Below, piece by piece: positions 1-59,167 of a DNA stretch of 59,167 nucleotides (the first letter of the stretch is position 1; every line of letters begins with the position of its first letter). The notes beneath the pieces are model-generated. The model had not been told where the DNA came from. It worked only from the letters and a program-made list of their open reading frames with translations, and searched no databases. The stretch is from Holdemania massiliensis AP2 (GTDB lineage: Bacteria; Bacillota_I; Bacilli_A; Erysipelotrichales; Erysipelotrichaceae). Location: NCBI RefSeq assembly GCF_000327285.1, contig NZ_HE998567.1, forward strand, positions 1,017,594 through 1,076,760, given 5' to 3'. The position numbers and the translations under genes were made by a program.

Positions 1-3
1 AAC

Positions 4-34
4 AAACAAAAGAAAAACCGGATTGCTCCGGTTT
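4..34 (-). terminator. Intrinsic terminator of degV
   Basis: An 8-bp perfect stem (15-22 with 27-34, loop TTGC) is followed on the minus strand by a T-rich tail. It overlaps the degV stop codon by two bases and ends that transcript. Confidence 0.85.
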
Positions 35-872
35 AGAATTTCAATTTTTTTACGCGCCCGTAGCCTAACGTCCGCGGTCCAGTATGCGCCATGATAATCG
101 GTCCCATGGCATGTATCGTTACCGGCTGACCAATGCGTTCTTCCATTTGCTGCTTTAACTCTTCAGCTTCTTCTTTCATGTCCGCCTCGACGATCATCCA
201 TTCATATTCGTTGGGATCATCAACTTGGGCAATGGCATCCAGTCCCACTTGATAAGCTTTTTTTACCGTCCGAACTTTGCCAAGAACATCAATGCCGCCG
301 TGTTCCACTTTCAGGATTGGAACAATCTTTAAAAGATTACCCAAAGCGGCAGCCGCTGCGGATATCCGTCCGCCTCGTTTCAGATATTCCAGCTTCTCAG
401 GAATTAAGGCAGCCCACAGCTCAGCCTCTGCTTCAATCTTATTCTTGATTTCTTCGCAGCCATGTCCTGCCTGGATTTGATCCTGTGCCCATTGGCACAA
501 CCAGGCTAACGGATAACAAGCAAAGCGGGCATCGACAACGGTAACCCGTCCTTCAAAGGCCGCCGATGCAGTCAAGGCAGACTGATAAGATCCGCTTAAG
601 CCTGAAGAAAGTGGAATATAAAGAATTTCATCATATTCCTTTAATAAATCGCTCCATTGCTGGATCAGTTTGCCCAAATGCGCCTGAGACGTTTTCACGA
701 TGGCACCTTGTTCCATCTTTCGGATAAACTCTGGTGTCTTGATCTCCATTTCTTCAATGTATTCCTGACCGTCGATCATCAGCGGGAAACGCATCACGGC
801 CAATTTCATTGATTCAGCCTGCTGAGTATTAATATCAGCGGATGAATCTGTCATTACTGCAATTTTTGGCAT
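33..872 (-). CDS. DegV family fatty-acid-binding protein
   Basis: About 279 aa. The N-terminal pattern KIAVMTDSSADI and the inner SSGLSGSYQSA stretch are typical of DegV/FakB proteins, which bind an acyl chain and present it to a fatty-acid kinase for phosphorylation, feeding exogenous fatty acids to phospholipid synthesis in the cytosol. The open frame extends upstream to 911, but the ATG at 872 is chosen because AGGTG lies seven bases before it and family members begin with this PKI-type strand. Monocistronic, with its own terminator. The family is certain; which FakB type, or which lipid, cannot be read from sequence. Confidence 0.9.
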   Translation of the reverse strand: MPKIAVMTDSSADINTQQAESMKLAVMRFPLMIDGQEYIEEMEIKTPEFIRKMEQGAIVKTSQAHLGKLIQQWSDLLKEYDEILYIPLSSGLSGSYQSALTASAAFEGRVTVVDARFACYPLAWLCQWAQDQIQAGHGCEEIKNKIEAEAELWAALIPEKLEYLKRGGRISAAAAALGNLLKIVPILKVEHGGIDVLGKVRTVKKAYQVGLDAIAQVDDPNEYEWMIVEADMKEEAEELKQQMEERIGQPVTIHAMGPIIMAHTGPRTLGYGRVKKLKF

Positions 873-1012
873 CTTTTTCACCTCGTGCTTTACAATTATA
901 CCATAAGACATTCTAGGGCAGGGAAGACTTTTCTAAGTTTCCCCGGTTCTTTCAAATTTATTAGACAAATCTTTCAAATTGCCTAGTTCTTAGAAAAATA
1001 GCATTTTAAGAA

Positions 1013-1040
1013 AAAGGACACCTGAAACCAGATGTCCTGT
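1013..1040 (-). terminator. Intrinsic terminator of tRNA-His
   Basis: The stem AGGACATCTG/CAGGTGTCCT is followed by a T-run on the minus strand, just after the tRNA 3' end. Confidence 0.75.
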
Positions 1041-1052
1041 AAGAACTATTTA

Positions 1053-1130
1053 TGGGGCGATCGACGAGACTCGAACTCGCGAATGCTGGAGCCACAATCC
1101 AGAGTGTTAACCAACTTCACCACGACCGCC
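1053..1130 (-). tRNA. tRNA-His (anticodon GTG)
   Basis: Reading the minus strand gives a cloverleaf with anticodon loop TTGTGGC (GTG, His) and TTCGAGT in the T loop. The acceptor stem has eight pairs: an extra 5' G (G-1) faces C73, the identity mark of tRNA-His. CCA is encoded. Single-gene unit with its own promoter (1144-1172) and terminator. Confidence 0.96.
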
Positions 1131-1143
1131 ATCAGCGAGTATT

Positions 1144-1172
1144 ATTGTAACCCAGATAACCGTATTTGTAAA
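1144..1172 (-). promoter_or_regulatory. Promoter of tRNA-His
   Basis: On the minus strand TTTACA and TACAAT are separated by 17 bp, ending about 14 bp before the tRNA 5' end. Confidence 0.7.
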
Positions 1173-1220
1173 GCATAAATTTAAAAAAAAGATAATTGTC
1201 TCAATTGAAAAGTTAAGCAA

Positions 1221-1273
1221 AAACAAAACAGCCGTCCGTTGTTCTGCATTGAGAACAAACGGACAGCTGTTTA
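1221..1273 (-). terminator. Terminator of the rnf operon
   Basis: A long stem, AACAGCTGTCCGTTTGTTCT paired with its near-complement at 1228-1245, is followed by TTTTG and more T on the minus strand. It closes the operon directly after rnfB, so no ferredoxin domain is co-transcribed downstream. Confidence 0.85.
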
Positions 1274-1274
1274 A

Positions 1275-1583
1275 CTAAGCTTTAATGTTAATTGTATTGC
1301 CGTCTGGGCCAGGTGTTGTCGTCAAATATTCAACGATCTTCGTCCGGGCATCCGGCTTGCTTGGCTTGCAGGCTGAAGCTGAGGCAACTTCACCGGCCAC
1401 CATGGCTTCCGCCATACCGGAACATCCGGCAAAGCCGCAGCTTCCGCAGTTGTAGCCTGGAAGCATGGCCGTTACCTTTTCAACGCGTTCATCGACTTCA
1501 ACTTTGAACACGTTGGAGGCAATCCCCAGAATCAAACCGAGAACGGCACCGACCACAAACATCATGATAATTGCTGTAATCAT
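1275..1583 (-). CDS. rnfB: Short RnfB: membrane anchor plus Fe-S domain only
   Basis: 102 aa. Residues 1-25 form one membrane helix. DERVEKVTAMLPGYNCGSCG and FAGC follow, giving a four-Cys Fe-S domain (Cys46, 49, 54, 72), the conserved N-terminal part of RnfB. Family members are usually about 190 to over 300 aa and carry two or more [4Fe-4S] ferredoxin-type repeats after this point. Here the frame stops and a strong terminator follows. In the known complex RnfB accepts electrons from ferredoxin at the membrane; without the ferredoxin repeats that entry route must differ or use a partner. The start overlaps the stop of the 61-aa gene by four bases (ATGA). No sign of a frameshifted remainder was seen before the terminator. 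Confidence 0.88.
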   Translation of the reverse strand: MITAIIMMFVVGAVLGLILGIASNVFKVEVDERVEKVTAMLPGYNCGSCGFAGCSGMAEAMVAGEVASASACKPSKPDARTKIVEYLTTTPGPDGNTINIKA

Positions 1584-1765
1584 TCTTTATTCTCTCCTTT
1601 TGATTGTTTCAACACAGGGTTGTGAGCGCAGGAAGTAATCTTGCAGCCCTCACACTCCGCCGTCAGATCCTCGCATCCCTCAGGTACCGGCGTTTTACTA
1701 TTCAGATAGTAGAACAGACCAAACAAAGCCCCCAGCCCCAACAAGACAAGGATTGCGATCATCAT
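1580..1765 (-). CDS. Small membrane-anchored Cys-rich protein in the rnf operon
   Basis: 61 aa, unnamed. Residues 2-21 are a membrane helix with a very short N-terminus. The following tail has four cysteines (31, 38, 41, 46) spaced C-x6-C-x2-C-x4-C and then a His, able to hold an Fe-S cluster or a metal. It starts three bases after the rnfA stop without a clear ribosome site and overlaps rnfB by four bases, so it is probably translated by coupling. Position between rnfA and a reduced rnfB suggests a redox partner of the complex; that is inference. It is not a canonical Rnf subunit. Confidence 0.75.
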   Translation of the reverse strand: MMIAILVLLGLGALFGLFYYLNSKTPVPEGCEDLTAECEGCKITSCAHNPVLKQSKGENKE

Positions 1766-1768
1766 CGA

Positions 1769-2344
1769 TTAAACCAGTCCGGCAAAACCGCTGAACGCCA
1801 GCGCCATCAGCGCAGCAACGATCAGAGCGATTGGATTGCCCTTGAATGAAACCGGGGAATCCGCCGCATCCAGGCGTTCCCGGATCGTGGAGAAGATGTA
1901 GAGAACCAACGTAAAGCCGATTGGGATGCCAATCGAATAGACCAGCATTTCAGGGAAAGTAAAACCCTGCTTAATGTTGTCCAATGCTACACCCAAAACA
2001 GCACAGTTCGTTGTGATCAGCGGCAGATAAATTCCCAACGACTTGTATAAAGCCGGAGAGAACTTCTTGATGAACATCTCAACAAACTGAACAAAGGAAG
2101 CAATGATCAGAATGAATGACAGCAGATCCATATATTCCAGCGAATTCGGTTGCAGAACCAGCTTGTACAAGCCATAGGTCAGAATTGAAGCACCGAAGAT
2201 AACAAAAGTTACCGCTGCGCCCATGCCGATTGCTGAGCTCTTGTTCTTGGAAACACCTAAGAATGGGCAGACCCCAAGAAACTGCGACAGAATGACGTTA
2301 TTGATCAGCACTGCCGAAATAAATAAAGTAAACAAGTTAGCCAT
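1769..2344 (-). CDS. rnfA: RnfA, membrane subunit of Rnf
   Basis: 191 aa, the usual RnfA length, with six membrane helices. The conserved INNVILSQFLGVCPFLGVSK near the N-terminus and TNCAVLGVAL near residue 110 hold the two cysteines that, with those of RnfE, bind the intramembrane [2Fe-2S] cluster in known Rnf/Nqr structures. RnfA and RnfE form the membrane gate that passes electrons across the bilayer. Two bases separate it from rnfE upstream. Confidence 0.95.
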   Translation of the reverse strand: MANLFTLFISAVLINNVILSQFLGVCPFLGVSKNKSSAIGMGAAVTFVIFGASILTYGLYKLVLQPNSLEYMDLLSFILIIASFVQFVEMFIKKFSPALYKSLGIYLPLITTNCAVLGVALDNIKQGFTFPEMLVYSIGIPIGFTLVLYIFSTIRERLDAADSPVSFKGNPIALIVAALMALAFSGFAGLV

Positions 2345-2346
2345 TG

Positions 2347-2997
2347 TTACTTAGCCTCCTTTTTCGCAGCCTTCGCCGCCTGGGCGTTTTTATACGCCGT
2401 CAATGCCGCCGCCAACACCGCAAAGGTCAGAAATGCGCCGGTTGGGGAACCAAACATCGAGATTGTGAAGCTTTCCGGAATCAAACGGACTTCAAAAATC
2501 AGCTGATTTGTGAATGGATTAGTAAAATTAATCAACCCTGTCGCAAGAATCTGACGGATCAGCGACATGACGATTAACGCACAGGTATAGCCTAAGCCCA
2601 TGCCCAGACCATCCAGGGCGGAATCTAGTACGCCGTTTTTACTGGCGAAAGCTTCTGCACGGCCAAGGATGATGCAGTTCACGACGATCAGCGGCAAAAA
2701 CAGACCTAACGCAGAGTCAATCGAAGGTGCATAAGCCTTGACTAAAAGTTCAATACTCTTAACCAGTGCCGCAATGACGACGATATAAACAGGAATTCGG
2801 ATCTCATCCGGAATAATCTTACGCATCAAAGAGATGATGACGTTGGACAGAATCAAAACGATAATAACGGAAACGCCCATGCCGATAGCATTATTGAGCG
2901 ATGTGGTGATGGCTAGTGTGGAACAGCATCCCAGATACAGCCCGAATACGGGATTTTCGCGGATGAAGCCCGCTGTAAAATTTTCTTTACGATTCAT
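2347..2997 (-). CDS. rnfE: RnfE, membrane subunit of Rnf
   Basis: 216 aa. The N-terminal segment IRENPVFGLYLGCCSTLAIT and the later LPLIVVNCIILGRAEAFASK are RnfE/NqrD signatures, with the cluster-binding cysteines. Six membrane helices. It is homologous to RnfA in inverted topology and shares its Fe-S cluster. The last residues are Ala/Lys-rich. The gene lies 12 bases after rnfG in a tightly packed operon. Confidence 0.95.
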   Translation of the reverse strand: MNRKENFTAGFIRENPVFGLYLGCCSTLAITTSLNNAIGMGVSVIIVLILSNVIISLMRKIIPDEIRIPVYIVVIAALVKSIELLVKAYAPSIDSALGLFLPLIVVNCIILGRAEAFASKNGVLDSALDGLGMGLGYTCALIVMSLIRQILATGLINFTNPFTNQLIFEVRLIPESFTISMFGSPTGAFLTFAVLAAALTAYKNAQAAKAAKKEAK

Positions 2998-3009
2998 TGT
3001 TCATCCACC

Positions 3010-4251
3010 TCATTTCTGGCTGGCCGCGAACGCCGCGCGGACAGCTTCAATTGCGGAATTGCTGGTGAAGGTCGCGCCGGATTTCACGTCAACCTTGGCA
3101 ATTTCATCCTCCGACTTCAAGCCGGCAAAACCTGCCAGATAGTCGTCGTTGACGGTATCGCCAACGCCTGGTGTATCGTTGAAAGCGGTCATCTTCACGC
3201 TGACAACTTCCTGCTTTTCGGTGTCAATTACAACTTCATATTCGTTATCACCCTGAAAACCTTTTGCTTTTACAGTATAGGTTTCAAGGGCGCCGTCAGC
3301 AGAAGTCAGCACAGCGGCATCCTCGCCCGCATTGTCAGCTCCGGCTGTCGGCTGATCAGCTTCCACAGTAAAGACGGCATTCCATGCCGCTTTGACAGCG
3401 TCAATCGCAGAATTGCTCGTATACGTAGCGCCGGATTTCACATCAACTGCACTGATCGCATCCGCGGTATTCAAGCCGGCAAAGCCTGCCAGATATTCAT
3501 CATTAACAACATCACCAACGCCTGGTGTATCATTAAACGTCGTCATGGCAACACTGAGGACTTCCTGGCTGTCCTTATCAATCACAACAGTATAAGTGTT
3601 GTTGCCCTGGAAGCCTTTTGCTTCCACGGTAACGGTAACCTGGCTGCCGTCTTCCTGCTGATCAAGAACCGTAGCGGATGAAGCTGGTGCTTCCGGTTCC
3701 TTCGTCGTTTCCGGAGCTGTCGGTGTGCTCGGTGCCGGAGCTGCATTGCCGCTTAAAGAAGCATAAACGGCTTTCGCTGCATCCAAGCCCTTAACCACGG
3801 CCGTTGAGGAAATCGTAGCGCCGGAAAGCGTATCGACCTTATCACCGGTCGTTTTGCCAATTACTGTATTTCGGAAATCATCTTCCGCTACACGGCTGCC
3901 GATTCCGGAGGTTTCCGAAATCGAAATTACATCATATCCTACAATTTTGGAATCATTATCGATGCCCAAAACAAACTTAATCGTATCTTTGAAACCAGAA
4001 GTTTCGACCTGGAACATATAACCTTGGCCTTCGGCCTGATAAACTCCAGTGACTAAGCCGGATTCATCCGTATACTCTGTCACTTCGGCATAGGTTGTGC
4101 CCGGGAATACTTTTTCCAGACTGCCCATCACTTCAGCCAAAGCATTGGCATTGATCTTAGCCGCGGTAACTTCATTGACTGCCGCCAATAAACCGCCCGC
4201 CAAGGCGCTGACAATGGCTAAGAAACAGGCCAGATATAAAGTTTTTTTCAT
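3010..4251 (-). CDS. rnfG: RnfG with three FMN-binding modules
   Basis: 413 aa, about twice the usual RnfG (near 190-220 aa). Residues 4-25 anchor it in the membrane; the rest should face outside. The first module (about 30-165) is the standard RnfG domain with flavinylation motif SGATIS (143-148). A Pro/Thr/Glu-rich linker (170-200) leads to a second FMN_bind module (203-293, SGATYT at 273-278). A second linker leads to a third (322-413, SGATFT at 391-396). In each motif the Thr is the residue to which ApbE attaches FMN in this family. The duplicated modules are alike in protein and DNA, so they arose by internal duplication. Up to three covalent FMN are predicted. Confidence 0.93.
   Translation of the reverse strand: MKKTLYLACFLAIVSALAGGLLAAVNEVTAAKINANALAEVMGSLEKVFPGTTYAEVTEYTDESGLVTGVYQAEGQGYMFQVETSGFKDTIKFVLGIDNDSKIVGYDVISISETSGIGSRVAEDDFRNTVIGKTTGDKVDTLSGATISSTAVVKGLDAAKAVYASLSGNAAPAPSTPTAPETTKEPEAPASSATVLDQQEDGSQVTVTVEAKGFQGNNTYTVVIDKDSQEVLSVAMTTFNDTPGVGDVVNDEYLAGFAGLNTADAISAVDVKSGATYTSNSAIDAVKAAWNAVFTVEADQPTAGADNAGEDAAVLTSADGALETYTVKAKGFQGDNEYEVVIDTEKQEVVSVKMTAFNDTPGVGDTVNDDYLAGFAGLKSEDEIAKVDVKSGATFTSNSAIEAVRAAFAASQK
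3013..3288 (-). repeat. FMN_bind module copy C (end of rnfG)
   Basis: Third FMN module of RnfG (residues 322-413). It shares long identical stretches with the copies at 3373-3645 and 4273-4539, including AFNDTPGVGD and NDDYLAGFAGL. Confidence 0.85.
3373..3645 (-). repeat. FMN_bind module copy B (middle of rnfG)
   Basis: Second FMN module of RnfG (residues 203-293), a diverged tandem copy of 3013-3288 with TFNDTPGVGD and NDEYLAGFAGL. Confidence 0.85.
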
Positions 4252-4263
4252 TTCTGACCCTCC

Positions 4264-5643
4264 TTAATTTCCGGCTGACAATGCCTGAAGCACTGCATCT
4301 TTAGCCGATTTGCTGGTATAAGTTGCACCGGATACGTTATCCACGGCATTGACATCCGCTTCACTCTTCGCTCCGACAAACTGGCTCAGGTATTCATCAT
4401 TCACACCATCACCAATGCCCGGCGTATCGTTGAATTCCGTCATCTTGACGCTGACAACTTCACCCTTGGCCGTATCGATAACCACTTCAAACTGGTTGTC
4501 ACCCTGGAAGCCATGCTGCGTTACATTGTACGTTGTTTCCGTACCGTTGGTTGCACCCGCTTCAGCTGAACCGGCAGCAACCGGCTTGATCGTGCTGCCG
4601 ACCAGCAGCGTAATCGCTAAGCCTGCAGCAAACAGAATCACCAGATTCCGGATATTCTTGGATTTCATCTTGATCTGCTGACCATCAGTTAAACTTTCAA
4701 TCCACGGCGTCAGCATGTTCATGATCAGAATTGAATACATAACACCTTCCGGCAGATTGGAACGCAGACGCAGCACAATCGTAATCACCGCGCAGCCGAT
4801 CGCAAACATAATCCGGCCGGCCGCACTGGTCGGATTGGTCACCGGATCGGTCATCATGAAGACAGCACCGAACATTGCACCACCCGTCAAAAGATGGAAC
4901 AGAGCATAGCTGATCGGAGCTCCGTGCATCATTCCGACGCCCGCTCCCAAAACAAACAGCGTAATCAAATAGGTTGCCGGCACACGCCAGTCAATAACCT
5001 TGCGGATTGCTAAGATCACACCGACGACCAGAATCACCAATGCGCTCGTTTCTCCGATCGCGCCCGGATACAGACCGACAAACATATTGCCCAAACCGCC
5101 AAACGGCTTCAGGAAGCTGCTCATGCCTTCGGCAGAATTAATGATCCAGTTCTGCGCCGCCATCGAAGAAGTCGGCGTCGCTCCGGTAACGATATCGGCT
5201 GTCGCAGCCCCTGCAAACGACGCAAAGATCGTTGCCCGGCCCACCGCCGCCGGATTGAAGATATTCTGTCCAAAACCGCCGAAGACCAGCTTGCCGAAGA
5301 AAATTGCGATCACGGTTGCCACCGCTAAGGCATAGTATTCAATCGACAGCGGACACATCATCGTTAAAATGATGGCAGTTACCCATGGATAAGAATTTTT
5401 TAAGCTGTTCAGGATGTCCTTTTTAGTAAAGACACACCACAGAATCTCCGTACCGCAGGCACTGATAATCGCCGTGATCATCAGCAGAATTGCCCGCAAG
5501 CCGTAAGATGCTGAAAAATTGCTGAAATAGTAATACAGTGAAAATGCAAATACCGCCAACAGCCCCAAGGTCAGCTCGCCCATGATCCGGCCGGTGCTCT
5601 GACCATCACGATAGTTCGGGGACGGTTTAAAATTAAATTTCAT
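4264..5643 (-). CDS. rnfD: RnfD fused to an extra FMN-binding domain
   Basis: 459 aa, against about 310-350 in typical RnfD. Residues 1-322 are the polytopic RnfD core: N-terminal SPNYRDGQSTG, FGGFGQNIFNPAAVGRA, its own flavinylation motif TGATPT (153-158) and MMTDPVTNPTSAAGR. An added membrane helix (331-350) and a short linker lead to a complete FMN_bind domain (about 369-457) with SGATYT at 438-443, very like those of RnfG. The fused domain should lie outside the membrane beside RnfG. Two covalent flavins are therefore predicted on this subunit. The fusion is one open frame with no sign of error. Confidence 0.93.
   Translation of the reverse strand: MKFNFKPSPNYRDGQSTGRIMGELTLGLLAVFAFSLYYYFSNFSASYGLRAILLMITAIISACGTEILWCVFTKKDILNSLKNSYPWVTAIILTMMCPLSIEYYALAVATVIAIFFGKLVFGGFGQNIFNPAAVGRATIFASFAGAATADIVTGATPTSSMAAQNWIINSAEGMSSFLKPFGGLGNMFVGLYPGAIGETSALVILVVGVILAIRKVIDWRVPATYLITLFVLGAGVGMMHGAPISYALFHLLTGGAMFGAVFMMTDPVTNPTSAAGRIMFAIGCAVITIVLRLRSNLPEGVMYSILIMNMLTPWIESLTDGQQIKMKSKNIRNLVILFAAGLAITLLVGSTIKPVAAGSAEAGATNGTETTYNVTQHGFQGDNQFEVVIDTAKGEVVSVKMTEFNDTPGIGDGVNDEYLSQFVGAKSEADVNAVDNVSGATYTSKSAKDAVLQALSAGN
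4273..4539 (-). repeat. FMN_bind module copy A (C-terminus of rnfD)
   Basis: Module homologous to the two rnfG copies, with EFNDTPGIGD and NDEYLSQFVGA. Its presence in a neighbouring gene implies copying of the module between rnfG and rnfD. Confidence 0.85.
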
Positions 5644-5657
5644 ACAAACTCCCCTCC

Positions 5658-6953
5658 TTATTTCTTAGCGCGCAGAGCCATGTAGCGCTTCGCTCTCCGG
5701 ACGCCTTCAGTGACGTCGATTTTCGACGGGCAGACAAAGCTGCACATGCCGCATTCAATGCAGTCCATGATGCTCAATTTTTCCAACATCGCCACATTCT
5801 TGGACTTTTCCGCCTGATTGATCCGCACCGGCTGCAATCCGGCCGGACAGTGATCTGAACAGCGTCCGCAGCGCAGACAGGCAACCTGATTGACCGGCTT
5901 GTTTTTCAAGACTGTCAAGGCGTTGCTGTACGGCGTGATGACAAACTGATCGGTTGTGATCGTCTTGCCCATCATCGGACCGCCCGCGATCAGCAGCACA
6001 TCTTCCGCACTGTATCCGCCGCAGGCTGCGATGACATCGGCCGCTTTCACGCCCACCGGAACCAGTACGTTGGCCGGCGTATTGACGCCGTCACCGCTGA
6101 CCGTCACATATTTGTGAGTGATCGGCATGCCCTTGCTCAAAGCCTGACCGAAAGCGATCGCCGTCGTCGCATTGTTGACGATGACTCCAACTTCACCCGG
6201 CAGCTTTTCATAACGCTTCTTGGTAATTTCGTACACCAGCGTCCGTTCCCAGCCCATCGGATAAACATCCGGAACTTCCTTGACATTGATGTTGCTGTAA
6301 TCCTTAAAGGCTTCGACAACGGTTGGAATGAAATCCTTCTTTGTCGTCTTGATCGCGATGGCCGCTTCCTTGGCACCTGACATTTTTAACATCGCTGCTA
6401 CGCCAGTAACCAGATCCTGCATATTCAGGCTGGTGTTCTTATAATCCGCCGTAATGTACGGTTCGCATTCGACCGCGTTAATGATCAGCAGATCAATGCC
6501 CTTGCAGCCTCTGTACTTGATATAGCTTGGAAAACCTGCGCCGCCGCAGCCGACGATGCCGGCATTCATCATGAAGGTAACTAATTCCTCCTGCGTTGCC
6601 GTTTGATAGTTCAATGTGCCGAATGGCTGTTCCTCTTCGTTTTTGCCATCATTTTCAATGACAAGATGATCGACCGGCCGCAGGCCAGCATGCATCATTT
6701 TCTGGATGCCTTTGACCGTACCGGATACAGATGAAAAGTAAGGAACTGTAAAATGATCATTCCGCTTGGCGATCATTGTTCCGACTTTTACACTGTCACC
6801 TTCCTTAACCAACACTTCAACCGCTGTTGAATTACCGTTAATTAAAGGAATGTATACAAGGCTGCCCGCTTCAACCTTGACAAGCTCGGTATGACTTGTA
6901 AGCTCTTTGTGACCATCCAGATGCTTGCGCATCGGTCCCGTTAATAGTGACAT
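5658..6953 (-). CDS. rnfC: RnfC, NADH-binding subunit of Rnf
   Basis: 431 aa from the ATG at 6953, chosen because GAGGTGG lies six bases upstream; a GTG at 6962 is in frame but sits within that ribosome site. The N-terminal barrel-sandwich part is followed by GCGGAGFPSYIK, the flavin/NADH-binding loop, and VECEPYITADY. Two [4Fe-4S] motifs lie near the C-terminus, CLRCGRCSDHCP and CIECGMCSFVCP. RnfC is the cytosolic subunit that exchanges electrons with NAD(H). First gene of the operon, 14 bases before rnfD. Confidence 0.95.
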   Translation of the reverse strand: MSLLTGPMRKHLDGHKELTSHTELVKVEAGSLVYIPLINGNSTAVEVLVKEGDSVKVGTMIAKRNDHFTVPYFSSVSGTVKGIQKMMHAGLRPVDHLVIENDGKNEEEQPFGTLNYQTATQEELVTFMMNAGIVGCGGAGFPSYIKYRGCKGIDLLIINAVECEPYITADYKNTSLNMQDLVTGVAAMLKMSGAKEAAIAIKTTKKDFIPTVVEAFKDYSNINVKEVPDVYPMGWERTLVYEITKKRYEKLPGEVGVIVNNATTAIAFGQALSKGMPITHKYVTVSGDGVNTPANVLVPVGVKAADVIAACGGYSAEDVLLIAGGPMMGKTITTDQFVITPYSNALTVLKNKPVNQVACLRCGRCSDHCPAGLQPVRINQAEKSKNVAMLEKLSIMDCIECGMCSFVCPSKIDVTEGVRRAKRYMALRAKK

Positions 6954-7001
6954 TCCGTCCACCTCTTCCTTTCCTCAAATACCGAAAGCTTTGGCAAACA
7001 C

Positions 7002-7027
7002 AAAAAATCGACGATGATCGATTTTTT
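7002..7027 (-). terminator. Terminator-like hairpin in the rnf leader
   Basis: Ten-base arms AAAAAATCGA/TCGATTTTTT around a 6-base loop, about 20-45 bases after the predicted rnf start point and before rnfC. It could be a leader attenuator or a barrier between the divergent units; no competing antiterminator fold was worked out. Confidence 0.45.
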
Positions 7028-7053
7028 CATTATCCGCCTTGCGCTTCGGAGCT

Positions 7054-7082
7054 ATTATAGCATTATCGCTATTAATTTTAAA
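7054..7082 (-). promoter_or_regulatory. Predicted promoter of the rnf operon
   Basis: Minus-strand TATAAT (7054-7059) lies 17 bp after TTTAAA (7077-7082), about 100 bases before rnfC. Confidence 0.55.
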
Positions 7083-7152
7083 CGTTTTTTCCCTATCTAT
7101 TTAATGAAATTTTAAGTTTTTTCACGATATCCCGGCTTTGAAAATGTTTCCT

Positions 7153-7181
7153 TTGGGTAGTATCGCTCTGCGTTTTATGCT
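7153..7181 (+). promoter_or_regulatory. Predicted promoter of apbE
   Basis: TTGGGT (7153-7158) and TATGCT (7176-7181) with 17 bp between, 22 bases before the apbE ATG. It falls inside the upstream extension of the open frame, supporting the later start. Confidence 0.45.
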
Positions 7182-7203
7182 AAAATCATCACGGGTGATT
7201 CAA

Positions 7204-8322
7204 ATGAATAAAAAATGGATGCCGCTGGCATTCTGCGGCCTATTGATGTTAGGCGGCTGTCAGAGCCGGCCCAAGGAGCCGGAACTGACGCGTTATTCCA
7301 ACATGGCGCTGGACGCCGGTTTTGATACGGTCATGACGTTGACCGGATATACGGAAACAGAAGATCAGTTCAATCAGTATTTCGCTGAAATGAAGCAGCT
7401 GTTTCTGCACTACAACGCACTGTTTGACGTGTATAACGATTACGCTGGACTCAACAATATCAAAACGATCAACGACAACGCCGGCATTGCCCCGGTCAGT
7501 GTGGATCCTGAGATCATCGAGCTGTTAAATACCGCGCGGCAGTTCTACGACCTGTCTGAGGGCGAGTTTGACGTCACAATGGGCGCCGTGCTCAAAATCT
7601 GGCATACCTATCGGGATGAAGGCATCGCACAAAACAACGCCGGACAGCTGGGACAGGTTCCTTCCGTTGAGCAGCTGCAGGAGGCGCAAGCCTGTACAGG
7701 ATGGGATAAAGTTGAAATCAACGAAGCGGACAGTACGGTCTATCTGAATCAAAGCTGCGCTTCGCTGGACGTCGGCGGGATTGCCAAAGGCTTCGCCGCC
7801 GGCAAGGTACAGCAGCGCTTAATTGAAGCGGGTTTAGTCCACGGTACCGTGGATGCCGGAGGCAACATCTGTACGATCAACAACAAGCCGGGCAATCAGG
7901 ACTGGCGCGTCGGCATCCGCAATCCATCCGGCAACGGCTCGCTGGCAATCGTTGAGCTTCCAGGCTCCGCAGCCTTCGTATCCAGCGGAGATTATGAACG
8001 CTTCTACGCGGCTGAAGACGGCAGCGTCTATCATCACATCATCGATCCGCAGACGCTCTTTCCTGCAACTTATTACCATCAGGTCACGATCATCACGGAG
8101 AATTCCGGATTTGCGGATGCCTTGTCCACCGCTTTGTTTACCATGAGCTACCAGGACGGGCTGGCCTTGATCGAACGATTCCGCAACACCTATCCGGATC
8201 AGCCGATCGAAGTCATGTGGGTGATGGATCCCGATCAGGTGCCATCCGGAGTAACCAGCACAGCCGCGGGCGAATATGCCGTGATCATGACGGACTCGAT
8301 GAAGAACTATCTGGCTCAGTAA
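7204..8322 (+). CDS. apbE: ApbE, FAD:protein FMN transferase (lipoprotein)
   Basis: 372 aa from the ATG at 7204 (GGGTGATT upstream). A lipoprotein signal with lipobox LGGC places it on the outer face of the membrane. Family landmarks follow: LDVGGIAKGFAAGKV and DAGGN in the flavin site, HHIIDP, and DALSTALFTMS, where the Asp and Thr bind Mg. ApbE transfers FMN from FAD to Thr of SGAT-type motifs. It is divergent from the rnf operon, whose RnfG and RnfD hold five such motifs, so it is the obvious maturation enzyme. An intrinsic terminator follows. Confidence 0.95.
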   Translation: MNKKWMPLAFCGLLMLGGCQSRPKEPELTRYSNMALDAGFDTVMTLTGYTETEDQFNQYFAEMKQLFLHYNALFDVYNDYAGLNNIKTINDNAGIAPVSVDPEIIELLNTARQFYDLSEGEFDVTMGAVLKIWHTYRDEGIAQNNAGQLGQVPSVEQLQEAQACTGWDKVEINEADSTVYLNQSCASLDVGGIAKGFAAGKVQQRLIEAGLVHGTVDAGGNICTINNKPGNQDWRVGIRNPSGNGSLAIVELPGSAAFVSSGDYERFYAAEDGSVYHHIIDPQTLFPATYYHQVTIITENSGFADALSTALFTMSYQDGLALIERFRNTYPDQPIEVMWVMDPDQVPSGVTSTAAGEYAVIMTDSMKNYLAQ

Positions 8323-8332
8323 AATTATCTGG

Positions 8333-8367
8333 AAAAATCTCAGCTTGCTTTCGGCTGAGATTTTTTA
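8333..8367 (+). terminator. Terminator of apbE
   Basis: AAAATCTCAGC pairs with GGCTGAGATTTT, followed by a T-run. Confidence 0.85.
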
Positions 8368-8380
8368 TTGTCTGTATAGC

Positions 8381-8405
8381 AAAAAAAGCGGCTTAAACGG
8401 CCGCA
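8381..8405 (-). terminator. Terminator of the candidate RNA
   Basis: GCGGC-CGTTTAA-GCCGC followed by seven T on the minus strand. The 5' arm overlaps the ATGCGG half of the preceding helix, so the two folds exclude each other. Confidence 0.8.
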
Positions 8406-8702
8406 TAAGACTTTATACCCTCACGGGGAAGCCCTGATATCATGCGGATTTGCGCATAAGCGCCTAACCCTTCCAATCCCATCGAAAACAATCGCGGCAA
8501 GCAGGATAGGCACTTCTGCGATACGGCATAATAGATAAAACCTAAATTCCGGAGAAGAACTTCCAACTGTGAAGCGTTGGGCAAGGCAGTACAAGCGGCC
8601 CTTACCCGGGATTGGGGAAGACCCCAACGATTTAGAAGAACAGGCCTGCCGGGAAAAATGATTGTTATCTGCGAATTCATGAGATGGCTAATCTGATCTT
8701 AA
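8381..8702 (-). ncRNA. Candidate structured non-coding RNA (family not recognised)
   Basis: This 590-base gap between apbE and pgi has no convincing gene. The minus strand ends in a canonical terminator (8381-8405) that neither neighbour needs. Upstream it reads as many short helices: TTGGGG-TCTT-CCCCAA (8610-8625), CCAAC/GTTGG around 8563-8580, GCGC-TTAT-GCGC near 8452-8463, and a CCGCAT/ATGCGG helix enclosing ATATC/GGTAT near 8399-8446. A weak promoter (8709-8738) would start transcription near 8702, giving roughly 320 nt. Overlapping open frames of 95 and 68 aa look composition-driven and match no family I know. It does not resemble RNase P, tmRNA or SRP RNA, and 6S is found elsewhere in the window. 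Confidence 0.5.
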
Positions 8703-8708
8703 TGCATG

Positions 8709-8738
8709 TTTATCCTGTCTGTATGAACTTGAAAACAA
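8709..8738 (-). promoter_or_regulatory. Weak promoter candidate for the 8381-8702 RNA
   Basis: Minus-strand TTGTTT (8733-8738) and GATAAA (8709-8714), 18 bp apart. Confidence 0.25.
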
Positions 8739-8829
8739 GGATGAACAATACATCCATAGGGCTGAGCTTTTTCGGCAGCGTTATTCAGTTCGCCTTCGTC
8801 TTCAGCCTTAAAATATTGAGCAGCGAAGT

Positions 8830-8859
8830 AAAAAGTGAATTCCGCGGAATTCACTTTTT
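8830..8859. terminator. Perfect 30-bp palindrome, bidirectional terminator
   Basis: A perfect inverted repeat centred on CCGCGG with A/T-rich ends, able to end transcription in either direction. It separates pgi from the candidate RNA unit. Confidence 0.65.
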
Positions 8860-8915
8860 TAATCAACGATCAAGTTTGTCCGATTAAATAGGACAAACGG
8901 ACATGAAGCATCCGT

Positions 8916-10190
8916 TTAGTTTTTGCCCAGCAGACGGAACATGTTTTTCTTATAAACCTCCACGCCCGGCTGATTAAACGGATTTACATTCAGCAGATAG
9001 ACGCTGACAGCGCAGGCCTTAAAGAAGAAGTAGCACATATACCCGAAGGTTTCTTCCCGCATATCCGGCATCGTAATGATCAAGTTCGGCACATTACCGG
9101 TAACTTCATGCGCTTCCAACGTTCCCTGACAAGCCATCTTATTGACCCAATCCAGACTCTTGCCGGCCAGATAGTTCATGTTATCCAAATTTTCCGCATC
9201 GCTTGGGAAGGTCCCGTCCAGTGTCGGCGCTTCCACCAACAGCAGGGTTTCATAAAGCATCTTCTTGCCTTCCTGAATAAACTGTCCCAAAGAATGCAGA
9301 TCTGTCGAGAACGTCGCGCTGCATGGCAGAATGCCTTTGCCTTCTTTGCCCTCCGACTCGCCAAACAGCTGCTTCCACCATTCGGCAATCATCGCCATCT
9401 GCGGTTCATAGGTTACTAACATTTCTGCATCTTTGCCGCTGTTTTCCAAAATCCGGCGGGCAACCGCATACTGATAAGCTGGATTGTCATGCAGATCCGG
9501 ATTCTTGAGGTCTTCATAAGCCTGTGCAAAGCCCTTCATCACCGCGTCAATATCAATCCCAGCCAAAGCCATTGGGAGTAAGCCCACCGCCGTTAATACC
9601 GAATACCGGCCGCCGATATCATCCGGAATCACGAAGGTTTCATAGCCTTCCTTATCCGCCAGCTCCTTCAACGTTCCGCGCGCCTTGTCGGTCGTTGCCA
9701 AAATCCGCCGCTGGCATTCTTCCTTGGAATATTTCTTTTCCATCAGCTGCTTCAGCATTCGAAACGCCATCGCCGTTTCCGTTGTTGTTCCGGATTTGGA
9801 AATCACGTTCAAAACGATTTCCTTATCCTGAATATACGCTTCTACCTGCTTGAAATACGTGCTGGAGAAGGTGTTGCCGATAAAGATCACTTCCGGCTTA
9901 TTTTGACAATACAGGCCGCGCATCATTTCGATCGCTGCCCGCGCGCCTAAATAAGAACCGCCAATGCCGCAGACCAGCAGCACGTCGCATTGGCCTTCCA
10001 GCCGCTTGGCTGCCGCTTTAATTCTTTCAAACTCTTCATGATCATAGCTGTTCGGCCATTCTACCCAGCCGACAAAATCATTGCCCGCGCCGCTTTTTTC
10101 ATGCAGCTGTGTGTGCGCCAGCGTTACGGCTTCCTGATAATCGAAAATGTTTTCCTGCAGATGCGCATGCGAAGTGTCAAATTTGATCAT
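8916..10190 (-). CDS. pgi: Glucose-6-phosphate isomerase
   Basis: 424 aa, the short bacterial PGI type. [14 protein letters not shown] and SKSGTTTET are the SIS-domain sugar-phosphate loops. The enzyme interconverts glucose-6-phosphate and fructose-6-phosphate in glycolysis. The start overlaps the stop of the S1-domain gene by four bases (ATGA), so the two are translationally coupled. A stem of AAACGGA/TCCGTTT overlaps the stop codon. Confidence 0.97.
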
Positions 10191-10552
10191 ACTGTTTCTC
10201 CTTTATTTGCTTCCTCGATCCAGCGGTCCAGGTTTTCAGCCAGCGACCGGAATCCAATTTTCATGACTGGCAGACGACTGGCCTTCCCCCGGCCGCGTTC
10301 CTTCCGGAATGCCGTCGGATGCAGCGCTTTTAAAGACAGCCGGGCCTGGTGCGTGGATTTGTCAAAATCGATAATTTTGACCTTTACACGGTCATGGACG
10401 TGAACGAAATGATTGACATCCTTGACGAAACCTTCCGAGATTTCAGAAATGTGAATCAATCCCGAGGTTTCCTCATCCAGACTGACAAATGCGCCGTACG
10501 GCTGAATTCCCGTGATCGTCCCCTCTACTATTTGTCCGATTCGATACTGCAT
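10187..10552 (-). CDS. S1-domain RNA-binding protein (CvfD/YugI type)
   Basis: 121 aa from the ATG at 10552, which has GGAGG six bases upstream; the in-frame TTG at 10564 lies within that site. Residues 1-70 are a single S1 fold ([29 protein letters not shown]). A basic stretch [12 protein letters not shown] follows. Small S1 proteins of this kind (general stress protein 13, CvfD) bind RNA or ribosomes. The gene precedes pgi in a two-gene operon; why it is linked to glycolysis is unknown. Confidence 0.88.
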
Positions 10553-10626
10553 AGACGCCTCCAATCTTTTTTTATTATATCACCTCCCAGGGTTTTTGTG
10601 ATATACTAATTCTCGAGGTGAGCACC

Positions 10627-11082
10627 ATGCTTCAACAGATGTATCCTTTCTGGGCTGCGATTGTGGCCAATTTGACAGCGCAGCTGCTTAAGCCCGTTAT
10701 CCGCTACATACGAACCCGGGAATGGGATTGGCATATGGCATTGGAGAGCGGCGGTTTTCCCAGCTCGCATACCTCGACAGTCGCGGCTTTGACGCTGGCT
10801 GTCGGAATCACGGATAATTTCTCGTCGACATTGTTTGCCGTGACCTTGATGTTTTCGCTGATCGTGGCTTATGACGCCGCCAACGTTCGTTATTATGCCG
10901 GCCAGAATATTCGGATTACGCAGCAGCTGATCAAAGATATTCAAATTTTAACGCAGACCCGTCTGGACGATCCAATCTATCTGACCAAGGTAAAAGAAGT
11001 GCTGGGTCACAAATGGATTGAAGTGTTCGGCGGCATTCTTCTTGGCCTGATCATCGCCGGGCTGATGTATTTTATAAGATAA
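10627..11082 (+). CDS. Divergent PAP2 family protein (YuiD/DUF212)
   Basis: 151 aa from the ATG at 10627, with GAGGTG six bases before; a GTG at 10618 overlaps that site. The motif SGGFPSSHTSTV is the conserved Ser-His pocket of the divergent PAP2/DUF212 family, a shrunken relative of lipid phosphatases. About four membrane helices. Substrate is unknown. It is followed after 10 bases by a NifU-like gene and is divergent from the S1-domain/pgi unit. Confidence 0.88.
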   Translation: MLQQMYPFWAAIVANLTAQLLKPVIRYIRTREWDWHMALESGGFPSSHTSTVAALTLAVGITDNFSSTLFAVTLMFSLIVAYDAANVRYYAGQNIRITQQLIKDIQILTQTRLDDPIYLTKVKEVLGHKWIEVFGGILLGLIIAGLMYFIR

Positions 11083-11092
11083 GGTGAAAAAT

Positions 11093-11341
11093 ATGGAAAC
11101 AATGGAAACGCAAGTTAAAAATGTAATTGAAAAGATCCGTCCGTATATTCAGCGCGACGGCGGCGACGTGGAATTCGTCAGTCTGGAAGACGGTGTTGTC
11201 ACTGTTAAAATGCTGGGCGCCTGTTCTGAATGTCTGTCGTTGGATGCAACGCTGAAGGACGGGATCGAAGCCATTCTTCTCGATGAAGTACCAGGCGTAA
11301 CAGAAGTACGGCTGGCCCCTTCCGAGCCATTATTCTTCTAG
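11093..11341 (+). CDS. NifU-like C-terminal domain protein
   Basis: 82 aa. One NifU C-terminal domain with RPYIQRDGGDVEFV and the CSECLS cluster-binding CxxC. Such stand-alone Nfu proteins carry and deliver Fe-S clusters in the cytosol. The ATG at 11093 follows AAGGTG by six bases; a GTG at 11084 lies inside that site. Ends in a large terminator. Confidence 0.92.
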   Translation: METMETQVKNVIEKIRPYIQRDGGDVEFVSLEDGVVTVKMLGACSECLSLDATLKDGIEAILLDEVPGVTEVRLAPSEPLFF

Positions 11342-11361
11342 ATTCAGCAATGCCGTGAAAG

Positions 11362-11428
11362 AAACGCATGCGGATGCGGTCCTCTGAAAGTGAAATCAGC
11401 TTTCAAAGATCAGCAGCATGCGTTTTTT
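11362..11428 (+). terminator. Terminator with long two-level hairpin
   Basis: AAACGCATGC pairs with GCATGCGTTT over an inner CTGAAAG/CTTTCA stem, then seven T. Confidence 0.8.
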
Positions 11429-11456
11429 TGCTTTCCCGGTTTCGGTTTATCCACAG

Positions 11457-12134
11457 CTAAGCAACCTGCCCGACCATCAGCTGCGGAATCTGTCCCTGAA
11501 CGATTTGCATGACCAGCGGAATCTTCACTTCGATCTGCTGCGGATCAAGCAGAAAGGGACTGATCACCAACATTTCCACGCTGATCTTTAAATCGATTTC
11601 CAACAGCGTGCTGTTAATGCCGTAGGCTGAGGATACGGCGTCAATCTGACCGACCAGGCTGTTGACCGCGCGCATTCGTATGTCAATCGAAGGTCCGACA
11701 TTCGCCAGCAGCACGGATCCCGTCAACATTCCGACCGGCAGAGAATAGATAATTCCTTTGTCGTAATAGACAAGATGGGTATGCGGGTCCGTTTCCCCTT
11801 CTTCTGCAGCGTTGAGCGATTCCTGTGCGGCGTCCAATGAGCGGCTCATCAGTTCATTCATCCGCTGCGTATCATAAATAATGTCCGTAATATTGCCCTG
11901 ACTATCCCGCTGGATGCGGATCAGATCTTCCGTCTTCAAATCCAGAGAATCCACCGCCCGCTTAATCACCGCCGAAGCCGCGTTGCGGACCTCACTGGCC
12001 GCCACCTTTTCGACATGAGGTTTTAACAGGGCGTTAAGCTGATTCAGCGTCCGATTGCCCAGCCACAGGACAGCGGCCAGAATCAGCGCCGCCGCCAGCC
12101 AGCGGCGGTTTCTATCCCTTTTCCGTTTTTTCAT
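11457..12134 (-). CDS. yunB: Sporulation protein YunB
   Basis: 225 aa. A basic N-terminus and one membrane helix (about 10-30) are followed by the family's extracytosolic domain: YSLPVGMLTGSVLLANVGPS, INSTLLEIDL and the C-terminal VQGQIPQLMVG. YunB is a mother-cell sporulation membrane protein in Bacillus. It overlaps yunC by 23 bases; the same pair is adjacent in Bacillus subtilis. Its presence supports a spore-forming organism. Confidence 0.9.
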   Translation of the reverse strand: MKKRKRDRNRRWLAAALILAAVLWLGNRTLNQLNALLKPHVEKVAASEVRNAASAVIKRAVDSLDLKTEDLIRIQRDSQGNITDIIYDTQRMNELMSRSLDAAQESLNAAEEGETDPHTHLVYYDKGIIYSLPVGMLTGSVLLANVGPSIDIRMRAVNSLVGQIDAVSSAYGINSTLLEIDLKISVEMLVISPFLLDPQQIEVKIPLVMQIVQGQIPQLMVGQVA

Positions 12135-12420
12135 GCATCACCTTCAGCAGCGCTTCCTTCCCGCTCATTCCTATATATATTCCTGCACGGGCCGCGGTTG
12201 ACGTCATCGCTGTAATTTTTCCATCCAACAGTCCGGTTTTCCCCGGTTTATAAACCTGAAAGACCGGAATCTTTTTTTCCTCCAGAGCATCTAGATCCCA
12301 GCTTTCATCGACTAAGACAGCTTTTGTACTGACGATCATCCGACATGTCCAGCGAGGCAGAAATAATGAAATATCAATGAATCGAAACGCTTCGATTTCC
12401 AAGGTTTTTAATTCGATCAT
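12112..12420 (-). CDS. yunC: YunC-like DUF1805 protein
   Basis: 102 aa, the usual length. The C-terminal stretch GIYIGMSGKEALLKV matches the DUF1805/YunC signature. GGAGGAGG lies seven bases before the ATG. Function is unknown in the family. The overlap with yunB indicates coupled translation. Confidence 0.85.
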   Translation of the reverse strand: MIELKTLEIEAFRFIDISLFLPRWTCRMIVSTKAVLVDESWDLDALEEKKIPVFQVYKPGKTGLLDGKITAMTSTAARAGIYIGMSGKEALLKVMHEKTEKG

Positions 12421-12565
12421 AGCCCAGCCTCCTCCTCTATCAGTATAGAGAAAGACAGAAAAAGGGTGCCTCTTTTTCCCACTTTCAAATGGAAATTCAA
12501 GCCTGAACCATGGAATATGCCGTTCAATGTCAAACGCTCAGGCCCTGCTGTTCACCGCAGACATA

Positions 12566-12600
12566 AAAAAAGCCCGAATCCGTCTTGGGTTCGGACTTAT
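12566..12600 (-). terminator. Terminator of the rubrerythrin operon
   Basis: AAGTCCGAA pairs with TTCGGGCTT over a short loop, then a T-run on the minus strand. Confidence 0.8.
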
Positions 12601-12614
12601 CCAAGCGTTATGAC

Positions 12615-13154
12615 TTAATAGTTTTTAACTTCCTGTTCAAAGTAAGCCTGCGGATGGAAGCAGACCGGACAGACCTTAGGAGCCTGTTTGGCGGTTACGG
12701 TATATCCGCAGTTGCGGCACTTCCAGACGATCTGTTCCGCTTTCGCAAAAACCGTATTGTTTTCAACGTTGTTCAGCAGCGCCAGATATCGTTCTTCATG
12801 TCCCTTTTCAATCTTCGCGACTTCGCTCATCAGCCGGGCAATTTCAGTAAACCCTTCCTGCTTGGCGGTTTCCGCAAATTCTTTATACATCTCTGTCCAT
12901 TCATAGTTTTCACCATTGGCCGCGTCTTTCAGGTTGACGGGCGTTTCCTGAATCTTACCGCCGTGCAGAAACTTATACCAAAGTTTGGCATGAGCGTTTT
13001 CATTCGCCGAAGTTTCTTCAAAAATCCCGGCGATCTGACCATAGCCGTCCTTGCGCGCCTGATCCGCATAATAAGCGTATTTGATTCGCGCCTGACTTTC
13101 TCCGGCAAACGCCGTCCATAAATTCTGTTCTGTTTTTGAGCCTTTCAATTCCAT
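12615..13154 (-). CDS. rbr: Rubrerythrin
   Basis: 179 aa. The N-terminal ferritin-like four-helix part has the diiron Glu/His ligands ([37 protein letters not shown]). The C-terminal rubredoxin domain has CRNCG and CPVC. Rubrerythrin reduces hydrogen peroxide in anaerobes. The open frame runs upstream to 13187, but ATG 13154 begins [11 protein letters not shown], the usual start. It follows the rubredoxin-like gene by one base. Confidence 0.96.
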
Positions 13155-13155
13155 T

Positions 13156-13485
13156 TTACCATTTCTCCTTTCCGGTATGGATTGCAATTTCAGCCCGGAT
13201 CATCTGCCGCAGCAGCACTGCCTGCCGCAATGCCAGATCAAAGGTCTGAATACAGCCGGGATCGAGCTGATCGGCGATGCCTTTTTCCGCTAGATGAATC
13301 TGATGTTCGGCCACCGCTGCCAATTCAGTAAGCAGACTGTTGGTCAGATGACTGCGGGTAATCTTCTCTGCTTCCTCTTCACTGAGTGATCGGAAATTAG
13401 ATGCGTCTGCCTGACATTTCGGACAGCGGTCCTGGATCAGCTCACTGTCCAGAATTAAACCGCAGACTTCACATTTTTTCAGCAT
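13156..13485 (-). CDS. Rubredoxin-like domain protein
   Basis: 109 aa from the ATG at 13485 (AGGAGG at good spacing). Residues 3-25 form a small metal knuckle, CEVCG then CPKC. The remaining 75 residues are helical with regularly spaced Leu, Glu and His, somewhat like a small ferritin-type bundle, but I cannot assign it. It heads the rubrerythrin operon, so an electron-carrier or oxidative-stress role is likely by context. Confidence 0.75.
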
Positions 13486-13675
13486 GTACTTCCTCCTTAT
13501 CCTTTTTCTACTGGTCAGTATGCCCTTGTCTGTTTCGGTCAATCCCTCTGTTTTTACAAATTCATTATTTTCTGTTTAAGGCCGATTTTTTTCGGCAATT
13601 ATCATTATTTTCGCCAACATTTTTACGCTGAATTCGATTTTTTTCTCGTTTTTCTCTATTTTTTTTAACTTTTTA

Positions 13676-13703
13676 TTGACTCCGCATCATTTTGGAATAA
13701 AAT
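13676..13703 (+). promoter_or_regulatory. Promoter of glnN
   Basis: TTGACT (13676-13681) and TAAAAT (13698-13703) with a 16-bp spacer, 28 bases before the ATG. Confidence 0.65.
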
Positions 13704-13731
13704 TAAACCATGTTTTTTAGGAGGAAGAGTT

Positions 13732-15825
13732 ATGAAAATCACAGATCCGTTTGATGAATTTGGCTGTCTGCTTTTTGATGAAACGCTCATGCAGGAGCGG
13801 CTTCCGTATCCAATTTATAAACGCTGGAAAGAAACCGTGGCCAAGGAAGATTCATTGGACCGCAATACCGCAGATGCGATCGCGCATGCGATGAAGCGCT
13901 GGGCGCAGGAAAACGGTGCAACGCACTTCACGCATTGGTTTCAGCCGATGACCGGCTCGACCGCGGAAAAGCACGATTCGTTTATCGAACCGGACGAAAA
14001 CGGCCAACCGTTAGTCCGCTTCTCCGGAAAGTCGCTGATCAAAGGGGAACCCGACGCTTCGAGTTTTCCCAGCGGAGGCCTGCGTGCTACCTTTGAAGCC
14101 CGTGGTTATACATACTGGGACTGTACCTCGCCGGCCTTCATTCGTGATAACATTCTGTGTATTCCCACAGTCTTCGTTTCCTACAATGGCGAATCGCTGG
14201 ATAAAAAAGCACCGCTCCTGAAGTCGATTGAAGCGATCAGCGCGGCAGCTACCAGAATCGTCAACATCTTCGGGGATAAAGATGTCAAACGCGTCATTCC
14301 GATGGTGGGTCTGGAACAGGAATATTTCCTGATTGACAAGCGTTACTTTGAACAGCGCGAGGATCTTGTGCTGACCGGACGCACCTTGTTCGGCGCGATG
14401 CCGGCCAAGGGTCAGGAGCTGGAAGATCATTATTTCGGCAGCATTCCAAGCCGGGTGGCGGCCTTTATGAAAGAAGTCAACCAGGAGCTGTGGAAACTAG
14501 GCATTTACGCAAAAACTGAACACAATGAAGTCGCGCCCTGTCAGTTTGAGATTGCGCCGATCTTCAGCAGCGTCAACATTGCGGTGGACCAGAATCAGCT
14601 GACGATGGATGTCCTGCGCAAAACCGCAGATAAGCATGGTTTTGCCTGTCTGCTTCATGAAAAGCCGTTTGCCGGCATCAACGGTTCAGGCAAGCATAAC
14701 AACTGGTCATTGGTTACCGATGATCGGCAGAACTTATTTGAGCCGGGAGATAAACCAGCCGAGAACATTCGTTTCCTCGTGTTTGTCTGCGCCTTTATCA
14801 AAGCCGTAGATCAGCATGCGGAACTGCTTCGGATGTCATCCTCCGGGGCCGGCAATGACCATCGCTTAGGCGCCAATGAAGCTCCGCCGGCAATCATTTC
14901 GATCTATCTGGGCAGTTACATCGAAAATGTCTTAAACTCGTTAAAAGGCGCCGCGGCGGCGGTCGAGGATCAGCAGGACAGCTCCTTTACGCCCATCAGC
15001 GGTCTTTCCTACATTCCCAAGGACAATACCGACCGCAACCGGACATCCCCATTAGCCTTCACCGGCAATAAATTTGAGTTCCGCATGCTTGGTTCATCCC
15101 TGTCAGCTTCCTTCGCTAATGTCGTTCTCAACACGATTACCGCTGATGTACTCAATAACATCGCGCAACAGCTTGCGGACCTGAAATACAAGCAGGATAT
15201 TCGGGCCCGGGCGTTGGAAATCTGCACGCAGATTCTGAAAGATCATGAACGGATCCTGTTTTCCGGCGATGGTTATTCCCAAGAATGGGTGGCTGAGGCC
15301 AAACGCCGCGGTTTACCGAACATTCCGTCCTTCATCGAATCAGTCAGCGCGCTGACTTCCCCGAAAACGATTGAGTTGTTTACCCGCAATCACGTTTATA
15401 CAGAGAAAGAGCTGATTGCCCGCAGTGAGATCATGAATGAACAGTATGTCAAGATCTCCGAGATTGAAGCCAAAGTTCTGATCGACATGACCCGTACAGA
15501 ACTCCTGCCGCTGCTTACCCGTGAAATTCAGCCGCTGGCAGCCGCACTGCGTTCCTTGGATCAGCCTGCTTCTTACTTCAGAAAACAGCTCATTCATTTA
15601 AACGAACTGATGGACCGCATGGATAAAGGAGCTGAGCGGCTGGAAGGGAAGCTGAAAGAGATTGGAGTGGTCAGCGATTATCATGAGCGCGGCATTCGGT
15701 TCTACTATGAAGCCGCTCCGTTGATGCAGCAGCTGCGCAGCGCCATTGACGAGCATGAAACAATCTTTGATAAAAAACAGTATATCCTGCCGACCTATGA
15801 GGATATGTTGTTTCACAGCAATTAA
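13732..15825 (+). CDS. glnN: Glutamine synthetase type III
   Basis: 697 aa, the GSIII size. The catalytic core has GLEQEYFLID, HNEVAPCQFEIAP, NGSGKHNNWS and NKFEFRMLGSS. The N-terminal GSIII-specific domain and a long helical C-terminal region flank it. It makes glutamine from glutamate, ammonia and ATP. AGGAGG precedes the ATG; the gene is monocistronic with its own promoter and terminator. Confidence 0.96.
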   Translation: MKITDPFDEFGCLLFDETLMQERLPYPIYKRWKETVAKEDSLDRNTADAIAHAMKRWAQENGATHFTHWFQPMTGSTAEKHDSFIEPDENGQPLVRFSGKSLIKGEPDASSFPSGGLRATFEARGYTYWDCTSPAFIRDNILCIPTVFVSYNGESLDKKAPLLKSIEAISAAATRIVNIFGDKDVKRVIPMVGLEQEYFLIDKRYFEQREDLVLTGRTLFGAMPAKGQELEDHYFGSIPSRVAAFMKEVNQELWKLGIYAKTEHNEVAPCQFEIAPIFSSVNIAVDQNQLTMDVLRKTADKHGFACLLHEKPFAGINGSGKHNNWSLVTDDRQNLFEPGDKPAENIRFLVFVCAFIKAVDQHAELLRMSSSGAGNDHRLGANEAPPAIISIYLGSYIENVLNSLKGAAAAVEDQQDSSFTPISGLSYIPKDNTDRNRTSPLAFTGNKFEFRMLGSSLSASFANVVLNTITADVLNNIAQQLADLKYKQDIRARALEICTQILKDHERILFSGDGYSQEWVAEAKRRGLPNIPSFIESVSALTSPKTIELFTRNHVYTEKELIARSEIMNEQYVKISEIEAKVLIDMTRTELLPLLTREIQPLAAALRSLDQPASYFRKQLIHLNELMDRMDKGAERLEGKLKEIGVVSDYHERGIRFYYEAAPLMQQLRSAIDEHETIFDKKQYILPTYEDMLFHSN

Positions 15826-15830
15826 CAATA

Positions 15831-15878
15831 GAAAGCTGCAGCATCATCGACTTTTCCGATAAAGGCTGCAGCTTTTTT
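15831..15878 (+). terminator. Terminator of glnN
   Basis: GAAAGCTGCAGC pairs with GCTGCAGCTTTT, followed by T. Confidence 0.85.
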
Positions 15879-16002
15879 CTATTCTGTGATTGTTGATGTA
15901 GCCTTCTGAGATCTTCTGAGGTTTTCTCCCTCTAAATCTTCATTTGAATTATGCTGTTTATTTGCGTTTGCGGTCTATTTCGAGGCTATTTTTTAACAGA
16001 AG

Positions 16003-16027
16003 AAAAAACGAGCATCCAGCCCGTTTT
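16003..16027 (-). terminator. Terminator of the AI-2E family transporter gene
   Basis: AAAACGGGC pairs with GCTCGTTTT and a T-run follows; it begins at the stop codon. Confidence 0.7.
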
Positions 16028-17174
16028 ACAGCATATCTTCAGATTGAATATTCTTCTCTTTCAGCCTTCCGCTGACAAAACCGCGGACAACGACATAGAG
16101 AACGGCGAAGATCGGTACCCCCAGAAACATGCCGAGAATCCCAAACATGCCGCCGCCGACAATGATTGAAAACATGACCCACAGACTCGGCAGTCCTAAC
16201 TGATCGCCCAGGATCATCGGACCCAGGATATTGCCGTCAAACTGCTGCAAAAGCAGGACAAAGACCGCAAAGATCAGGGAATAAATCGGATCGACGATAA
16301 AAAGGATGAAAATTCCCGGCACCGCGCCGATAAACGGACCAAAAACCGGAATCATATTGGTCAGCCCGACGATAAAGCTGATCAGCACCGCGAACGGCAG
16401 CCGCATGATCAGCATGCCGACAAAACAGATCACGCCGATAATCAGAGAATCAATCAATTTGCCGATGATAAAGCTGTTGAACATCCGCGACGTCAGCCTG
16501 CTTAATTGAATCAGCGATTCTACCTTGGCTTTGGGCAGTACCGCATAAGCCAGCTTTTTAAATTGGCCGGTGAAGCGTTCTTTTTCCAACAGAATATAGA
16601 CGGCGATGATGACCGCGATAAAAAAGTTGAAAGTCTGACGGACAAACAGCCAGGAATAGCTTAAAATCTTCGGCACATAATCCTTGGCCATCCCCAGCAT
16701 GGACTCCAGCAATGCCTCACTGGAGCTGAACAGAATTTCCAGCCAGCCTGTCTTGAACCCCAGCCCTTCCGTAATTTCGTTTAACAGCGTGTTCGCCTTA
16801 CCCAGATAATCGCTGAGCTGGGTTGACAGCGTCATGATGCTTTCCAGCAGCTGCGGGATTAAAACCGCCATAAAGCTGATCAGGATGAGAAATAGGAAGA
16901 TGATCGCCGCCGCAACGCCGATCTTGCGTTTTGTGGAAGCCTTCATTTTTGACTTGGCCAGCCATTTCTTTTCGACTCTCGTTGTAACCGGTGCTAAGAG
17001 AAAAGCCAAGGAAAAGCCTAGAATAAATGGAAGCAGAATTCCGATCACATTCCCCAAAAACTGCTTGAGCAGCGGAAACTGAGTGACCAGAAAATAGAAA
17101 CCTAATAGTAAAATCCCCGAACAGGTCAGGGCTAAAATATTCTCTTTGGTTTGTTCTTTGATTTTAAATTTCAT
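16026..17174 (-). CDS. AI-2E family transporter (PerM/YhhT type)
   Basis: 382 aa with about eight membrane helices and the family's late conserved run NMIPVFGPFIGAVPG, then QQFDGNILGPMILGD and GLPSLWVMFSIIVGGGMFG. GGGAG precedes the ATG. Members range from autoinducer-2 exporters to Na/H antiporters, so the substrate cannot be told. Monocistronic. Confidence 0.88.
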   Translation of the reverse strand: MKFKIKEQTKENILALTCSGILLLGFYFLVTQFPLLKQFLGNVIGILLPFILGFSLAFLLAPVTTRVEKKWLAKSKMKASTKRKIGVAAAIIFLFLILISFMAVLIPQLLESIMTLSTQLSDYLGKANTLLNEITEGLGFKTGWLEILFSSSEALLESMLGMAKDYVPKILSYSWLFVRQTFNFFIAVIIAVYILLEKERFTGQFKKLAYAVLPKAKVESLIQLSRLTSRMFNSFIIGKLIDSLIIGVICFVGMLIMRLPFAVLISFIVGLTNMIPVFGPFIGAVPGIFILFIVDPIYSLIFAVFVLLLQQFDGNILGPMILGDQLGLPSLWVMFSIIVGGGMFGILGMFLGVPIFAVLYVVVRGFVSGRLKEKNIQSEDML

Positions 17175-17291
17175 TATGCAATCTCCCTTATTGTTATTTT
17201 AACACACTTGACTCTTTTCTATATTTAAAATTCTATTAAATTGACGAGGATTATGCTAAAATAAGACTGTAACTTAAGGAGGAAATCATTC

Positions 17292-17696
17292 ATGAGAGGT
17301 ATTTTATTAATTAGCCATGGTCAGTATGCAGAAGCTTTCAAAGGTTCTCTGAAAATGATCGCGGGCGAAGTTACAAATTTGTATTCCTGCTGCCTGCTGC
17401 CGACAGATGGCCCAGATCAGTTTAAGGAAAAGCTGAACGAACTGAAGCCGGAGTTGGACAAGTATGACGAAGTCTTGGTTTTCGCGGATCTGTTCGGCGG
17501 TTCCCCATGCAACACAACGTTTGTTGAATTCGCTACAAATCCGAAGTTCCACTTCGTTGCCGGCATGAACTTCCCAATGGTTCTGACAGCGATTCTGTCC
17601 GAGGGTGAATCGGTTGAAAATCTGATCGCTCAGGGACGCGAAGGCATCGTTGATGTCAAAGCTTTCATGGCAAGCATGAGTTCGGACGAAGACTAA
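17292..17696 (+). CDS. PTS mannose/fructose/sorbose-family IIA
   Basis: 134 aa. One EIIA-man domain; the phosphorylated His is in LISHG (about residue 9), and LFGGSPCNTT is the conserved second loop. HPr phosphorylates it and it passes phosphate to IIB. The matching IIC-IID and IIB are encoded 2-8 kb away on the other strand rather than next to it. AGGAGG at good spacing. Single-gene unit. Confidence 0.93.
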   Translation: MRGILLISHGQYAEAFKGSLKMIAGEVTNLYSCCLLPTDGPDQFKEKLNELKPELDKYDEVLVFADLFGGSPCNTTFVEFATNPKFHFVAGMNFPMVLTAILSEGESVENLIAQGREGIVDVKAFMASMSSDED

Positions 17697-17717
17697 TTTA
17701 TTCAGCGTTCATAAAAC

Positions 17718-17746
17718 AAAAAGGCGGGAAACTCCCCGTCTTTTCT
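17718..17746. terminator. Bidirectional terminator between IIA and the Na/Pi gene
   Basis: GGCGGG-AAACT-CCCGTC type stem flanked by A-run and T-run, serving both convergent genes. Confidence 0.75.
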
Positions 17747-17791
17747 TTTGCCTGAATATACCGCACAACGCCGTATTTTTGATCTGCCGCT

Positions 17792-19417
17792 TCAGGATGC
17801 GGCTAATTCTTCATGATAGAGCTGCTGAGCAAGGTTATGATAATGGTCATGGATTCGTTCCAAATCTGTCAGCACCTCACTGAATACCACACACAGCGAA
17901 CCGTCAATCTGTTGATTCCGCAGACGCTGGATTTGATCCTGACGGCTCTTTTCGCAGCATTGATCCATTTGTTCCTCCAGCTGATCGATGTGCTGCAATG
18001 TATCTGCACGATGATATTCTTCAATGGTCGGAAGCAGCGCGGCAGTCTGATTCAGAATTGTCTGCAGCTCTGCCAGTTCCCGGCTTGCGTGCGGTGTGAT
18101 CTTCTGCTTTTCCTTCAGAATCTGGGAAGCATGTTCCGATAAATTAACGACATGATCGCCCATCCGTTCCAAATCATTATTAATTTTAAATAAGACATTC
18201 AGCCGGCGGGAATCCTCAACGTTCATCCGCGCCGTGGCCACGACCGGAATCGCGTCGATAATCGTGCGGTGGATCGTATCAATCTCGCTTTCCTGCGCCA
18301 GAATTTTTTCTTTATCCCATTCCAAGGTTGTCAAGCCGCAAAACGCTTCGTCAAGACTGGACTGAACCAGGTGATACATACGGTTTAACAGTTCGCTGAT
18401 CTCATGCAGTGAAATCGTGACATTGCCTAAACGCTGTTCCGGAATGCGTGTGATTTCAATAACCGGTTTGACTGCTTCCTTTTCCTGCGGCAGCAGCTTT
18501 ACTGCCAGAGCCGCTAATCCGCTGCCTAACGGAAGCAGAACCAACGTCGTCACCACGTTGAAGAGCGTATGGAAGTTGGCGATCTGCGCCGCTGGATTGG
18601 CCGGCGTAAACTGAGCAATCCAATCGGTCAGCGGCAGCAGCAGCACAGCTCCGCTAAACAACAAAGCGCCGCCGACATTAAACAGCAAGTGAACCAAAGC
18701 GACTCGTTTTGCATTTCGGTTGGAGCTGAGTGAAGAAAGCACTGCCGTAATGCATGTTCCGATGTTCATACCAAATAAAATGAAGACGGAATGCTGCAGC
18801 GTGATCAATCCATTGTTCGCCAATGTTTGTAAAATTCCGATGGAAGCGCTGGAGCTTTGTATGACAGCCGTAAAAAGCGCCCCGGTAAGCACCGCGATCA
18901 GGGGATTGTTAAAGGCGGTAATCAAGGACAGAAAGGCTGCGTTATCCCGCAGCGGCGCCATCGCATCACTCATCATGCCCATACCGATGAAGAGAATACC
19001 AAGCCCGCCGACAATCATCCCGACTGCGTTGGTTCTTTCTTTTTTCAGGAACACAACCATGACGACGCCGATCAAAGCGATAGCCGGTGCCGCAGCGCCA
19101 ATATCCAACGCGATCAGCTGGCCGGTAATCGTGGTGCCGATATTCGCACCCATAATCACACCGACAGCCTGCGGCAATGTCATTAAGCCGGCATTGACAA
19201 ACCCTACCGTCATGACTGTGGTTGCGCTGGAGCTTTGAATCAAAGCGGTAATCAGGGCGCCGACAATCACCCCCATCAGCCGATTAGAAGTCAGTCGTTC
19301 AAGGATTGACTGCAGCCGATCCCCTGCGCATAACTCCAATCCATCACTCATCATTTTCATTCCATATAGAAATAAGGCCAATCCGCCCATTAAAGCAATG
19401 ATAAAACTGATATCCAT
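17792..19417 (-). CDS. Na/Pi cotransporter family protein with PhoU-like tail
   Basis: 541 aa from the ATG at 19417 (M-D-I-S-F-I, the usual beginning of the family; upstream in-frame Met codons to 19456 exist and the start is not certain). Two NptA repeats, each with a QSSSA motif (IQSSSATT and IQSSSAS), form the transport core. Residues after about 340 form a PhoU-type helical domain. It imports phosphate with sodium. It sits between the PTS genes without clear link. Confidence 0.92.
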   Translation of the reverse strand: MDISFIIALMGGLALFLYGMKMMSDGLELCAGDRLQSILERLTSNRLMGVIVGALITALIQSSSATTVMTVGFVNAGLMTLPQAVGVIMGANIGTTITGQLIALDIGAAAPAIALIGVVMVVFLKKERTNAVGMIVGGLGILFIGMGMMSDAMAPLRDNAAFLSLITAFNNPLIAVLTGALFTAVIQSSSASIGILQTLANNGLITLQHSVFILFGMNIGTCITAVLSSLSSNRNAKRVALVHLLFNVGGALLFSGAVLLLPLTDWIAQFTPANPAAQIANFHTLFNVVTTLVLLPLGSGLAALAVKLLPQEKEAVKPVIEITRIPEQRLGNVTISLHEISELLNRMYHLVQSSLDEAFCGLTTLEWDKEKILAQESEIDTIHRTIIDAIPVVATARMNVEDSRRLNVLFKINNDLERMGDHVVNLSEHASQILKEKQKITPHASRELAELQTILNQTAALLPTIEEYHRADTLQHIDQLEEQMDQCCEKSRQDQIQRLRNQQIDGSLCVVFSEVLTDLERIHDHYHNLAQQLYHEELAAS

Positions 19418-19537
19418 AACGTTTAACAACCCTTTCCTCTGCTTTAGCATGCCCATTATAAATGAAAAAAAGAGTTTCTGCGTAACGAATTTGTTAAGTT
19501 TTCGTTAACAGAAGATTCTCTTTCTTCCCTTTCACAA

Positions 19538-19569
19538 CAAAAAAAAGCAATGTCCGAAGACATTGCTTG
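19538..19569 (-). terminator. Terminator of the IIC-IID operon
   Basis: AAGCAATGTC-TTCG-GACATTGCTT with a UUCG loop, then eight T on the minus strand. Confidence 0.9.
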
Positions 19570-19582
19570 TAAGCGTTTTGAA

Positions 19583-20422
19583 TTAAGCCAAAACTCCGAA
19601 GAAAGCCAGAACGATAGCGAACAGAACAACAACGAGAATCAGCTTGTTGGAGTTCATCCACTTCTTACCCAGCATCCAGTAGCACAGAGCTGCGAATAAT
19701 GCAGGGAACAACGCAGGCATGATGCTGTCAGCATATTTCTGCAGGTTGAATTCATTGAACATTTCTTCGCCAGTTTCCGGGTCAACACCTAAGCTCATTT
19801 TCAGAGTAGCCAGAGGGAACTTAACGTTCAGCGCGATCATGCCGCCGACAACCGTCAGACCTAAGACAGAAGCAGCTTCTGTCAGAGCGTTCATCGTGCC
19901 AGACAGGGAAGTAACCAGCTTAACGCCTTGTTCATAGCCCATGTCAAACATTTTCATACGTGCGAACAGAACGACAACCATCCAAACTTCCCAAATCATG
20001 ATACCTAATGCGTTGCCTTCCAGAGCCATCGTTGCAGCGATAGATCCGAAAACCGCGCCCGCGATCATGCCGAAGATTGTATCGCCGATACCAGCGAATG
20101 GTCCCATCAACGCTGTCTTAATCGAAGCGGCAACATCCAAACCTGTACCAGATTCTGCTGTCTGTTCTTCGATAGCGACATTCATACCAACAATGATATC
20201 ACCCATTGCAGGCTGTGTGTTGAAGAATACAGAATGAGTTCTCAATGCCTTCTGCTTCAGCTCAGGACGATCGCCATACAGCTTGTCGATAACCGGCAGC
20301 ATGGTGGTCAGGTAGCCTAAGCCCTGCATACGTTCATAGTTCCAGCCAATCTGAGAGTTCCAGATCCAGCGCAGATTCAGGCTTCTTAATTCTTTCTTAG
20401 TGAACTTCTTACTATTCGTCAT
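19583..20422 (-). CDS. PTS mannose-family IID
   Basis: 279 aa. LNLRWIWNSQIGWNYERMQG and NTQPAMGDIIVGMNVAIEEQ are IID signatures, and GPFAGIGDTIF the membrane part. With IIC it forms the sugar channel. It overlaps IIC by 11 bases. A cre-like sequence lies at 19568-19581 just past the stop, probably by chance. Confidence 0.95.
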   Translation of the reverse strand: MTNSKKFTKKELRSLNLRWIWNSQIGWNYERMQGLGYLTTMLPVIDKLYGDRPELKQKALRTHSVFFNTQPAMGDIIVGMNVAIEEQTAESGTGLDVAASIKTALMGPFAGIGDTIFGMIAGAVFGSIAATMALEGNALGIMIWEVWMVVVLFARMKMFDMGYEQGVKLVTSLSGTMNALTEAASVLGLTVVGGMIALNVKFPLATLKMSLGVDPETGEEMFNEFNLQKYADSIMPALFPALFAALCYWMLGKKWMNSNKLILVVVLFAIVLAFFGVLA

Positions 20423-21200
20423 AATCGTCGTCGCCTCCCTGTGCAGTGCCAGCAGCTAACTTAGCAGTAGCATTCTGGTAAGTAACTAACGCTGCGGCTG
20501 TACCGATTAAGGCGATACCCAGAATCGGCATATTGATATAAGCGGCTAATACGAAGCCTAAGATAATGAACTGCGGCTTCTTCAGAACTGGCAGGTAACG
20601 CATCAAGATTGCGAAACCAACGACCGGCAGCAAGCCGCCAGCGAATTTGAAACCGTTCATGATGAATGCCGGAATGATCTTGATCAGAGTGTCAACAACG
20701 CCCTGGCCAGCAACCAGCAGTAACAGAACAGGCAATCCACGGGACAGGCCCCAAGGAATAATACCTAATGTGTTCATCAGCGCGATACCCTTAGTGTTGT
20801 CTTCTTCAACATACTTGTCAGCGATGTGCTGGAATGCAGTGTTGGAGAAACGAGCCAGAATATCCAACTGTGTGAATAATGCAGCTAATGCGATACCGAT
20901 TGAAGAAGCCATTGCAATCGGGTCAGCGCCGGAAGCAGCGCCTAAGGCTGTAGCGATCATACCCGAAGAAGTGATGTTCGGAATCGAAGCTCCTCCGTAT
21001 GTGCCAGCGCCTAACTGTGTCATCTGTAACGTACCACCAACAACTAAGCCGTATCTCATATCGCCTACGACGATGCCGGTGAATAAGCATGCAAGAATAC
21101 AGTTGTTGAAACCGATGTTCCAAGACAAACTATCGATGATGCTCCAAAATGCCCATGCTGTAATCAGCAGGATTTGGATAATACTCAACCCTCCAGACAT
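20412..21200 (-). CDS. PTS mannose-family IIC
   Basis: 262 aa membrane channel subunit with VGDMRYGLVVGGTLQMTQLG and YGGASIPN, conserved in the family. The C-terminus ends in acidic GGDDDYDE. GGGAGG precedes the ATG. It heads a two-gene operon behind a roughly 140-nt structured leader. The sugar cannot be named: the family takes mannose, glucosamine, sorbose, fructose and others. Confidence 0.95.
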   Translation of the reverse strand: MSGGLSIIQILLITAWAFWSIIDSLSWNIGFNNCILACLFTGIVVGDMRYGLVVGGTLQMTQLGAGTYGGASIPNITSSGMIATALGAASGADPIAMASSIGIALAALFTQLDILARFSNTAFQHIADKYVEEDNTKGIALMNTLGIIPWGLSRGLPVLLLLVAGQGVVDTLIKIIPAFIMNGFKFAGGLLPVVGFAILMRYLPVLKKPQFIILGFVLAAYINMPILGIALIGTAAALVTYQNATAKLAAGTAQGGDDDYDE

Positions 21201-21242
21201 AAATAGTCCTCCCTTTCTAACCTTTTGTGTCTTTGGTTTTTT

Positions 21243-21326
21243 CCGGTTGCCCGGACCCTCGAAAACAATTTATCCGCCCCTCGGCCTACGTGGCTTCTTA
21301 CGCAGCGCCGCGGTTCAGATGTAACC
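21243..21326 (-). promoter_or_regulatory. Structured 5' leader of the PTS IIC-IID operon
   Basis: GC-rich against its surroundings. On the minus strand CCGC-GGC-CTGCGT pairs in order with ACGTAG-GCC-GCGG (21274-21313), with a one-base and a five-base bulge. A CCGG-GCAA-CCGG tetraloop hairpin follows (21243-21254), and GGTT/AACC precedes (21312-21326). No U-run follows, so it is not a simple terminator. I do not recognise the class. Confidence 0.5.
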
Positions 21327-21343
21327 GTTTTCTCGATGATTAA

Positions 21344-21372
21344 ATGATACACTAGAAAGTATGATTTGTAAA
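21344..21372 (-). promoter_or_regulatory. Promoter of PTS IIC-IID
   Basis: Minus-strand TTTACA (21367-21372) and TATCAT (21344-21349), 17 bp apart. Confidence 0.6.
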
Positions 21373-21965
21373 GCCTCAACACATATTTTTCACATAATTC
21401 AAAGAAATTTTCACAAAATTAGAACTGCAATTTATGCATTAAACAAACAGATGAATCTTCCCAATTCTCCCTGTATACAAGCATTATTAATAATTATGAT
21501 CATGAATTCTGCAAGTCGTTTTCCTCCCGTTTCCCCTTCTAAAACTTTCACAATTTTCCCGTTTGTTTCATAAAATTGTTATGTTTTCCATATCAAATCC
21601 AGCTTTTATTATTGTATTCGCGGCCCTGCCGTTCTAGAACGCCTCAGATTTGAAATAACAAGAAACTGAGCTTTGCATGCAGAACGGCTTCATCTGCAAA
21701 GTTTGCGATGATATCCTGCAAGGATTTCAATGCGGCCCCCGTATTTTGCAAAAGTTTTTGACCTCAATTCCTTATCGCCGTATTCAAGATGATCTGACTC
21801 TTCAACCTTATATAACTCCCGCGGATGGATCAGACAAATTCGCGCATCAATCTTGCTCTGTCTGATTTTGCTTTTCAACACGGCCGATGAAACTGTTTTT
21901 TGCTGCCGGCTTGATCGAGTCTTATCCTTCATCCGAACCCTTTTCTCCTTTTTAACGACATTGAA
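21373..21965. other. Intergenic stretch with no clear gene
   Basis: About 590 AT-rich bases between the PTS promoter and the M28-like gene. The only candidate is a minus-strand frame listed separately (21690-21932). No repeat, terminator or folded RNA stood out. Confidence 0.5.
21690..21932 (-). CDS. Doubtful small hypothetical protein
   Basis: 80 aa, basic, with no membrane segment or known motif. AAAGGG lies five bases before the ATG. Composition resembles spacer DNA and no family is recognised. Kept only because of its ribosome site. Confidence 0.2.
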   Translation of the reverse strand: MKDKTRSSRQQKTVSSAVLKSKIRQSKIDARICLIHPRELYKVEESDHLEYGDKELRSKTFAKYGGRIEILAGYHRKLCR

Positions 21966-21990
21966 AAGAAAAACAGGATTGCTCCTGTTT
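21966..21990 (-). terminator. Terminator of the M28-like gene
   Basis: AAACAGGA-GCAA-TCCTGTTT followed by TTCTTTT on the minus strand. Confidence 0.85.
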
Positions 21991-22957
21991 AAGAAATTTG
22001 TTTAGCAAGTTCGGTCAGATCTTTGGCTAAAGCTTCGATTTTTTCACGTTCCACTTCATCGTCATGATTCGTCGCCGTATTCTCAACAATCAGCGAACCA
22101 TTCATATTTTTCCCGCGGCAGACGATCATTCCTTTTTCATAGAAAGACAGCGACGTATACTTCACGTGATCTTCATCGACCAGGCTCATGTGCAGCTTGG
22201 CTTCCTCATCCCGGCGCTTCACAATCGCCTCCAGCTTTTCCGCATTGCCTTTGCTGGCTTCAAAATAGCCAATTCCCAAGCGCGGTCCTTTGCCGACACA
22301 GTCCAAAATAATCACATTGCGGTCCTTAATCGTATTGGGAAGTGCATCCCGAAGCATATAGTCGCCGACGTGCGTTCCGTTTCCGCCGTCAGTCAGCACA
22401 AATGCCACCTGATCCCGAAGCTTTTCCGGCAGCTGCTGAGCAATCAGATAGGCTGCAATCACCCCTGAAGTATTCCGATTCAGATTTACTTTGTTGCCGA
22501 TGCGGAATGTCATCATAAAGGAAACGACAATCAGAAGGGTCAATACCGCCAAAATCAGCACGGACAGAACGAAATTATCCTCAAAATTAATCCGCCGGCC
22601 CAAGCCCAGCAACAAAATCAACCCCAGCACCATGCTTAAGATCACCGGCGTATTCATCGGCAGGAAAGAGGAAGAAAAACTGGCGTTGCCGTCCATCGGA
22701 AAATAACGAATCGGATTGCCGAAATCATGATTCAGCGTATCGTAATGGGCTACAAAAATCGTTTTTGCCTTGCCGACATTGCCGATCATCAAATTCATAC
22801 CCTTCGTTCTTTTTTTCTTTCCCATCGCGCCGCGTACAGAATACCCCAACGCCTGGAAATCCTTGCCGATCTCATTGCAGAAAAAATTCTTTTCCTTGCG
22901 GGTAAACCGGCGCCCGATTGTTAAACCATATTTTATAATCAAATCATCAATATTCAT
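21989..22957 (-). CDS. Membrane protein with degenerate M28-peptidase fold
   Basis: 322 aa. VAHYDT (zinc His/Asp) and VILDCVGKG (third Asp) match M28 aminopeptidases, but the bridging-Asp motif reads NRNTSG instead of a DN-xSG form, and the Glu-Glu pair is replaced by TDGGNG. Two membrane helices (about 105-120 and 130-153) are inserted between the first and second motifs. It is probably not a working peptidase of the usual type, perhaps a binding protein. The second of two Met codons is used because of GGAGG spacing. Function unknown. Confidence 0.7.
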   Translation of the reverse strand: MNIDDLIIKYGLTIGRRFTRKEKNFFCNEIGKDFQALGYSVRGAMGKKKRTKGMNLMIGNVGKAKTIFVAHYDTLNHDFGNPIRYFPMDGNASFSSSFLPMNTPVILSMVLGLILLLGLGRRINFEDNFVLSVLILAVLTLLIVVSFMMTFRIGNKVNLNRNTSGVIAAYLIAQQLPEKLRDQVAFVLTDGGNGTHVGDYMLRDALPNTIKDRNVIILDCVGKGPRLGIGYFEASKGNAEKLEAIVKRRDEEAKLHMSLVDEDHVKYTSLSFYEKGMIVCRGKNMNGSLIVENTATNHDDEVEREKIEALAKDLTELAKQIS

Positions 22958-22993
22958 CATAACCTCCAGCGGATATTCAGCTTTGCCGTCCGC

Positions 22994-23503
22994 TTATTTC
23001 TTTCTGCCCCACTTCTCCGGCCATTTAAACGGCGAATTTTTCATCTTTGCCTGCTGCTGACGATGGGCTTCCTTATCCGGTACAAATTTGTTGAAGCAAT
23101 GCACCAGTTTGGTACTGCTGTAAGCATTGATAAAAACAAATTCTTCCTCGCTGACGCGAACCACCAGCATATCCATTCCGGCTTTCCCCTGACGGAACAC
23201 CCATTCCTGTACCTCATCCCAGCGAACCATCTGGCACAGCTCTTCATCGCCCCGCGTGTAAACGACGAAATAATCCGGGTAAGCCTCTAACAAAATATAG
23301 TTAGGCGTCTTCCATAAAACCAGCAGCGCGACAACAATCAGAACAGCCCCGACAATCCAAACAAATTTTGCTGCAATCATCAAAATTCCAACCAGAATGC
23401 AGACAATAATCGATACGTACGGCTTGATATTAATCGAAACAACCGGTTTTCCCGACTGCGGCAAATCGGCGATCCGACACAGTTTCGCTCTCATTTCTTC
23501 CAT
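22994..23503 (-). CDS. Small membrane protein, PH-like or YcxB-like
   Basis: 169 aa from the ATG at 23503 (GAGGTG upstream); the open frame to 23668 has no ribosome site. Two close membrane helices (about 33-75) are followed by a beta-rich part (YFVVYTRGDEELCQMVRW, MLVVRVSEEEFVFINA) like the YcxB/PH-type domains, and a basic tail. An extended -10 box (TGTTATAAT) lies about 20 bases upstream. Likely in one unit with the M28-like gene. No function can be given. Confidence 0.65.
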   Translation of the reverse strand: MEEMRAKLCRIADLPQSGKPVVSINIKPYVSIIVCILVGILMIAAKFVWIVGAVLIVVALLVLWKTPNYILLEAYPDYFVVYTRGDEELCQMVRWDEVQEWVFRQGKAGMDMLVVRVSEEEFVFINAYSSTKLVHCFNKFVPDKEAHRQQQAKMKNSPFKWPEKWGRKK

Positions 23504-23685
23504 TGATTTCACCTCTTGCGTTTCATTATAACAAAATTCCCTCTGTTCGTCATTCAAAATTCGACGCGAAACCGAAAGCGCTGTCAGAATCCTATTTCGC
23601 AATTCTTCATTTTCCCTCGTTTTTTCCTGGATTTTTGATATAATGGAAAAGAAAACCGAATCAATCAATTGAGGAGTGAGGATGT

Positions 23686-24354
23686 ATGTGGATTGTAGCG
23701 TTTATTACCGTGGTGGCTGTATTGATTTTCGCCTCGCGGATGAAAGAGTTGAAGAATGCGCGCGAAGCGATCGCCGCGGCCGGGGGTATCAGTTCCAAAT
23801 ATCAGTGCATGGATTTTTCCAAAGGTCCGAAAACCGCTTATCTTATCCTGTCGGTCGTCGGCATTATTTCAGGAATCTACGGTTATACAATTGAGGATTA
23901 TACGACAGTTGCTCTGGGGGTTCTGATTTTCTTTTTGTTTCTGGCGGAATTCTTCATGGCCAACATTCAGTACAAGTTCTATTACAGCAGCACAGCCTTT
24001 ATCAACCGCGGTAAAGTCGTGCGTTACAAAAGCATCAAAGACTTTGAGAAGAAAAAAATGCCGATGGCCTTTGTTGCCGTCATCACCTTCAGCGGCGACA
24101 AGCATTTAGTTCCGCCTAAGGCTCTGGCCATCATCCAAGAACAGATGCAGAAAAAGGAAAATAAAAAAAGAAAATCCGCCGCGCGCGGATTTTTTATTTT
24201 CGTTTTTTTTCGTCTGTACTATTCTTCCATCAGTCTTTCAAGCGCTTCCGCCACGGAACTGACCACGATCTGCGCTTCCTGTCTGACTGAAGCCGGAGAA
24301 GTATGGAAGGTAAAGCTGGGGGCGGTTGAACGCAGCAGAGGAATATCATTATAA
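23686..24354 (+). CDS. Small membrane protein lacking a stop before its terminator
   Basis: Divergent partner of the 22994 gene with the same layout: an N-terminal helix, two membrane helices (about 50-90), then a beta-rich domain ending KALAIIQEQMQKK. In this frame no stop occurs before the intrinsic terminator at 24170-24197; the frame reads on to 24354 across a convergent gene. One extra A in the A5 run near 24151 would give a stop (TAA) eight bases before the terminator. The natural protein is probably about 158 aa. Either a base-calling indel or a real non-stop message. Confidence 0.6.
   Translation: MWIVAFITVVAVLIFASRMKELKNAREAIAAAGGISSKYQCMDFSKGPKTAYLILSVVGIISGIYGYTIEDYTTVALGVLIFFLFLAEFFMANIQYKFYYSSTAFINRGKVVRYKSIKDFEKKKMPMAFVAVITFSGDKHLVPPKALAIIQEQMQKKENKKRKSAARGFFIFVFFRLYYSSISLSSASATELTTICASCLTEAGEVWKVKLGAVERSRGISL
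24170..24197 (+). terminator. Terminator inside the 3' part of the 23686 frame
   Basis: AAAATCCGC-CGCGC-GCGGATTTT then T-run. Strong. Confidence 0.85.
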
Positions 24355-24980
24355 GAATCGCCGATTCCGGCAATCGTCTTGAGCTGCAGATGACGCTTAA
24401 GCACCTCAATCCCGAAGCCTTTGGAACAGCCGCGCCGGGCTACATCAATCCAGACTTCATTCTGAAAGGCCTCCAGTTCAGCAAACGTGCGATTGATCCG
24501 ATCCGCCTCTAACCGCGCTCGATCCTCTGTGCCAGCATACAAAGACAGTCCAAAGATTTCGGCCGTCAGTTCATCCAACCGCGAGAAAACACGGTATGGA
24601 ATGGCTGTCAGAATCGAAGCGGAAGGCGGAATCTGACCATCCGGCTGCCTTTGACAGAAGGTCCCTTCACTGGTCTGATAATAAAAATCAATTTCTTTGT
24701 CCAGCGAGCCGCTGAGCCGAAATGCGGTTTCCCGGTCAATGCAAGCTTTATACAGCGTCCGGCCGGCGTGGTCCAGAATCAGCGCCCCGCTGCTGAGAAT
24801 CATAAAGTCACAGCGCAGCCGTCCCCGAATTGGCGCAGCAACCCCTGAAAGCGGACGTCCCGTACATAAGCCAAACAGATGTCCCTGCTTTTGAAACATG
24901 CGAATCTGTTTGAGATCATCGCTTTTAAACTGACCCTTAAAAAATAACGTACCGTCAAAATCACTGGCTAATACCTTCAT
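24219..24980 (-). CDS. HAD-superfamily Cof-type phosphatase
   Basis: 254 aa. Motif I is ASDFDGTLF, motif II LSSGA, the conserved Lys is in SKGFGIEVL, and motif IV is GIGDSYNDIPLL. These cytosolic enzymes remove phosphate from sugar phosphates or flavin nucleotides. ATG 24980 is chosen over a GTG two codons upstream; GGAG lies ten bases before. The final bases overlap the read-through of the 23686 frame. Confidence 0.92.
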   Translation of the reverse strand: MKVLASDFDGTLFFKGQFKSDDLKQIRMFQKQGHLFGLCTGRPLSGVAAPIRGRLRCDFMILSSGALILDHAGRTLYKACIDRETAFRLSGSLDKEIDFYYQTSEGTFCQRQPDGQIPPSASILTAIPYRVFSRLDELTAEIFGLSLYAGTEDRARLEADRINRTFAELEAFQNEVWIDVARRGCSKGFGIEVLKRHLQLKTIAGIGDSYNDIPLLRSTAPSFTFHTSPASVRQEAQIVVSSVAEALERLMEE

Positions 24981-25116
24981 GGACACAGTTCTCCTTCTTA
25001 ATTGTTTCCTCAGCTCCTGTCAAACAGGATTCCGTACTGCTTATCATTATACTGACTGAACATTTTCTGTCAAAGCCAAACAGATTCATACTGGGAAATA
25101 TCATCAACCTCATCAG

Positions 25117-25158
25117 CAAAAAAAACAGCTGAATCCAGACTTACCCGGTTCAGCTGCT
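25117..25158 (-). terminator. Terminator of PTS IIB
   Basis: GCAGCTGAA pairs with TTCAGCTGT, then eight T on the minus strand. Confidence 0.85.
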
Positions 25159-25187
25159 TCTTCTCATTTCAGTTATGCTTAACCTGA

Positions 25188-25670
25188 TTAAAGATCTTTA
25201 ATCAGCGGCATGAAGTCGATTTTTTCTTCTGTCGGAACCATCTGCGCTGTAAACTTAACGCCTCTGTCCGTCAGTTCTCTGAAAGCCGCGACATCTTCCG
25301 GCGTAACGCTGACTGACCGCTTAACCTGCGTCGAGCCATGCTTGTTGGACATGTTGCCGACATTGACAACCGGGAACATATAACCGGCATCCGCAACCTG
25401 CTTAATCGTCTTTGGACCTTTCAGAACGACAAAGATACGATCCGTCGGATAAGCTTCGCTTTTCAGTCTGTCCGCCGCTTTTTCAGCCGGCAGAATCGAC
25501 AGTTTAACTGTGGATGGGCAAGCCATCTTCAGCGCGATTTTCTGAATTTCATCCTTCGCTGCCATATCATCGATAACCATGATACGCGTAGCGTTTAAAG
25601 TATTCGTCCAGACAGCTGCAACCTGACCGTGGATCAATCTTTCGTCAATACGAACATTTACAATTTCCAT
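25188..25670 (-). CDS. PTS mannose/sorbose-family IIB
   Basis: 160 aa. The N-terminal RIDERLIHGQVAAVW holds the phosphorylated His (15). IIB passes phosphate from IIA to the incoming sugar at IIC-IID. It is alone here, 4 kb from IIC-IID and 7.5 kb from IIA, with a strong promoter and two cre-like sites of its own, so it is regulated by carbon source. GGGAGG upstream. Confidence 0.95.
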   Translation of the reverse strand: MEIVNVRIDERLIHGQVAAVWTNTLNATRIMVIDDMAAKDEIQKIALKMACPSTVKLSILPAEKAADRLKSEAYPTDRIFVVLKGPKTIKQVADAGYMFPVVNVGNMSNKHGSTQVKRSVSVTPEDVAAFRELTDRGVKFTAQMVPTEEKIDFMPLIKDL

Positions 25671-25688
25671 AAGTGTATTTCCTCCCTT

Positions 25689-25702
25689 TGTAAGCGTTTA
25701 AT
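25689..25702. promoter_or_regulatory. cre-like CcpA site downstream of the IIB start point
   Basis: TGTAAGCGTTTAAT fits 13 of 14 positions of TGWAARCGYTWNCW. It lies between the predicted start point and the ribosome site, a roadblock position. Confidence 0.55.
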
Positions 25703-25714
25703 TTGACTATTCCC

Positions 25715-25743
25715 ATTTTAGCGTAATTCCAGGGTCGTGTCAA
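25715..25743 (-). promoter_or_regulatory. Promoter of PTS IIB
   Basis: Minus-strand TTGACA (25738-25743), 17 bp, TAAAAT (25715-25720): close to consensus. Confidence 0.85.
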
Positions 25744-25843
25744 TATTTCCATTTGGACACTCCCTGAGCTTTGTCTAAATGTTATTTCGGTCGGCCCTTG
25801 AAAATCACGCTCAACAGAGGTGATTGAAGGTGTTTTTTCAATT

Positions 25844-25857
25844 ATTAAGCGCTTACA
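25844..25857. promoter_or_regulatory. Second cre-like site upstream of IIB
   Basis: On the minus strand TGTAAGCGCTTAAT, 13 of 14 to the cre consensus, about 100 bp upstream of the -35 box and also about 100 bp upstream of the divergent EEP promoter. Confidence 0.5.
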
Positions 25858-25955
25858 TTGAAACCCGAAATTTTCTTCAGCTATAAATTTTTTTGGTTAG
25901 CGCCTGTGAACTTTCTGTGAAACTCTTTCAGAAACAACTTTTCATCCCTTTTACT

Positions 25956-25984
25956 TTGTAAAACCCAGTAAACTTGAGTATAAT
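25956..25984 (+). promoter_or_regulatory. Promoter of the EEP-chrA operon
   Basis: TTGTAA (25956-25961), 17 bp, TATAAT (25979-25984), about 20 bases before the ATG. Confidence 0.7.
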
Positions 25985-26003
25985 GAAAAACGGCGGTGAT
26001 GAA

Positions 26004-26813
26004 ATGACCTGTTTAAAGGTAATGACCTTCAATTTAAAAAATGATTTGTTTTTTACCCGAAAGAATCTGCGCTGGGATACCCGCAGGCAGTATGTCCGCA
26101 ATCTGATCGCTTCGACCTCTCCCGATATCATCGGCGTCCAGGAGTTAAGCGATTTAATGCGTGAACAGCTGCAGGCGCTTTTGCCGCAATATCAGTTTGT
26201 CGGCCAGGCCCGCAACCGCAGACGGCAGTTCATGAACGAACATTCGGATATTTTGTTTCTGAAAGATCGCTTTGATCTGCTGGGCGAAAAAACATTCTGG
26301 CTTTCCAAGCAGCCGGATCAGGCCGGCAGCCGCACCTGGACCAGTATTTTTCCGCGGATCTGCACGATGGTTCATTTGAAAGATCGTGAAACCGAACAGG
26401 TTTTCCGAGTCTTCAATACGCATCTGGATCATCTGTTGTCGTACACCCGGACCTTTGAGGTCCGTACGATTATCAGTGAAATGCAGCGGCTGCAGAAAGA
26501 AGCGACCTGTCCTCTGATTTTAATGGGGGATCTGAATTCCACGCTGTCCAGCCCGGCGCTGCAGTTATTGACGATGCCGGAAAACCGGCTGCATTTGAAG
26601 CCGGTCTATGATTCCTCGGCCATGTTCAATACTCTCCACTATGGCAAAGGCCGGCTGAAAGAAGACCGGCAGCCGATTGACTACATCTACGTCAGCGAAG
26701 AATTTGATGTTCATTCAACGCGGATTATCACGACCTGCTTCAACGGATTGTATCCATCAGATCACTATCCGGTCATTTGTCATCTGGTTAAGAAAGGAAA
26801 CACAGAATCATGA
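26004..26813 (+). CDS. Endonuclease/exonuclease/phosphatase family protein
   Basis: 269 aa from the ATG at 26004 (GGTGAT upstream). Family residues are visible in order: MTFNLKND, GVQELSD (metal Glu), FNTHLDH (catalytic His), LMGDLNST (Asp, Asn) and PSDHYPVICHL (final Asp-His pair). A Mg-dependent phosphoester hydrolase; the substrate, whether nucleic acid or a small phosphate ester, is not evident. No signal peptide. Overlaps chrA by four bases. Confidence 0.9.
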   Translation: MTCLKVMTFNLKNDLFFTRKNLRWDTRRQYVRNLIASTSPDIIGVQELSDLMREQLQALLPQYQFVGQARNRRRQFMNEHSDILFLKDRFDLLGEKTFWLSKQPDQAGSRTWTSIFPRICTMVHLKDRETEQVFRVFNTHLDHLLSYTRTFEVRTIISEMQRLQKEATCPLILMGDLNSTLSSPALQLLTMPENRLHLKPVYDSSAMFNTLHYGKGRLKEDRQPIDYIYVSEEFDVHSTRIITTCFNGLYPSDHYPVICHLVKKGNTES

Positions 26814-27352
26814 GGGATTATTGGGAATTATTTGCAACCTTCAGCAAGCTGGGGTTGTTCACCTTCGGCGGCGGTTATGCCATGCTTCCGCTGCTGGAAT
26901 CAGAAATCGTAGAAAAGAAAAAATGGGCGACTTACGATGAAATCACCAATTACTACGCCGTCGGCCAATGTACACCCGGCATCATTGCGGTGAACGTATC
27001 AACATTTATCGGTTATTATCAAAAAGGGATCTTGGGCGCAGTGGTTTCGACCTTCGGCTTTGTTTTCCCCTCGCTGATCATCATCGTGATCATCGCAGCT
27101 TTCATTCAAAACTTTGCCAGCCTGGCGGTCGTCCAGCATGCGCTTGCCGGCCTGCGCGTCGGAGTGTGCGTCTTGGTGCTGACCTCGGTCTACAAGCTGA
27201 TTAAAAACGGCGTAAAAGACAGCTTTGGCATCGTCATGTTTGTCTTCGCGTTTCTTTTGTCGCTGTTTACAAATATTTCAGTCGTCTTTATTACGCTGGG
27301 CGCCGGTTTGTTCGGCTTTTTGAAATATAAGCTGGGAGGGAAGAAAGCATGA
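26810..27352 (+). CDS. Chromate transporter family protein, first half
   Basis: 180 aa, one CHR domain. The N-terminal FSKLGLFTFGGGYAMLPLL and GQCTPGIIAVN are the family marks. Two-gene CHR systems pair two half-size proteins with opposite topology. Transport of chromate is proven only for some members; in anaerobes the true substrate is uncertain. Overlaps the second half by four bases. Confidence 0.92.
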   Translation: MRDYWELFATFSKLGLFTFGGGYAMLPLLESEIVEKKKWATYDEITNYYAVGQCTPGIIAVNVSTFIGYYQKGILGAVVSTFGFVFPSLIIIVIIAAFIQNFASLAVVQHALAGLRVGVCVLVLTSVYKLIKNGVKDSFGIVMFVFAFLLSLFTNISVVFITLGAGLFGFLKYKLGGKKA

Positions 27353-27915
27353 GCATCCTGATTCAGTTATTCCTGGAATTTTTCAAGATCGGTTTGTTCG
27401 CCGTCGGCGGGGGATTGGCCACCATCCCTTTCCTGCATCAGCTGGCTGAAAAATATACCTGGTTTACCGTCGAAACCTTAGTCGACATGATTGCCATCTC
27501 AGAATCTACGCCGGGGGCTATGGGTGTGAATATGGCCACTTACAGCGGTTTTACAACCGCCGGCATCTCCGGTTCGCTCATCGCAACCTTAGGCTTGGTT
27601 CTGCCGAGCATTGTGATCATCATTATCATCGCTCACTTCTTAAAACAATTCAGCGACAGTCCGGTTGTCAAAGCGATCTTTACCGGTTTAAAACCTGCGG
27701 TCGCGGCCTTGATCCTGTGCGCGGCGCTGAATCTGGTCAATGTATCAGTCATCAATCTCAGTGCCTTTCAAGCCTCCGGCAATCTGATTGATCTGTTTCC
27801 ATTAAAAAACATTCTCCTTTTTGCGGTCTTGTTAATAATGACGACCAAAATCAAAAAACATCCGATTGTCTGGATCGCCTTATCGGCAGCCGCCGGCGTT
27901 CTGTTTCAGTTCTGA
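27349..27915 (+). CDS. Chromate transporter family protein, second half
   Basis: 188 aa CHR domain, with FFKIGLFAVGGGLATIPFL and SESTPGAMGVNMATYSG. It makes the partner of the upstream half and is coupled to it (ATGA). A terminator follows. Confidence 0.92.
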   Translation: MSILIQLFLEFFKIGLFAVGGGLATIPFLHQLAEKYTWFTVETLVDMIAISESTPGAMGVNMATYSGFTTAGISGSLIATLGLVLPSIVIIIIIAHFLKQFSDSPVVKAIFTGLKPAVAALILCAALNLVNVSVINLSAFQASGNLIDLFPLKNILLFAVLLIMTTKIKKHPIVWIALSAAAGVLFQF

Positions 27916-27920
27916 CTGTA

Positions 27921-27949
27921 AACTCTCTCCTTAACCGGGGAGATTTTTT
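27921..27949 (+). terminator. Terminator of the EEP-chrA operon
   Basis: CTCTCC/GGGGAG stem followed by six T. Confidence 0.65.
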
Positions 27950-28096
27950 ATGCTTGCGCAACGTGTGCGCAGCAAGCAAAAAGAATATCGGGATGGAAGC
28001 TGAAATAATGGCGGACAACATTCAGCTTTTGAGAAGCAGAAAAGGAACGGCAAACTGAACTAGACAAGCTTTCTTCCAATTTCAATCGTAGTCAAG

Positions 28097-28122
28097 CAAA
28101 AACCCACGGACTAACCGCGGGC
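28097..28122 (-). terminator. Terminator of the flavoprotein fusion gene
   Basis: CCCGCGG-TTAGT-CCGTGGG followed by TTTTTGCTT on the minus strand; it overlaps the stop codon. Confidence 0.75.
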
Positions 28123-29736
28123 AATTTTCGCCGGATACCATTTTTCAAACGCGACGGTAAACACGCCCATCGCCATCGGGCTGAGGATATTGATCAGAAT
28201 TGCAACCTGCGGCCGCCTGCTGAGCATCAGGATTAAAGTCCAGAAGGCGCTCAGGACATAAAGGCTGCCCCAGCAGCAGGACAGAATACGATTGGTCTTC
28301 ATGAATACCGGATTCTGCAAAGCGTCATCGCCATGATAATTTTCCTTTACATAATGAGCGCTCAGGGGAATCGCGGTGCTGCAGGAAACCAGCCACAACA
28401 GCCCAAAACAGAGATAGGAGAGCGGAACAAGCAGTCTTTCATCGCAGCCCTGCACCGCCAGCAAGCCGATCCCGCCGACAAGCAGTCCGGACAGTCCGTC
28501 ATAAACTGTCAGCTGCCATTTCTGCCCGGCCAAAGTTAATAGGAGTGCAGCAGCGACTGCCAGGTTTCCGCCGAAATTGTGAGAAACCGGCAGCAGCGTC
28601 CACAGACAGCACCACGGCAGAAGCAACAGCAGCATGTTGGTCTTTTTTCTGGTCTGAGCTTGATCAGCCTGACTTTGCGGAGCGTGCGGACCGCTGAAAT
28701 AGCGGTCCCATTCCATTAATAAATGGAGATCTCCCAACGTTTTGTAACGGCCTTCCATCATCGCCTGATCGCCCCGCATTTCCCCGCGGGCAATCGCCTG
28801 CCAGACGCTTAGCGGCGTTTCAACGCGGGTCGTATAGGCCCCGGCATTCAGCGCACGAAGTTCACAAGTCTTCCCCAGCACAAGCTGGTATCCAACTTCA
28901 ACATCCGTATAGAAAATCTCAAATACCCTTTCTTTACCATCCAACGAGATGGGATTGTACATGGCTGCCATCTGCCGCGTAAATCGCTCTGCCTGACGGA
29001 TTTTTGATGATTGGGAATCCGCCGCCTCTTTAGGATTGGCAATATTCCAGCTGGCATTGGCCAAGGTAATGAACTGCTCTCTGGGCAAAAGCGGTGTTCT
29101 TAACCGCTCCAGCGTGGGGACAGACAGCGCCTGCGAAACTGCATATTCCCGACCAGCCTGGCGCACATGCGTCAAATAGGCCGAGGTCGCCGCGCGCAGC
29201 TCCGGCCGGGCAAAGAGCTCACCCTGCGGACAAAGAATTTTTAAGCCATCCCCAAAGGTCAGATCAAACTGCTGGATCAACGCCTCATAATTCTGATTCA
29301 CCGTATAAAATCCGCAGGTTGAAATCATGAGCGTTTTGGCCTGGGCTTGAGGATAACGCCTCGGATGAATTGCGCGACCGTCCGCCCCGGCTTCAATAAA
29401 AGGCAGATTCAGCGGCAGACAGCGGTCAAGGACGGTTTTTACCGGTCCCGGCATGCCGTAGTAATAGAGCGGAAAACTCCACAGAATCCAATCGGCGTCC
29501 AGCATTTCATCCAGGATGCCAGCCATCTCATCCGCGATCACGCACCGGCCCGGCGTTGCCGTCCAGCAGCCGAAACAGCCGCGGCAGGGATCAATGCGCA
29601 GTTCGCTGAGATTCAGGGTCTTCACGCTCAGCTTGGCTTTCAGCTTGTCTTTCATGCCCGCAACGAACGCCTGCGTCAGTTGATACGTATTGCTTGAAGT
29701 CCCGCGCGGACTTCCGTTAAGCACCAGCATTTTCAT
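28111..29736 (-). CDS. NADPH-dependent FMN reductase-SCP2-membrane fusion
   Basis: 541 aa in three parts. Residues 1-200: flavodoxin-like FMN reductase (LVLNGSPRGTSSNT for the phosphate of FMN, CRGCFGCWTATPGRC, FPLYYYGMPGPVKTVLDRC). Residues about 250-350: an SCP2 sterol-carrier-like lipid-binding domain (LSVWQAIARGEMRGDQAMM). Residues about 370-541: six membrane helices without known motif. A membrane-tied oxidoreductase for a hydrophobic substrate, such as a quinone or lipid, is plausible inference. ATG 29736 follows AAAGGA by eight bases and lies inside the end of the padR gene, which controls it. Confidence 0.85.
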   Translation of the reverse strand: MKMLVLNGSPRGTSSNTYQLTQAFVAGMKDKLKAKLSVKTLNLSELRIDPCRGCFGCWTATPGRCVIADEMAGILDEMLDADWILWSFPLYYYGMPGPVKTVLDRCLPLNLPFIEAGADGRAIHPRRYPQAQAKTLMISTCGFYTVNQNYEALIQQFDLTFGDGLKILCPQGELFARPELRAATSAYLTHVRQAGREYAVSQALSVPTLERLRTPLLPREQFITLANASWNIANPKEAADSQSSKIRQAERFTRQMAAMYNPISLDGKERVFEIFYTDVEVGYQLVLGKTCELRALNAGAYTTRVETPLSVWQAIARGEMRGDQAMMEGRYKTLGDLHLLMEWDRYFSGPHAPQSQADQAQTRKKTNMLLLLLPWCCLWTLLPVSHNFGGNLAVAAALLLTLAGQKWQLTVYDGLSGLLVGGIGLLAVQGCDERLLVPLSYLCFGLLWLVSCSTAIPLSAHYVKENYHGDDALQNPVFMKTNRILSCCWGSLYVLSAFWTLILMLSRRPQVAILINILSPMAMGVFTVAFEKWYPAKIARG

Positions 29737-30286
29737 CGTGATCATCCTTTAGCCTTTCAATACAGCGATAAACCCAATCCAGACACATTCGGCTGTAAGC
29801 CAGCCCGAAGTCTGCGGTCATTTCCCAATACAGCGCATCGCGGGATGCCTGAGTCAGCGTCTGATACTGAGCGATGACTCCGCCGATCCTTTCCATCTGT
29901 CTTAGCTGAGCCTGATAGGCCTGCGCTAATTGCTGAAGACTTTCTATATTGTTCTGCGGCGGTCGCTTGGCAGAAAAGAATAACCGCAGCAGCACTTCGC
30001 TGCGCGTCGGCAGCATTTCCGCAGGCAGTTCGCTTTCCAGCCAGCGCTGCAGTTGTGCTTTGCCAGCAGGCGTAATCGAATACACCCGCTTATTGGGTTT
30101 GTCCGCCTGTACCTCAATCCGCGACTGAAGCCAGCCTAGAGCTTCCATCTGATTCAGTTCCCGGTAAATCTGACTTGTCTGCGCCTGCCAAAAATAAGAC
30201 AGCGAATCGTTAAACGCTTTAGCCAGCTCATAACCTGTCATTTCTCCATAATTCAGCAAGCCGAGCAGTCCTTGCCGCAAAGCCAT
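29717..30286 (-). CDS. PadR family transcriptional regulator
   Basis: 189 aa from the ATG at 30286 (GGGGTGAT upstream; the frame to 30391 runs through the promoter). The winged-helix part has LLGLLNYGEMTGYELAKAF, TSQIYRELNQMEALGWL and KRVYSITPAGKAQLQRWL. The C-terminal helical domain pairs in the dimer. PadR proteins repress detoxification genes and release DNA on binding a small molecule. It overlaps the flavoprotein fusion by 20 bases and has a palindrome on its own -10 box, so autoregulation is likely. Confidence 0.93.
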   Translation of the reverse strand: MALRQGLLGLLNYGEMTGYELAKAFNDSLSYFWQAQTSQIYRELNQMEALGWLQSRIEVQADKPNKRVYSITPAGKAQLQRWLESELPAEMLPTRSEVLLRLFFSAKRPPQNNIESLQQLAQAYQAQLRQMERIGGVIAQYQTLTQASRDALYWEMTADFGLAYSRMCLDWVYRCIERLKDDHDENAGA

Positions 30287-30301
30287 CGCAATCACCCCGC
30301 A

Positions 30302-30321
30302 ATATTCTACTTGTAGAATAT
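30302..30321. promoter_or_regulatory. Operator palindrome of PadR
   Basis: Nine-base perfect arms ATATTCTAC/GTAGAATAT around TT. It covers the -10 box of the padR promoter. Confidence 0.75.
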
Positions 30322-30343
30322 CATTCTTCGATAATAATGTAAA
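30315..30343 (-). promoter_or_regulatory. Promoter of padR operon
   Basis: Minus-strand TTTACA (30338-30343), 17 bp, TATTCT (30315-30320). The -10 lies within the palindrome. Confidence 0.7.
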
Positions 30344-30417
30344 GCGGCAATTTAACAGCCGCTGAGACAGGATGCTTACGAATGCGAACAAAGCTCTGCC
30401 GGCTTCCCCGCAAACAC

Positions 30418-30603
30418 AAAAAAAGCCTTCGTTGGAAGACTTTCTTTGTGACCTAAAGGGTTGATATGATTCCCGGCAATAACCAGGTGGGTACCCTGTT
30501 CAGATTTTTAGGATTCTCTGATAAATCAGAGTTTTCAACACCAAACTGAAACGTCCGGGTTCCCATATATCAAGTGTTGGAAATATATGTGTTCCCTTTA
30601 GGC
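30418..30603 (-). ncRNA. ssrS: 6S RNA
   Basis: About 185 nt. The ends pair (CCTAAAGGG at 30594-30602 with CCCTTTAGG at 30451-30459), long imperfect helices run inward (GGGAACCCGG, GGTACCCACCTGG), and an apical hairpin CTCTGA-TTTA-TCAGAG closes the rod. A terminator stem AGTCTTC/GAAGGCT with a T-run follows. TATAAT at 30610-30615 fits the start. Size and open-rod form fit 6S, which binds RNA polymerase and mimics an open promoter. The place next to aspS is the same as for 6S-1 (bsrA) in Bacillus subtilis. Confidence 0.8.
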
Positions 30604-30668
30604 ATTAGTATTATAGCACGCATTTTTTTATTTATGAATGCTTGACATTTGGAAACTTATAGAAAGTG

Positions 30669-32411
30669 TTATTTTTCCAGAGCAATATGCAGTTCTTTCA
30701 GCTGTTTTTCATCCACTGTATTCGGAGCTTCGCTCATCAGATCCGAAGCGCTGGCAGTTTTCGGGAACGCCACGACATCGCGGATGTTGTCCGTGCCGGC
30801 TAAGATCATGACCAATCGTTCCAGGCCGATGCCCACCCCGCCATGCGGCGGCGTGCCGTAGCGGAACGCATCAATGAAGAAGCCAAATTTTTCCCGGGCC
30901 TCCTCCATCGACATGCCGATCGCTTCAAAAACCTTCTCCTGCACCTGCTGATCATGAATCCGGATAGATCCGCTCAGCAGCTCATAGCCGTTGAGAACCA
31001 AATCATAGGCGCGTGAATAACAGTTTTCCGGATCGCTCATCAGCTTGTCCACATCTTCCAGATTCGGGCTGGTAAACGGATGGTGAGCAGCGACATAGCG
31101 CTGTTCTTCCTCACTGTATTCAAACATCGGGAAATTCGTAACCCACAAGAAGTTAAACTGACTTTCATCCATCAGCTTCAGCTGACGTCCCAGCTTAATC
31201 CGCAGGGCCCCCAATGCCGTCTGAGCAACCTTGGCCTTATCGGCAATCAGGAAGATCAGATCGTTGTCTTTTAATTCCAGTGTTTCGATCAAGGCCGTCT
31301 TTTCTTCCGGTTTCAGCACCTTCGCTACCGATCCGCTCAGTTCGCCGTTCGCCATTTTCAGCCAGGCCAGCGCCTTTGCCCCGTAAATCTTGACAAATTC
31401 CTGAAGCTTATCTATTTCCTTTCGGGAAAACTGATCGGCAGCCTGAGCAGCGACGATCGCTCCCACCATTCCTTTAGGCTGTTCCAGTACGTTCTTAAAG
31501 ACGGTAAAATCTGTATTCTGAAACAACCCGCCGACATTCTGGATCTCCATACCGAAACGGGTATCCGGTTTATCTGTACCGTAACGAGCCATGCATTCGT
31601 TATAGGTTAACCGCGGGAAGGCTGGCAGCTCCACCTGTTTCAGGTTCCGGAAGATTTCCTTCATCAAGCCTTCAACGACCGTCCAGACCTGTTCTTCATC
31701 GACAAAGCTCATCTCGATATCAATCTGTGTGAATTCCGGCTGACGATCCGCACGCAGATCTTCATCACGGAAGCAGCGGGCGATCTGGAAATATTTTTCA
31801 ATTCCGCCAACCATCAACAGCTGCTTGTAGATCTGCGGCGACTGCGGCAGAGCGAAAAACTTCCCCTTGAAAATTCGCGAAGGCACAAGGTAATCGCGGG
31901 CCCCTTCCGGCGTGGATTTGCACAGAATCGGCGTTTCCACTTCAATAAAGCCCTGATCCGACAAATAATTGCGCGTCAGCATCGTCACCTTGTGGCGCAG
32001 CATCAGGTTGTTCTGAATCGGTGCGCGGCGCAGATCGAGATAGCGATATTTCAGACGCGTATCTTCCAGCGCGTCGGTTTCATCGGCGATGATCATCGGC
32101 GTTGTTTCAGCCGTGTTGACGATCGTGACCGCTTCCGCATAAACCTCAATGTCGCCGGTCGCCATCTTCGGATTTTTATCCTGCCGTTCAACGACCTTGC
32201 CTTCTACCTGCAGAATGTATTCATTGCGGACATCCTTCACTTGTTCCGCCAGCTTTTCATCCACGGTAATCTGAACAATCCCGCTGCGGTCGCGCAGATC
32301 GATGAATACCAAGGCGCCTAAGTTGCGGCGGCGGCTGACCCAGCCGACCAACGTGACCGGCTCGCCGACGTGAGCTAAGCGCAGCTCTCCATTTTGATGT
32401 GTGCGTTTCAT
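30669..32411 (-). CDS. aspS: Aspartyl-tRNA synthetase
   Basis: 580 aa, the bacterial length with GAD insertion. N-terminal OB fold (VTLVGWVSRRRNLGALVFID), class II motifs including FRDEDLRADRQPEFTQIDIE and, at the end, GTPPHGGVGIGLERLVMILA. It charges tRNA-Asp; whether it also charges tRNA-Asn is not clear. Its start overlaps hisS by four bases, and both follow one T-box. Confidence 0.97.
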   Translation of the reverse strand: MKRTHQNGELRLAHVGEPVTLVGWVSRRRNLGALVFIDLRDRSGIVQITVDEKLAEQVKDVRNEYILQVEGKVVERQDKNPKMATGDIEVYAEAVTIVNTAETTPMIIADETDALEDTRLKYRYLDLRRAPIQNNLMLRHKVTMLTRNYLSDQGFIEVETPILCKSTPEGARDYLVPSRIFKGKFFALPQSPQIYKQLLMVGGIEKYFQIARCFRDEDLRADRQPEFTQIDIEMSFVDEEQVWTVVEGLMKEIFRNLKQVELPAFPRLTYNECMARYGTDKPDTRFGMEIQNVGGLFQNTDFTVFKNVLEQPKGMVGAIVAAQAADQFSRKEIDKLQEFVKIYGAKALAWLKMANGELSGSVAKVLKPEEKTALIETLELKDNDLIFLIADKAKVAQTALGALRIKLGRQLKLMDESQFNFLWVTNFPMFEYSEEEQRYVAAHHPFTSPNLEDVDKLMSDPENCYSRAYDLVLNGYELLSGSIRIHDQQVQEKVFEAIGMSMEEAREKFGFFIDAFRYGTPPHGGVGIGLERLVMILAGTDNIRDVVAFPKTASASDLMSEAPNTVDEKQLKELHIALEK

Positions 32412-33697
32412 GCTTGTTCTTCCCCTTCCTGTTGGAAATAAGCGTCCAGTGTGGCGATCAGTTCATCCTGATCAATCGTAATCTGGCGCTGCTGATCAAT
32501 AAATTTGACGTTCACTTGATGATTTGCGGCTTCGCTTTCCCCGGCAATCACCGCGACTTTGGCTTTGCGCCGATCTACCGATTTAAACTGTGCTTTCAGC
32601 GAACGCGGCTGAATGTTGAATTCGGTATGGTAACCGGCAGCCCGGCACTGCGTCGCCAGTTCCAGCGGCAGCGTGCCAACCTCACCTAAGGCCATGACGT
32701 AGACATCCAGGCTTTCTTCTTCGCCCAGTTCCACTTCTTCAGCTTCGGCCAGGATCATCAACCGCTCCAGCCCCATCGCAAAACCAACGCCCGACATTTG
32801 AGGACCGCCGAAGTATTCGACCAATCCATCATAGCGGCCGCCCGCGAAAACAGTGGCCTGCGAACCGGATTCCGGATGCGTGGAAACAACCTCAAAAACG
32901 GTATGCGTATAGTAATCCAGCCCCCGCACCAGCTTATCGTCAATTTCATACGGAATTTCCAACGCATTCAGCGCCGTCAGCACCTGATCAAAATAGTCCT
33001 TGGATTCCGGAGTTAAATATTCCTGCAGCGATGGAACATTCTGCATGCTTGGATGCTCGCTGTCAACCTTACAATCGAGTAAGCGCAAAGGATTTTGTTC
33101 GTAGCGCCGCTGACAATCCGCGCACAGCTCACCCACATGGTCTTTGAAATGCTCGCGCAGCGCCCCGCGGTAGGCCGTCCGGCTGGCGTCATCCCCCAGC
33201 GTGTTGATCAGCACCTTGACCTGACTTAAGCCTAAAGCCTTGACGATGCTGTATCCCAGCGCGATGACTTCGGCGTCGATCAGCGGACTCTTCATCCCAA
33301 TGTTTTCAATTCCAAACTGATTAAACTGACGGTAACGGCCTTTCTGCGGACGTTCATAGCGGAACATTTCACCCATGTAATAGAGTTTGGCCGGCATTTC
33401 CAGGCGGCCGTACATCTTGTGCTGAACAAAGCTGCGGACAACCCCTGCCGTGCCTTCTGGCCGCAGTGTCAGTGAATCTTCGCCATGCACCGAGAAGGTA
33501 TACATTTCCTTATTCACCATATCGGAGCTGTCGTTTTCCCGTTTGAACACCCGCGTATCCTCAAAGACCGGCGTGCGGATTTCTTCATACCCATAAACAT
33601 CGCAGAGATTGCGGATTAAATCTTCAACTTTCTGCCATTTGCGCGTCGCCTCCGGAAGCAAATCCTGCGTACCGCGCGGAGTCTGGTAATTCTCCAT
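32408..33697 (-). CDS. hisS: Histidyl-tRNA synthetase
   Basis: 429 aa. The N-terminal YQTPRGTQDLLP, motif 2 MFRYERPQKGRYRQFNQFG, and the His-specific RGLDYYTHTVFEV and GGRYDGLVEYFGG are plain. A C-terminal anticodon-binding domain follows. Three Met codons stand in a row; the third is used for best spacing from AAAGGAGG, though the second is possible. First gene of hisS-aspS, controlled by the T-box upstream. Confidence 0.96.
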   Translation of the reverse strand: MENYQTPRGTQDLLPEATRKWQKVEDLIRNLCDVYGYEEIRTPVFEDTRVFKRENDSSDMVNKEMYTFSVHGEDSLTLRPEGTAGVVRSFVQHKMYGRLEMPAKLYYMGEMFRYERPQKGRYRQFNQFGIENIGMKSPLIDAEVIALGYSIVKALGLSQVKVLINTLGDDASRTAYRGALREHFKDHVGELCADCQRRYEQNPLRLLDCKVDSEHPSMQNVPSLQEYLTPESKDYFDQVLTALNALEIPYEIDDKLVRGLDYYTHTVFEVVSTHPESGSQATVFAGGRYDGLVEYFGGPQMSGVGFAMGLERLMILAEAEEVELGEEESLDVYVMALGEVGTLPLELATQCRAAGYHTEFNIQPRSLKAQFKSVDRRKAKVAVIAGESEAANHQVNVKFIDQQRQITIDQDELIATLDAYFQQEGEEQA

Positions 33698-33742
33698 CAT
33701 CATTTCCTCCTTTACCTGTTCAAGAACCACTACGATCATTCC

Positions 33743-33975
33743 ACAAAAAAAACGCCCTCTAAGGACGCTTCATCTGCGTGGTACCACCTTAGTTCACGAA
33801 ATCCCTTCGTGCCCTCTTTCCGATAACGCCGGAAATTCGTCAGCAGCTACTGCTTGTTCACTGCCGCTTCTTGCAAGTGTCGGTTACCGGAGGTGATAAA
33901 GGAAGCTTACAGCCTGGACTTCCCTCTCTTGCTTATCCCATTCCAGATCCCTCTTGGTCCTTGAATTTATCCCTA
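33743..33975 (-). promoter_or_regulatory. T-box leader, His specifier, of hisS-aspS
   Basis: The minus strand holds the T-box core AAGGTGGTACCACG (about 33777-33790), which pairs with the uncharged tRNA end, followed by a terminator GCGTCC-TTAGA-GGGCG with eight T (33743-33769). The long upstream stem has CAC, a His codon, at 33893-33895 as likely specifier (within TTTATCACCTCC). Low charged tRNA-His would prevent termination and raise both synthetases. Confidence 0.9.
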
Positions 33976-34003
33976 GTTTAGCACGATTTACTGCTTTGCA
34001 CAA
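33975..34003 (-). promoter_or_regulatory. Promoter of the T-box-hisS-aspS unit
   Basis: Minus-strand TTGTGC (33998-34003), 17 bp, TAAACT (33975-33980). Confidence 0.6.
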
Positions 34004-34096
34004 GGGCAAAATCGGCTTTCGCACAGCTTTGTAATACTCCCGCTTAATTATATAAACGGAGAGTTTCAGCCATTATGCCAAAGTCTTCAATTTTTC

Positions 34097-34573
34097 TTAC
34101 TTTGTCTTAGCTTCGATGCTGCTATCCTTCGATTTCAATGATTTATTTGAACCTTCCTTTTTTCTAAAGGGACAGATTATTAAAATTCCGATAACAATCG
34201 ACAAGAGATATAAGCCTATCGTGTCAAGCCGGATATTCCCTTTATAATGAATGACCAAAATCAAGCCACATAGGCTAAACAAAGACTCAAAACCAGCGGT
34301 AAAACAGCACTCACTTAAAACTACCTCCTTAAAATGTTTTGCACTCAATATAATTTCTGCTAGAAAACAAACAATAAACATCGGCATGGAAAACGTCAGC
34401 GCGTATAATAAAATGCGGATTGGATCTAGAAGCAAAAACAGCTCTCTTTCATTCACGCACAGGTGAAGCAAGCCCGGCAGAAATGAACTCAGAATTAGTA
34501 TAATCGGACTTAAAAGATTTCTTCCCGGATCCTTTAAAATCATTTTTTTAATTTCTTGGTAAACTTCAAACAT
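34097..34573 (-). CDS. Hypothetical four-helix membrane protein
   Basis: 158 aa from the ATG at 34573 (AGGGGTGAT upstream, and TATAAT just before that). Four or five membrane helices and a basic, Ser/Lys-rich tail (SNKSLKSKDS). No family recognised. It is clearly more AT-rich than the genes on both sides, hinting at later arrival. Monocistronic. Confidence 0.65.
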   Translation of the reverse strand: MFEVYQEIKKMILKDPGRNLLSPIILILSSFLPGLLHLCVNERELFLLLDPIRILLYALTFSMPMFIVCFLAEIILSAKHFKEVVLSECCFTAGFESLFSLCGLILVIHYKGNIRLDTIGLYLLSIVIGILIICPFRKKEGSNKSLKSKDSSIEAKTK

Positions 34574-34750
34574 TACGATCACCCCTAATTATATTATACC
34601 GTATTTCCAATTTTTAACACAAACCAAAATCCATAATCTCCAACACGCTGCCGTTCACTTCTTTCCTTTTTCTTACAATCCGCATCTGCCACTAGTCTTT
34701 TATTTTTTCCTTGTGTATCATAAACTTACGAATTGAAGGAGGATCAGTTC

Positions 34751-35221
34751 ATGCGTTATTATATTCGCCAGCGGTTCTTTTCCTGGACCGACAGCTTTGA
34801 TATTACGGATGAGGAAGGTTATGCCGTCTACAACGTCCGTGCCGATTTATTAGCGTTATCGCATGTGCTTCGGGTCTTTGATGATCAGGATCAGGAAGTC
34901 GGCTTAGTCCGTGAAAAATTATTCCACTTCCTGCCGACATTTGAAGTTGAGCTGGATGGGGATCTTGTCGCCGTCATCCGCAAGGAATTTTCATTTCTGC
35001 ATCCACGCTATCGCATTGACTGCGAAGGCTGGAGCGTTGAAGGAAACCTGTTTGGCTGGGATTATCAAATATATCGTGACGGCGAGCTGTGCGGAACCAT
35101 CAGTAAGGAAGTCATTGCTTTGACGGACACGTATGTGATTGATTTCGATGATCCGCAGGATGAGCTGATGATTGTGATGCTTGTCTTGGCGATTGACGCC
35201 GCCAACTGCAGTGAGCACTAA
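34751..35221 (+). CDS. LURP-one-related (YxjI-like) protein
   Basis: 156 aa from the ATG at 34751 (GGAGG eight bases before). The beta-rich repeat pattern YYIRQRFFSWTDSFDITDEE, EGYAVYNVRAD, and RYRIDCEGWSVEGNLFGWDY is that of the LURP-one/tubby-like fold. Function is unknown; such proteins may bind membrane lipids. Fifteen bases before a methyltransferase-like gene, likely one operon. Confidence 0.82.
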   Translation: MRYYIRQRFFSWTDSFDITDEEGYAVYNVRADLLALSHVLRVFDDQDQEVGLVREKLFHFLPTFEVELDGDLVAVIRKEFSFLHPRYRIDCEGWSVEGNLFGWDYQIYRDGELCGTISKEVIALTDTYVIDFDDPQDELMIVMLVLAIDAANCSEH

Positions 35222-35235
35222 AGCGGAGGCCCCTC

Positions 35236-35853
35236 ATGAAAATTGTTTTAGGTGCAGGAGCAACGCAGTATGATGGCTGGATCAGCACACAGCAAAAACA
35301 GCTGGATTTATTGAAGCCGGAAACCTTCGAGGCCTTTTTCCAAGGAGAATTGGCCGAAGCCATGTTGGCGGAGCATTTATTTGAACATCTGACACTGGCC
35401 GAAGGCATGCTCGCAGCCCAGACGCTCTATCGTTATCTGCAGCCCGGCGGTTGGATCCGCGCGGCGGTACCGGATCGTTATTTCCGCAATGCCGATTATC
35501 AGCGGCTCGTACAGATCGGCGGCCCCGGACCTCAGGATCATCCGGCCGCTTCTCACAAAATTGTTTATGATTATAAACAGTTCTGCGCGGTCTTTGTCCA
35601 GGCGGGATTCGAGGTTTCCCTGCTGGAATATTGTGATGAACGCGGTGATTTCCATTATCGCTACGCCAACGGCGCGGATGGTCATATCGGCCGTTCCTAT
35701 CGCAATGACACGCGCAACGCCTGCAATCATTTAGGCATGGTTTCGATTGTTCTCGATGCATTCAAACCGATTGTTATACCGCGGGAAGTGCAGGCTCTTG
35801 ATCCAGACAAAATCCAGCAACTCAAAAAGCAGGCAAATTCAGCTGCCAACTAA
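35236..35853 (+). CDS. Predicted SAM-dependent methyltransferase
   Basis: 205 aa. IVLGAGATQYDGW near the start replaces the usual glycine-rich loop, and AEHLFEHLTLAEG with LQPGGWIRAAVPD match the later part of a class I methyltransferase (COG4627-like group). The N-terminal part is short, so SAM binding may be altered. Substrate unknown. GGAGG upstream and a terminator after it. Confidence 0.75.
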   Translation: MKIVLGAGATQYDGWISTQQKQLDLLKPETFEAFFQGELAEAMLAEHLFEHLTLAEGMLAAQTLYRYLQPGGWIRAAVPDRYFRNADYQRLVQIGGPGPQDHPAASHKIVYDYKQFCAVFVQAGFEVSLLEYCDERGDFHYRYANGADGHIGRSYRNDTRNACNHLGMVSIVLDAFKPIVIPREVQALDPDKIQQLKKQANSAAN

Positions 35854-35854
35854 C

Positions 35855-35919
35855 AAAAACAGATCTGCGAACAAAGTTTCAGACAAATCCCGAAACCTTG
35901 GCAGGTCTGTTTTTTTGTT
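35855..35919 (+). terminator. Terminator of the methyltransferase-like operon
   Basis: Outer stem AAACAGATCTGC/GGCAGGTCTGTTT with an inner AAGTTTC/GAAACCTT stem, then T-run. Confidence 0.75.
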
Positions 35920-35967
35920 GCATCAAAGCGTAAAAATGATTTCAGCGTCAGGATTCAGCGCAGAATC

Positions 35968-36828
35968 TTACATCAGAAACTGAACGATCCTTTGTTTTTC
36001 TGCTTCCGTTAAGCTGTGCATATGTCCCCTGCCTTTCAATAGATAGGTTTCACAGTGGGGTATCATCTTTTCAGCCTGCGGAATTACCCGCGCCGCTGGA
36101 AACATACAGTCCTTTTCGCCAGCCAGCACAAGTGTTGGAGCCAGACATTTCTGCATGTCATTCACAGCTACATTGCTCGGCATGCCCGCCTTTACCTTTG
36201 CGTTATCAATACTGCACTTTGCGGTTTCAAAAGCATCGGGATCAATATTATCCTCGGTTACAGCCATCGGAAGAAGCGTTTTGATCAGCCACTTCTGCTG
36301 ATGGGTAATCCAATACAACATCATGGGCAATGCCATACTGATCAAATTGATTGCCGGCGCATTTTTTATTCCGGATGGCACGTAAAGCACAGCTTTCTCA
36401 ATTTTTTCAGGGGCAACGCACATCGTTTTGGCAAGTATACCCGCCCCAAAGGAACCGCCAAAGCATCGAATTTTCTGAAATCCCAGATTGGTAATCACTT
36501 CGCTCGCCCACTTGCCGTAATCATCGTTATTCGGCGACAGCGTCGTTTCCGCGCTTTTTCCAGGATGGCCGATCGTATCAACGGCATAGATATGAAATGG
36601 ATCAAACAGGAACCTGCATGCTAATAAATTATAGGCGCTCGTTGCATTCCCGCCATGAAATACAAGCAAAGGCAAGCCCGCTGGATTGCCGGTTTCAATA
36701 AGATGCGTTTTGCCAAAGGAAGTATCCAGATAGATATCATAAAAGGATGTCTTAAGCCTCGATAACTGTTCATCATAAAGTGCCAAGATTTTCTGTTTCC
36801 CCTGCGGTGTGTTGTAAATCGTCTTCAT
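35968..36828 (-). CDS. Alpha/beta hydrolase
   Basis: 286 aa. LLVFHGGNATSAYN forms the oxyanion hole, GGSFGAG the nucleophile elbow (Ser), VLAGEKDCMFP holds the acid Asp and GRGHMHSL the His. A cytosolic esterase or lipase-like enzyme, substrate unknown. Monocistronic. Its base composition is a little more AT-rich than the neighbours. Confidence 0.9.
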   Translation of the reverse strand: MKTIYNTPQGKQKILALYDEQLSRLKTSFYDIYLDTSFGKTHLIETGNPAGLPLLVFHGGNATSAYNLLACRFLFDPFHIYAVDTIGHPGKSAETTLSPNNDDYGKWASEVITNLGFQKIRCFGGSFGAGILAKTMCVAPEKIEKAVLYVPSGIKNAPAINLISMALPMMLYWITHQQKWLIKTLLPMAVTEDNIDPDAFETAKCSIDNAKVKAGMPSNVAVNDMQKCLAPTLVLAGEKDCMFPAARVIPQAEKMIPHCETYLLKGRGHMHSLTEAEKQRIVQFLM

Positions 36829-37091
36829 GCATCCTCCATGCGAAAGAATTTCAATCTTCGCTGTCCGCCTTTATCCGTCAAAGGTGTATGCTTCCAGTTT
36901 AAAGCTGCCCAGCATAAAAGTCAAATCAGGTTAATCTCGTTAAAAACTGCTGTTTGCGGCCGCAAAGCTTTTTAGTCCGCGGATAAAGCACGTAAAATTA
37001 ACAGCCGGTTTTCTACCTTGCAGATTCATTTGACACATTTCCAGAAGCATACCTTTCAGTTTAGAAGAAATTTTGAGCGGCTGCAGATTTT

Positions 37092-39290
37092 TTATTCATT
37101 TTTCAGACAATGCTGAAGCCGATCATACAGCTCATCCAGCACCCAGATCCGTTCCGGTTGACCGCCGGCATCCACGACGGTTTCCAGCAGCGGCAAAACC
37201 CGCGGATAAAAACGTTTTTCCCACACATCGGCAACATTCAGCGTTCGGGCATACCCATAGCTTTTTAACGCGTATTTCGGATCCCGTTCAAGCCACTCGT
37301 CCAGTTTCTTATCCGGCATCTGTTTGAGATCCCGCCGCCACTGCACCGCCTGCTGCCGAAGCCGCAGGCCTTCCGGATTCAAGGGCTTCATCCATACTAA
37401 GAGTAACAGAACAGCCGCCATGCTGAAATAACTGACTGCCAGCGGCAGCGATTGCAAAACATAGTATTTCATCACCCACTCCAGCAAGATCAGCCATAGA
37501 AGCCCTAAGCCTGCAAGCTGAATGCGGGAAACTTTCTTCCCTCGCTTCATCGCCAGAATACGCAAACCCAGAATCAAGGAGAGCCCCAGCAGGACTCCGT
37601 TAGAAAGCAGCGCTATAACGATGAGAGAAGTCTGATGAACCAGCATCCCGATCAGAATCACCGGCGGCAGCGCACTGAGCAGAATCAGCAGCCAACGCAA
37701 ACCGGACAATCCCCGATGCCGCCATTGGGCCGCTTCCGACTGAGCCTGCTGCCAAGCCTCCTGAACGCAGGCCTGCCCCCGCTGGCTGATTTCCTCAATC
37801 GTCACGGAATTGCCGTCGCCCAGCTGAAACAAAGAATGCATAAATTGCTTTTCCCATTGCGGCTGATGAATCAGCGATCGCCGACGGAAAAGGCGCAGCG
37901 TCCGCCCGTCCATTTGTATCTGAATATAATCACGGGCTGCCCAATTCACAATGACCGCGGCCAACATTTCACCTTCTGCCTGCCGATGTGTCAGCAGCGC
38001 CGCCTGAACCGGATTGACGCCGTTAGGCAGTTCTCCCACAGCCCGGCGTTTTGCCGATCGGTTCAGTCCGCGGAACAATCCGGCCGCCAACAATACACCG
38101 ATGGCAAACATCGACCAGAACCCCGTCGATCCGCGCATGGCATGATGCATAGAATACGGAATTTCGATCGTGAGGCTCACTCGATCATCCCCGGTCAGAG
38201 CCCGGGTTGATCTCAAATGCAGCAGCTTACCGTCTTCACTGCGGTCCATCGTCATCTTTTTATGATCGGCATAGTTCAAAATATTGTAAAAATCCGTCAT
38301 CACCTCAAGGTCCTGAGGCATGCGCACCGTAACCTCCAGCACATCAATCTGCGCTTCATTCATCGTATCATCAAAGTTCAGACGCCATTGATCCGCAAGA
38401 GAAGTCAGCTCAATACGATAATCCAGAGTCAGTTCCGCCGCCTGAGTATCCGGCAGTTTCAAAAAGCCATATTTTGAAACCTCCAGCGTGGGATCGCTGA
38501 TCACGACCTCTTTCAGCTGAGCGTCAGGATAACTGGGCCAGCCTAAAAACAAATCCAGCATCGGATCCAAATCATCACTTTGACGCAGCCATTGAATTTC
38601 CTGATGCACCTGTAAATCCATCTGAGGCAAGACCTCAATCTCTACACGCCAGAGGGTATAGCGGAAAGGCCACGAATAAACAGGAGCACTGGCAAACGTG
38701 CCTTCATCAAAATTCAAAGTCAGGTTGACGGCCTGATAATCCAGAACCTGATTGGAATCAAAGACAAACGTCTGATCCTGCCAGCGGCCTTCACCATACC
38801 GACATAGATTGCCGCTTTGGCCGCAGTCCAGAATCCAGTTATCCCGATGCAGCTCAGGATCCAGCTGCAGTTCAACATGCAGCTGCTCCGTCGGCAGATC
38901 CAAAGGCGAGTTGGCCAAATTCAGCGTCAGGGTGTCAGCCTGATCATTTTCGTCCTGAAACAGCTGCAGTGTGTATTCCAACTGCAGCTCAACTTGGGTA
39001 TCGCGATTAAACCGGACACTGTTCCACTGCGGATCCAAAACAGCCTGATCGCTGATCAGTTTGACCTTTTCAGCCTTCATTTGTGAATTGTCCGGCAGAT
39101 TTAAAAACAATTCATAATCATCGTGTGGGGGCAGCCTCAGCTGGAGGGTTTCCGTCACGGTGATCGTTTTATCCGAATGCAGTCTGGCCGCCACGGTACG
39201 GACGATAAGGCTTCCGCTTTCTGCCGCATGTACCGGCAGCGGAATAAAGCCCAGTCCCAGCAAGATCAAAATACTGAGCAATTTCTTCAT
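37092..39290 (-). CDS. DUF2207 domain membrane protein
   Basis: 732 aa. A signal peptide (KLLSILILLGLGFIPLPVHA) leads a large extracellular beta-rich region (about 25-400) typical of DUF2207. A membrane helix (about 405-425) is followed by a cytosolic part, then two to four more helices (about 535-635) and a C-terminal tail. The end contains a Tyr- and Gly-free version of the family's low-complexity tail. Function of the family is unknown. It starts at the stop of the metallo-hydrolase gene (TGATG), so they are coupled. Confidence 0.85.
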   Translation of the reverse strand: MKKLLSILILLGLGFIPLPVHAAESGSLIVRTVAARLHSDKTITVTETLQLRLPPHDDYELFLNLPDNSQMKAEKVKLISDQAVLDPQWNSVRFNRDTQVELQLEYTLQLFQDENDQADTLTLNLANSPLDLPTEQLHVELQLDPELHRDNWILDCGQSGNLCRYGEGRWQDQTFVFDSNQVLDYQAVNLTLNFDEGTFASAPVYSWPFRYTLWRVEIEVLPQMDLQVHQEIQWLRQSDDLDPMLDLFLGWPSYPDAQLKEVVISDPTLEVSKYGFLKLPDTQAAELTLDYRIELTSLADQWRLNFDDTMNEAQIDVLEVTVRMPQDLEVMTDFYNILNYADHKKMTMDRSEDGKLLHLRSTRALTGDDRVSLTIEIPYSMHHAMRGSTGFWSMFAIGVLLAAGLFRGLNRSAKRRAVGELPNGVNPVQAALLTHRQAEGEMLAAVIVNWAARDYIQIQMDGRTLRLFRRRSLIHQPQWEKQFMHSLFQLGDGNSVTIEEISQRGQACVQEAWQQAQSEAAQWRHRGLSGLRWLLILLSALPPVILIGMLVHQTSLIVIALLSNGVLLGLSLILGLRILAMKRGKKVSRIQLAGLGLLWLILLEWVMKYYVLQSLPLAVSYFSMAAVLLLLVWMKPLNPEGLRLRQQAVQWRRDLKQMPDKKLDEWLERDPKYALKSYGYARTLNVADVWEKRFYPRVLPLLETVVDAGGQPERIWVLDELYDRLQHCLKNE

Positions 39291-39979
39291 CAATGCGGAT
39301 CCTCCAGTTCAACCGGCCCAAAGCGCAGGTCAAGAATCTGATTTTTTAATGCAGCGCAGGCCGGATCACGCAGCAGTTTGTCGATCACGTCCTTGTCGCC
39401 GAAGGTATGCATCGGCGCAATCCATCGCAGATGACACGCCGCAGACCAACCTAACAACCCCAAATTGTACCCATCGTTTAAACGCGGATCCGTGGGAATC
39501 ATCGCCAGATCAAACGTCCGACCTTTCACGCGTTCCAGTTCGCGATCAAAGCGTTGTTTCAAAACAGCATTTTCACGCCGGTCCTGCTCATTTTCCTCAT
39601 CCCAATGCCAGTCGTTCAAATCACCGGCATGCAGAATCCGCCAGCCCTCGGCTTCTATGATGAACGCAACGCCCTCATCATTCGATTTCAGCGTTTCAAC
39701 CGTCATTCCGTTAAGTTCATAACGCTGATGCGGCTTCACTTTGATATGATGATCATCCGAAACTCCAAAGATATCCCGGCTCAGTACATACCAGATCTGC
39801 TGGGTACCATGCTCAAGAATCGCTTTATCATAATGATCCGCATGATGATGGCTGGCAAAGAAGGTCACCAGTTTGCCTGCCGGCAGCGGCAGTCTGTCCT
39901 TGCCATAATAATCCAATACCAGCACATGTTCACGCAGCTCGATTAAAAAGCTGCTGTGCTCAATCCAAGTTATTTTCAT
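39290..39979 (-). CDS. Metallo-beta-lactamase-fold hydrolase
   Basis: 229 aa. The fold's metal motif appears as SHHHADH, then LHAGDLNDWHWDEE and a late MHTFGDKD. The short HxHxDH form resembles UlaG-like or hydrolase-of-unknown-type members. Cytosolic, with no signal. Coupled to the DUF2207 gene. Confidence 0.85.
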   Translation of the reverse strand: MKITWIEHSSFLIELREHVLVLDYYGKDRLPLPAGKLVTFFASHHHADHYDKAILEHGTQQIWYVLSRDIFGVSDDHHIKVKPHQRYELNGMTVETLKSNDEGVAFIIEAEGWRILHAGDLNDWHWDEENEQDRRENAVLKQRFDRELERVKGRTFDLAMIPTDPRLNDGYNLGLLGWSAACHLRWIAPMHTFGDKDVIDKLLRDPACAALKNQILDLRFGPVELEDPH

Positions 39980-40020
39980 AGCCCATCCCCCTTATGCTTC
40001 TATTTTACAGGAAAAAGCCG

Positions 40021-40052
40021 AAAAAAAACAGAATCCCGAACGACTCTGTTTC
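40021..40052 (-). terminator. Terminator of the Gx-transporter/NusG-II operon
   Basis: AAACAGAGTC-GTTCGG-GATTCTGTTT then eight T on the minus strand. Confidence 0.85.
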
Positions 40053-40061
40053 CCATTTTAT

Positions 40062-40574
40062 TCAGCGCACAATCAAATTTTTATCGATGCGTTTTAAGGC
40101 CTGCGTGGCGACAATGCCGGTAAAGATACCCGTGGGGATTGAGGTAACCAGCAGCAGCGGAACGATTGTCATCATCGCCGCCGTCTTATACAGAACCATA
40201 ACGATCACAACCTGACCGACACTGTGGCCGATAGCGCACAGCATCGACGTCGAAATCATCGACATCTTCAAGCCCTTCTTGATGATAATCAAAACAATCG
40301 AGCTGAGGATGACGCCGCCGGCTGAGATCCAAAAAGTGGATCCGAAGATTGTGCCTCTTAACAGATTGCCGATCACGACGCGCATCGTATTGACGACAAT
40401 CATTTCCTGTATGCCCAGAATTTCAATCGTGATCAAAGCGATAATATTCGCCAGTCCTAAACGCATGCCAAACGGCAGCGACACAGTAAGCATGGTTTCC
40501 AGCAGATTAATCGCAATCGCCATTGCCGCCAGCAGCGTAACATAAACGAAATGCTTAGTTTTACTGATTTTCAT
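40062..40574 (-). CDS. Gx transporter family protein (Hpre_diP_synt_I)
   Basis: 170 aa with five or six membrane helices. PFGMRLGLANIIALI, MRVVIGNLLRGTIFG and IGHSVGQVVI are the family marks. The family was once named heptaprenyl diphosphate synthase component I, but the fold is that of a small-molecule transporter subunit. It is often beside NusG-II and FMN-binding/ApbE genes, pointing to a part in flavin-linked redox systems; in this window it is 32 kb from apbE. Confidence 0.88.
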   Translation of the reverse strand: MKISKTKHFVYVTLLAAMAIAINLLETMLTVSLPFGMRLGLANIIALITIEILGIQEMIVVNTMRVVIGNLLRGTIFGSTFWISAGGVILSSIVLIIIKKGLKMSMISTSMLCAIGHSVGQVVIVMVLYKTAAMMTIVPLLLVTSIPTGIFTGIVATQALKRIDKNLIVR

Positions 40575-40575
40575 A

Positions 40576-40917
40576 TCAGTTATCCTTTAAGGTTACAATC
40601 ACTTCATTCGGAATACAGACAATAGGAAAATAATCCTTAACACTGACCCAGCCGATCGAAGAACAGATATGGTTCGGACATTCCTCTTCCGTAATCCGCC
40701 ATTTGCCGTCTTTGACTTCCAGTTTCATCTTGCCATAGGATCCGTCAAAATAGTAATCCTCATCTTTGTTGACATTAAACGTATGAATTACCTGATTTTT
40801 ATACGTGACGATCCCATAAGTTTTGACGTTCATCCGGTTATAGATCTGAACGCCGACATAAATTCCCAGCGCTATAAATAAAATTGCGACTATCAGTTTA
40901 ATTTCTTTTTTGCTCAT
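40576..40917 (-). CDS. NusG domain II-containing membrane protein
   Basis: 113 aa. One N-terminal membrane helix (about 7-26) and an outer NusG-II domain with ECPNHICSSIGWVS and VCIPNEVIV, whose paired Cys positions are conserved in the family. It is not the transcription factor NusG. It is coupled to the Gx-transporter gene (one base apart), the common arrangement. Confidence 0.9.
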   Translation of the reverse strand: MSKKEIKLIVAILFIALGIYVGVQIYNRMNVKTYGIVTYKNQVIHTFNVNKDEDYYFDGSYGKMKLEVKDGKWRITEEECPNHICSSIGWVSVKDYFPIVCIPNEVIVTLKDN

Positions 40918-41089
40918 CGTTTCACATCCTAATTCAGCTTTTCTATTATAACATGGTTGTTTATGATTGCAAGTGAAGGTTAGCTGAACATCGCCGCTGC
41001 AGAACTGGAAACTTATGCCGACTTTCCTCCGTGCTTTTTTCCTGACTTTCCTCTATAATAAAAACAGCATAAAAATTCAGGGGGATAAA

Positions 41090-41701
41090 ATGATGCCGAT
41101 GGAAGAAGCTCTGACGCTGGCTAAGAAGCGCCGCACAATCCGGAATTTTGACAGGAAGCCGGTAAACTTGGATGAAATTAAAACCTGTTTGGAAATTGCA
41201 GCCACGGCCCCCAGCGGTGCTGATATGCAGCCATGGCATTTTTGTATCATCACCAGTGAGGCAAAGAAAATTGAAATTCGTCAAGCCTGCGAACAGGTTG
41301 AACGGGAATTCTATGATCGACGAATCAGCGAAGTCTGGCGTCAGGATCTGAAAAAACTAAACCTGCAGGTTGAAAAACCGTTTTTGACAGAAGCACCGTG
41401 CCTGATTGTGATCTTCAAGCAATTGACACATGAAGATCAGCCCGGACACTGGGTTCCAAATTATTACGTCAATGAATCCGTCGGGATCGCGACCGGCTTT
41501 CTGATTCAGGCGCTGCATCAGGCCGGGTATGCGATGCTGACATACACGCCGGCACCGATTCATTTTCTTACAAAGCTGTGTCATCGTCCGGAAAACGAAA
41601 TCGCCGAAATGATTCTGGTTGTGGGTCATGCGCGCCCAGACGCACCGCTGCCATCGTTGAAAAAGAAAACCCTGGAGGAAATCGCCGATTTCATCGATTA
41701 A
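41090..41701 (+). CDS. Nitroreductase family protein
   Basis: 203 aa from the ATG at 41090 (AGGGGG upstream; the frame to 41015 crosses the promoter TATAAT). KRRTIRNFDRKPV, ATAPSGADMQPWHF and the final LVVGHARPDAPLP match FMN-binding nitroreductases, of the sub-group similar to iodotyrosine deiodinase. It reduces nitro or other aromatic substrates with NAD(P)H; exact substrate unknown. Confidence 0.9.
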   Translation: MMPMEEALTLAKKRRTIRNFDRKPVNLDEIKTCLEIAATAPSGADMQPWHFCIITSEAKKIEIRQACEQVEREFYDRRISEVWRQDLKKLNLQVEKPFLTEAPCLIVIFKQLTHEDQPGHWVPNYYVNESVGIATGFLIQALHQAGYAMLTYTPAPIHFLTKLCHRPENEIAEMILVVGHARPDAPLPSLKKKTLEEIADFID

Positions 41702-41715
41702 TTGATAAGAAGCAC

Positions 41716-41756
41716 GATTCCGGCAAGGCTTTCCGATTGCCGGTATTGTTTTTTCG
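41716..41756 (+). terminator. Terminator of the nitroreductase gene
   Basis: CCGGCAA/TTGCCGG stem, then TATTG and six T. Confidence 0.75.
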
Positions 41757-41772
41757 TACAATCGCCTCCATC

Positions 41773-41804
41773 AAAACGGCCGGAATTCTAACTTCCGGCC
41801 GTTT
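41773..41804 (-). terminator. Terminator of the GyrI-like gene
   Basis: AAACGGCCGGAA/TTCCGGCCGTTT perfect stem with T at the end on the minus strand. Confidence 0.7.
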
Positions 41805-41829
41805 GAATAGATTCATTGAATTTTCCTGT

Positions 41830-42471
41830 TCACTTAGCCGCCTTCTTGCGGATCGGATGGCGAAGCACCGTCTTCTGTTTCGCCGGATCGCACTTTCGCG
41901 GATCGGACAAATAGATTTCATGATGCATCCGGACTTCGTTGAGCTCATTCTCATAGCCTTGGGCTTCGATGTAAGCGTCCATCTGCGCGACGCTGGCTGG
42001 TTCATCGTCATAAACGCCGATGTGCATCATCTGCACGCACAATCCCTCCTCAATCGTCAAAAACTCCGCGCTGGAACAGTCAATCTGTTTTTTTCGCTGA
42101 GCTTCCTCTGCAGCCCAGTCAAAATCCGCTTGTTGAATGAAATCCGGAACTCGGATCACGCTGATCCAGTGAAAATCGTTTTTATTCGCGTAATCCACGC
42201 CGTCAACACCCGGCTGCCACCAGAAGCCTTCCAGCGGCGGGACGACATATTCATAGAATCCCGCGATCTGACGCTTTCCTTTATAGCTCATTTTGAGCGT
42301 ATAAGCGATAGCGTACAAAACGCTGACTGCCTTTTGATACGAGCCGCCCGCTTCGTTGGGATTGCCCTGCCCGCGGACCGCAAGATACGTCATCGGCGGA
42401 ACTGTCACAATTTCCGGCTTGTTTTTCGGCATGTAGAACATCTTTGCTTCTTTCTTGAAATCATAGGCCAT
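41830..42471 (-). CDS. GyrI-like small-molecule-binding protein
   Basis: 213 aa from the ATG at 42471 (GGAAGGTG upstream). A free-standing GyrI-like/SOUL-type domain with PPMTYLAVRGQGNPNEAGG at the front, LEGFWWQ and MHIGVYDDEPASVAQMDAYI. These proteins bind hydrophobic or cationic compounds and some hydrolyse them. It lies 92 bases after two VOC genes on the same strand, fitting a small detoxification cluster. Confidence 0.88.
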   Translation of the reverse strand: MAYDFKKEAKMFYMPKNKPEIVTVPPMTYLAVRGQGNPNEAGGSYQKAVSVLYAIAYTLKMSYKGKRQIAGFYEYVVPPLEGFWWQPGVDGVDYANKNDFHWISVIRVPDFIQQADFDWAAEEAQRKKQIDCSSAEFLTIEEGLCVQMMHIGVYDDEPASVAQMDAYIEAQGYENELNEVRMHHEIYLSDPRKCDPAKQKTVLRHPIRKKAAK

Positions 42472-42563
42472 GTCAAACACCTTCCTTTGACTTCATTGTA
42501 CCGGATCAAACATGACATCAGGATGTCAGATTCTAATAAAGTTTTTACCTTCTCCCGCCCCGT

Positions 42564-43025
42564 TCATCCGCGAAGGTAAGCCTTCACAGCCTTAACTGGC
42601 ACATTCATCCTTTCCGCAATCGCTTCAATCGTCATTCCTTGATTCGCAAATCGCCGGCAGACAGCCTGCATCGCCTCGCCGACTTCAATGATATGTCCAT
42701 CCGGATCACAAAACCGCACGATTCGCTGACCCCAGCTCTGCGGCTCGACCCGAGTGATGATCCGCACGGAAGTCAGCGCCTCAAGCTTCGCGGCAAACGC
42801 TTCGAATTGATCTTCCTCAAAATAGAGTTCCATCGCATTCGCTTCATAAACCACTTCAGCCCCGGTAAACTGTTTCCAGCTTTCCTCCGTCTGCAGAGCC
42901 AACCCACCGCTGAGCACCGCGTGAATTTCCAAATCCACCAACGTCCGTAAGCCCAGCACCTCTTTGTAAAAGGCTTCAGACTGTTTCAGGTCCTTAACAA
43001 CGAGCATCGTATTCTTAAATTTCAT
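42564..43025 (-). CDS. VOC (glyoxalase/bleomycin resistance) protein with HTH-like tail
   Basis: 153 aa. Residues 1-118 are a VOC fold (FYKEVLGLRTLVD, VRFCDPDGHIIEVGE). The last 35 residues, GMTIEAIAERMNVPVKAVKA, read like a small helix-turn-helix. VOC proteins bind or open small organic molecules; the substrate is unknown. Eleven bases after the next VOC gene. Confidence 0.87.
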   Translation of the reverse strand: MKFKNTMLVVKDLKQSEAFYKEVLGLRTLVDLEIHAVLSGGLALQTEESWKQFTGAEVVYEANAMELYFEEDQFEAFAAKLEALTSVRIITRVEPQSWGQRIVRFCDPDGHIIEVGEAMQAVCRRFANQGMTIEAIAERMNVPVKAVKAYLRG

Positions 43026-43036
43026 CGCTAATTCCT

Positions 43037-43468
43037 TTAAAATTTGAGCAGGCCCTGTTGGTCATACTGGAAGTTCGGCCCCCAGGCCACTTCCCAGACA
43101 TAACCGTCGAGATCGCTGAAATAAGCATGAACACCACCCCAGAAAACTGGCTGCGGTTCTTTGAGGATTGTGCCTCCTGCTTTCCGGACAAGTTCGATCA
43201 CCTGATCGATTTCTTCTTTATTCTCAACATTGTAGGCCAGCGTCACACCGGAAAATCCCGGATTGCTCACTGGCGGATTCTGCGGATCAATATCCTGTGC
43301 GAGCAAATCCAGCGGATACAGTTCAAATTTGGTACCCGGCGTATCAAAGAAACACACAGCCGGGTTGTCTTCTTTACAATCTGTTTTATAGCCTAAGCCG
43401 TCGCGGTAAAAATGGAGCGCCTTCGCCATATCGCGGACGCCCAGACAGACACACGTAATTTTATTCAT
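43037..43468 (-). CDS. VOC family protein
   Basis: 143 aa from the ATG at 43468. KITCVCLGVRDMAKALHFYR, LGYKT and FSDLDGYVWEVAWGP are VOC marks. It starts inside the end of the upstream gene (eight-base overlap), so it is translated with it. Most likely a glyoxalase-like or resistance protein. Confidence 0.9.
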   Translation of the reverse strand: MNKITCVCLGVRDMAKALHFYRDGLGYKTDCKEDNPAVCFFDTPGTKFELYPLDLLAQDIDPQNPPVSNPGFSGVTLAYNVENKEEIDQVIELVRKAGGTILKEPQPVFWGGVHAYFSDLDGYVWEVAWGPNFQYDQQGLLKF

Positions 43469-44420
43469 GATTTTCATTTCCTTTCTTAACCGGTTCAATC
43501 CGGTCAAACGCCATTAAAAACGCGAGATTTTCAATCGCCTTCCAGCTTTTCCACCACGTCCGCGCAACTTGAAAAGCTTCAGGATACAGACCGAACCAGC
43601 TCCAAGGGATTTCCCAGACGTCATTTTCAGGACAGGTATCGATCAAATAGTCCAGCTCCGCTTCGACCAACGCTTTCAGCCGAGGATAGGCCGCATCGGT
43701 TCGCGAACGGACGAAGTAAGACGGCCGCGGCGTGTATACCTTCCAACGTTCAGGATCCCGTTCCACCCGTTTTTCGATCAAGGTCACAATCCGCTCCTGG
43801 ATCTGATCCTGGGAATAAGCGGATTGCGGCAGCTTATCCAATTGTTTCAGCCAGCCGCAAAAAGCGTCGACGCCCATTTCACCGAAATCTTCCTGTGTGA
43901 AAAGCAGATCCAGCGACTTCTTCACAATTCTTTCCGCTTTGGCTTTTAACGCTGCATCTTTGCAATCATGCGTCAAAATCTGACGCGCCAGTCCTAGATT
44001 CAACCCGAAGCTTTCCGCGTCATTCCGTTTTGGGTCATAGCCCATCCACGGAGCATGCGGATAGCCGTCGTTGGACTCCACTGTAAACGGCCAGCCGTCC
44101 TGATACGCCGTGCTTTCCTGATTTAAATACGCAAACGCCCCCTGATACAAAGGACCGTGCGGATCCAGCGGCAGCGCTTCCGCCAGCGTCAGCGCGGAAC
44201 ATGTCTGATAGGGGGAAGATTGCGGATTCATACAATCAGGCTCCAGCCCCCAGCCAAACCCGCCGTCCGCGTTTTGATAGCTGCCTAACGCCTCCGCGAT
44301 CCGCGCAGCTTCGCCGGCTTCAAACCAATACTGCCAGCGCGCCCATTCCAGCGGCCGGCTGTTACGCAGGACCCAGCGGCGGATTTGTTGAAACTGAGCC
44401 TGCGTCATCCTTTTTGTCAT
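43461..44420 (-). CDS. Alpha-toroid protein of the prenyltransferase/cyclase type
   Basis: 319 aa. SYQNADGGFGWGLEPD matches the QxxDGGFG repeat of squalene-cyclase and prenyltransferase-like alpha/alpha toroids, but no catalytic DxDD or zinc site was seen. Trp- and Tyr-rich throughout. No signal peptide or membrane helix. The role is unknown; it is translated together with a VOC gene in a cluster led by an AraC regulator. Confidence 0.65.
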   Translation of the reverse strand: MTKRMTQAQFQQIRRWVLRNSRPLEWARWQYWFEAGEAARIAEALGSYQNADGGFGWGLEPDCMNPQSSPYQTCSALTLAEALPLDPHGPLYQGAFAYLNQESTAYQDGWPFTVESNDGYPHAPWMGYDPKRNDAESFGLNLGLARQILTHDCKDAALKAKAERIVKKSLDLLFTQEDFGEMGVDAFCGWLKQLDKLPQSAYSQDQIQERIVTLIEKRVERDPERWKVYTPRPSYFVRSRTDAAYPRLKALVEAELDYLIDTCPENDVWEIPWSWFGLYPEAFQVARTWWKSWKAIENLAFLMAFDRIEPVKKGNENHE

Positions 44421-44452
44421 TTACAAACACCTCCGGAGCCATTGTACCGGAA

Positions 44453-45253
44453 TCAGCGTTTCGCTGTCTTGGAAAAAAACGACAACCGCTGGGAATGATA
44501 TTTTTTAAAGAAATTCAACAGATGTGCCTGATCATAAAAACCATAGTCAGCCACTGTATCCTGGACATTGAAATCATGATCCTGCAGACACGCCTGCCAG
44601 ATTAGCTGATAGCGGATCAACAGCGAAAGACGCTTGCCGCTGACACCGTAGAAATCTAGAAATTTCCGTTCCATCCAACGTTTCTTTAACCCCAGTTCGT
44701 CAGCCAGCTCCGCAATCGCCAGCACGCCTTTGCGGCGGATAATCAGTTCTGCCGCCTCATATAAAACGGGCGGAATGGGGTCCGCTTGCTGATGCTGAAG
44801 CAGGAAGGTTTCCCACTTCGGCCACAGCGCTTCCAGACTTTCCGCTTCGTCAAACGCTTGTTTTAAGCCTTCCGCCCAGCCGGGAAAGGTATTTTCCATT
44901 TGATCCTGCGTGTTGCGCACATTTTTTAGAGAACCGATACAGAAGCTGGCGACCGCCCAGAAATAAAAACGGATGCCGATCAGCCGAAGACCGGGACGGG
45001 TATTGTCATTCAACGAGGTAAAGGTAAAATCGTTGATTCCGCAGAAAAAAATTTCACTTCTACCGGCCTCATCCGCGCCCAGGATGATATCCATGCACGT
45101 ATCGGGAATCACAATCTGATCGCATTGCTCCGTGTATACCCAGAAGCAGCGGATCCACGGCTTCAGCGCGGGACACGCTTCAATCTCATGGTATCCACTC
45201 CCCTGATTTGCCGTCAGCGGAAAATAGATTCCCGCTAGTGTTTCTGCCGACAT
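44453..45253 (-). CDS. AraC family transcriptional regulator
   Basis: 266 aa. The N-terminal half (PALKPWIRCFWVYTE, IVIPDTCMDIIL) is a DUF6597-like sensing domain. The C-terminal half has the two helix-turn-helix units (IAELADELGLKKRWMERKF and TVADYGFYDQAHLLNFFKKY). It heads a same-strand cluster with the toroid protein, two VOC proteins and a GyrI-like protein. Its promoter has TATAAT at 45304-45309. Confidence 0.92.
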   Translation of the reverse strand: MSAETLAGIYFPLTANQGSGYHEIEACPALKPWIRCFWVYTEQCDQIVIPDTCMDIILGADEAGRSEIFFCGINDFTFTSLNDNTRPGLRLIGIRFYFWAVASFCIGSLKNVRNTQDQMENTFPGWAEGLKQAFDEAESLEALWPKWETFLLQHQQADPIPPVLYEAAELIIRRKGVLAIAELADELGLKKRWMERKFLDFYGVSGKRLSLLIRYQLIWQACLQDHDFNVQDTVADYGFYDQAHLLNFFKKYHSQRLSFFSKTAKR

Positions 45254-45561
45254 CCGATTTCTTCCCCCTTCCCGTGGGTTCCAACAAGGTTAATCTATGT
45301 GTCATTATAGCATAGCTGAATACTCAGCGAAAACTATGGATCTGTTTGGGAAGGTATTCCCTTTCATGACCGATTTTTTGCAATAAGCTTAAAGTTTCCA
45401 AACAGATTATTTAAACTGATCTTCTTTTCAACGGCTTCACTTGGATTTCATTTATAATAGAGGTGACCGCTACCATCCGCTCAAACTAACCTGCGAACAG
45501 GTTTCAACAAGATCAGCCTTAAGTCATAAAGCAGAAGGCAGTCATGCCTAGGGAGGGAATT
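45254..45561. other. Intergenic region with divergent promoters and a hairpin
   Basis: Holds the araC -10 box (45304-45309, minus), a TATAAT-like box on the plus strand near 45452, and a perfect hairpin AACCTG-CGAA-CAGGTT (45488-45503) in the leader of the lipoprotein gene. No gene seen. Confidence 0.45.
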
Positions 45562-46143
45562 ATGCGAAAGATTTTATTTTTATTTCTATCGATTCTGTTC
45601 TTGGCTGGATGTTCATCCCGTCAAGAGGCATCCGGCTCACCTTCTTTGGAACCTGAGCCAATTCTCAGCAGCACTCCCACTCCGATTGTTGAACAAGAGA
45701 AACCACGTTTTTCAAACTATCCTGAAACCATTACAGCCTTTGTATGTCACCAGTGGAAAGAAACAGAAATTGATCCTCGCTTCCGTTTACCTGAAGGAGA
45801 ATCTGATTTTTTAAGAGATAGTTTAGTTTTTAACTTATATCCGTTAGACAAGGGTTACGCGCGAATTCACATTACCAGTCGTATGGAAACAGAATACGCT
45901 GAATGGATAGACGGCGACTATGTTTCTTTGGGTGATCATGCCTATTCATTTACCGTTCAATATGCCCGTTGTACAGAATTTGGATTTGATGGCTGCTCTA
46001 TGGATTCCTTTGCAGTTGAAGGCGATGAGCTTTCTGGATATTTTATTATCCAAGATAAGACATTGTACTATTTAGGGGAATCTGACAATTTTTCAAACTA
46101 TCAAAATTATCCGGCTTGCGAATTTTATTTTTCTGGAAAATAA
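45562..46143 (+). CDS. Hypothetical lipoprotein
   Basis: 193 aa from the ATG at 45562 (GGGAGGG upstream). A signal peptide ends in lipobox LAGC, then a Ser/Pro/Glu-rich linker of about 30 residues and a globular domain rich in aromatic residues with CTEFGFDGCS. No family recognised. It should be anchored to the outer face of the membrane. AT-rich relative to its surroundings. Confidence 0.75.
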   Translation: MRKILFLFLSILFLAGCSSRQEASGSPSLEPEPILSSTPTPIVEQEKPRFSNYPETITAFVCHQWKETEIDPRFRLPEGESDFLRDSLVFNLYPLDKGYARIHITSRMETEYAEWIDGDYVSLGDHAYSFTVQYARCTEFGFDGCSMDSFAVEGDELSGYFIIQDKTLYYLGESDNFSNYQNYPACEFYFSGK

Positions 46144-46255
46144 GCGAACGTAAACCCTGTATCCAGTCCTGCTTTTCTTCTTATTTCCTTATCCGTCGTG
46201 TAGTAAAGCTTCAAAGTCATCCCTTTATACCCCGTTCAAGCTATGGACTCAAAAC

Positions 46256-46292
46256 AAAAACAGAGGTACAGTCCTATCCGATACCTCTGTTT
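46256..46292. terminator. Bidirectional terminator between lipoprotein and bgl operon
   Basis: AAACAGAGGTA/TACCTCTGTTT with T-rich tails on both strands. Confidence 0.85.
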
Positions 46293-46302
46293 GCTTTTCC
46301 TT

Positions 46303-47142
46303 TTATTCCTGACTTCGGGCAATTCGCGCGATATGAATGACAAGAAACGTCACTTCTTCATTCGGCAGAATCCGTCCGTATTTATCGTACAGATAACTCT
46401 TAATCTTTAACGCGATTCCCAATTCTTTCGGATAGCGTGTCCTGACCTGTTCAAATAACAGATCGTCGTCATTTTGAAGCAGCTTGTCGGTAAAGAAGCG
46501 GTCGACAAAGAATTTGATATGCGTGATAAACCGGGCGGTGTGAATGCTTGAGGCATCCAGATCGCGGTTGAGTGAATAGCGGACAAGATTGATGATGTCG
46601 CCGATCAGCTTAGCATTGCGGGCCGCATCATAATCAGGATCGCTTCCTGCCTGAGCATTGGCCAAATGAAACGCGATATTGGCCGCTTCCTGTTCCGGCA
46701 GCTCTATATGGAGCTGCTTTCTGACCAGCTCAAGCGCATGTTTCCCAGCTTCAAATTCCTGCGGATAGAAGCTTTTGATTTCCCAGAAAACACGATTGGT
46801 AATCACTAAGCCGCTGCGGATCCGCTCCAGGGCAAAGTTCAGATGATCAGCCAGGACAAAGACCAGATTCTCACCCAATGGGGTATTTAAACGCTGCTGG
46901 GCATCCAATACAATTTCCTGCGCCAGCTCCAGCATCACCGGCGGAAGGCTGTTGACCAGCTCCAGGATCTGCCGTGAACGCGCGTTGTCCACCGGCAGAA
47001 ACACCTGATTTTCCTGATTCTGGACAATGACATTGCCCGGCTTCTGGCCGAAACCGATGCCTTTGCCTAACAGGATCGATTCCTGATGCGCATCATCTTC
47101 GACCAGCACGACGCTGGAATTCAGCACTTTCTTGATCCGCAT
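46303..47142 (-). CDS. licT: BglG/LicT family transcription antiterminator
   Basis: 279 aa from the ATG at 47142 (GGGGAG five bases before). Residues 1-55 are the RNA-binding CAT domain (KKVLNSSVVLVEDD, GKGIGFG). Two PRD domains follow, with conserved His in LADHLNFAL and AFHLAN (PRD1) and THIKFFVDRFF and VIHIARI (PRD2), phosphorylated by PTS proteins. It binds a RAT hairpin and stops the leader terminator forming. Last gene of the bgl operon, which has a matching leader. Confidence 0.94.
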   Translation of the reverse strand: MRIKKVLNSSVVLVEDDAHQESILLGKGIGFGQKPGNVIVQNQENQVFLPVDNARSRQILELVNSLPPVMLELAQEIVLDAQQRLNTPLGENLVFVLADHLNFALERIRSGLVITNRVFWEIKSFYPQEFEAGKHALELVRKQLHIELPEQEAANIAFHLANAQAGSDPDYDAARNAKLIGDIINLVRYSLNRDLDASSIHTARFITHIKFFVDRFFTDKLLQNDDDLLFEQVRTRYPKELGIALKIKSYLYDKYGRILPNEEVTFLVIHIARIARSQE

Positions 47143-47178
47143 CCGCACTCCCCTGCCTTTCTGCTTCGCGATCGGACA

Positions 47179-50506
<3,328 letters not shown>

Positions 50507-50581
50507 GATTTTTCTCCTCCATGTACGCCAAGAACTTCGGACTGTTTTTCCGGTGTTTTCCCGCTCTGGCCAGAAGCGCAG

Positions 50582-50652
50582 AAAACAAAAGGCAGGACCA
50601 TCATAAAAGTACGTCTTCCTTTCGGAATTTCGTCTTTTTATGAGATCCTGCC
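50582..50652 (-). terminator. Leader terminator of the bgl operon
   Basis: GGCAGGA pairs with TCCTGCC, with CATAAAA/CTTTTATG inside and a GGAATTTC-type top, followed by TTTTGTTTT, about 75 bases before bglP. It would stop transcription unless LicT acts. Confidence 0.85.
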
Positions 50653-50674
50653 TGCATTACCAGTTACATGTCCC
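50645..50674 (-). promoter_or_regulatory. Probable RAT (LicT-binding) element
   Basis: On the minus strand GGGACATGTAACTGGTAATG then CAGGCAGG. It resembles RAT and overlaps the 5' arm of the terminator, so the two folds compete. Confidence 0.65.
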
Positions 50675-50692
50675 TTTGTCTTTTGCGAGCTT

Positions 50693-50722
50693 ATTATAAG
50701 CTTGCTGAAAGCGCTTTGTCAA
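50693..50722 (-). promoter_or_regulatory. Promoter of the bgl operon
   Basis: Minus-strand TTGACA (50717-50722), 18 bp, TATAAT (50693-50698). Confidence 0.85.
50706..50719. promoter_or_regulatory. cre-like site between the bgl -35 and -10 boxes
   Basis: TGAAAGCGCTTTGT agrees with TGWAARCGYTWNCW at 13 of 14 positions. CcpA bound here would block RNA polymerase. Confidence 0.65.
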
Positions 50723-50725
50723 TCC

Positions 50726-52975
50726 CTATTTTTCAATTTCATCCTTTTTTGAAGTTAGGATTAACGGCGGCTGCGCCGCTTCCAGCTGCTCCCTTTCCAA
50801 CGGCTTGGGCTTTAGATCCGCCAGCGCCTGGCGGTTAAAGATCACGATCACCTTGAAAAAGTCACCGTCGGTCTGAATCGTAAAGTGGGCATGCTGACTC
50901 TCCGCAAAGCCTTTGGCAATCGCCAAGCCCAGTCCGGAACCTTCCGAATTACGGGATTTATCACCGCGCACAAACCGTTCAACCAAATCGTTGGGATCAA
51001 AATCAATCTCCGTTTGCGAAATGTTGCGGATCGACAGCACAACTTCTTCTCCCCGCTCAATTAACGTCAGATACACCCGGGAACCGCGCAGCGAATACTT
51101 CGTCACGTTGGAAATCAAATTTTCAACAATCCGATAGGTTTTCTGCGAATCCAGCGGCAAGACGATTTTATCATGACTGTACGAGGTCTTGATCGTCAGT
51201 CCGGCGTTTTCAATCGCCGGCGCCAATTCAAACAGTGTTTGGGTAATCAGCGAAACAAGATCAACATCGACGACATTCAGCTTCAGATCCCCGCTGTTGG
51301 CTTTGCTGACCTCAAATAAATCTTCGATCAGATGCTTTAAGCGCATGGAGTTGCGTTCCAGCACGGCCAGATATTCCTGCCGCTTCGCCTCATCCGTTTC
51401 CTGCTTCATCAAGTCGATATAGGAAATCAGTGACGTTAACGGCGTTTTCAAATCATGAGAAACGTTGGAAATCAATTCCGTTTTCATTTTCTGACTTTTG
51501 GTTTCTTCTTCAATCGCCATATTGAATCCATACCGAATATCATCCAGCTCACTGTGCAGCGGCTCAAAAATTCCCAGATCCTCATGAACTTCCGTTTCCA
51601 GATCTCCCCGCGCCATCCGGCGCGTACAGCCCAGCAAGGTTTCATAATCACTGCGCAGCCGTTTCAGCGCCCGCATGATGATCAGATACAGAAAGACGGT
51701 GTAGATCAGCGCCGCATAGAAATCATGCAGAAGCAGACACAGCATACTGATCAGGGCAACGTTGACAATCATCAGCCGAATCAGACGGGAATGCGCCTTT
51801 TCCGAGAAATCAACGGTAAAACATTCCTTCGTCCACTGCTTGAGCGTCGACCAGCCCTGTCCAAGTCCATGCCATAACCGCTGCCACAGCGTGATCGTTG
51901 CCATCTTCCGCCACGTTGCACGCCAGCCATCATGCAGAGCCAGACGAATCCAGTAAATCATGCAATACAAGCCGAAACATTCAAACAAAAATGTGAATTC
52001 ATAGGAAAGAACCTGGAAAAATCCCGTCATATCGTCGATCGATTGGGAGTACACATCCATCATGATTCCGCCTAGATTGTAAGACATTTCCTCCATCAAA
52101 GCCAGCGCGAACACACTGATGATGACCTGTGCTTCCAGCGGAATCCGGTTCAGCAGTTTTCCGATTTTGGATTCCCGCATTTTGCTGCGCGTAAAATACA
52201 AAGCCCCCAAAAACAAGATGAAATACAGCACCAGATTAATCTGGGATGCCAGCTGCCGATAGGAAGAATATTCATTGTTTTTAATCAGCATAGCCAGCTC
52301 GTCATCGCTTTCCAGTTGATTGGGAATGCCAAAGACCAGAGTCATATCCTTGAGTTCCGGCTCATACAGATCCAGCGGGAAATTCCCGTAATACTGGATG
52401 GAATCCGCCAGATTGGCCATCGGATAAAAATCCGCGTTGCTGTAACCGCCGTTGGACGTGACAGTGAGCACGCCGTAGCTGTCATACTCCGCCCGAATCC
52501 AAAACTGATAAGCCTCGGAAAGCTCGCGGTCGCTCTGACCCAGCGCGTTGTTTTTCGGTCTGCGGACGGTGGTTTTCGTCGCGTTGTCAATCGCGAAAGC
52601 ATGCAGATTCCCCAGCTGCAGACTTTCTTTATAGTTTTGCTGCAGCGACCATTCGAGCTGATTTTTTTCCTCATTGATCTCGCTTTGCGTCCAGCCCTGA
52701 TCCAGCAGCTTCTGCAGCTGCGCTGAACTGAGATACAGATCCGCATATCCCAGATCCGTATGGTTTGTTTCATTGATCAGATCGCGGATTATCGTTACTG
52801 CATATTCGTTGATCCAGGAACGAACCGCGCGGCTCTGACTGAATAATTCACGGCGGCTTTCCGGTCCGGCATTCTCACTGATCGATCCGGCCGACGGGAC
52901 AAGGATCAGGCTCAGGAAACACACCATAACTAAAAAAACAGCCAGAAGTTTTTCTGAAAATTTGGATTTCTTCAT
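50726..52975 (-). CDS. Membrane sensor histidine kinase
   Basis: 749 aa, large for its class. A signal/anchor helix (about 10-30), an extracellular domain of about 200 residues, then five or six membrane helices (between about 240 and 440), a HAMP-like linker, HisKA with His507 in NVSHDLKTPLTSL and an ATP-binding domain ending SGLGLAIAKGFAESQHAH. It relays a cell-surface signal to the response regulator encoded four bases upstream. The signal is unknown. The end of the gene abuts the bgl promoter. Confidence 0.93.
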   Translation of the reverse strand: MKKSKFSEKLLAVFLVMVCFLSLILVPSAGSISENAGPESRRELFSQSRAVRSWINEYAVTIIRDLINETNHTDLGYADLYLSSAQLQKLLDQGWTQSEINEEKNQLEWSLQQNYKESLQLGNLHAFAIDNATKTTVRRPKNNALGQSDRELSEAYQFWIRAEYDSYGVLTVTSNGGYSNADFYPMANLADSIQYYGNFPLDLYEPELKDMTLVFGIPNQLESDDELAMLIKNNEYSSYRQLASQINLVLYFILFLGALYFTRSKMRESKIGKLLNRIPLEAQVIISVFALALMEEMSYNLGGIMMDVYSQSIDDMTGFFQVLSYEFTFLFECFGLYCMIYWIRLALHDGWRATWRKMATITLWQRLWHGLGQGWSTLKQWTKECFTVDFSEKAHSRLIRLMIVNVALISMLCLLLHDFYAALIYTVFLYLIIMRALKRLRSDYETLLGCTRRMARGDLETEVHEDLGIFEPLHSELDDIRYGFNMAIEEETKSQKMKTELISNVSHDLKTPLTSLISYIDLMKQETDEAKRQEYLAVLERNSMRLKHLIEDLFEVSKANSGDLKLNVVDVDLVSLITQTLFELAPAIENAGLTIKTSYSHDKIVLPLDSQKTYRIVENLISNVTKYSLRGSRVYLTLIERGEEVVLSIRNISQTEIDFDPNDLVERFVRGDKSRNSEGSGLGLAIAKGFAESQHAHFTIQTDGDFFKVIVIFNRQALADLKPKPLEREQLEAAQPPLILTSKKDEIEK

Positions 52976-52979
52976 TCCT

Positions 52980-53684
52980 TTATCCCTTCTCTATTTTGTA
53001 ACCGACACCCCACACCACTTTTAAATAACGCGGATTGCGGGGATCGATTTCGATTTTTTCACGGATGTTGCGGATGTGCACCATCACCGTATCGGTAGCG
53101 ATCGCTTCCTCGTTCCACACCCGTTCATAAATTTCCTCGGCGCTGTAGACCCGGCCGGGATTTTTCATTAACAGCTGCAGAATCCGAAATTCAATCGGCG
53201 TCAGTTTTACCGGATTGCCGTCCAGCATCACTTCCTTAGTGTTGTTGTTCAGTTCCAGTCCGCCGACAGTATAGACTTGTTCATCTTCACTCTGATGTTC
53301 TTTCAGGCTTAAAAACTTAGCGTAGCGGCGCAGCTGAGAATTCACCCGCGCCAGCAGCTCCATCGGTGTAAACGGCTTGGTGATATAATCATCCGCTCCC
53401 ATGTTTAAGCCGGTGATCTTGTCCATATCTTCCGACTTGGCAGACAGCACGATAACCGGAAAATCATAACTCTGACGCAGCGTCATGATCATCGTCAGGC
53501 CATCCATGACCGGCATCATCAGATCGACAATCGCCAGATGGATTGTCTGACGGGATAAAATTTCCAGTCCTTCCTTGCCGTTATAGGCGCGGTGGACGCC
53601 ATACCCCTGGTTCTTCAAATAGATTTCAATCGCGTTGCCGATCTCGACTTCATCTTCACAGACTAAAATTTGATAGTTTTGCAT
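52980..53684 (-). CDS. OmpR-family response regulator
   Basis: 234 aa. Receiver domain with Asp54 in VDLMMPVMDG and the Lys in KPFTPMELLARV. Winged-helix DNA-binding domain with LTPIEFRILQLLMKNPGRVY and VRNIREKIE-type recognition helix (MVHIRNIREKIEIDP). Paired with the histidine kinase. Looks like VanR-type two-component regulators of cell envelope genes, but targets are not visible here. Confidence 0.95.
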   Translation of the reverse strand: MQNYQILVCEDEVEIGNAIEIYLKNQGYGVHRAYNGKEGLEILSRQTIHLAIVDLMMPVMDGLTMIMTLRQSYDFPVIVLSAKSEDMDKITGLNMGADDYITKPFTPMELLARVNSQLRRYAKFLSLKEHQSEDEQVYTVGGLELNNNTKEVMLDGNPVKLTPIEFRILQLLMKNPGRVYSAEEIYERVWNEEAIATDTVMVHIRNIREKIEIDPRNPRYLKVVWGVGYKIEKG

Positions 53685-53760
53685 GATTTCGCTCCCTCAC
53701 TGATTCTTCTTTTAGTATAGAATAAACTCATGAAGTTGCAATGAAGAAAAAGCTTAAGAA

Positions 53761-54639
53761 TTAGTAAAGATTGCGGTGAACACGAAATTCAGCGGCAGAA
53801 GCGGCTTCTGAAAACGGCAGAATTTGTTCCATCAGCGGATCCTGGAAACGCCCATGAAGCAAGAGCGCACCGCCGATCAGAAGCCGGATCCGCCGCAACA
53901 TCGCCTGAGCTTCGCGTTTCAGCGTCGGATCATAGGCTGTAATGTAGCCGGCCTGATCTTCAAAGGCTTCCAGCATATCTTTCAGAATCTCCGGCCGCAG
54001 CGAATAGGTCAGACTGTTCTGGCGATGGGTATTGTAATGCACCAGCGTATCCGGAACAATCACCGTCTTATCGGCTTTCAGCAGAATCTGTCCGATCAGC
54101 TGAACATCTTCAAAGACCCGGCCCTCCCAAAACTGCAGGCCGTCGAACAATGAGCGGCGGATCAGCTTGCCCCAGGCATAGTTGCGCACCTGGCGGTCCT
54201 TCATCAGCATTTTCATCAGTGTCCGTTTATGCGGAACCAAAACACGGCGGACATGCCGGCGGGTTGTCACCCGTCCCTCATTGACGTTGCCGCAGATGAC
54301 CACATCAGCCTCATACCGGGCCTGAGCAGCCGCCAGAGTTTCCAATGTGCGCCGTTTCATCCAGTCGTCGCTGTCCAGAAACAGCACGAAATCCCCCTTC
54401 GCCGCTTTCAAGGCTGCATTGCGGGCGGCTGAAACACCGCGGTTTTCCTGATGGATGACGGTGATCAGTTCCGGATAGATTTTGGCATAGAAATCCAGCC
54501 GCGAACCGGTTCGGTCTGTCGATCCGTCATCGACAACGATGACTTCATAATCATGATAAGTTTGCTCCAGTAAAGAACGGATGCAGGTATAAATCTCTTT
54601 TTCACTGTTATATGCAGGTATTAATACGCTGATTTTCAT
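53761..54639 (-). CDS. Family 2 glycosyltransferase
   Basis: 292 aa. GT-A fold: ISVLIPAYNSEKEI, EVIVVDDGSTDRTG, GVSAARNAALKAAKG and the metal motif FLDSDDW. It adds a sugar, probably to a cell-surface glycan. No membrane helix. It starts three bases after the TVP38-type gene, so they share a transcript. Confidence 0.93.
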   Translation of the reverse strand: MKISVLIPAYNSEKEIYTCIRSLLEQTYHDYEVIVVDDGSTDRTGSRLDFYAKIYPELITVIHQENRGVSAARNAALKAAKGDFVLFLDSDDWMKRRTLETLAAAQARYEADVVICGNVNEGRVTTRRHVRRVLVPHKRTLMKMLMKDRQVRNYAWGKLIRRSLFDGLQFWEGRVFEDVQLIGQILLKADKTVIVPDTLVHYNTHRQNSLTYSLRPEILKDMLEAFEDQAGYITAYDPTLKREAQAMLRRIRLLIGGALLLHGRFQDPLMEQILPFSEAASAAEFRVHRNLY

Positions 54640-54642
54640 GGC

Positions 54643-55401
54643 TTATCCCTTCGCCGGCACGAATGCCGCTTTGCCTTTCTTGTCTTGATTTTGCGGGTTT
54701 AACTGACGTTTTAATGCCCGTTCCCGGCGCTTTTTCATCACGGTCCGATAGAGGAGCAGCCCCGCGCCGCTGAAAACAATCGTAATTGCGTAAATCCAGA
54801 AGGCGGAAACGAAATCCTGCTGAATCAGCTTATCTCCGGCCAGCGTCGAAGTGATCACCGACGGAATCCGCGCAACCGTGGTAATGAAGAGGAAATGGGA
54901 GAATTTAACCGGAGTCAGGCCGGCGAAATAAGTGATGATATCCTTGGGCGTTCCGGGAATCAGGAAGATCAGGAAGATCAGATTATCAAGCTTCTGTTCA
55001 TCCTTCATAAAGGAAAGCTTATCCAGTTTTTCCTTCGATACCAGACATTCGACTAAACTTGAACCATAACGGCGAACGAGCCAGAAAATCAAGGCCGTGC
55101 CGATCGCGGCGCCGACCAGGCAGAGAATCATGCCTTCCATAGGTCCGTAGGCGACGCCTGCACCGGTTTCAATAATTTCTCCCGGAAGCAAGGCAACCAG
55201 CACCTGTAAGGCCATCATGCCCGTCAGCACGATCCGTCCCAGCCAGCCGAACTGATCCAGCCAGATTTTGAATTGCGCAGGATCGGAGGCCACGCTTTGA
55301 AATAAAACGAACAACACCGCCGTCATAACGATTGTAAAGATAATCACCGCGCTGATGGAGAACCAGCGCACGCGCTTCTGCCACTTTGATTTCTGTTCCA
55401 T
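54643..55401 (-). CDS. TVP38/TMEM64 family membrane protein
   Basis: 252 aa, about five membrane helices. LPGEIIETGAGVAYG and FLIFLIPGTPKDIITYFAGL are the family signature (SNARE-associated/DedA-like). Members take part in membrane lipid handling. Basic C-terminal tail. First gene of a pair with a glycosyltransferase. Confidence 0.92.
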   Translation of the reverse strand: MEQKSKWQKRVRWFSISAVIIFTIVMTAVLFVLFQSVASDPAQFKIWLDQFGWLGRIVLTGMMALQVLVALLPGEIIETGAGVAYGPMEGMILCLVGAAIGTALIFWLVRRYGSSLVECLVSKEKLDKLSFMKDEQKLDNLIFLIFLIPGTPKDIITYFAGLTPVKFSHFLFITTVARIPSVITSTLAGDKLIQQDFVSAFWIYAITIVFSGAGLLLYRTVMKKRRERALKRQLNPQNQDKKGKAAFVPAKG

Positions 55402-55551
55402 AGATTCAGACTCCTTTTGTTTTCTGGTTTTATTCTACCCGTTAAACATGAAGATCCCCTTCTGGAAATTCAAAAGAAATTCTTAAGCCTTGCTGAAGAA
55501 GCCATGAAGGCCGAAATTCTATACTTTTTATTGCCGCTTTTAGCGCAGTCC

Positions 55552-55580
55552 TTGGCTTTTTACACTTTACGCGATATAAT
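55552..55580 (+). promoter_or_regulatory. Promoter of the histidine phosphatase gene
   Basis: TTGGCT (55552-55557), 17 bp, TATAAT (55575-55580). Confidence 0.65.
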
Positions 55581-55624
55581 AAACTTCCTGATCCTAATGA
55601 AAAGCAGGAGAAACGAGGAAGCGA

Positions 55625-56230
55625 ATGAAAATCATTTATACGCTGCAGCATCCGCAGTCCCAGCATCATCTCAACGGCATGGTGGGTTCCTGGACAGATT
55701 GGGATTTAAGCGAGCTGGGAGTACAGCAAGCTCAGCGCATCGCTTTAAATCTGAAAGCGGAGTTGGCCGGCAAGTCCGTCCGCCTTCTGTCTTCGGATCT
55801 GAAACGAGCCTGGCACACAGCTGAAATTGTCGGCGAAGCTTTAGAGATCAAAGCCGAGAAAGAGCCGCGGCTCAGGGAACGGTATCTGGGCGAAGCCGTC
55901 GGTCAGTCTGTCGCCTGGCTGAAAGCGAATCTCTTAACACCGGAAATCACGATTGACGACCGGTTATTTCCCTCAGCTCAAACACGGCGCGAACAGGCCG
56001 AGCAGTTAGGTTCTTTCTGGGATCAGCTTCTGCAGCAGGATGATGATCTGCTAATTCTGATCTCACACGGCGATACGCTGGGTATGCTGCAGGCCTTATG
56101 GCTGGGATTGGAAGCGGATGCTCTGAATTCCATCCAGTTTGCCGGACAGGCCGGCGGCGTTTCCTGCTTATGGGAACGTGACGGCAAGCGGATCGTGCGC
56201 AAATTCAACGATCTGTCTTATCTGAAATAA
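55625..56230 (+). CDS. Histidine phosphatase family protein
   Basis: 201 aa. The fold is that of phosphoglycerate mutase-like enzymes: SSDLKRAWHTAEIV, RLRERYLGE and ISHGDTLGM (second His). The first motif reads YTLQHPQSQHH in place of the common RHG, keeping the His but not the Arg. A sub-family with this kind of change exists, so it may still be active. Substrate unknown. Confidence 0.85.
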   Translation: MKIIYTLQHPQSQHHLNGMVGSWTDWDLSELGVQQAQRIALNLKAELAGKSVRLLSSDLKRAWHTAEIVGEALEIKAEKEPRLRERYLGEAVGQSVAWLKANLLTPEITIDDRLFPSAQTRREQAEQLGSFWDQLLQQDDDLLILISHGDTLGMLQALWLGLEADALNSIQFAGQAGGVSCLWERDGKRIVRKFNDLSYLK

Positions 56231-56235
56231 ATCTT

Positions 56236-56300
56236 ATACAAAAACAGACACGCCCTTTTTTCCTTTGCGAAAAAAGCTGCATGCCTGTTTTTAATTTTAG
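56236..56300 (+). terminator. Terminator of the histidine phosphatase gene
   Basis: AAAACAG/CTGTTTT outer arms with an inner TTTTTT/AAAAAA stem, then T. Confidence 0.55.
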
Positions 56301-56370
56301 TAAGAAGGGAGCGAACGGCTGTGCCTTGAAACAGCCCTACGCCTCTCCGACACAGTTTAATATTTCAAGA

Positions 56371-57012
56371 TCAGAATCCAATTTCATCAGCGATCATGAT
56401 GATTGTGAAGCGCCCCGGTGTTTTACGGCCATGGTTAATAATTCCCACCGAGTTGCAGACAGACTGCTGGATCTGGCAATCCATGCATTTTCCAGTTTCA
56501 ACGCACGGTGCTTTGTGATGGACGCGCATCGCGTTGAGCGGAGCGATCTGACGCAGCCGTTTCATCGCATCATCCAGCGTATCTACCACTTTGTTCACGC
56601 CGGCGACCACGATCACCTTGCGCGGTCCGTAGCTGATCGCCGCAACCCGGTTGCCGGACGAGTCAATATTAACCAGCTGGCCCTGCCGGGTAATAGCGTT
56701 GGAACCGGTCAGGAAAACATCCGCCAATAACGCCTGACGATAGATTTCCTCGACCTCGGAAAACGGCAGACCTTCCTGATAACGATCGAAAAAATGATAA
56801 TCGCCGTTGCGCAGGATATGGATCATATCCATGGCTTTTAACGTTTCCGAACCGCCGACGCCGACGCTGGCGCCCTTGGGAATCAGCTCCAGCACTTTAT
56901 CGCGGGCTTCCTCCACATTTTCAGCGTAATAGGTGATATACCCTTTTTCCGCCAGCAGGCCGACCATTTCATGGGCAACGGCCACAGCTCTGCGCTTACG
57001 ATACTTATCCAT
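56371..57012 (-). CDS. LUD domain protein (lactate utilisation family)
   Basis: 213 aa. VGVGGSETLKAMDM, DVFLTGSNAITRQGQLVNID and GNRVAAISYGPRKVIVVAG are typical of the LUD/DUF162 family (LutB/LutC-like). A Cys cluster, CVETGKCMDCQIQQSVC, near residues 175-190 could bind metal. Stand-alone members like this have no fixed function. Monocistronic. Confidence 0.9.
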   Translation of the reverse strand: MDKYRKRRAVAVAHEMVGLLAEKGYITYYAENVEEARDKVLELIPKGASVGVGGSETLKAMDMIHILRNGDYHFFDRYQEGLPFSEVEEIYRQALLADVFLTGSNAITRQGQLVNIDSSGNRVAAISYGPRKVIVVAGVNKVVDTLDDAMKRLRQIAPLNAMRVHHKAPCVETGKCMDCQIQQSVCNSVGIINHGRKTPGRFTIIMIADEIGF

Positions 57013-57039
57013 ACTTCTGCTCCTCTTTTCTAATTTTTG

Positions 57040-57076
57040 ACAAAAAAGACCGCATTGAATCCGCGGCCTTTTTCAT
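57040..57076 (-). terminator. Terminator of the 57076 gene
   Basis: AAAAGGCCGC/GCGGTCTTTT stem with T-run on the minus strand. Confidence 0.8.
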
Positions 57077-57372
57077 TACTGATTGACTTCTGAATACTTC
57101 CGGCGTTCCGGACTCAAATTGTCGCAATAATACCGCACAGTCAGGGCTCCGCCGATCTTGGTTTTCACCTTCGGCAGTTCCATAAAGCGGTCGCCTTCCA
57201 GCATGATTTCCATCATCGCCTTGCAGCAGGCCGTCAAATTGTTGACCTTCGGCTCAACTTCCGTCATCAGTTCTTTAGCATTGATATCAATATACAGCCA
57301 CTGGATGTTATGCGCATCCCATTTTTTCTGATTGATAATGTCGATATAATCTTGAATTGTTTTCTTTTCCAT
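57076..57372 (-). CDS. Hypothetical protein, 98 aa
   Basis: Not recognised. Acidic/helical start (TIQDYIDIINQKKWDAHNIQ), a CC pair at about 49-50, and a beta-like end. No signal or membrane helix. AGGGGG lies eleven bases before the ATG and TATAAT just before that, and it has its own terminator, so it is likely a real gene. Confidence 0.65.
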   Translation of the reverse strand: MEKKTIQDYIDIINQKKWDAHNIQWLYIDINAKELMTEVEPKVNNLTACCKAMMEIMLEGDRFMELPKVKTKIGGALTVRYYCDNLSPERRKYSEVNQ

Positions 57373-57466
57373 TAGTCAGGTACCCCCTAATCGATTTTAT
57401 TATAGCATTGAACATCAATTAAATAAAGTCGAATCACGGAATCAAGCTGGTTTTTCAACTTAAAAA

Positions 57467-58600
57467 TCAAAGAAAATAATCTAAAACAAATTCCATCATG
57501 ACGCCTAAGCCCGGAAGCAGGGATGCCTTTTCGATTTTTTCTTCGCGGGTATGCGCGCCTTCGCCTAAATAACCGCCGAAGCACAGCGCATTGACGCCCT
57601 GGGAAAACGGAATGTTGCAGTCGGTGGATCCGGAATGGCCTTCCGGCCGAATGCCGATCCGCCGCTCGATCAGATCTTCCACTTTCTTCTCAATCGCCCG
57701 CTGCTTCTCTTCGTCGATATCGCCCATGCATGGCCGCTCGCCCAGAATTTCAACGTTAATCTCCACCCCCATCTTCCGATAGGCCTCGATCAGGCTGTCA
57801 AACATAGTGCGCAGCTGCTGCAGATGTTCGCGGACATCCGAGCGGAATTCAAACAACATCGCTGCCTGCTGAGCGATCGTATTGACCGAAGTGCCGCCTT
57901 CAATCGTTCCGACATTGTAAGTCGTCTTACCGCCTTCCGGGACTTTGACTGAATACAGTGTATCGATCAGGGATGCCAGAACGCGGATCGCGTTGCGGTT
58001 GCCAAAGGCGCCGTAGGAATGTCCGCCTTCCGTTTTCACTTCGACGCGATAGCGAACCGATCCCACCGCCTTGTTGACGTAGCCTTTATACGAACCGTCA
58101 AAGGAATAAACCTCGCTCAGCTTGCCGGCGTAATCCTGCATCAGCTGACGGCAGCCTTTGAGGTTGCCCAGCCCTTCCTCACCGGCATTCAGCACGATCA
58201 GAACGCCTTGCTTCGGTTGGCAATGCTGCTCGATTAAATAGCGGGCGATCACCATCAGCAGCGCCACGTTGGCCGTATCATCGCCCACTCCCGGCGCTTT
58301 CAGCCATCCGTCTTCTTCGATCAGCTCAAATCCGGTTTCATCCGGGAAGACCGTATCCAGATGGGCCATAAAAGCCACTGCTTTGCCGCTCTGAACGTCG
58401 CCCAGCGTGACGATGACATTGGATGCCGCATCCATTTTCACCTCTTCCGCGCCGCATTCGCGAAACCACTTCACGCAGTATTCCGCCCGCGCCTGTTCAT
58501 GATTGCTGAACGCCGGGATCGCTACCAGTGTGCGGATCAGTTCAACAACCTCATCCTGATGATCGCTGACATATTGTTCCAAAGCTTCATTCCAAATCAA
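57467..58600 (-). CDS. M20-family metallopeptidase
   Basis: 377 aa. All active-site parts are present: MAHLDTVFP (metal His, base Asp), GVGDDTANVALL (bridging Asp), NAGEEGLGNLKG (Glu-Glu), and a late GAHTREE His. The lid domain lies between about 175 and 285. Similar to peptidase T or carboxypeptidase-like enzymes. The start codon is TTG (58600) with GGGGG seven bases before it; no ATG fits. Confidence 0.92.
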   Translation of the reverse strand: MIWNEALEQYVSDHQDEVVELIRTLVAIPAFSNHEQARAEYCVKWFRECGAEEVKMDAASNVIVTLGDVQSGKAVAFMAHLDTVFPDETGFELIEEDGWLKAPGVGDDTANVALLMVIARYLIEQHCQPKQGVLIVLNAGEEGLGNLKGCRQLMQDYAGKLSEVYSFDGSYKGYVNKAVGSVRYRVEVKTEGGHSYGAFGNRNAIRVLASLIDTLYSVKVPEGGKTTYNVGTIEGGTSVNTIAQQAAMLFEFRSDVREHLQQLRTMFDSLIEAYRKMGVEINVEILGERPCMGDIDEEKQRAIEKKVEDLIERRIGIRPEGHSGSTDCNIPFSQGVNALCFGGYLGEGAHTREEKIEKASLLPGLGVMMEFVLDYFL

Positions 58601-58641
58601 AGATATACCCCCTTTTTATTTGATTTCATTATACCATTCTT

Positions 58642-58670
58642 TTGGGAGCCTGAACATTTTATGTTAGAAT
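58642..58670 (+). promoter_or_regulatory. Promoter of nnrE
   Basis: TTGGGA (58642-58647), 17 bp, TAGAAT (58665-58670), followed by AGGAGG at about 58679. Confidence 0.6.
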
Positions 58671-58691
58671 AGAATTCAGGAGGTGGTCTCT

Positions 58692-59167
58692 GTGATCCTC
58701 GAAAAAATCAAATCGCCGCTGCGGAAGCGGCAAGCGGCAAAAGTGAAACGCAGTTAATGGAGCTGGCCGGCAAGCGCTGCGCGGATACGCTGCTGCATGA
58801 ATATCCGGAAAATGATTCCTTTCTGATTCTGTGCGGAAGCGGCAACAACGGCGGCGACGGGTTTGTGATTGCCCGCCATTGTCTGGCTGCCAAACGCCAG
58901 GTGGCGATCGTTTTGATGATGAACGACATCCGCACCCCATCGGCGATTGAAGCCCGGCAGAAGCTGCCGGAATCGTGTCTGATTTACGGCTACGAAGAAA
59001 TGAGCGAAGCTCAGTTTCAGACCATGGCGCAGCGTTATGACGTGATCGTCGACTGCGTCTTCGGTTTTCATTTTCATGCCCCGCTTCCGGATTTTCTGCG
59101 GGAGGCTTTCCGCTGGATCAACCAGCAGCGGCTTTCGGTTGTCAGCATTGACCTCAACAGCGGCCTG
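58692..59167 (+). CDS. nnrE: NAD(P)H-hydrate epimerase, partial, with apparent frameshift
   Basis: Cut by the window end. From 58757 the frame reads LAGKRC, ILCGSGNNGGDGFVIARH, YDVIVDCVFGF and SIDLNSGL, the YjeF N-terminal domain that repairs hydrated NAD(P)H. The start GTG (58692, with AGGAGG) is in another frame and would end at a TAA at 58755. One extra A in the A6 run at 58702-58707 joins them into KNQIAAAEAASGKSETQLME, a normal family N-terminus. Otherwise translation would restart at the ATG overlapping that stop (TAATG). Confidence 0.85.

Follow-up and report, generated by a model that had tools for sequence, protein, structure and literature searches.

The RNF complex is one of the main energy-conserving enzymes in anaerobes. 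The ferredoxin domains of its subunit RnfB are the usual electron acceptors (PMC12174285). As additional products of rnf operons RnfH, RnfX, RnfY and endonuclease III were described, and for NQR the protein NqrM (PMC12174285 among other sources). RnfH is a subunit of A. vinelandii Rnf1 and occurs as an extra small product of some rnf operons (PMC12174285). NqrM (DUF539, PF04400) is thought to supply the iron for the [2Fe-2S] cluster between NqrD and NqrE, which are homologues of RnfE and RnfA, respectively (PMC12174285, PMC6209661). A review names a cluster-insertion factor, i.e., NqrM, for NQR only and gives no account of cluster insertion into RNF (PMC12174285). Finally, the FeoB-associated Cys-rich proteins of PF12669 have Cys motifs of a type that has been connected with iron binding (PMC8749426).

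The window analysed here, a stretch of 59,167 nucleotides from Holdemania massiliensis AP2, encodes an rnf operon in which rnfC, rnfD, rnfG, rnfE and rnfA are all present and in order, as judged by Pfam and NCBIfam. Between rnfA and rnfB lies an additional small ORF. The features of this region are as follows:
33-911, minus strand: DegV-family gene, downstream of the rnf operon
1053-1129, minus strand: tRNA-His(gtg), downstream of the rnf operon
1220-1275, minus strand: strong hairpin with T-rich stretch directly behind rnfB, probably the terminator of the operon (RNA fold -32.4 kcal/mol, z -6.65)
1275-1583, minus strand: rnfB, short, 102 aa, with a TM helix and one FeS domain (PF04060), without ferredoxin domains (Pfam/NCBIfam)
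1580-1765, minus strand: small ORF of 61 aa with ATG start; one N-terminal helix, then a Cys tail
1769-2344, minus strand: rnfA (TIGR01943, E 4e-74)
2347-2997, minus strand: rnfE (TIGR01948, E 1.5e-63)
3010-4251, minus strand: rnfG with three FMN-binding stretches (PF04205 three times; TIGR01947)
4264-5643, minus strand: rnfD with an extra C-terminal FMN-binding domain (PF03116 and PF04205)
5658-6962, minus strand: rnfC, first gene of the operon (TIGR01945, E 9e-103)
7054-7082, minus strand: promoter-like site upstream of rnfC with extended -10 (consensus match only)
7138-8322, plus strand: apbE, flavin transferase gene, divergent from rnfC (PF02424, E 2e-68)

The small ORF starts after a gap of 3 nt behind rnfA, and its stop codon overlaps the rnfB start as ATGA. 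As a terminator-like hairpin follows rnfB and a promoter-like site precedes rnfC, it is part of one probable transcript. According to the literature, ApbE flavinylates RnfG and RnfD. With three FMN-binding stretches in RnfG and the extra C-terminal FMN domain in RnfD, the complex is a multi-flavinylated Rnf, a type proposed for extra extracytosolic electron transfer (PMC8238504).

A preceding sequence-only reading had described the product as a one-helix protein with the pattern C-x6-C-x2-C-x4-C, and this was confirmed on the sequence: the residues are C31, C38, C41 and C46, located behind a single hydrophobic helix. That reading had made its case depend on conservation of the frame and of the Cys residues in relatives, and both are kept. 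The ORF differs from that of another Holdemania (L053) by 14 synonymous and two non-synonymous codon changes (4/0/14 differences at the three codon positions), the protein is 98% identical to its H. filiformis counterpart, and N22, T25, P28, G30, C31, C38, C41 and C46 are kept in 42 diverse homologues. Matches with E up to 1, most of them far lower, were obtained in 151 of 196 genomes of the order, and homologues are found across the Erysipelotrichales and the GTDB class Bacilli. All 79 loci that a strict motif picked up within this order have the arrangement rnfA-small gene-rnfB, with a short rnfB. The small ORF is thus a real, widely conserved gene under purifying selection. It is short and has no match in curated families, as a spurious or non-functional ORF adjoining rnfB might; in view of the purifying selection and of the conservation across a class and in a second phylum this explanation has a negligible probability. 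Long frames had pointed to a possible fusion of the small protein with a neighbouring one, but they arose artificially, when the frame was extended upstream or a stop was read through. One match (G247) was a false positive, and a plasmid search gave no match.

When the alignment was widened to 53 sequences, P28, C38, C41 and C46 alone were invariant. Of the four-Cys motif proposed earlier the three last Cys residues stand, while C31 varies among the wider relatives, which reduces the core to C-x2-C-x4-C and makes the first Cys dispensable; the protein also carries the motif N-x2-T-P-x-P. AlphaFold predicts a confident helix for residues 2-23 only, and the tail is modelled with low confidence (pLDDT about 43-79). 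Lys and Arg are commoner after the helix in 51 of the 53 members and commoner before it in none. Judged by this excess of positive charges behind the helix, the protein should have one N-out helix that places the Cys tail on the cytoplasmic side, where RnfB too has its Cys residues.

The window protein matches no Pfam family and only one NCBIfam model, insignificantly; the family profile matched no homologous chain in the PDB, and no paper linking Rnf to such a small Cys protein was found in the literature. Together with its difference from the described extra products, this agrees with the earlier statement that it is no known Rnf subunit, a conclusion that is supported by these sequence comparisons. 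RnfH, a beta-grasp protein without cofactor, bears no resemblance to it. The N-terminal domain of RnfB (PF04060) is similar in that one helix, oriented in the same way, precedes a Cys-x2-Cys-x4-Cys stretch, whereas its fourth Cys lies about 16 residues further on and the domain is folded. NqrM, with a Cys pattern of its own, is alike in architecture only, as a small one-helix membrane protein that has conserved Cys residues and is encoded with its complex. An identity with NqrM was rejected, as PF04400 does not match the window protein and is not listed for its relatives. The PF04400 profile gave nothing above the cut-off in the own genome and 27 others, including NQR-bearing ones. Moreover, the small gene is tied to RNF with short RnfB and not to NQR, and the sampled NQR-only Bacilli have neither protein.

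Another family compared is PF12669. The window protein does not match it at E 10, while 24 of the 53 relatives do (best E 1.2e-4). Profile-profile comparison with PF12669 proteins of the same class gave 93.3%, 30 column-shuffled controls reaching at most 16.4%, and the comparison with the RnfB helix and FeS domain gave 58%. These profile scores point to a weak but controlled distant link to the FeoB-associated proteins; for the window protein it stays below the Pfam cut-off, by which the small protein is not a member, and it is weakened by the shortness of the two families, each of which has a single helix and a CxxC. Both share one N-terminal helix and a Cys-rich tail, but the small protein has N-x2-T-P-x-P and C-x2-C-x4-C and is rnf-encoded. 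True PF12669 proteins occur separately in the window's genome: on contig 4 (G000, L293) two such Cys-rich one-helix proteins lie close together, apart from the Rnf one. No feoB was recognised among the listed neighbours of the small gene. The distant link, the small size with one helix and the low-confidence tail would all be compatible with a non-redox assembly or stability factor, the helix of which packs on RnfA/E or RnfB, with the Cys tail as redox or iron sensor or as structural zinc site controlling assembly, comparable to FeoC-like elements of FeoB. However, three Cys and one Pro are strictly conserved in otherwise divergent sequences, which argues for chemistry more than for packing, and we regard such a factor as rather improbable.

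The RnfB encoded next to the small gene can be aligned with no more than residues 8-88 of the structurally solved C. tetanomorphum RnfB (274 aa) and thus lacks the ferredoxin domains; of the C-terminal domains that serve as electron input none was detected in the window RnfB, in which only PF04060 was matched. The RnfB chains found in the PDB, with 174-333 aa, all exceed the window RnfB in length. A link between the small protein and a reduced RnfB had been suggested from this single locus, and it proved strong across genomes. The sample comprised 247 genomes of the GTDB class, some of them incomplete, and was tallied by reading match lists and fetched operons. The first profile found the small gene in 116 genomes and rnfA was found in 143; RnfB-like sequences occur in 168, a count that includes ferredoxin-like parts of hydrogenase-sized proteins. 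An Rnf with short RnfB is encoded in 128 genomes, and 120 of these have the small gene by profile (113 by the first, seven more by an improved profile). Five others contain shorter, divergent Cys-tail ORFs within the operon (L222, L224, L226, L227, L324), and the remaining three are a genome of 55% completeness (G230), one of 82% (G393) and one with a contig ending just upstream of rnfB (G402). In five genomes RnfB is full-length, with Fer4 domains and, in the complete sequences, 268-286 aa; there rnfB directly follows rnfA, and the profile search found the small gene nowhere in any of the five. It was likewise absent from the NQR-only genomes of the sample, and in the two NQR operons checked (L241, L242) NqrF occupies its position. 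Class genomes without Rnf, or with rnfA-like genes and no RnfB, lack it except for G364 and G381, which gave profile matches despite having no rnfA match. A Fisher test on the profile matches (120/8 versus 2/117) yields p ~1e-57, a value that ignores relatedness.

A Leptotrichiaceae MAG (L131) appearing in a motif scan led to a search in its phylum, where the small gene was found in four of 98 genomes; RnfB type was determined for these four. All four copies are part of an rnfCDGEA-small gene-rnfB unit with short RnfB (frames of 109-130 residues). In a tree of RnfA and RnfE one clade holds all operons with short RnfB, those from the second phylum among them, and neither the operons with full-length RnfB nor E. 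coli fall within it. The simplest reading is therefore that short RnfB and the small gene have a single joint origin and were kept together; the distribution data show long joint retention of both rather than repeated independent gain. Conservation, synteny and phyletic co-occurrence show that the small protein belongs specifically to the Rnf clade in which RnfB is short. The units of the second phylum are whole (L320, L321, L322, L323), and three of them were placed in the tree, where they fall within the Bacilli clade; a whole-operon transfer between the phyla is probable. Several genomes (G264, G240, G207; loci L228, L229, L232, L253, L334, L335) encode several Rnf operons of different types, and all that were checked have a short RnfB.

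From these data, the small protein probably supplies iron or an iron-sulphur cluster to Rnf, or relays electrons into it. The main rival to a role as donor or chaperone is that of an electron-entry subunit. Here, a stoichiometric redox subunit would hold an Fe-S cluster in its tail and thereby stand in for the lost ferredoxin domains: electrons would come from soluble ferredoxin and go on to the mobile [4Fe-4S] domain of the short RnfB. The missing ferredoxin arm of RnfB is the strongest argument for it; the near-perfect co-occurrence with RnfB lacking these domains, the translational coupling to rnfB in the window, the RnfB-like topology with cytoplasmic Cys residues and the occurrence of the entire unit in a second phylum also fit. 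On the other side, the first Cys is not conserved, in some lineages there is just a protein of 35-45 aa whose three or four Cys residues stand close together, and since short and long RnfB form separate clades the link may reflect shared ancestry. In addition, the gene often lies away from rnf or is present in fewer copies than Rnf operons, whereas the six known subunits stay together. Taken together, we consider this subunit unlikely. The broader idea of a redesigned electron entrance supposes that in this whole clade the absent multi-cluster ferredoxin arm of RnfB is replaced by a separate membrane-anchored mini-protein, which has a labile or permanent Fe-S cluster at its Cys tail and sometimes serves more than one complex; it appears to us similarly doubtful.

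One large subclade and several others in the tree have rnfA directly followed by short rnfB, with the small gene elsewhere, and in many distant lineages examined the gene is gone from the operon yet kept elsewhere in the genome. In L254-L258, L260, L174, L175, L181 and L194 separate copies share a conserved neighbourhood: a dCMP deaminase gene comes right behind them, and in front there is often a ThiF/TcdA-like gene or aspS. Other neighbours of separate copies are presumably htpG, pyruvate dehydrogenase and phosphoglucomutase genes; these names, like aspS, come from reading the sequences. In L182, L188 and L189 copies or relatives lie among genes that we take, again by reading, to be for copper handling (copA-, copZ- and csoR-like), hinting at metal handling for these few copies outside rnf. 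As for numbers, three genomes (G229, G218, G313) have two short-RnfB operons each and one detected small gene, and a fourth (G207) has three such operons and two small genes. As expected of an Rnf subunit, the gene is conserved with the complex; it is not always in the operon and not always present once per complex. A fixed subunit is expected to stay with the other six, whereas a factor acting in trans need not, so the copies outside the operon fit the latter. The label "subunit" used in the sequence-only reading is therefore not retained: with the gene often away from rnf, at times fewer copies than operons and one Cys dispensable, a trans-acting metal-handling or assembly factor would explain the sequence data at least as well as a cluster-bearing structural subunit.

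We favour an iron or Fe-S cluster donor or chaperone for the Rnf with short RnfB because of the separate gene locations, the sharing between complexes, the three invariant Cys residues and the PF12669 link; we see about an even chance for this role, and we infer metal binding, donor function and client alike. Fe2+ or a labile cluster would be bound at the membrane by the three invariant Cys residues, which most Rnf-operon copies assist with the fourth Cys and nearby His residues, and the iron or cluster would be handed to the Rnf complex during assembly. Fe-S carriers such as IscU and SufA have three Cys, unlike electron-transfer clusters, and three invariant Cys residues are in this respect carrier-like. 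The small protein may thereby be the RNF counterpart of NqrM by function, not by descent.

Two recipients may be considered, the [4Fe-4S] domain of the short RnfB and an intramembrane [2Fe-2S] site, which lies between RnfA and RnfE. The Cys residues of the latter are conserved in short- and long-RnfB types alike, so there is no covariation of the small gene with this site, and the site does not explain why a single clade needs the gene. If it were the client, genomes with full-length RnfB and with NQR should need the small gene too, and they lack it, although both are separate lineages from the Rnf with short RnfB. The client may be either RnfB itself or another part of the short-RnfB Rnf lineage.

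The small gene marks an Rnf clade with stripped-down RnfB that is common in gut Erysipelotrichales, and it is a target for studying either the supply of Fe-S clusters to Rnf or the way in which ferredoxin passes on electrons when there is no docking domain. Heterologous expression of an Rnf with short RnfB may fail without it. A further RnfB variant of about 190 aa is encoded at L189:4625-5188 (minus strand) and L212:2952-3536 (minus strand), the C terminus of which resembles a second FeS domain of the N-terminal type in place of the ferredoxin domains.
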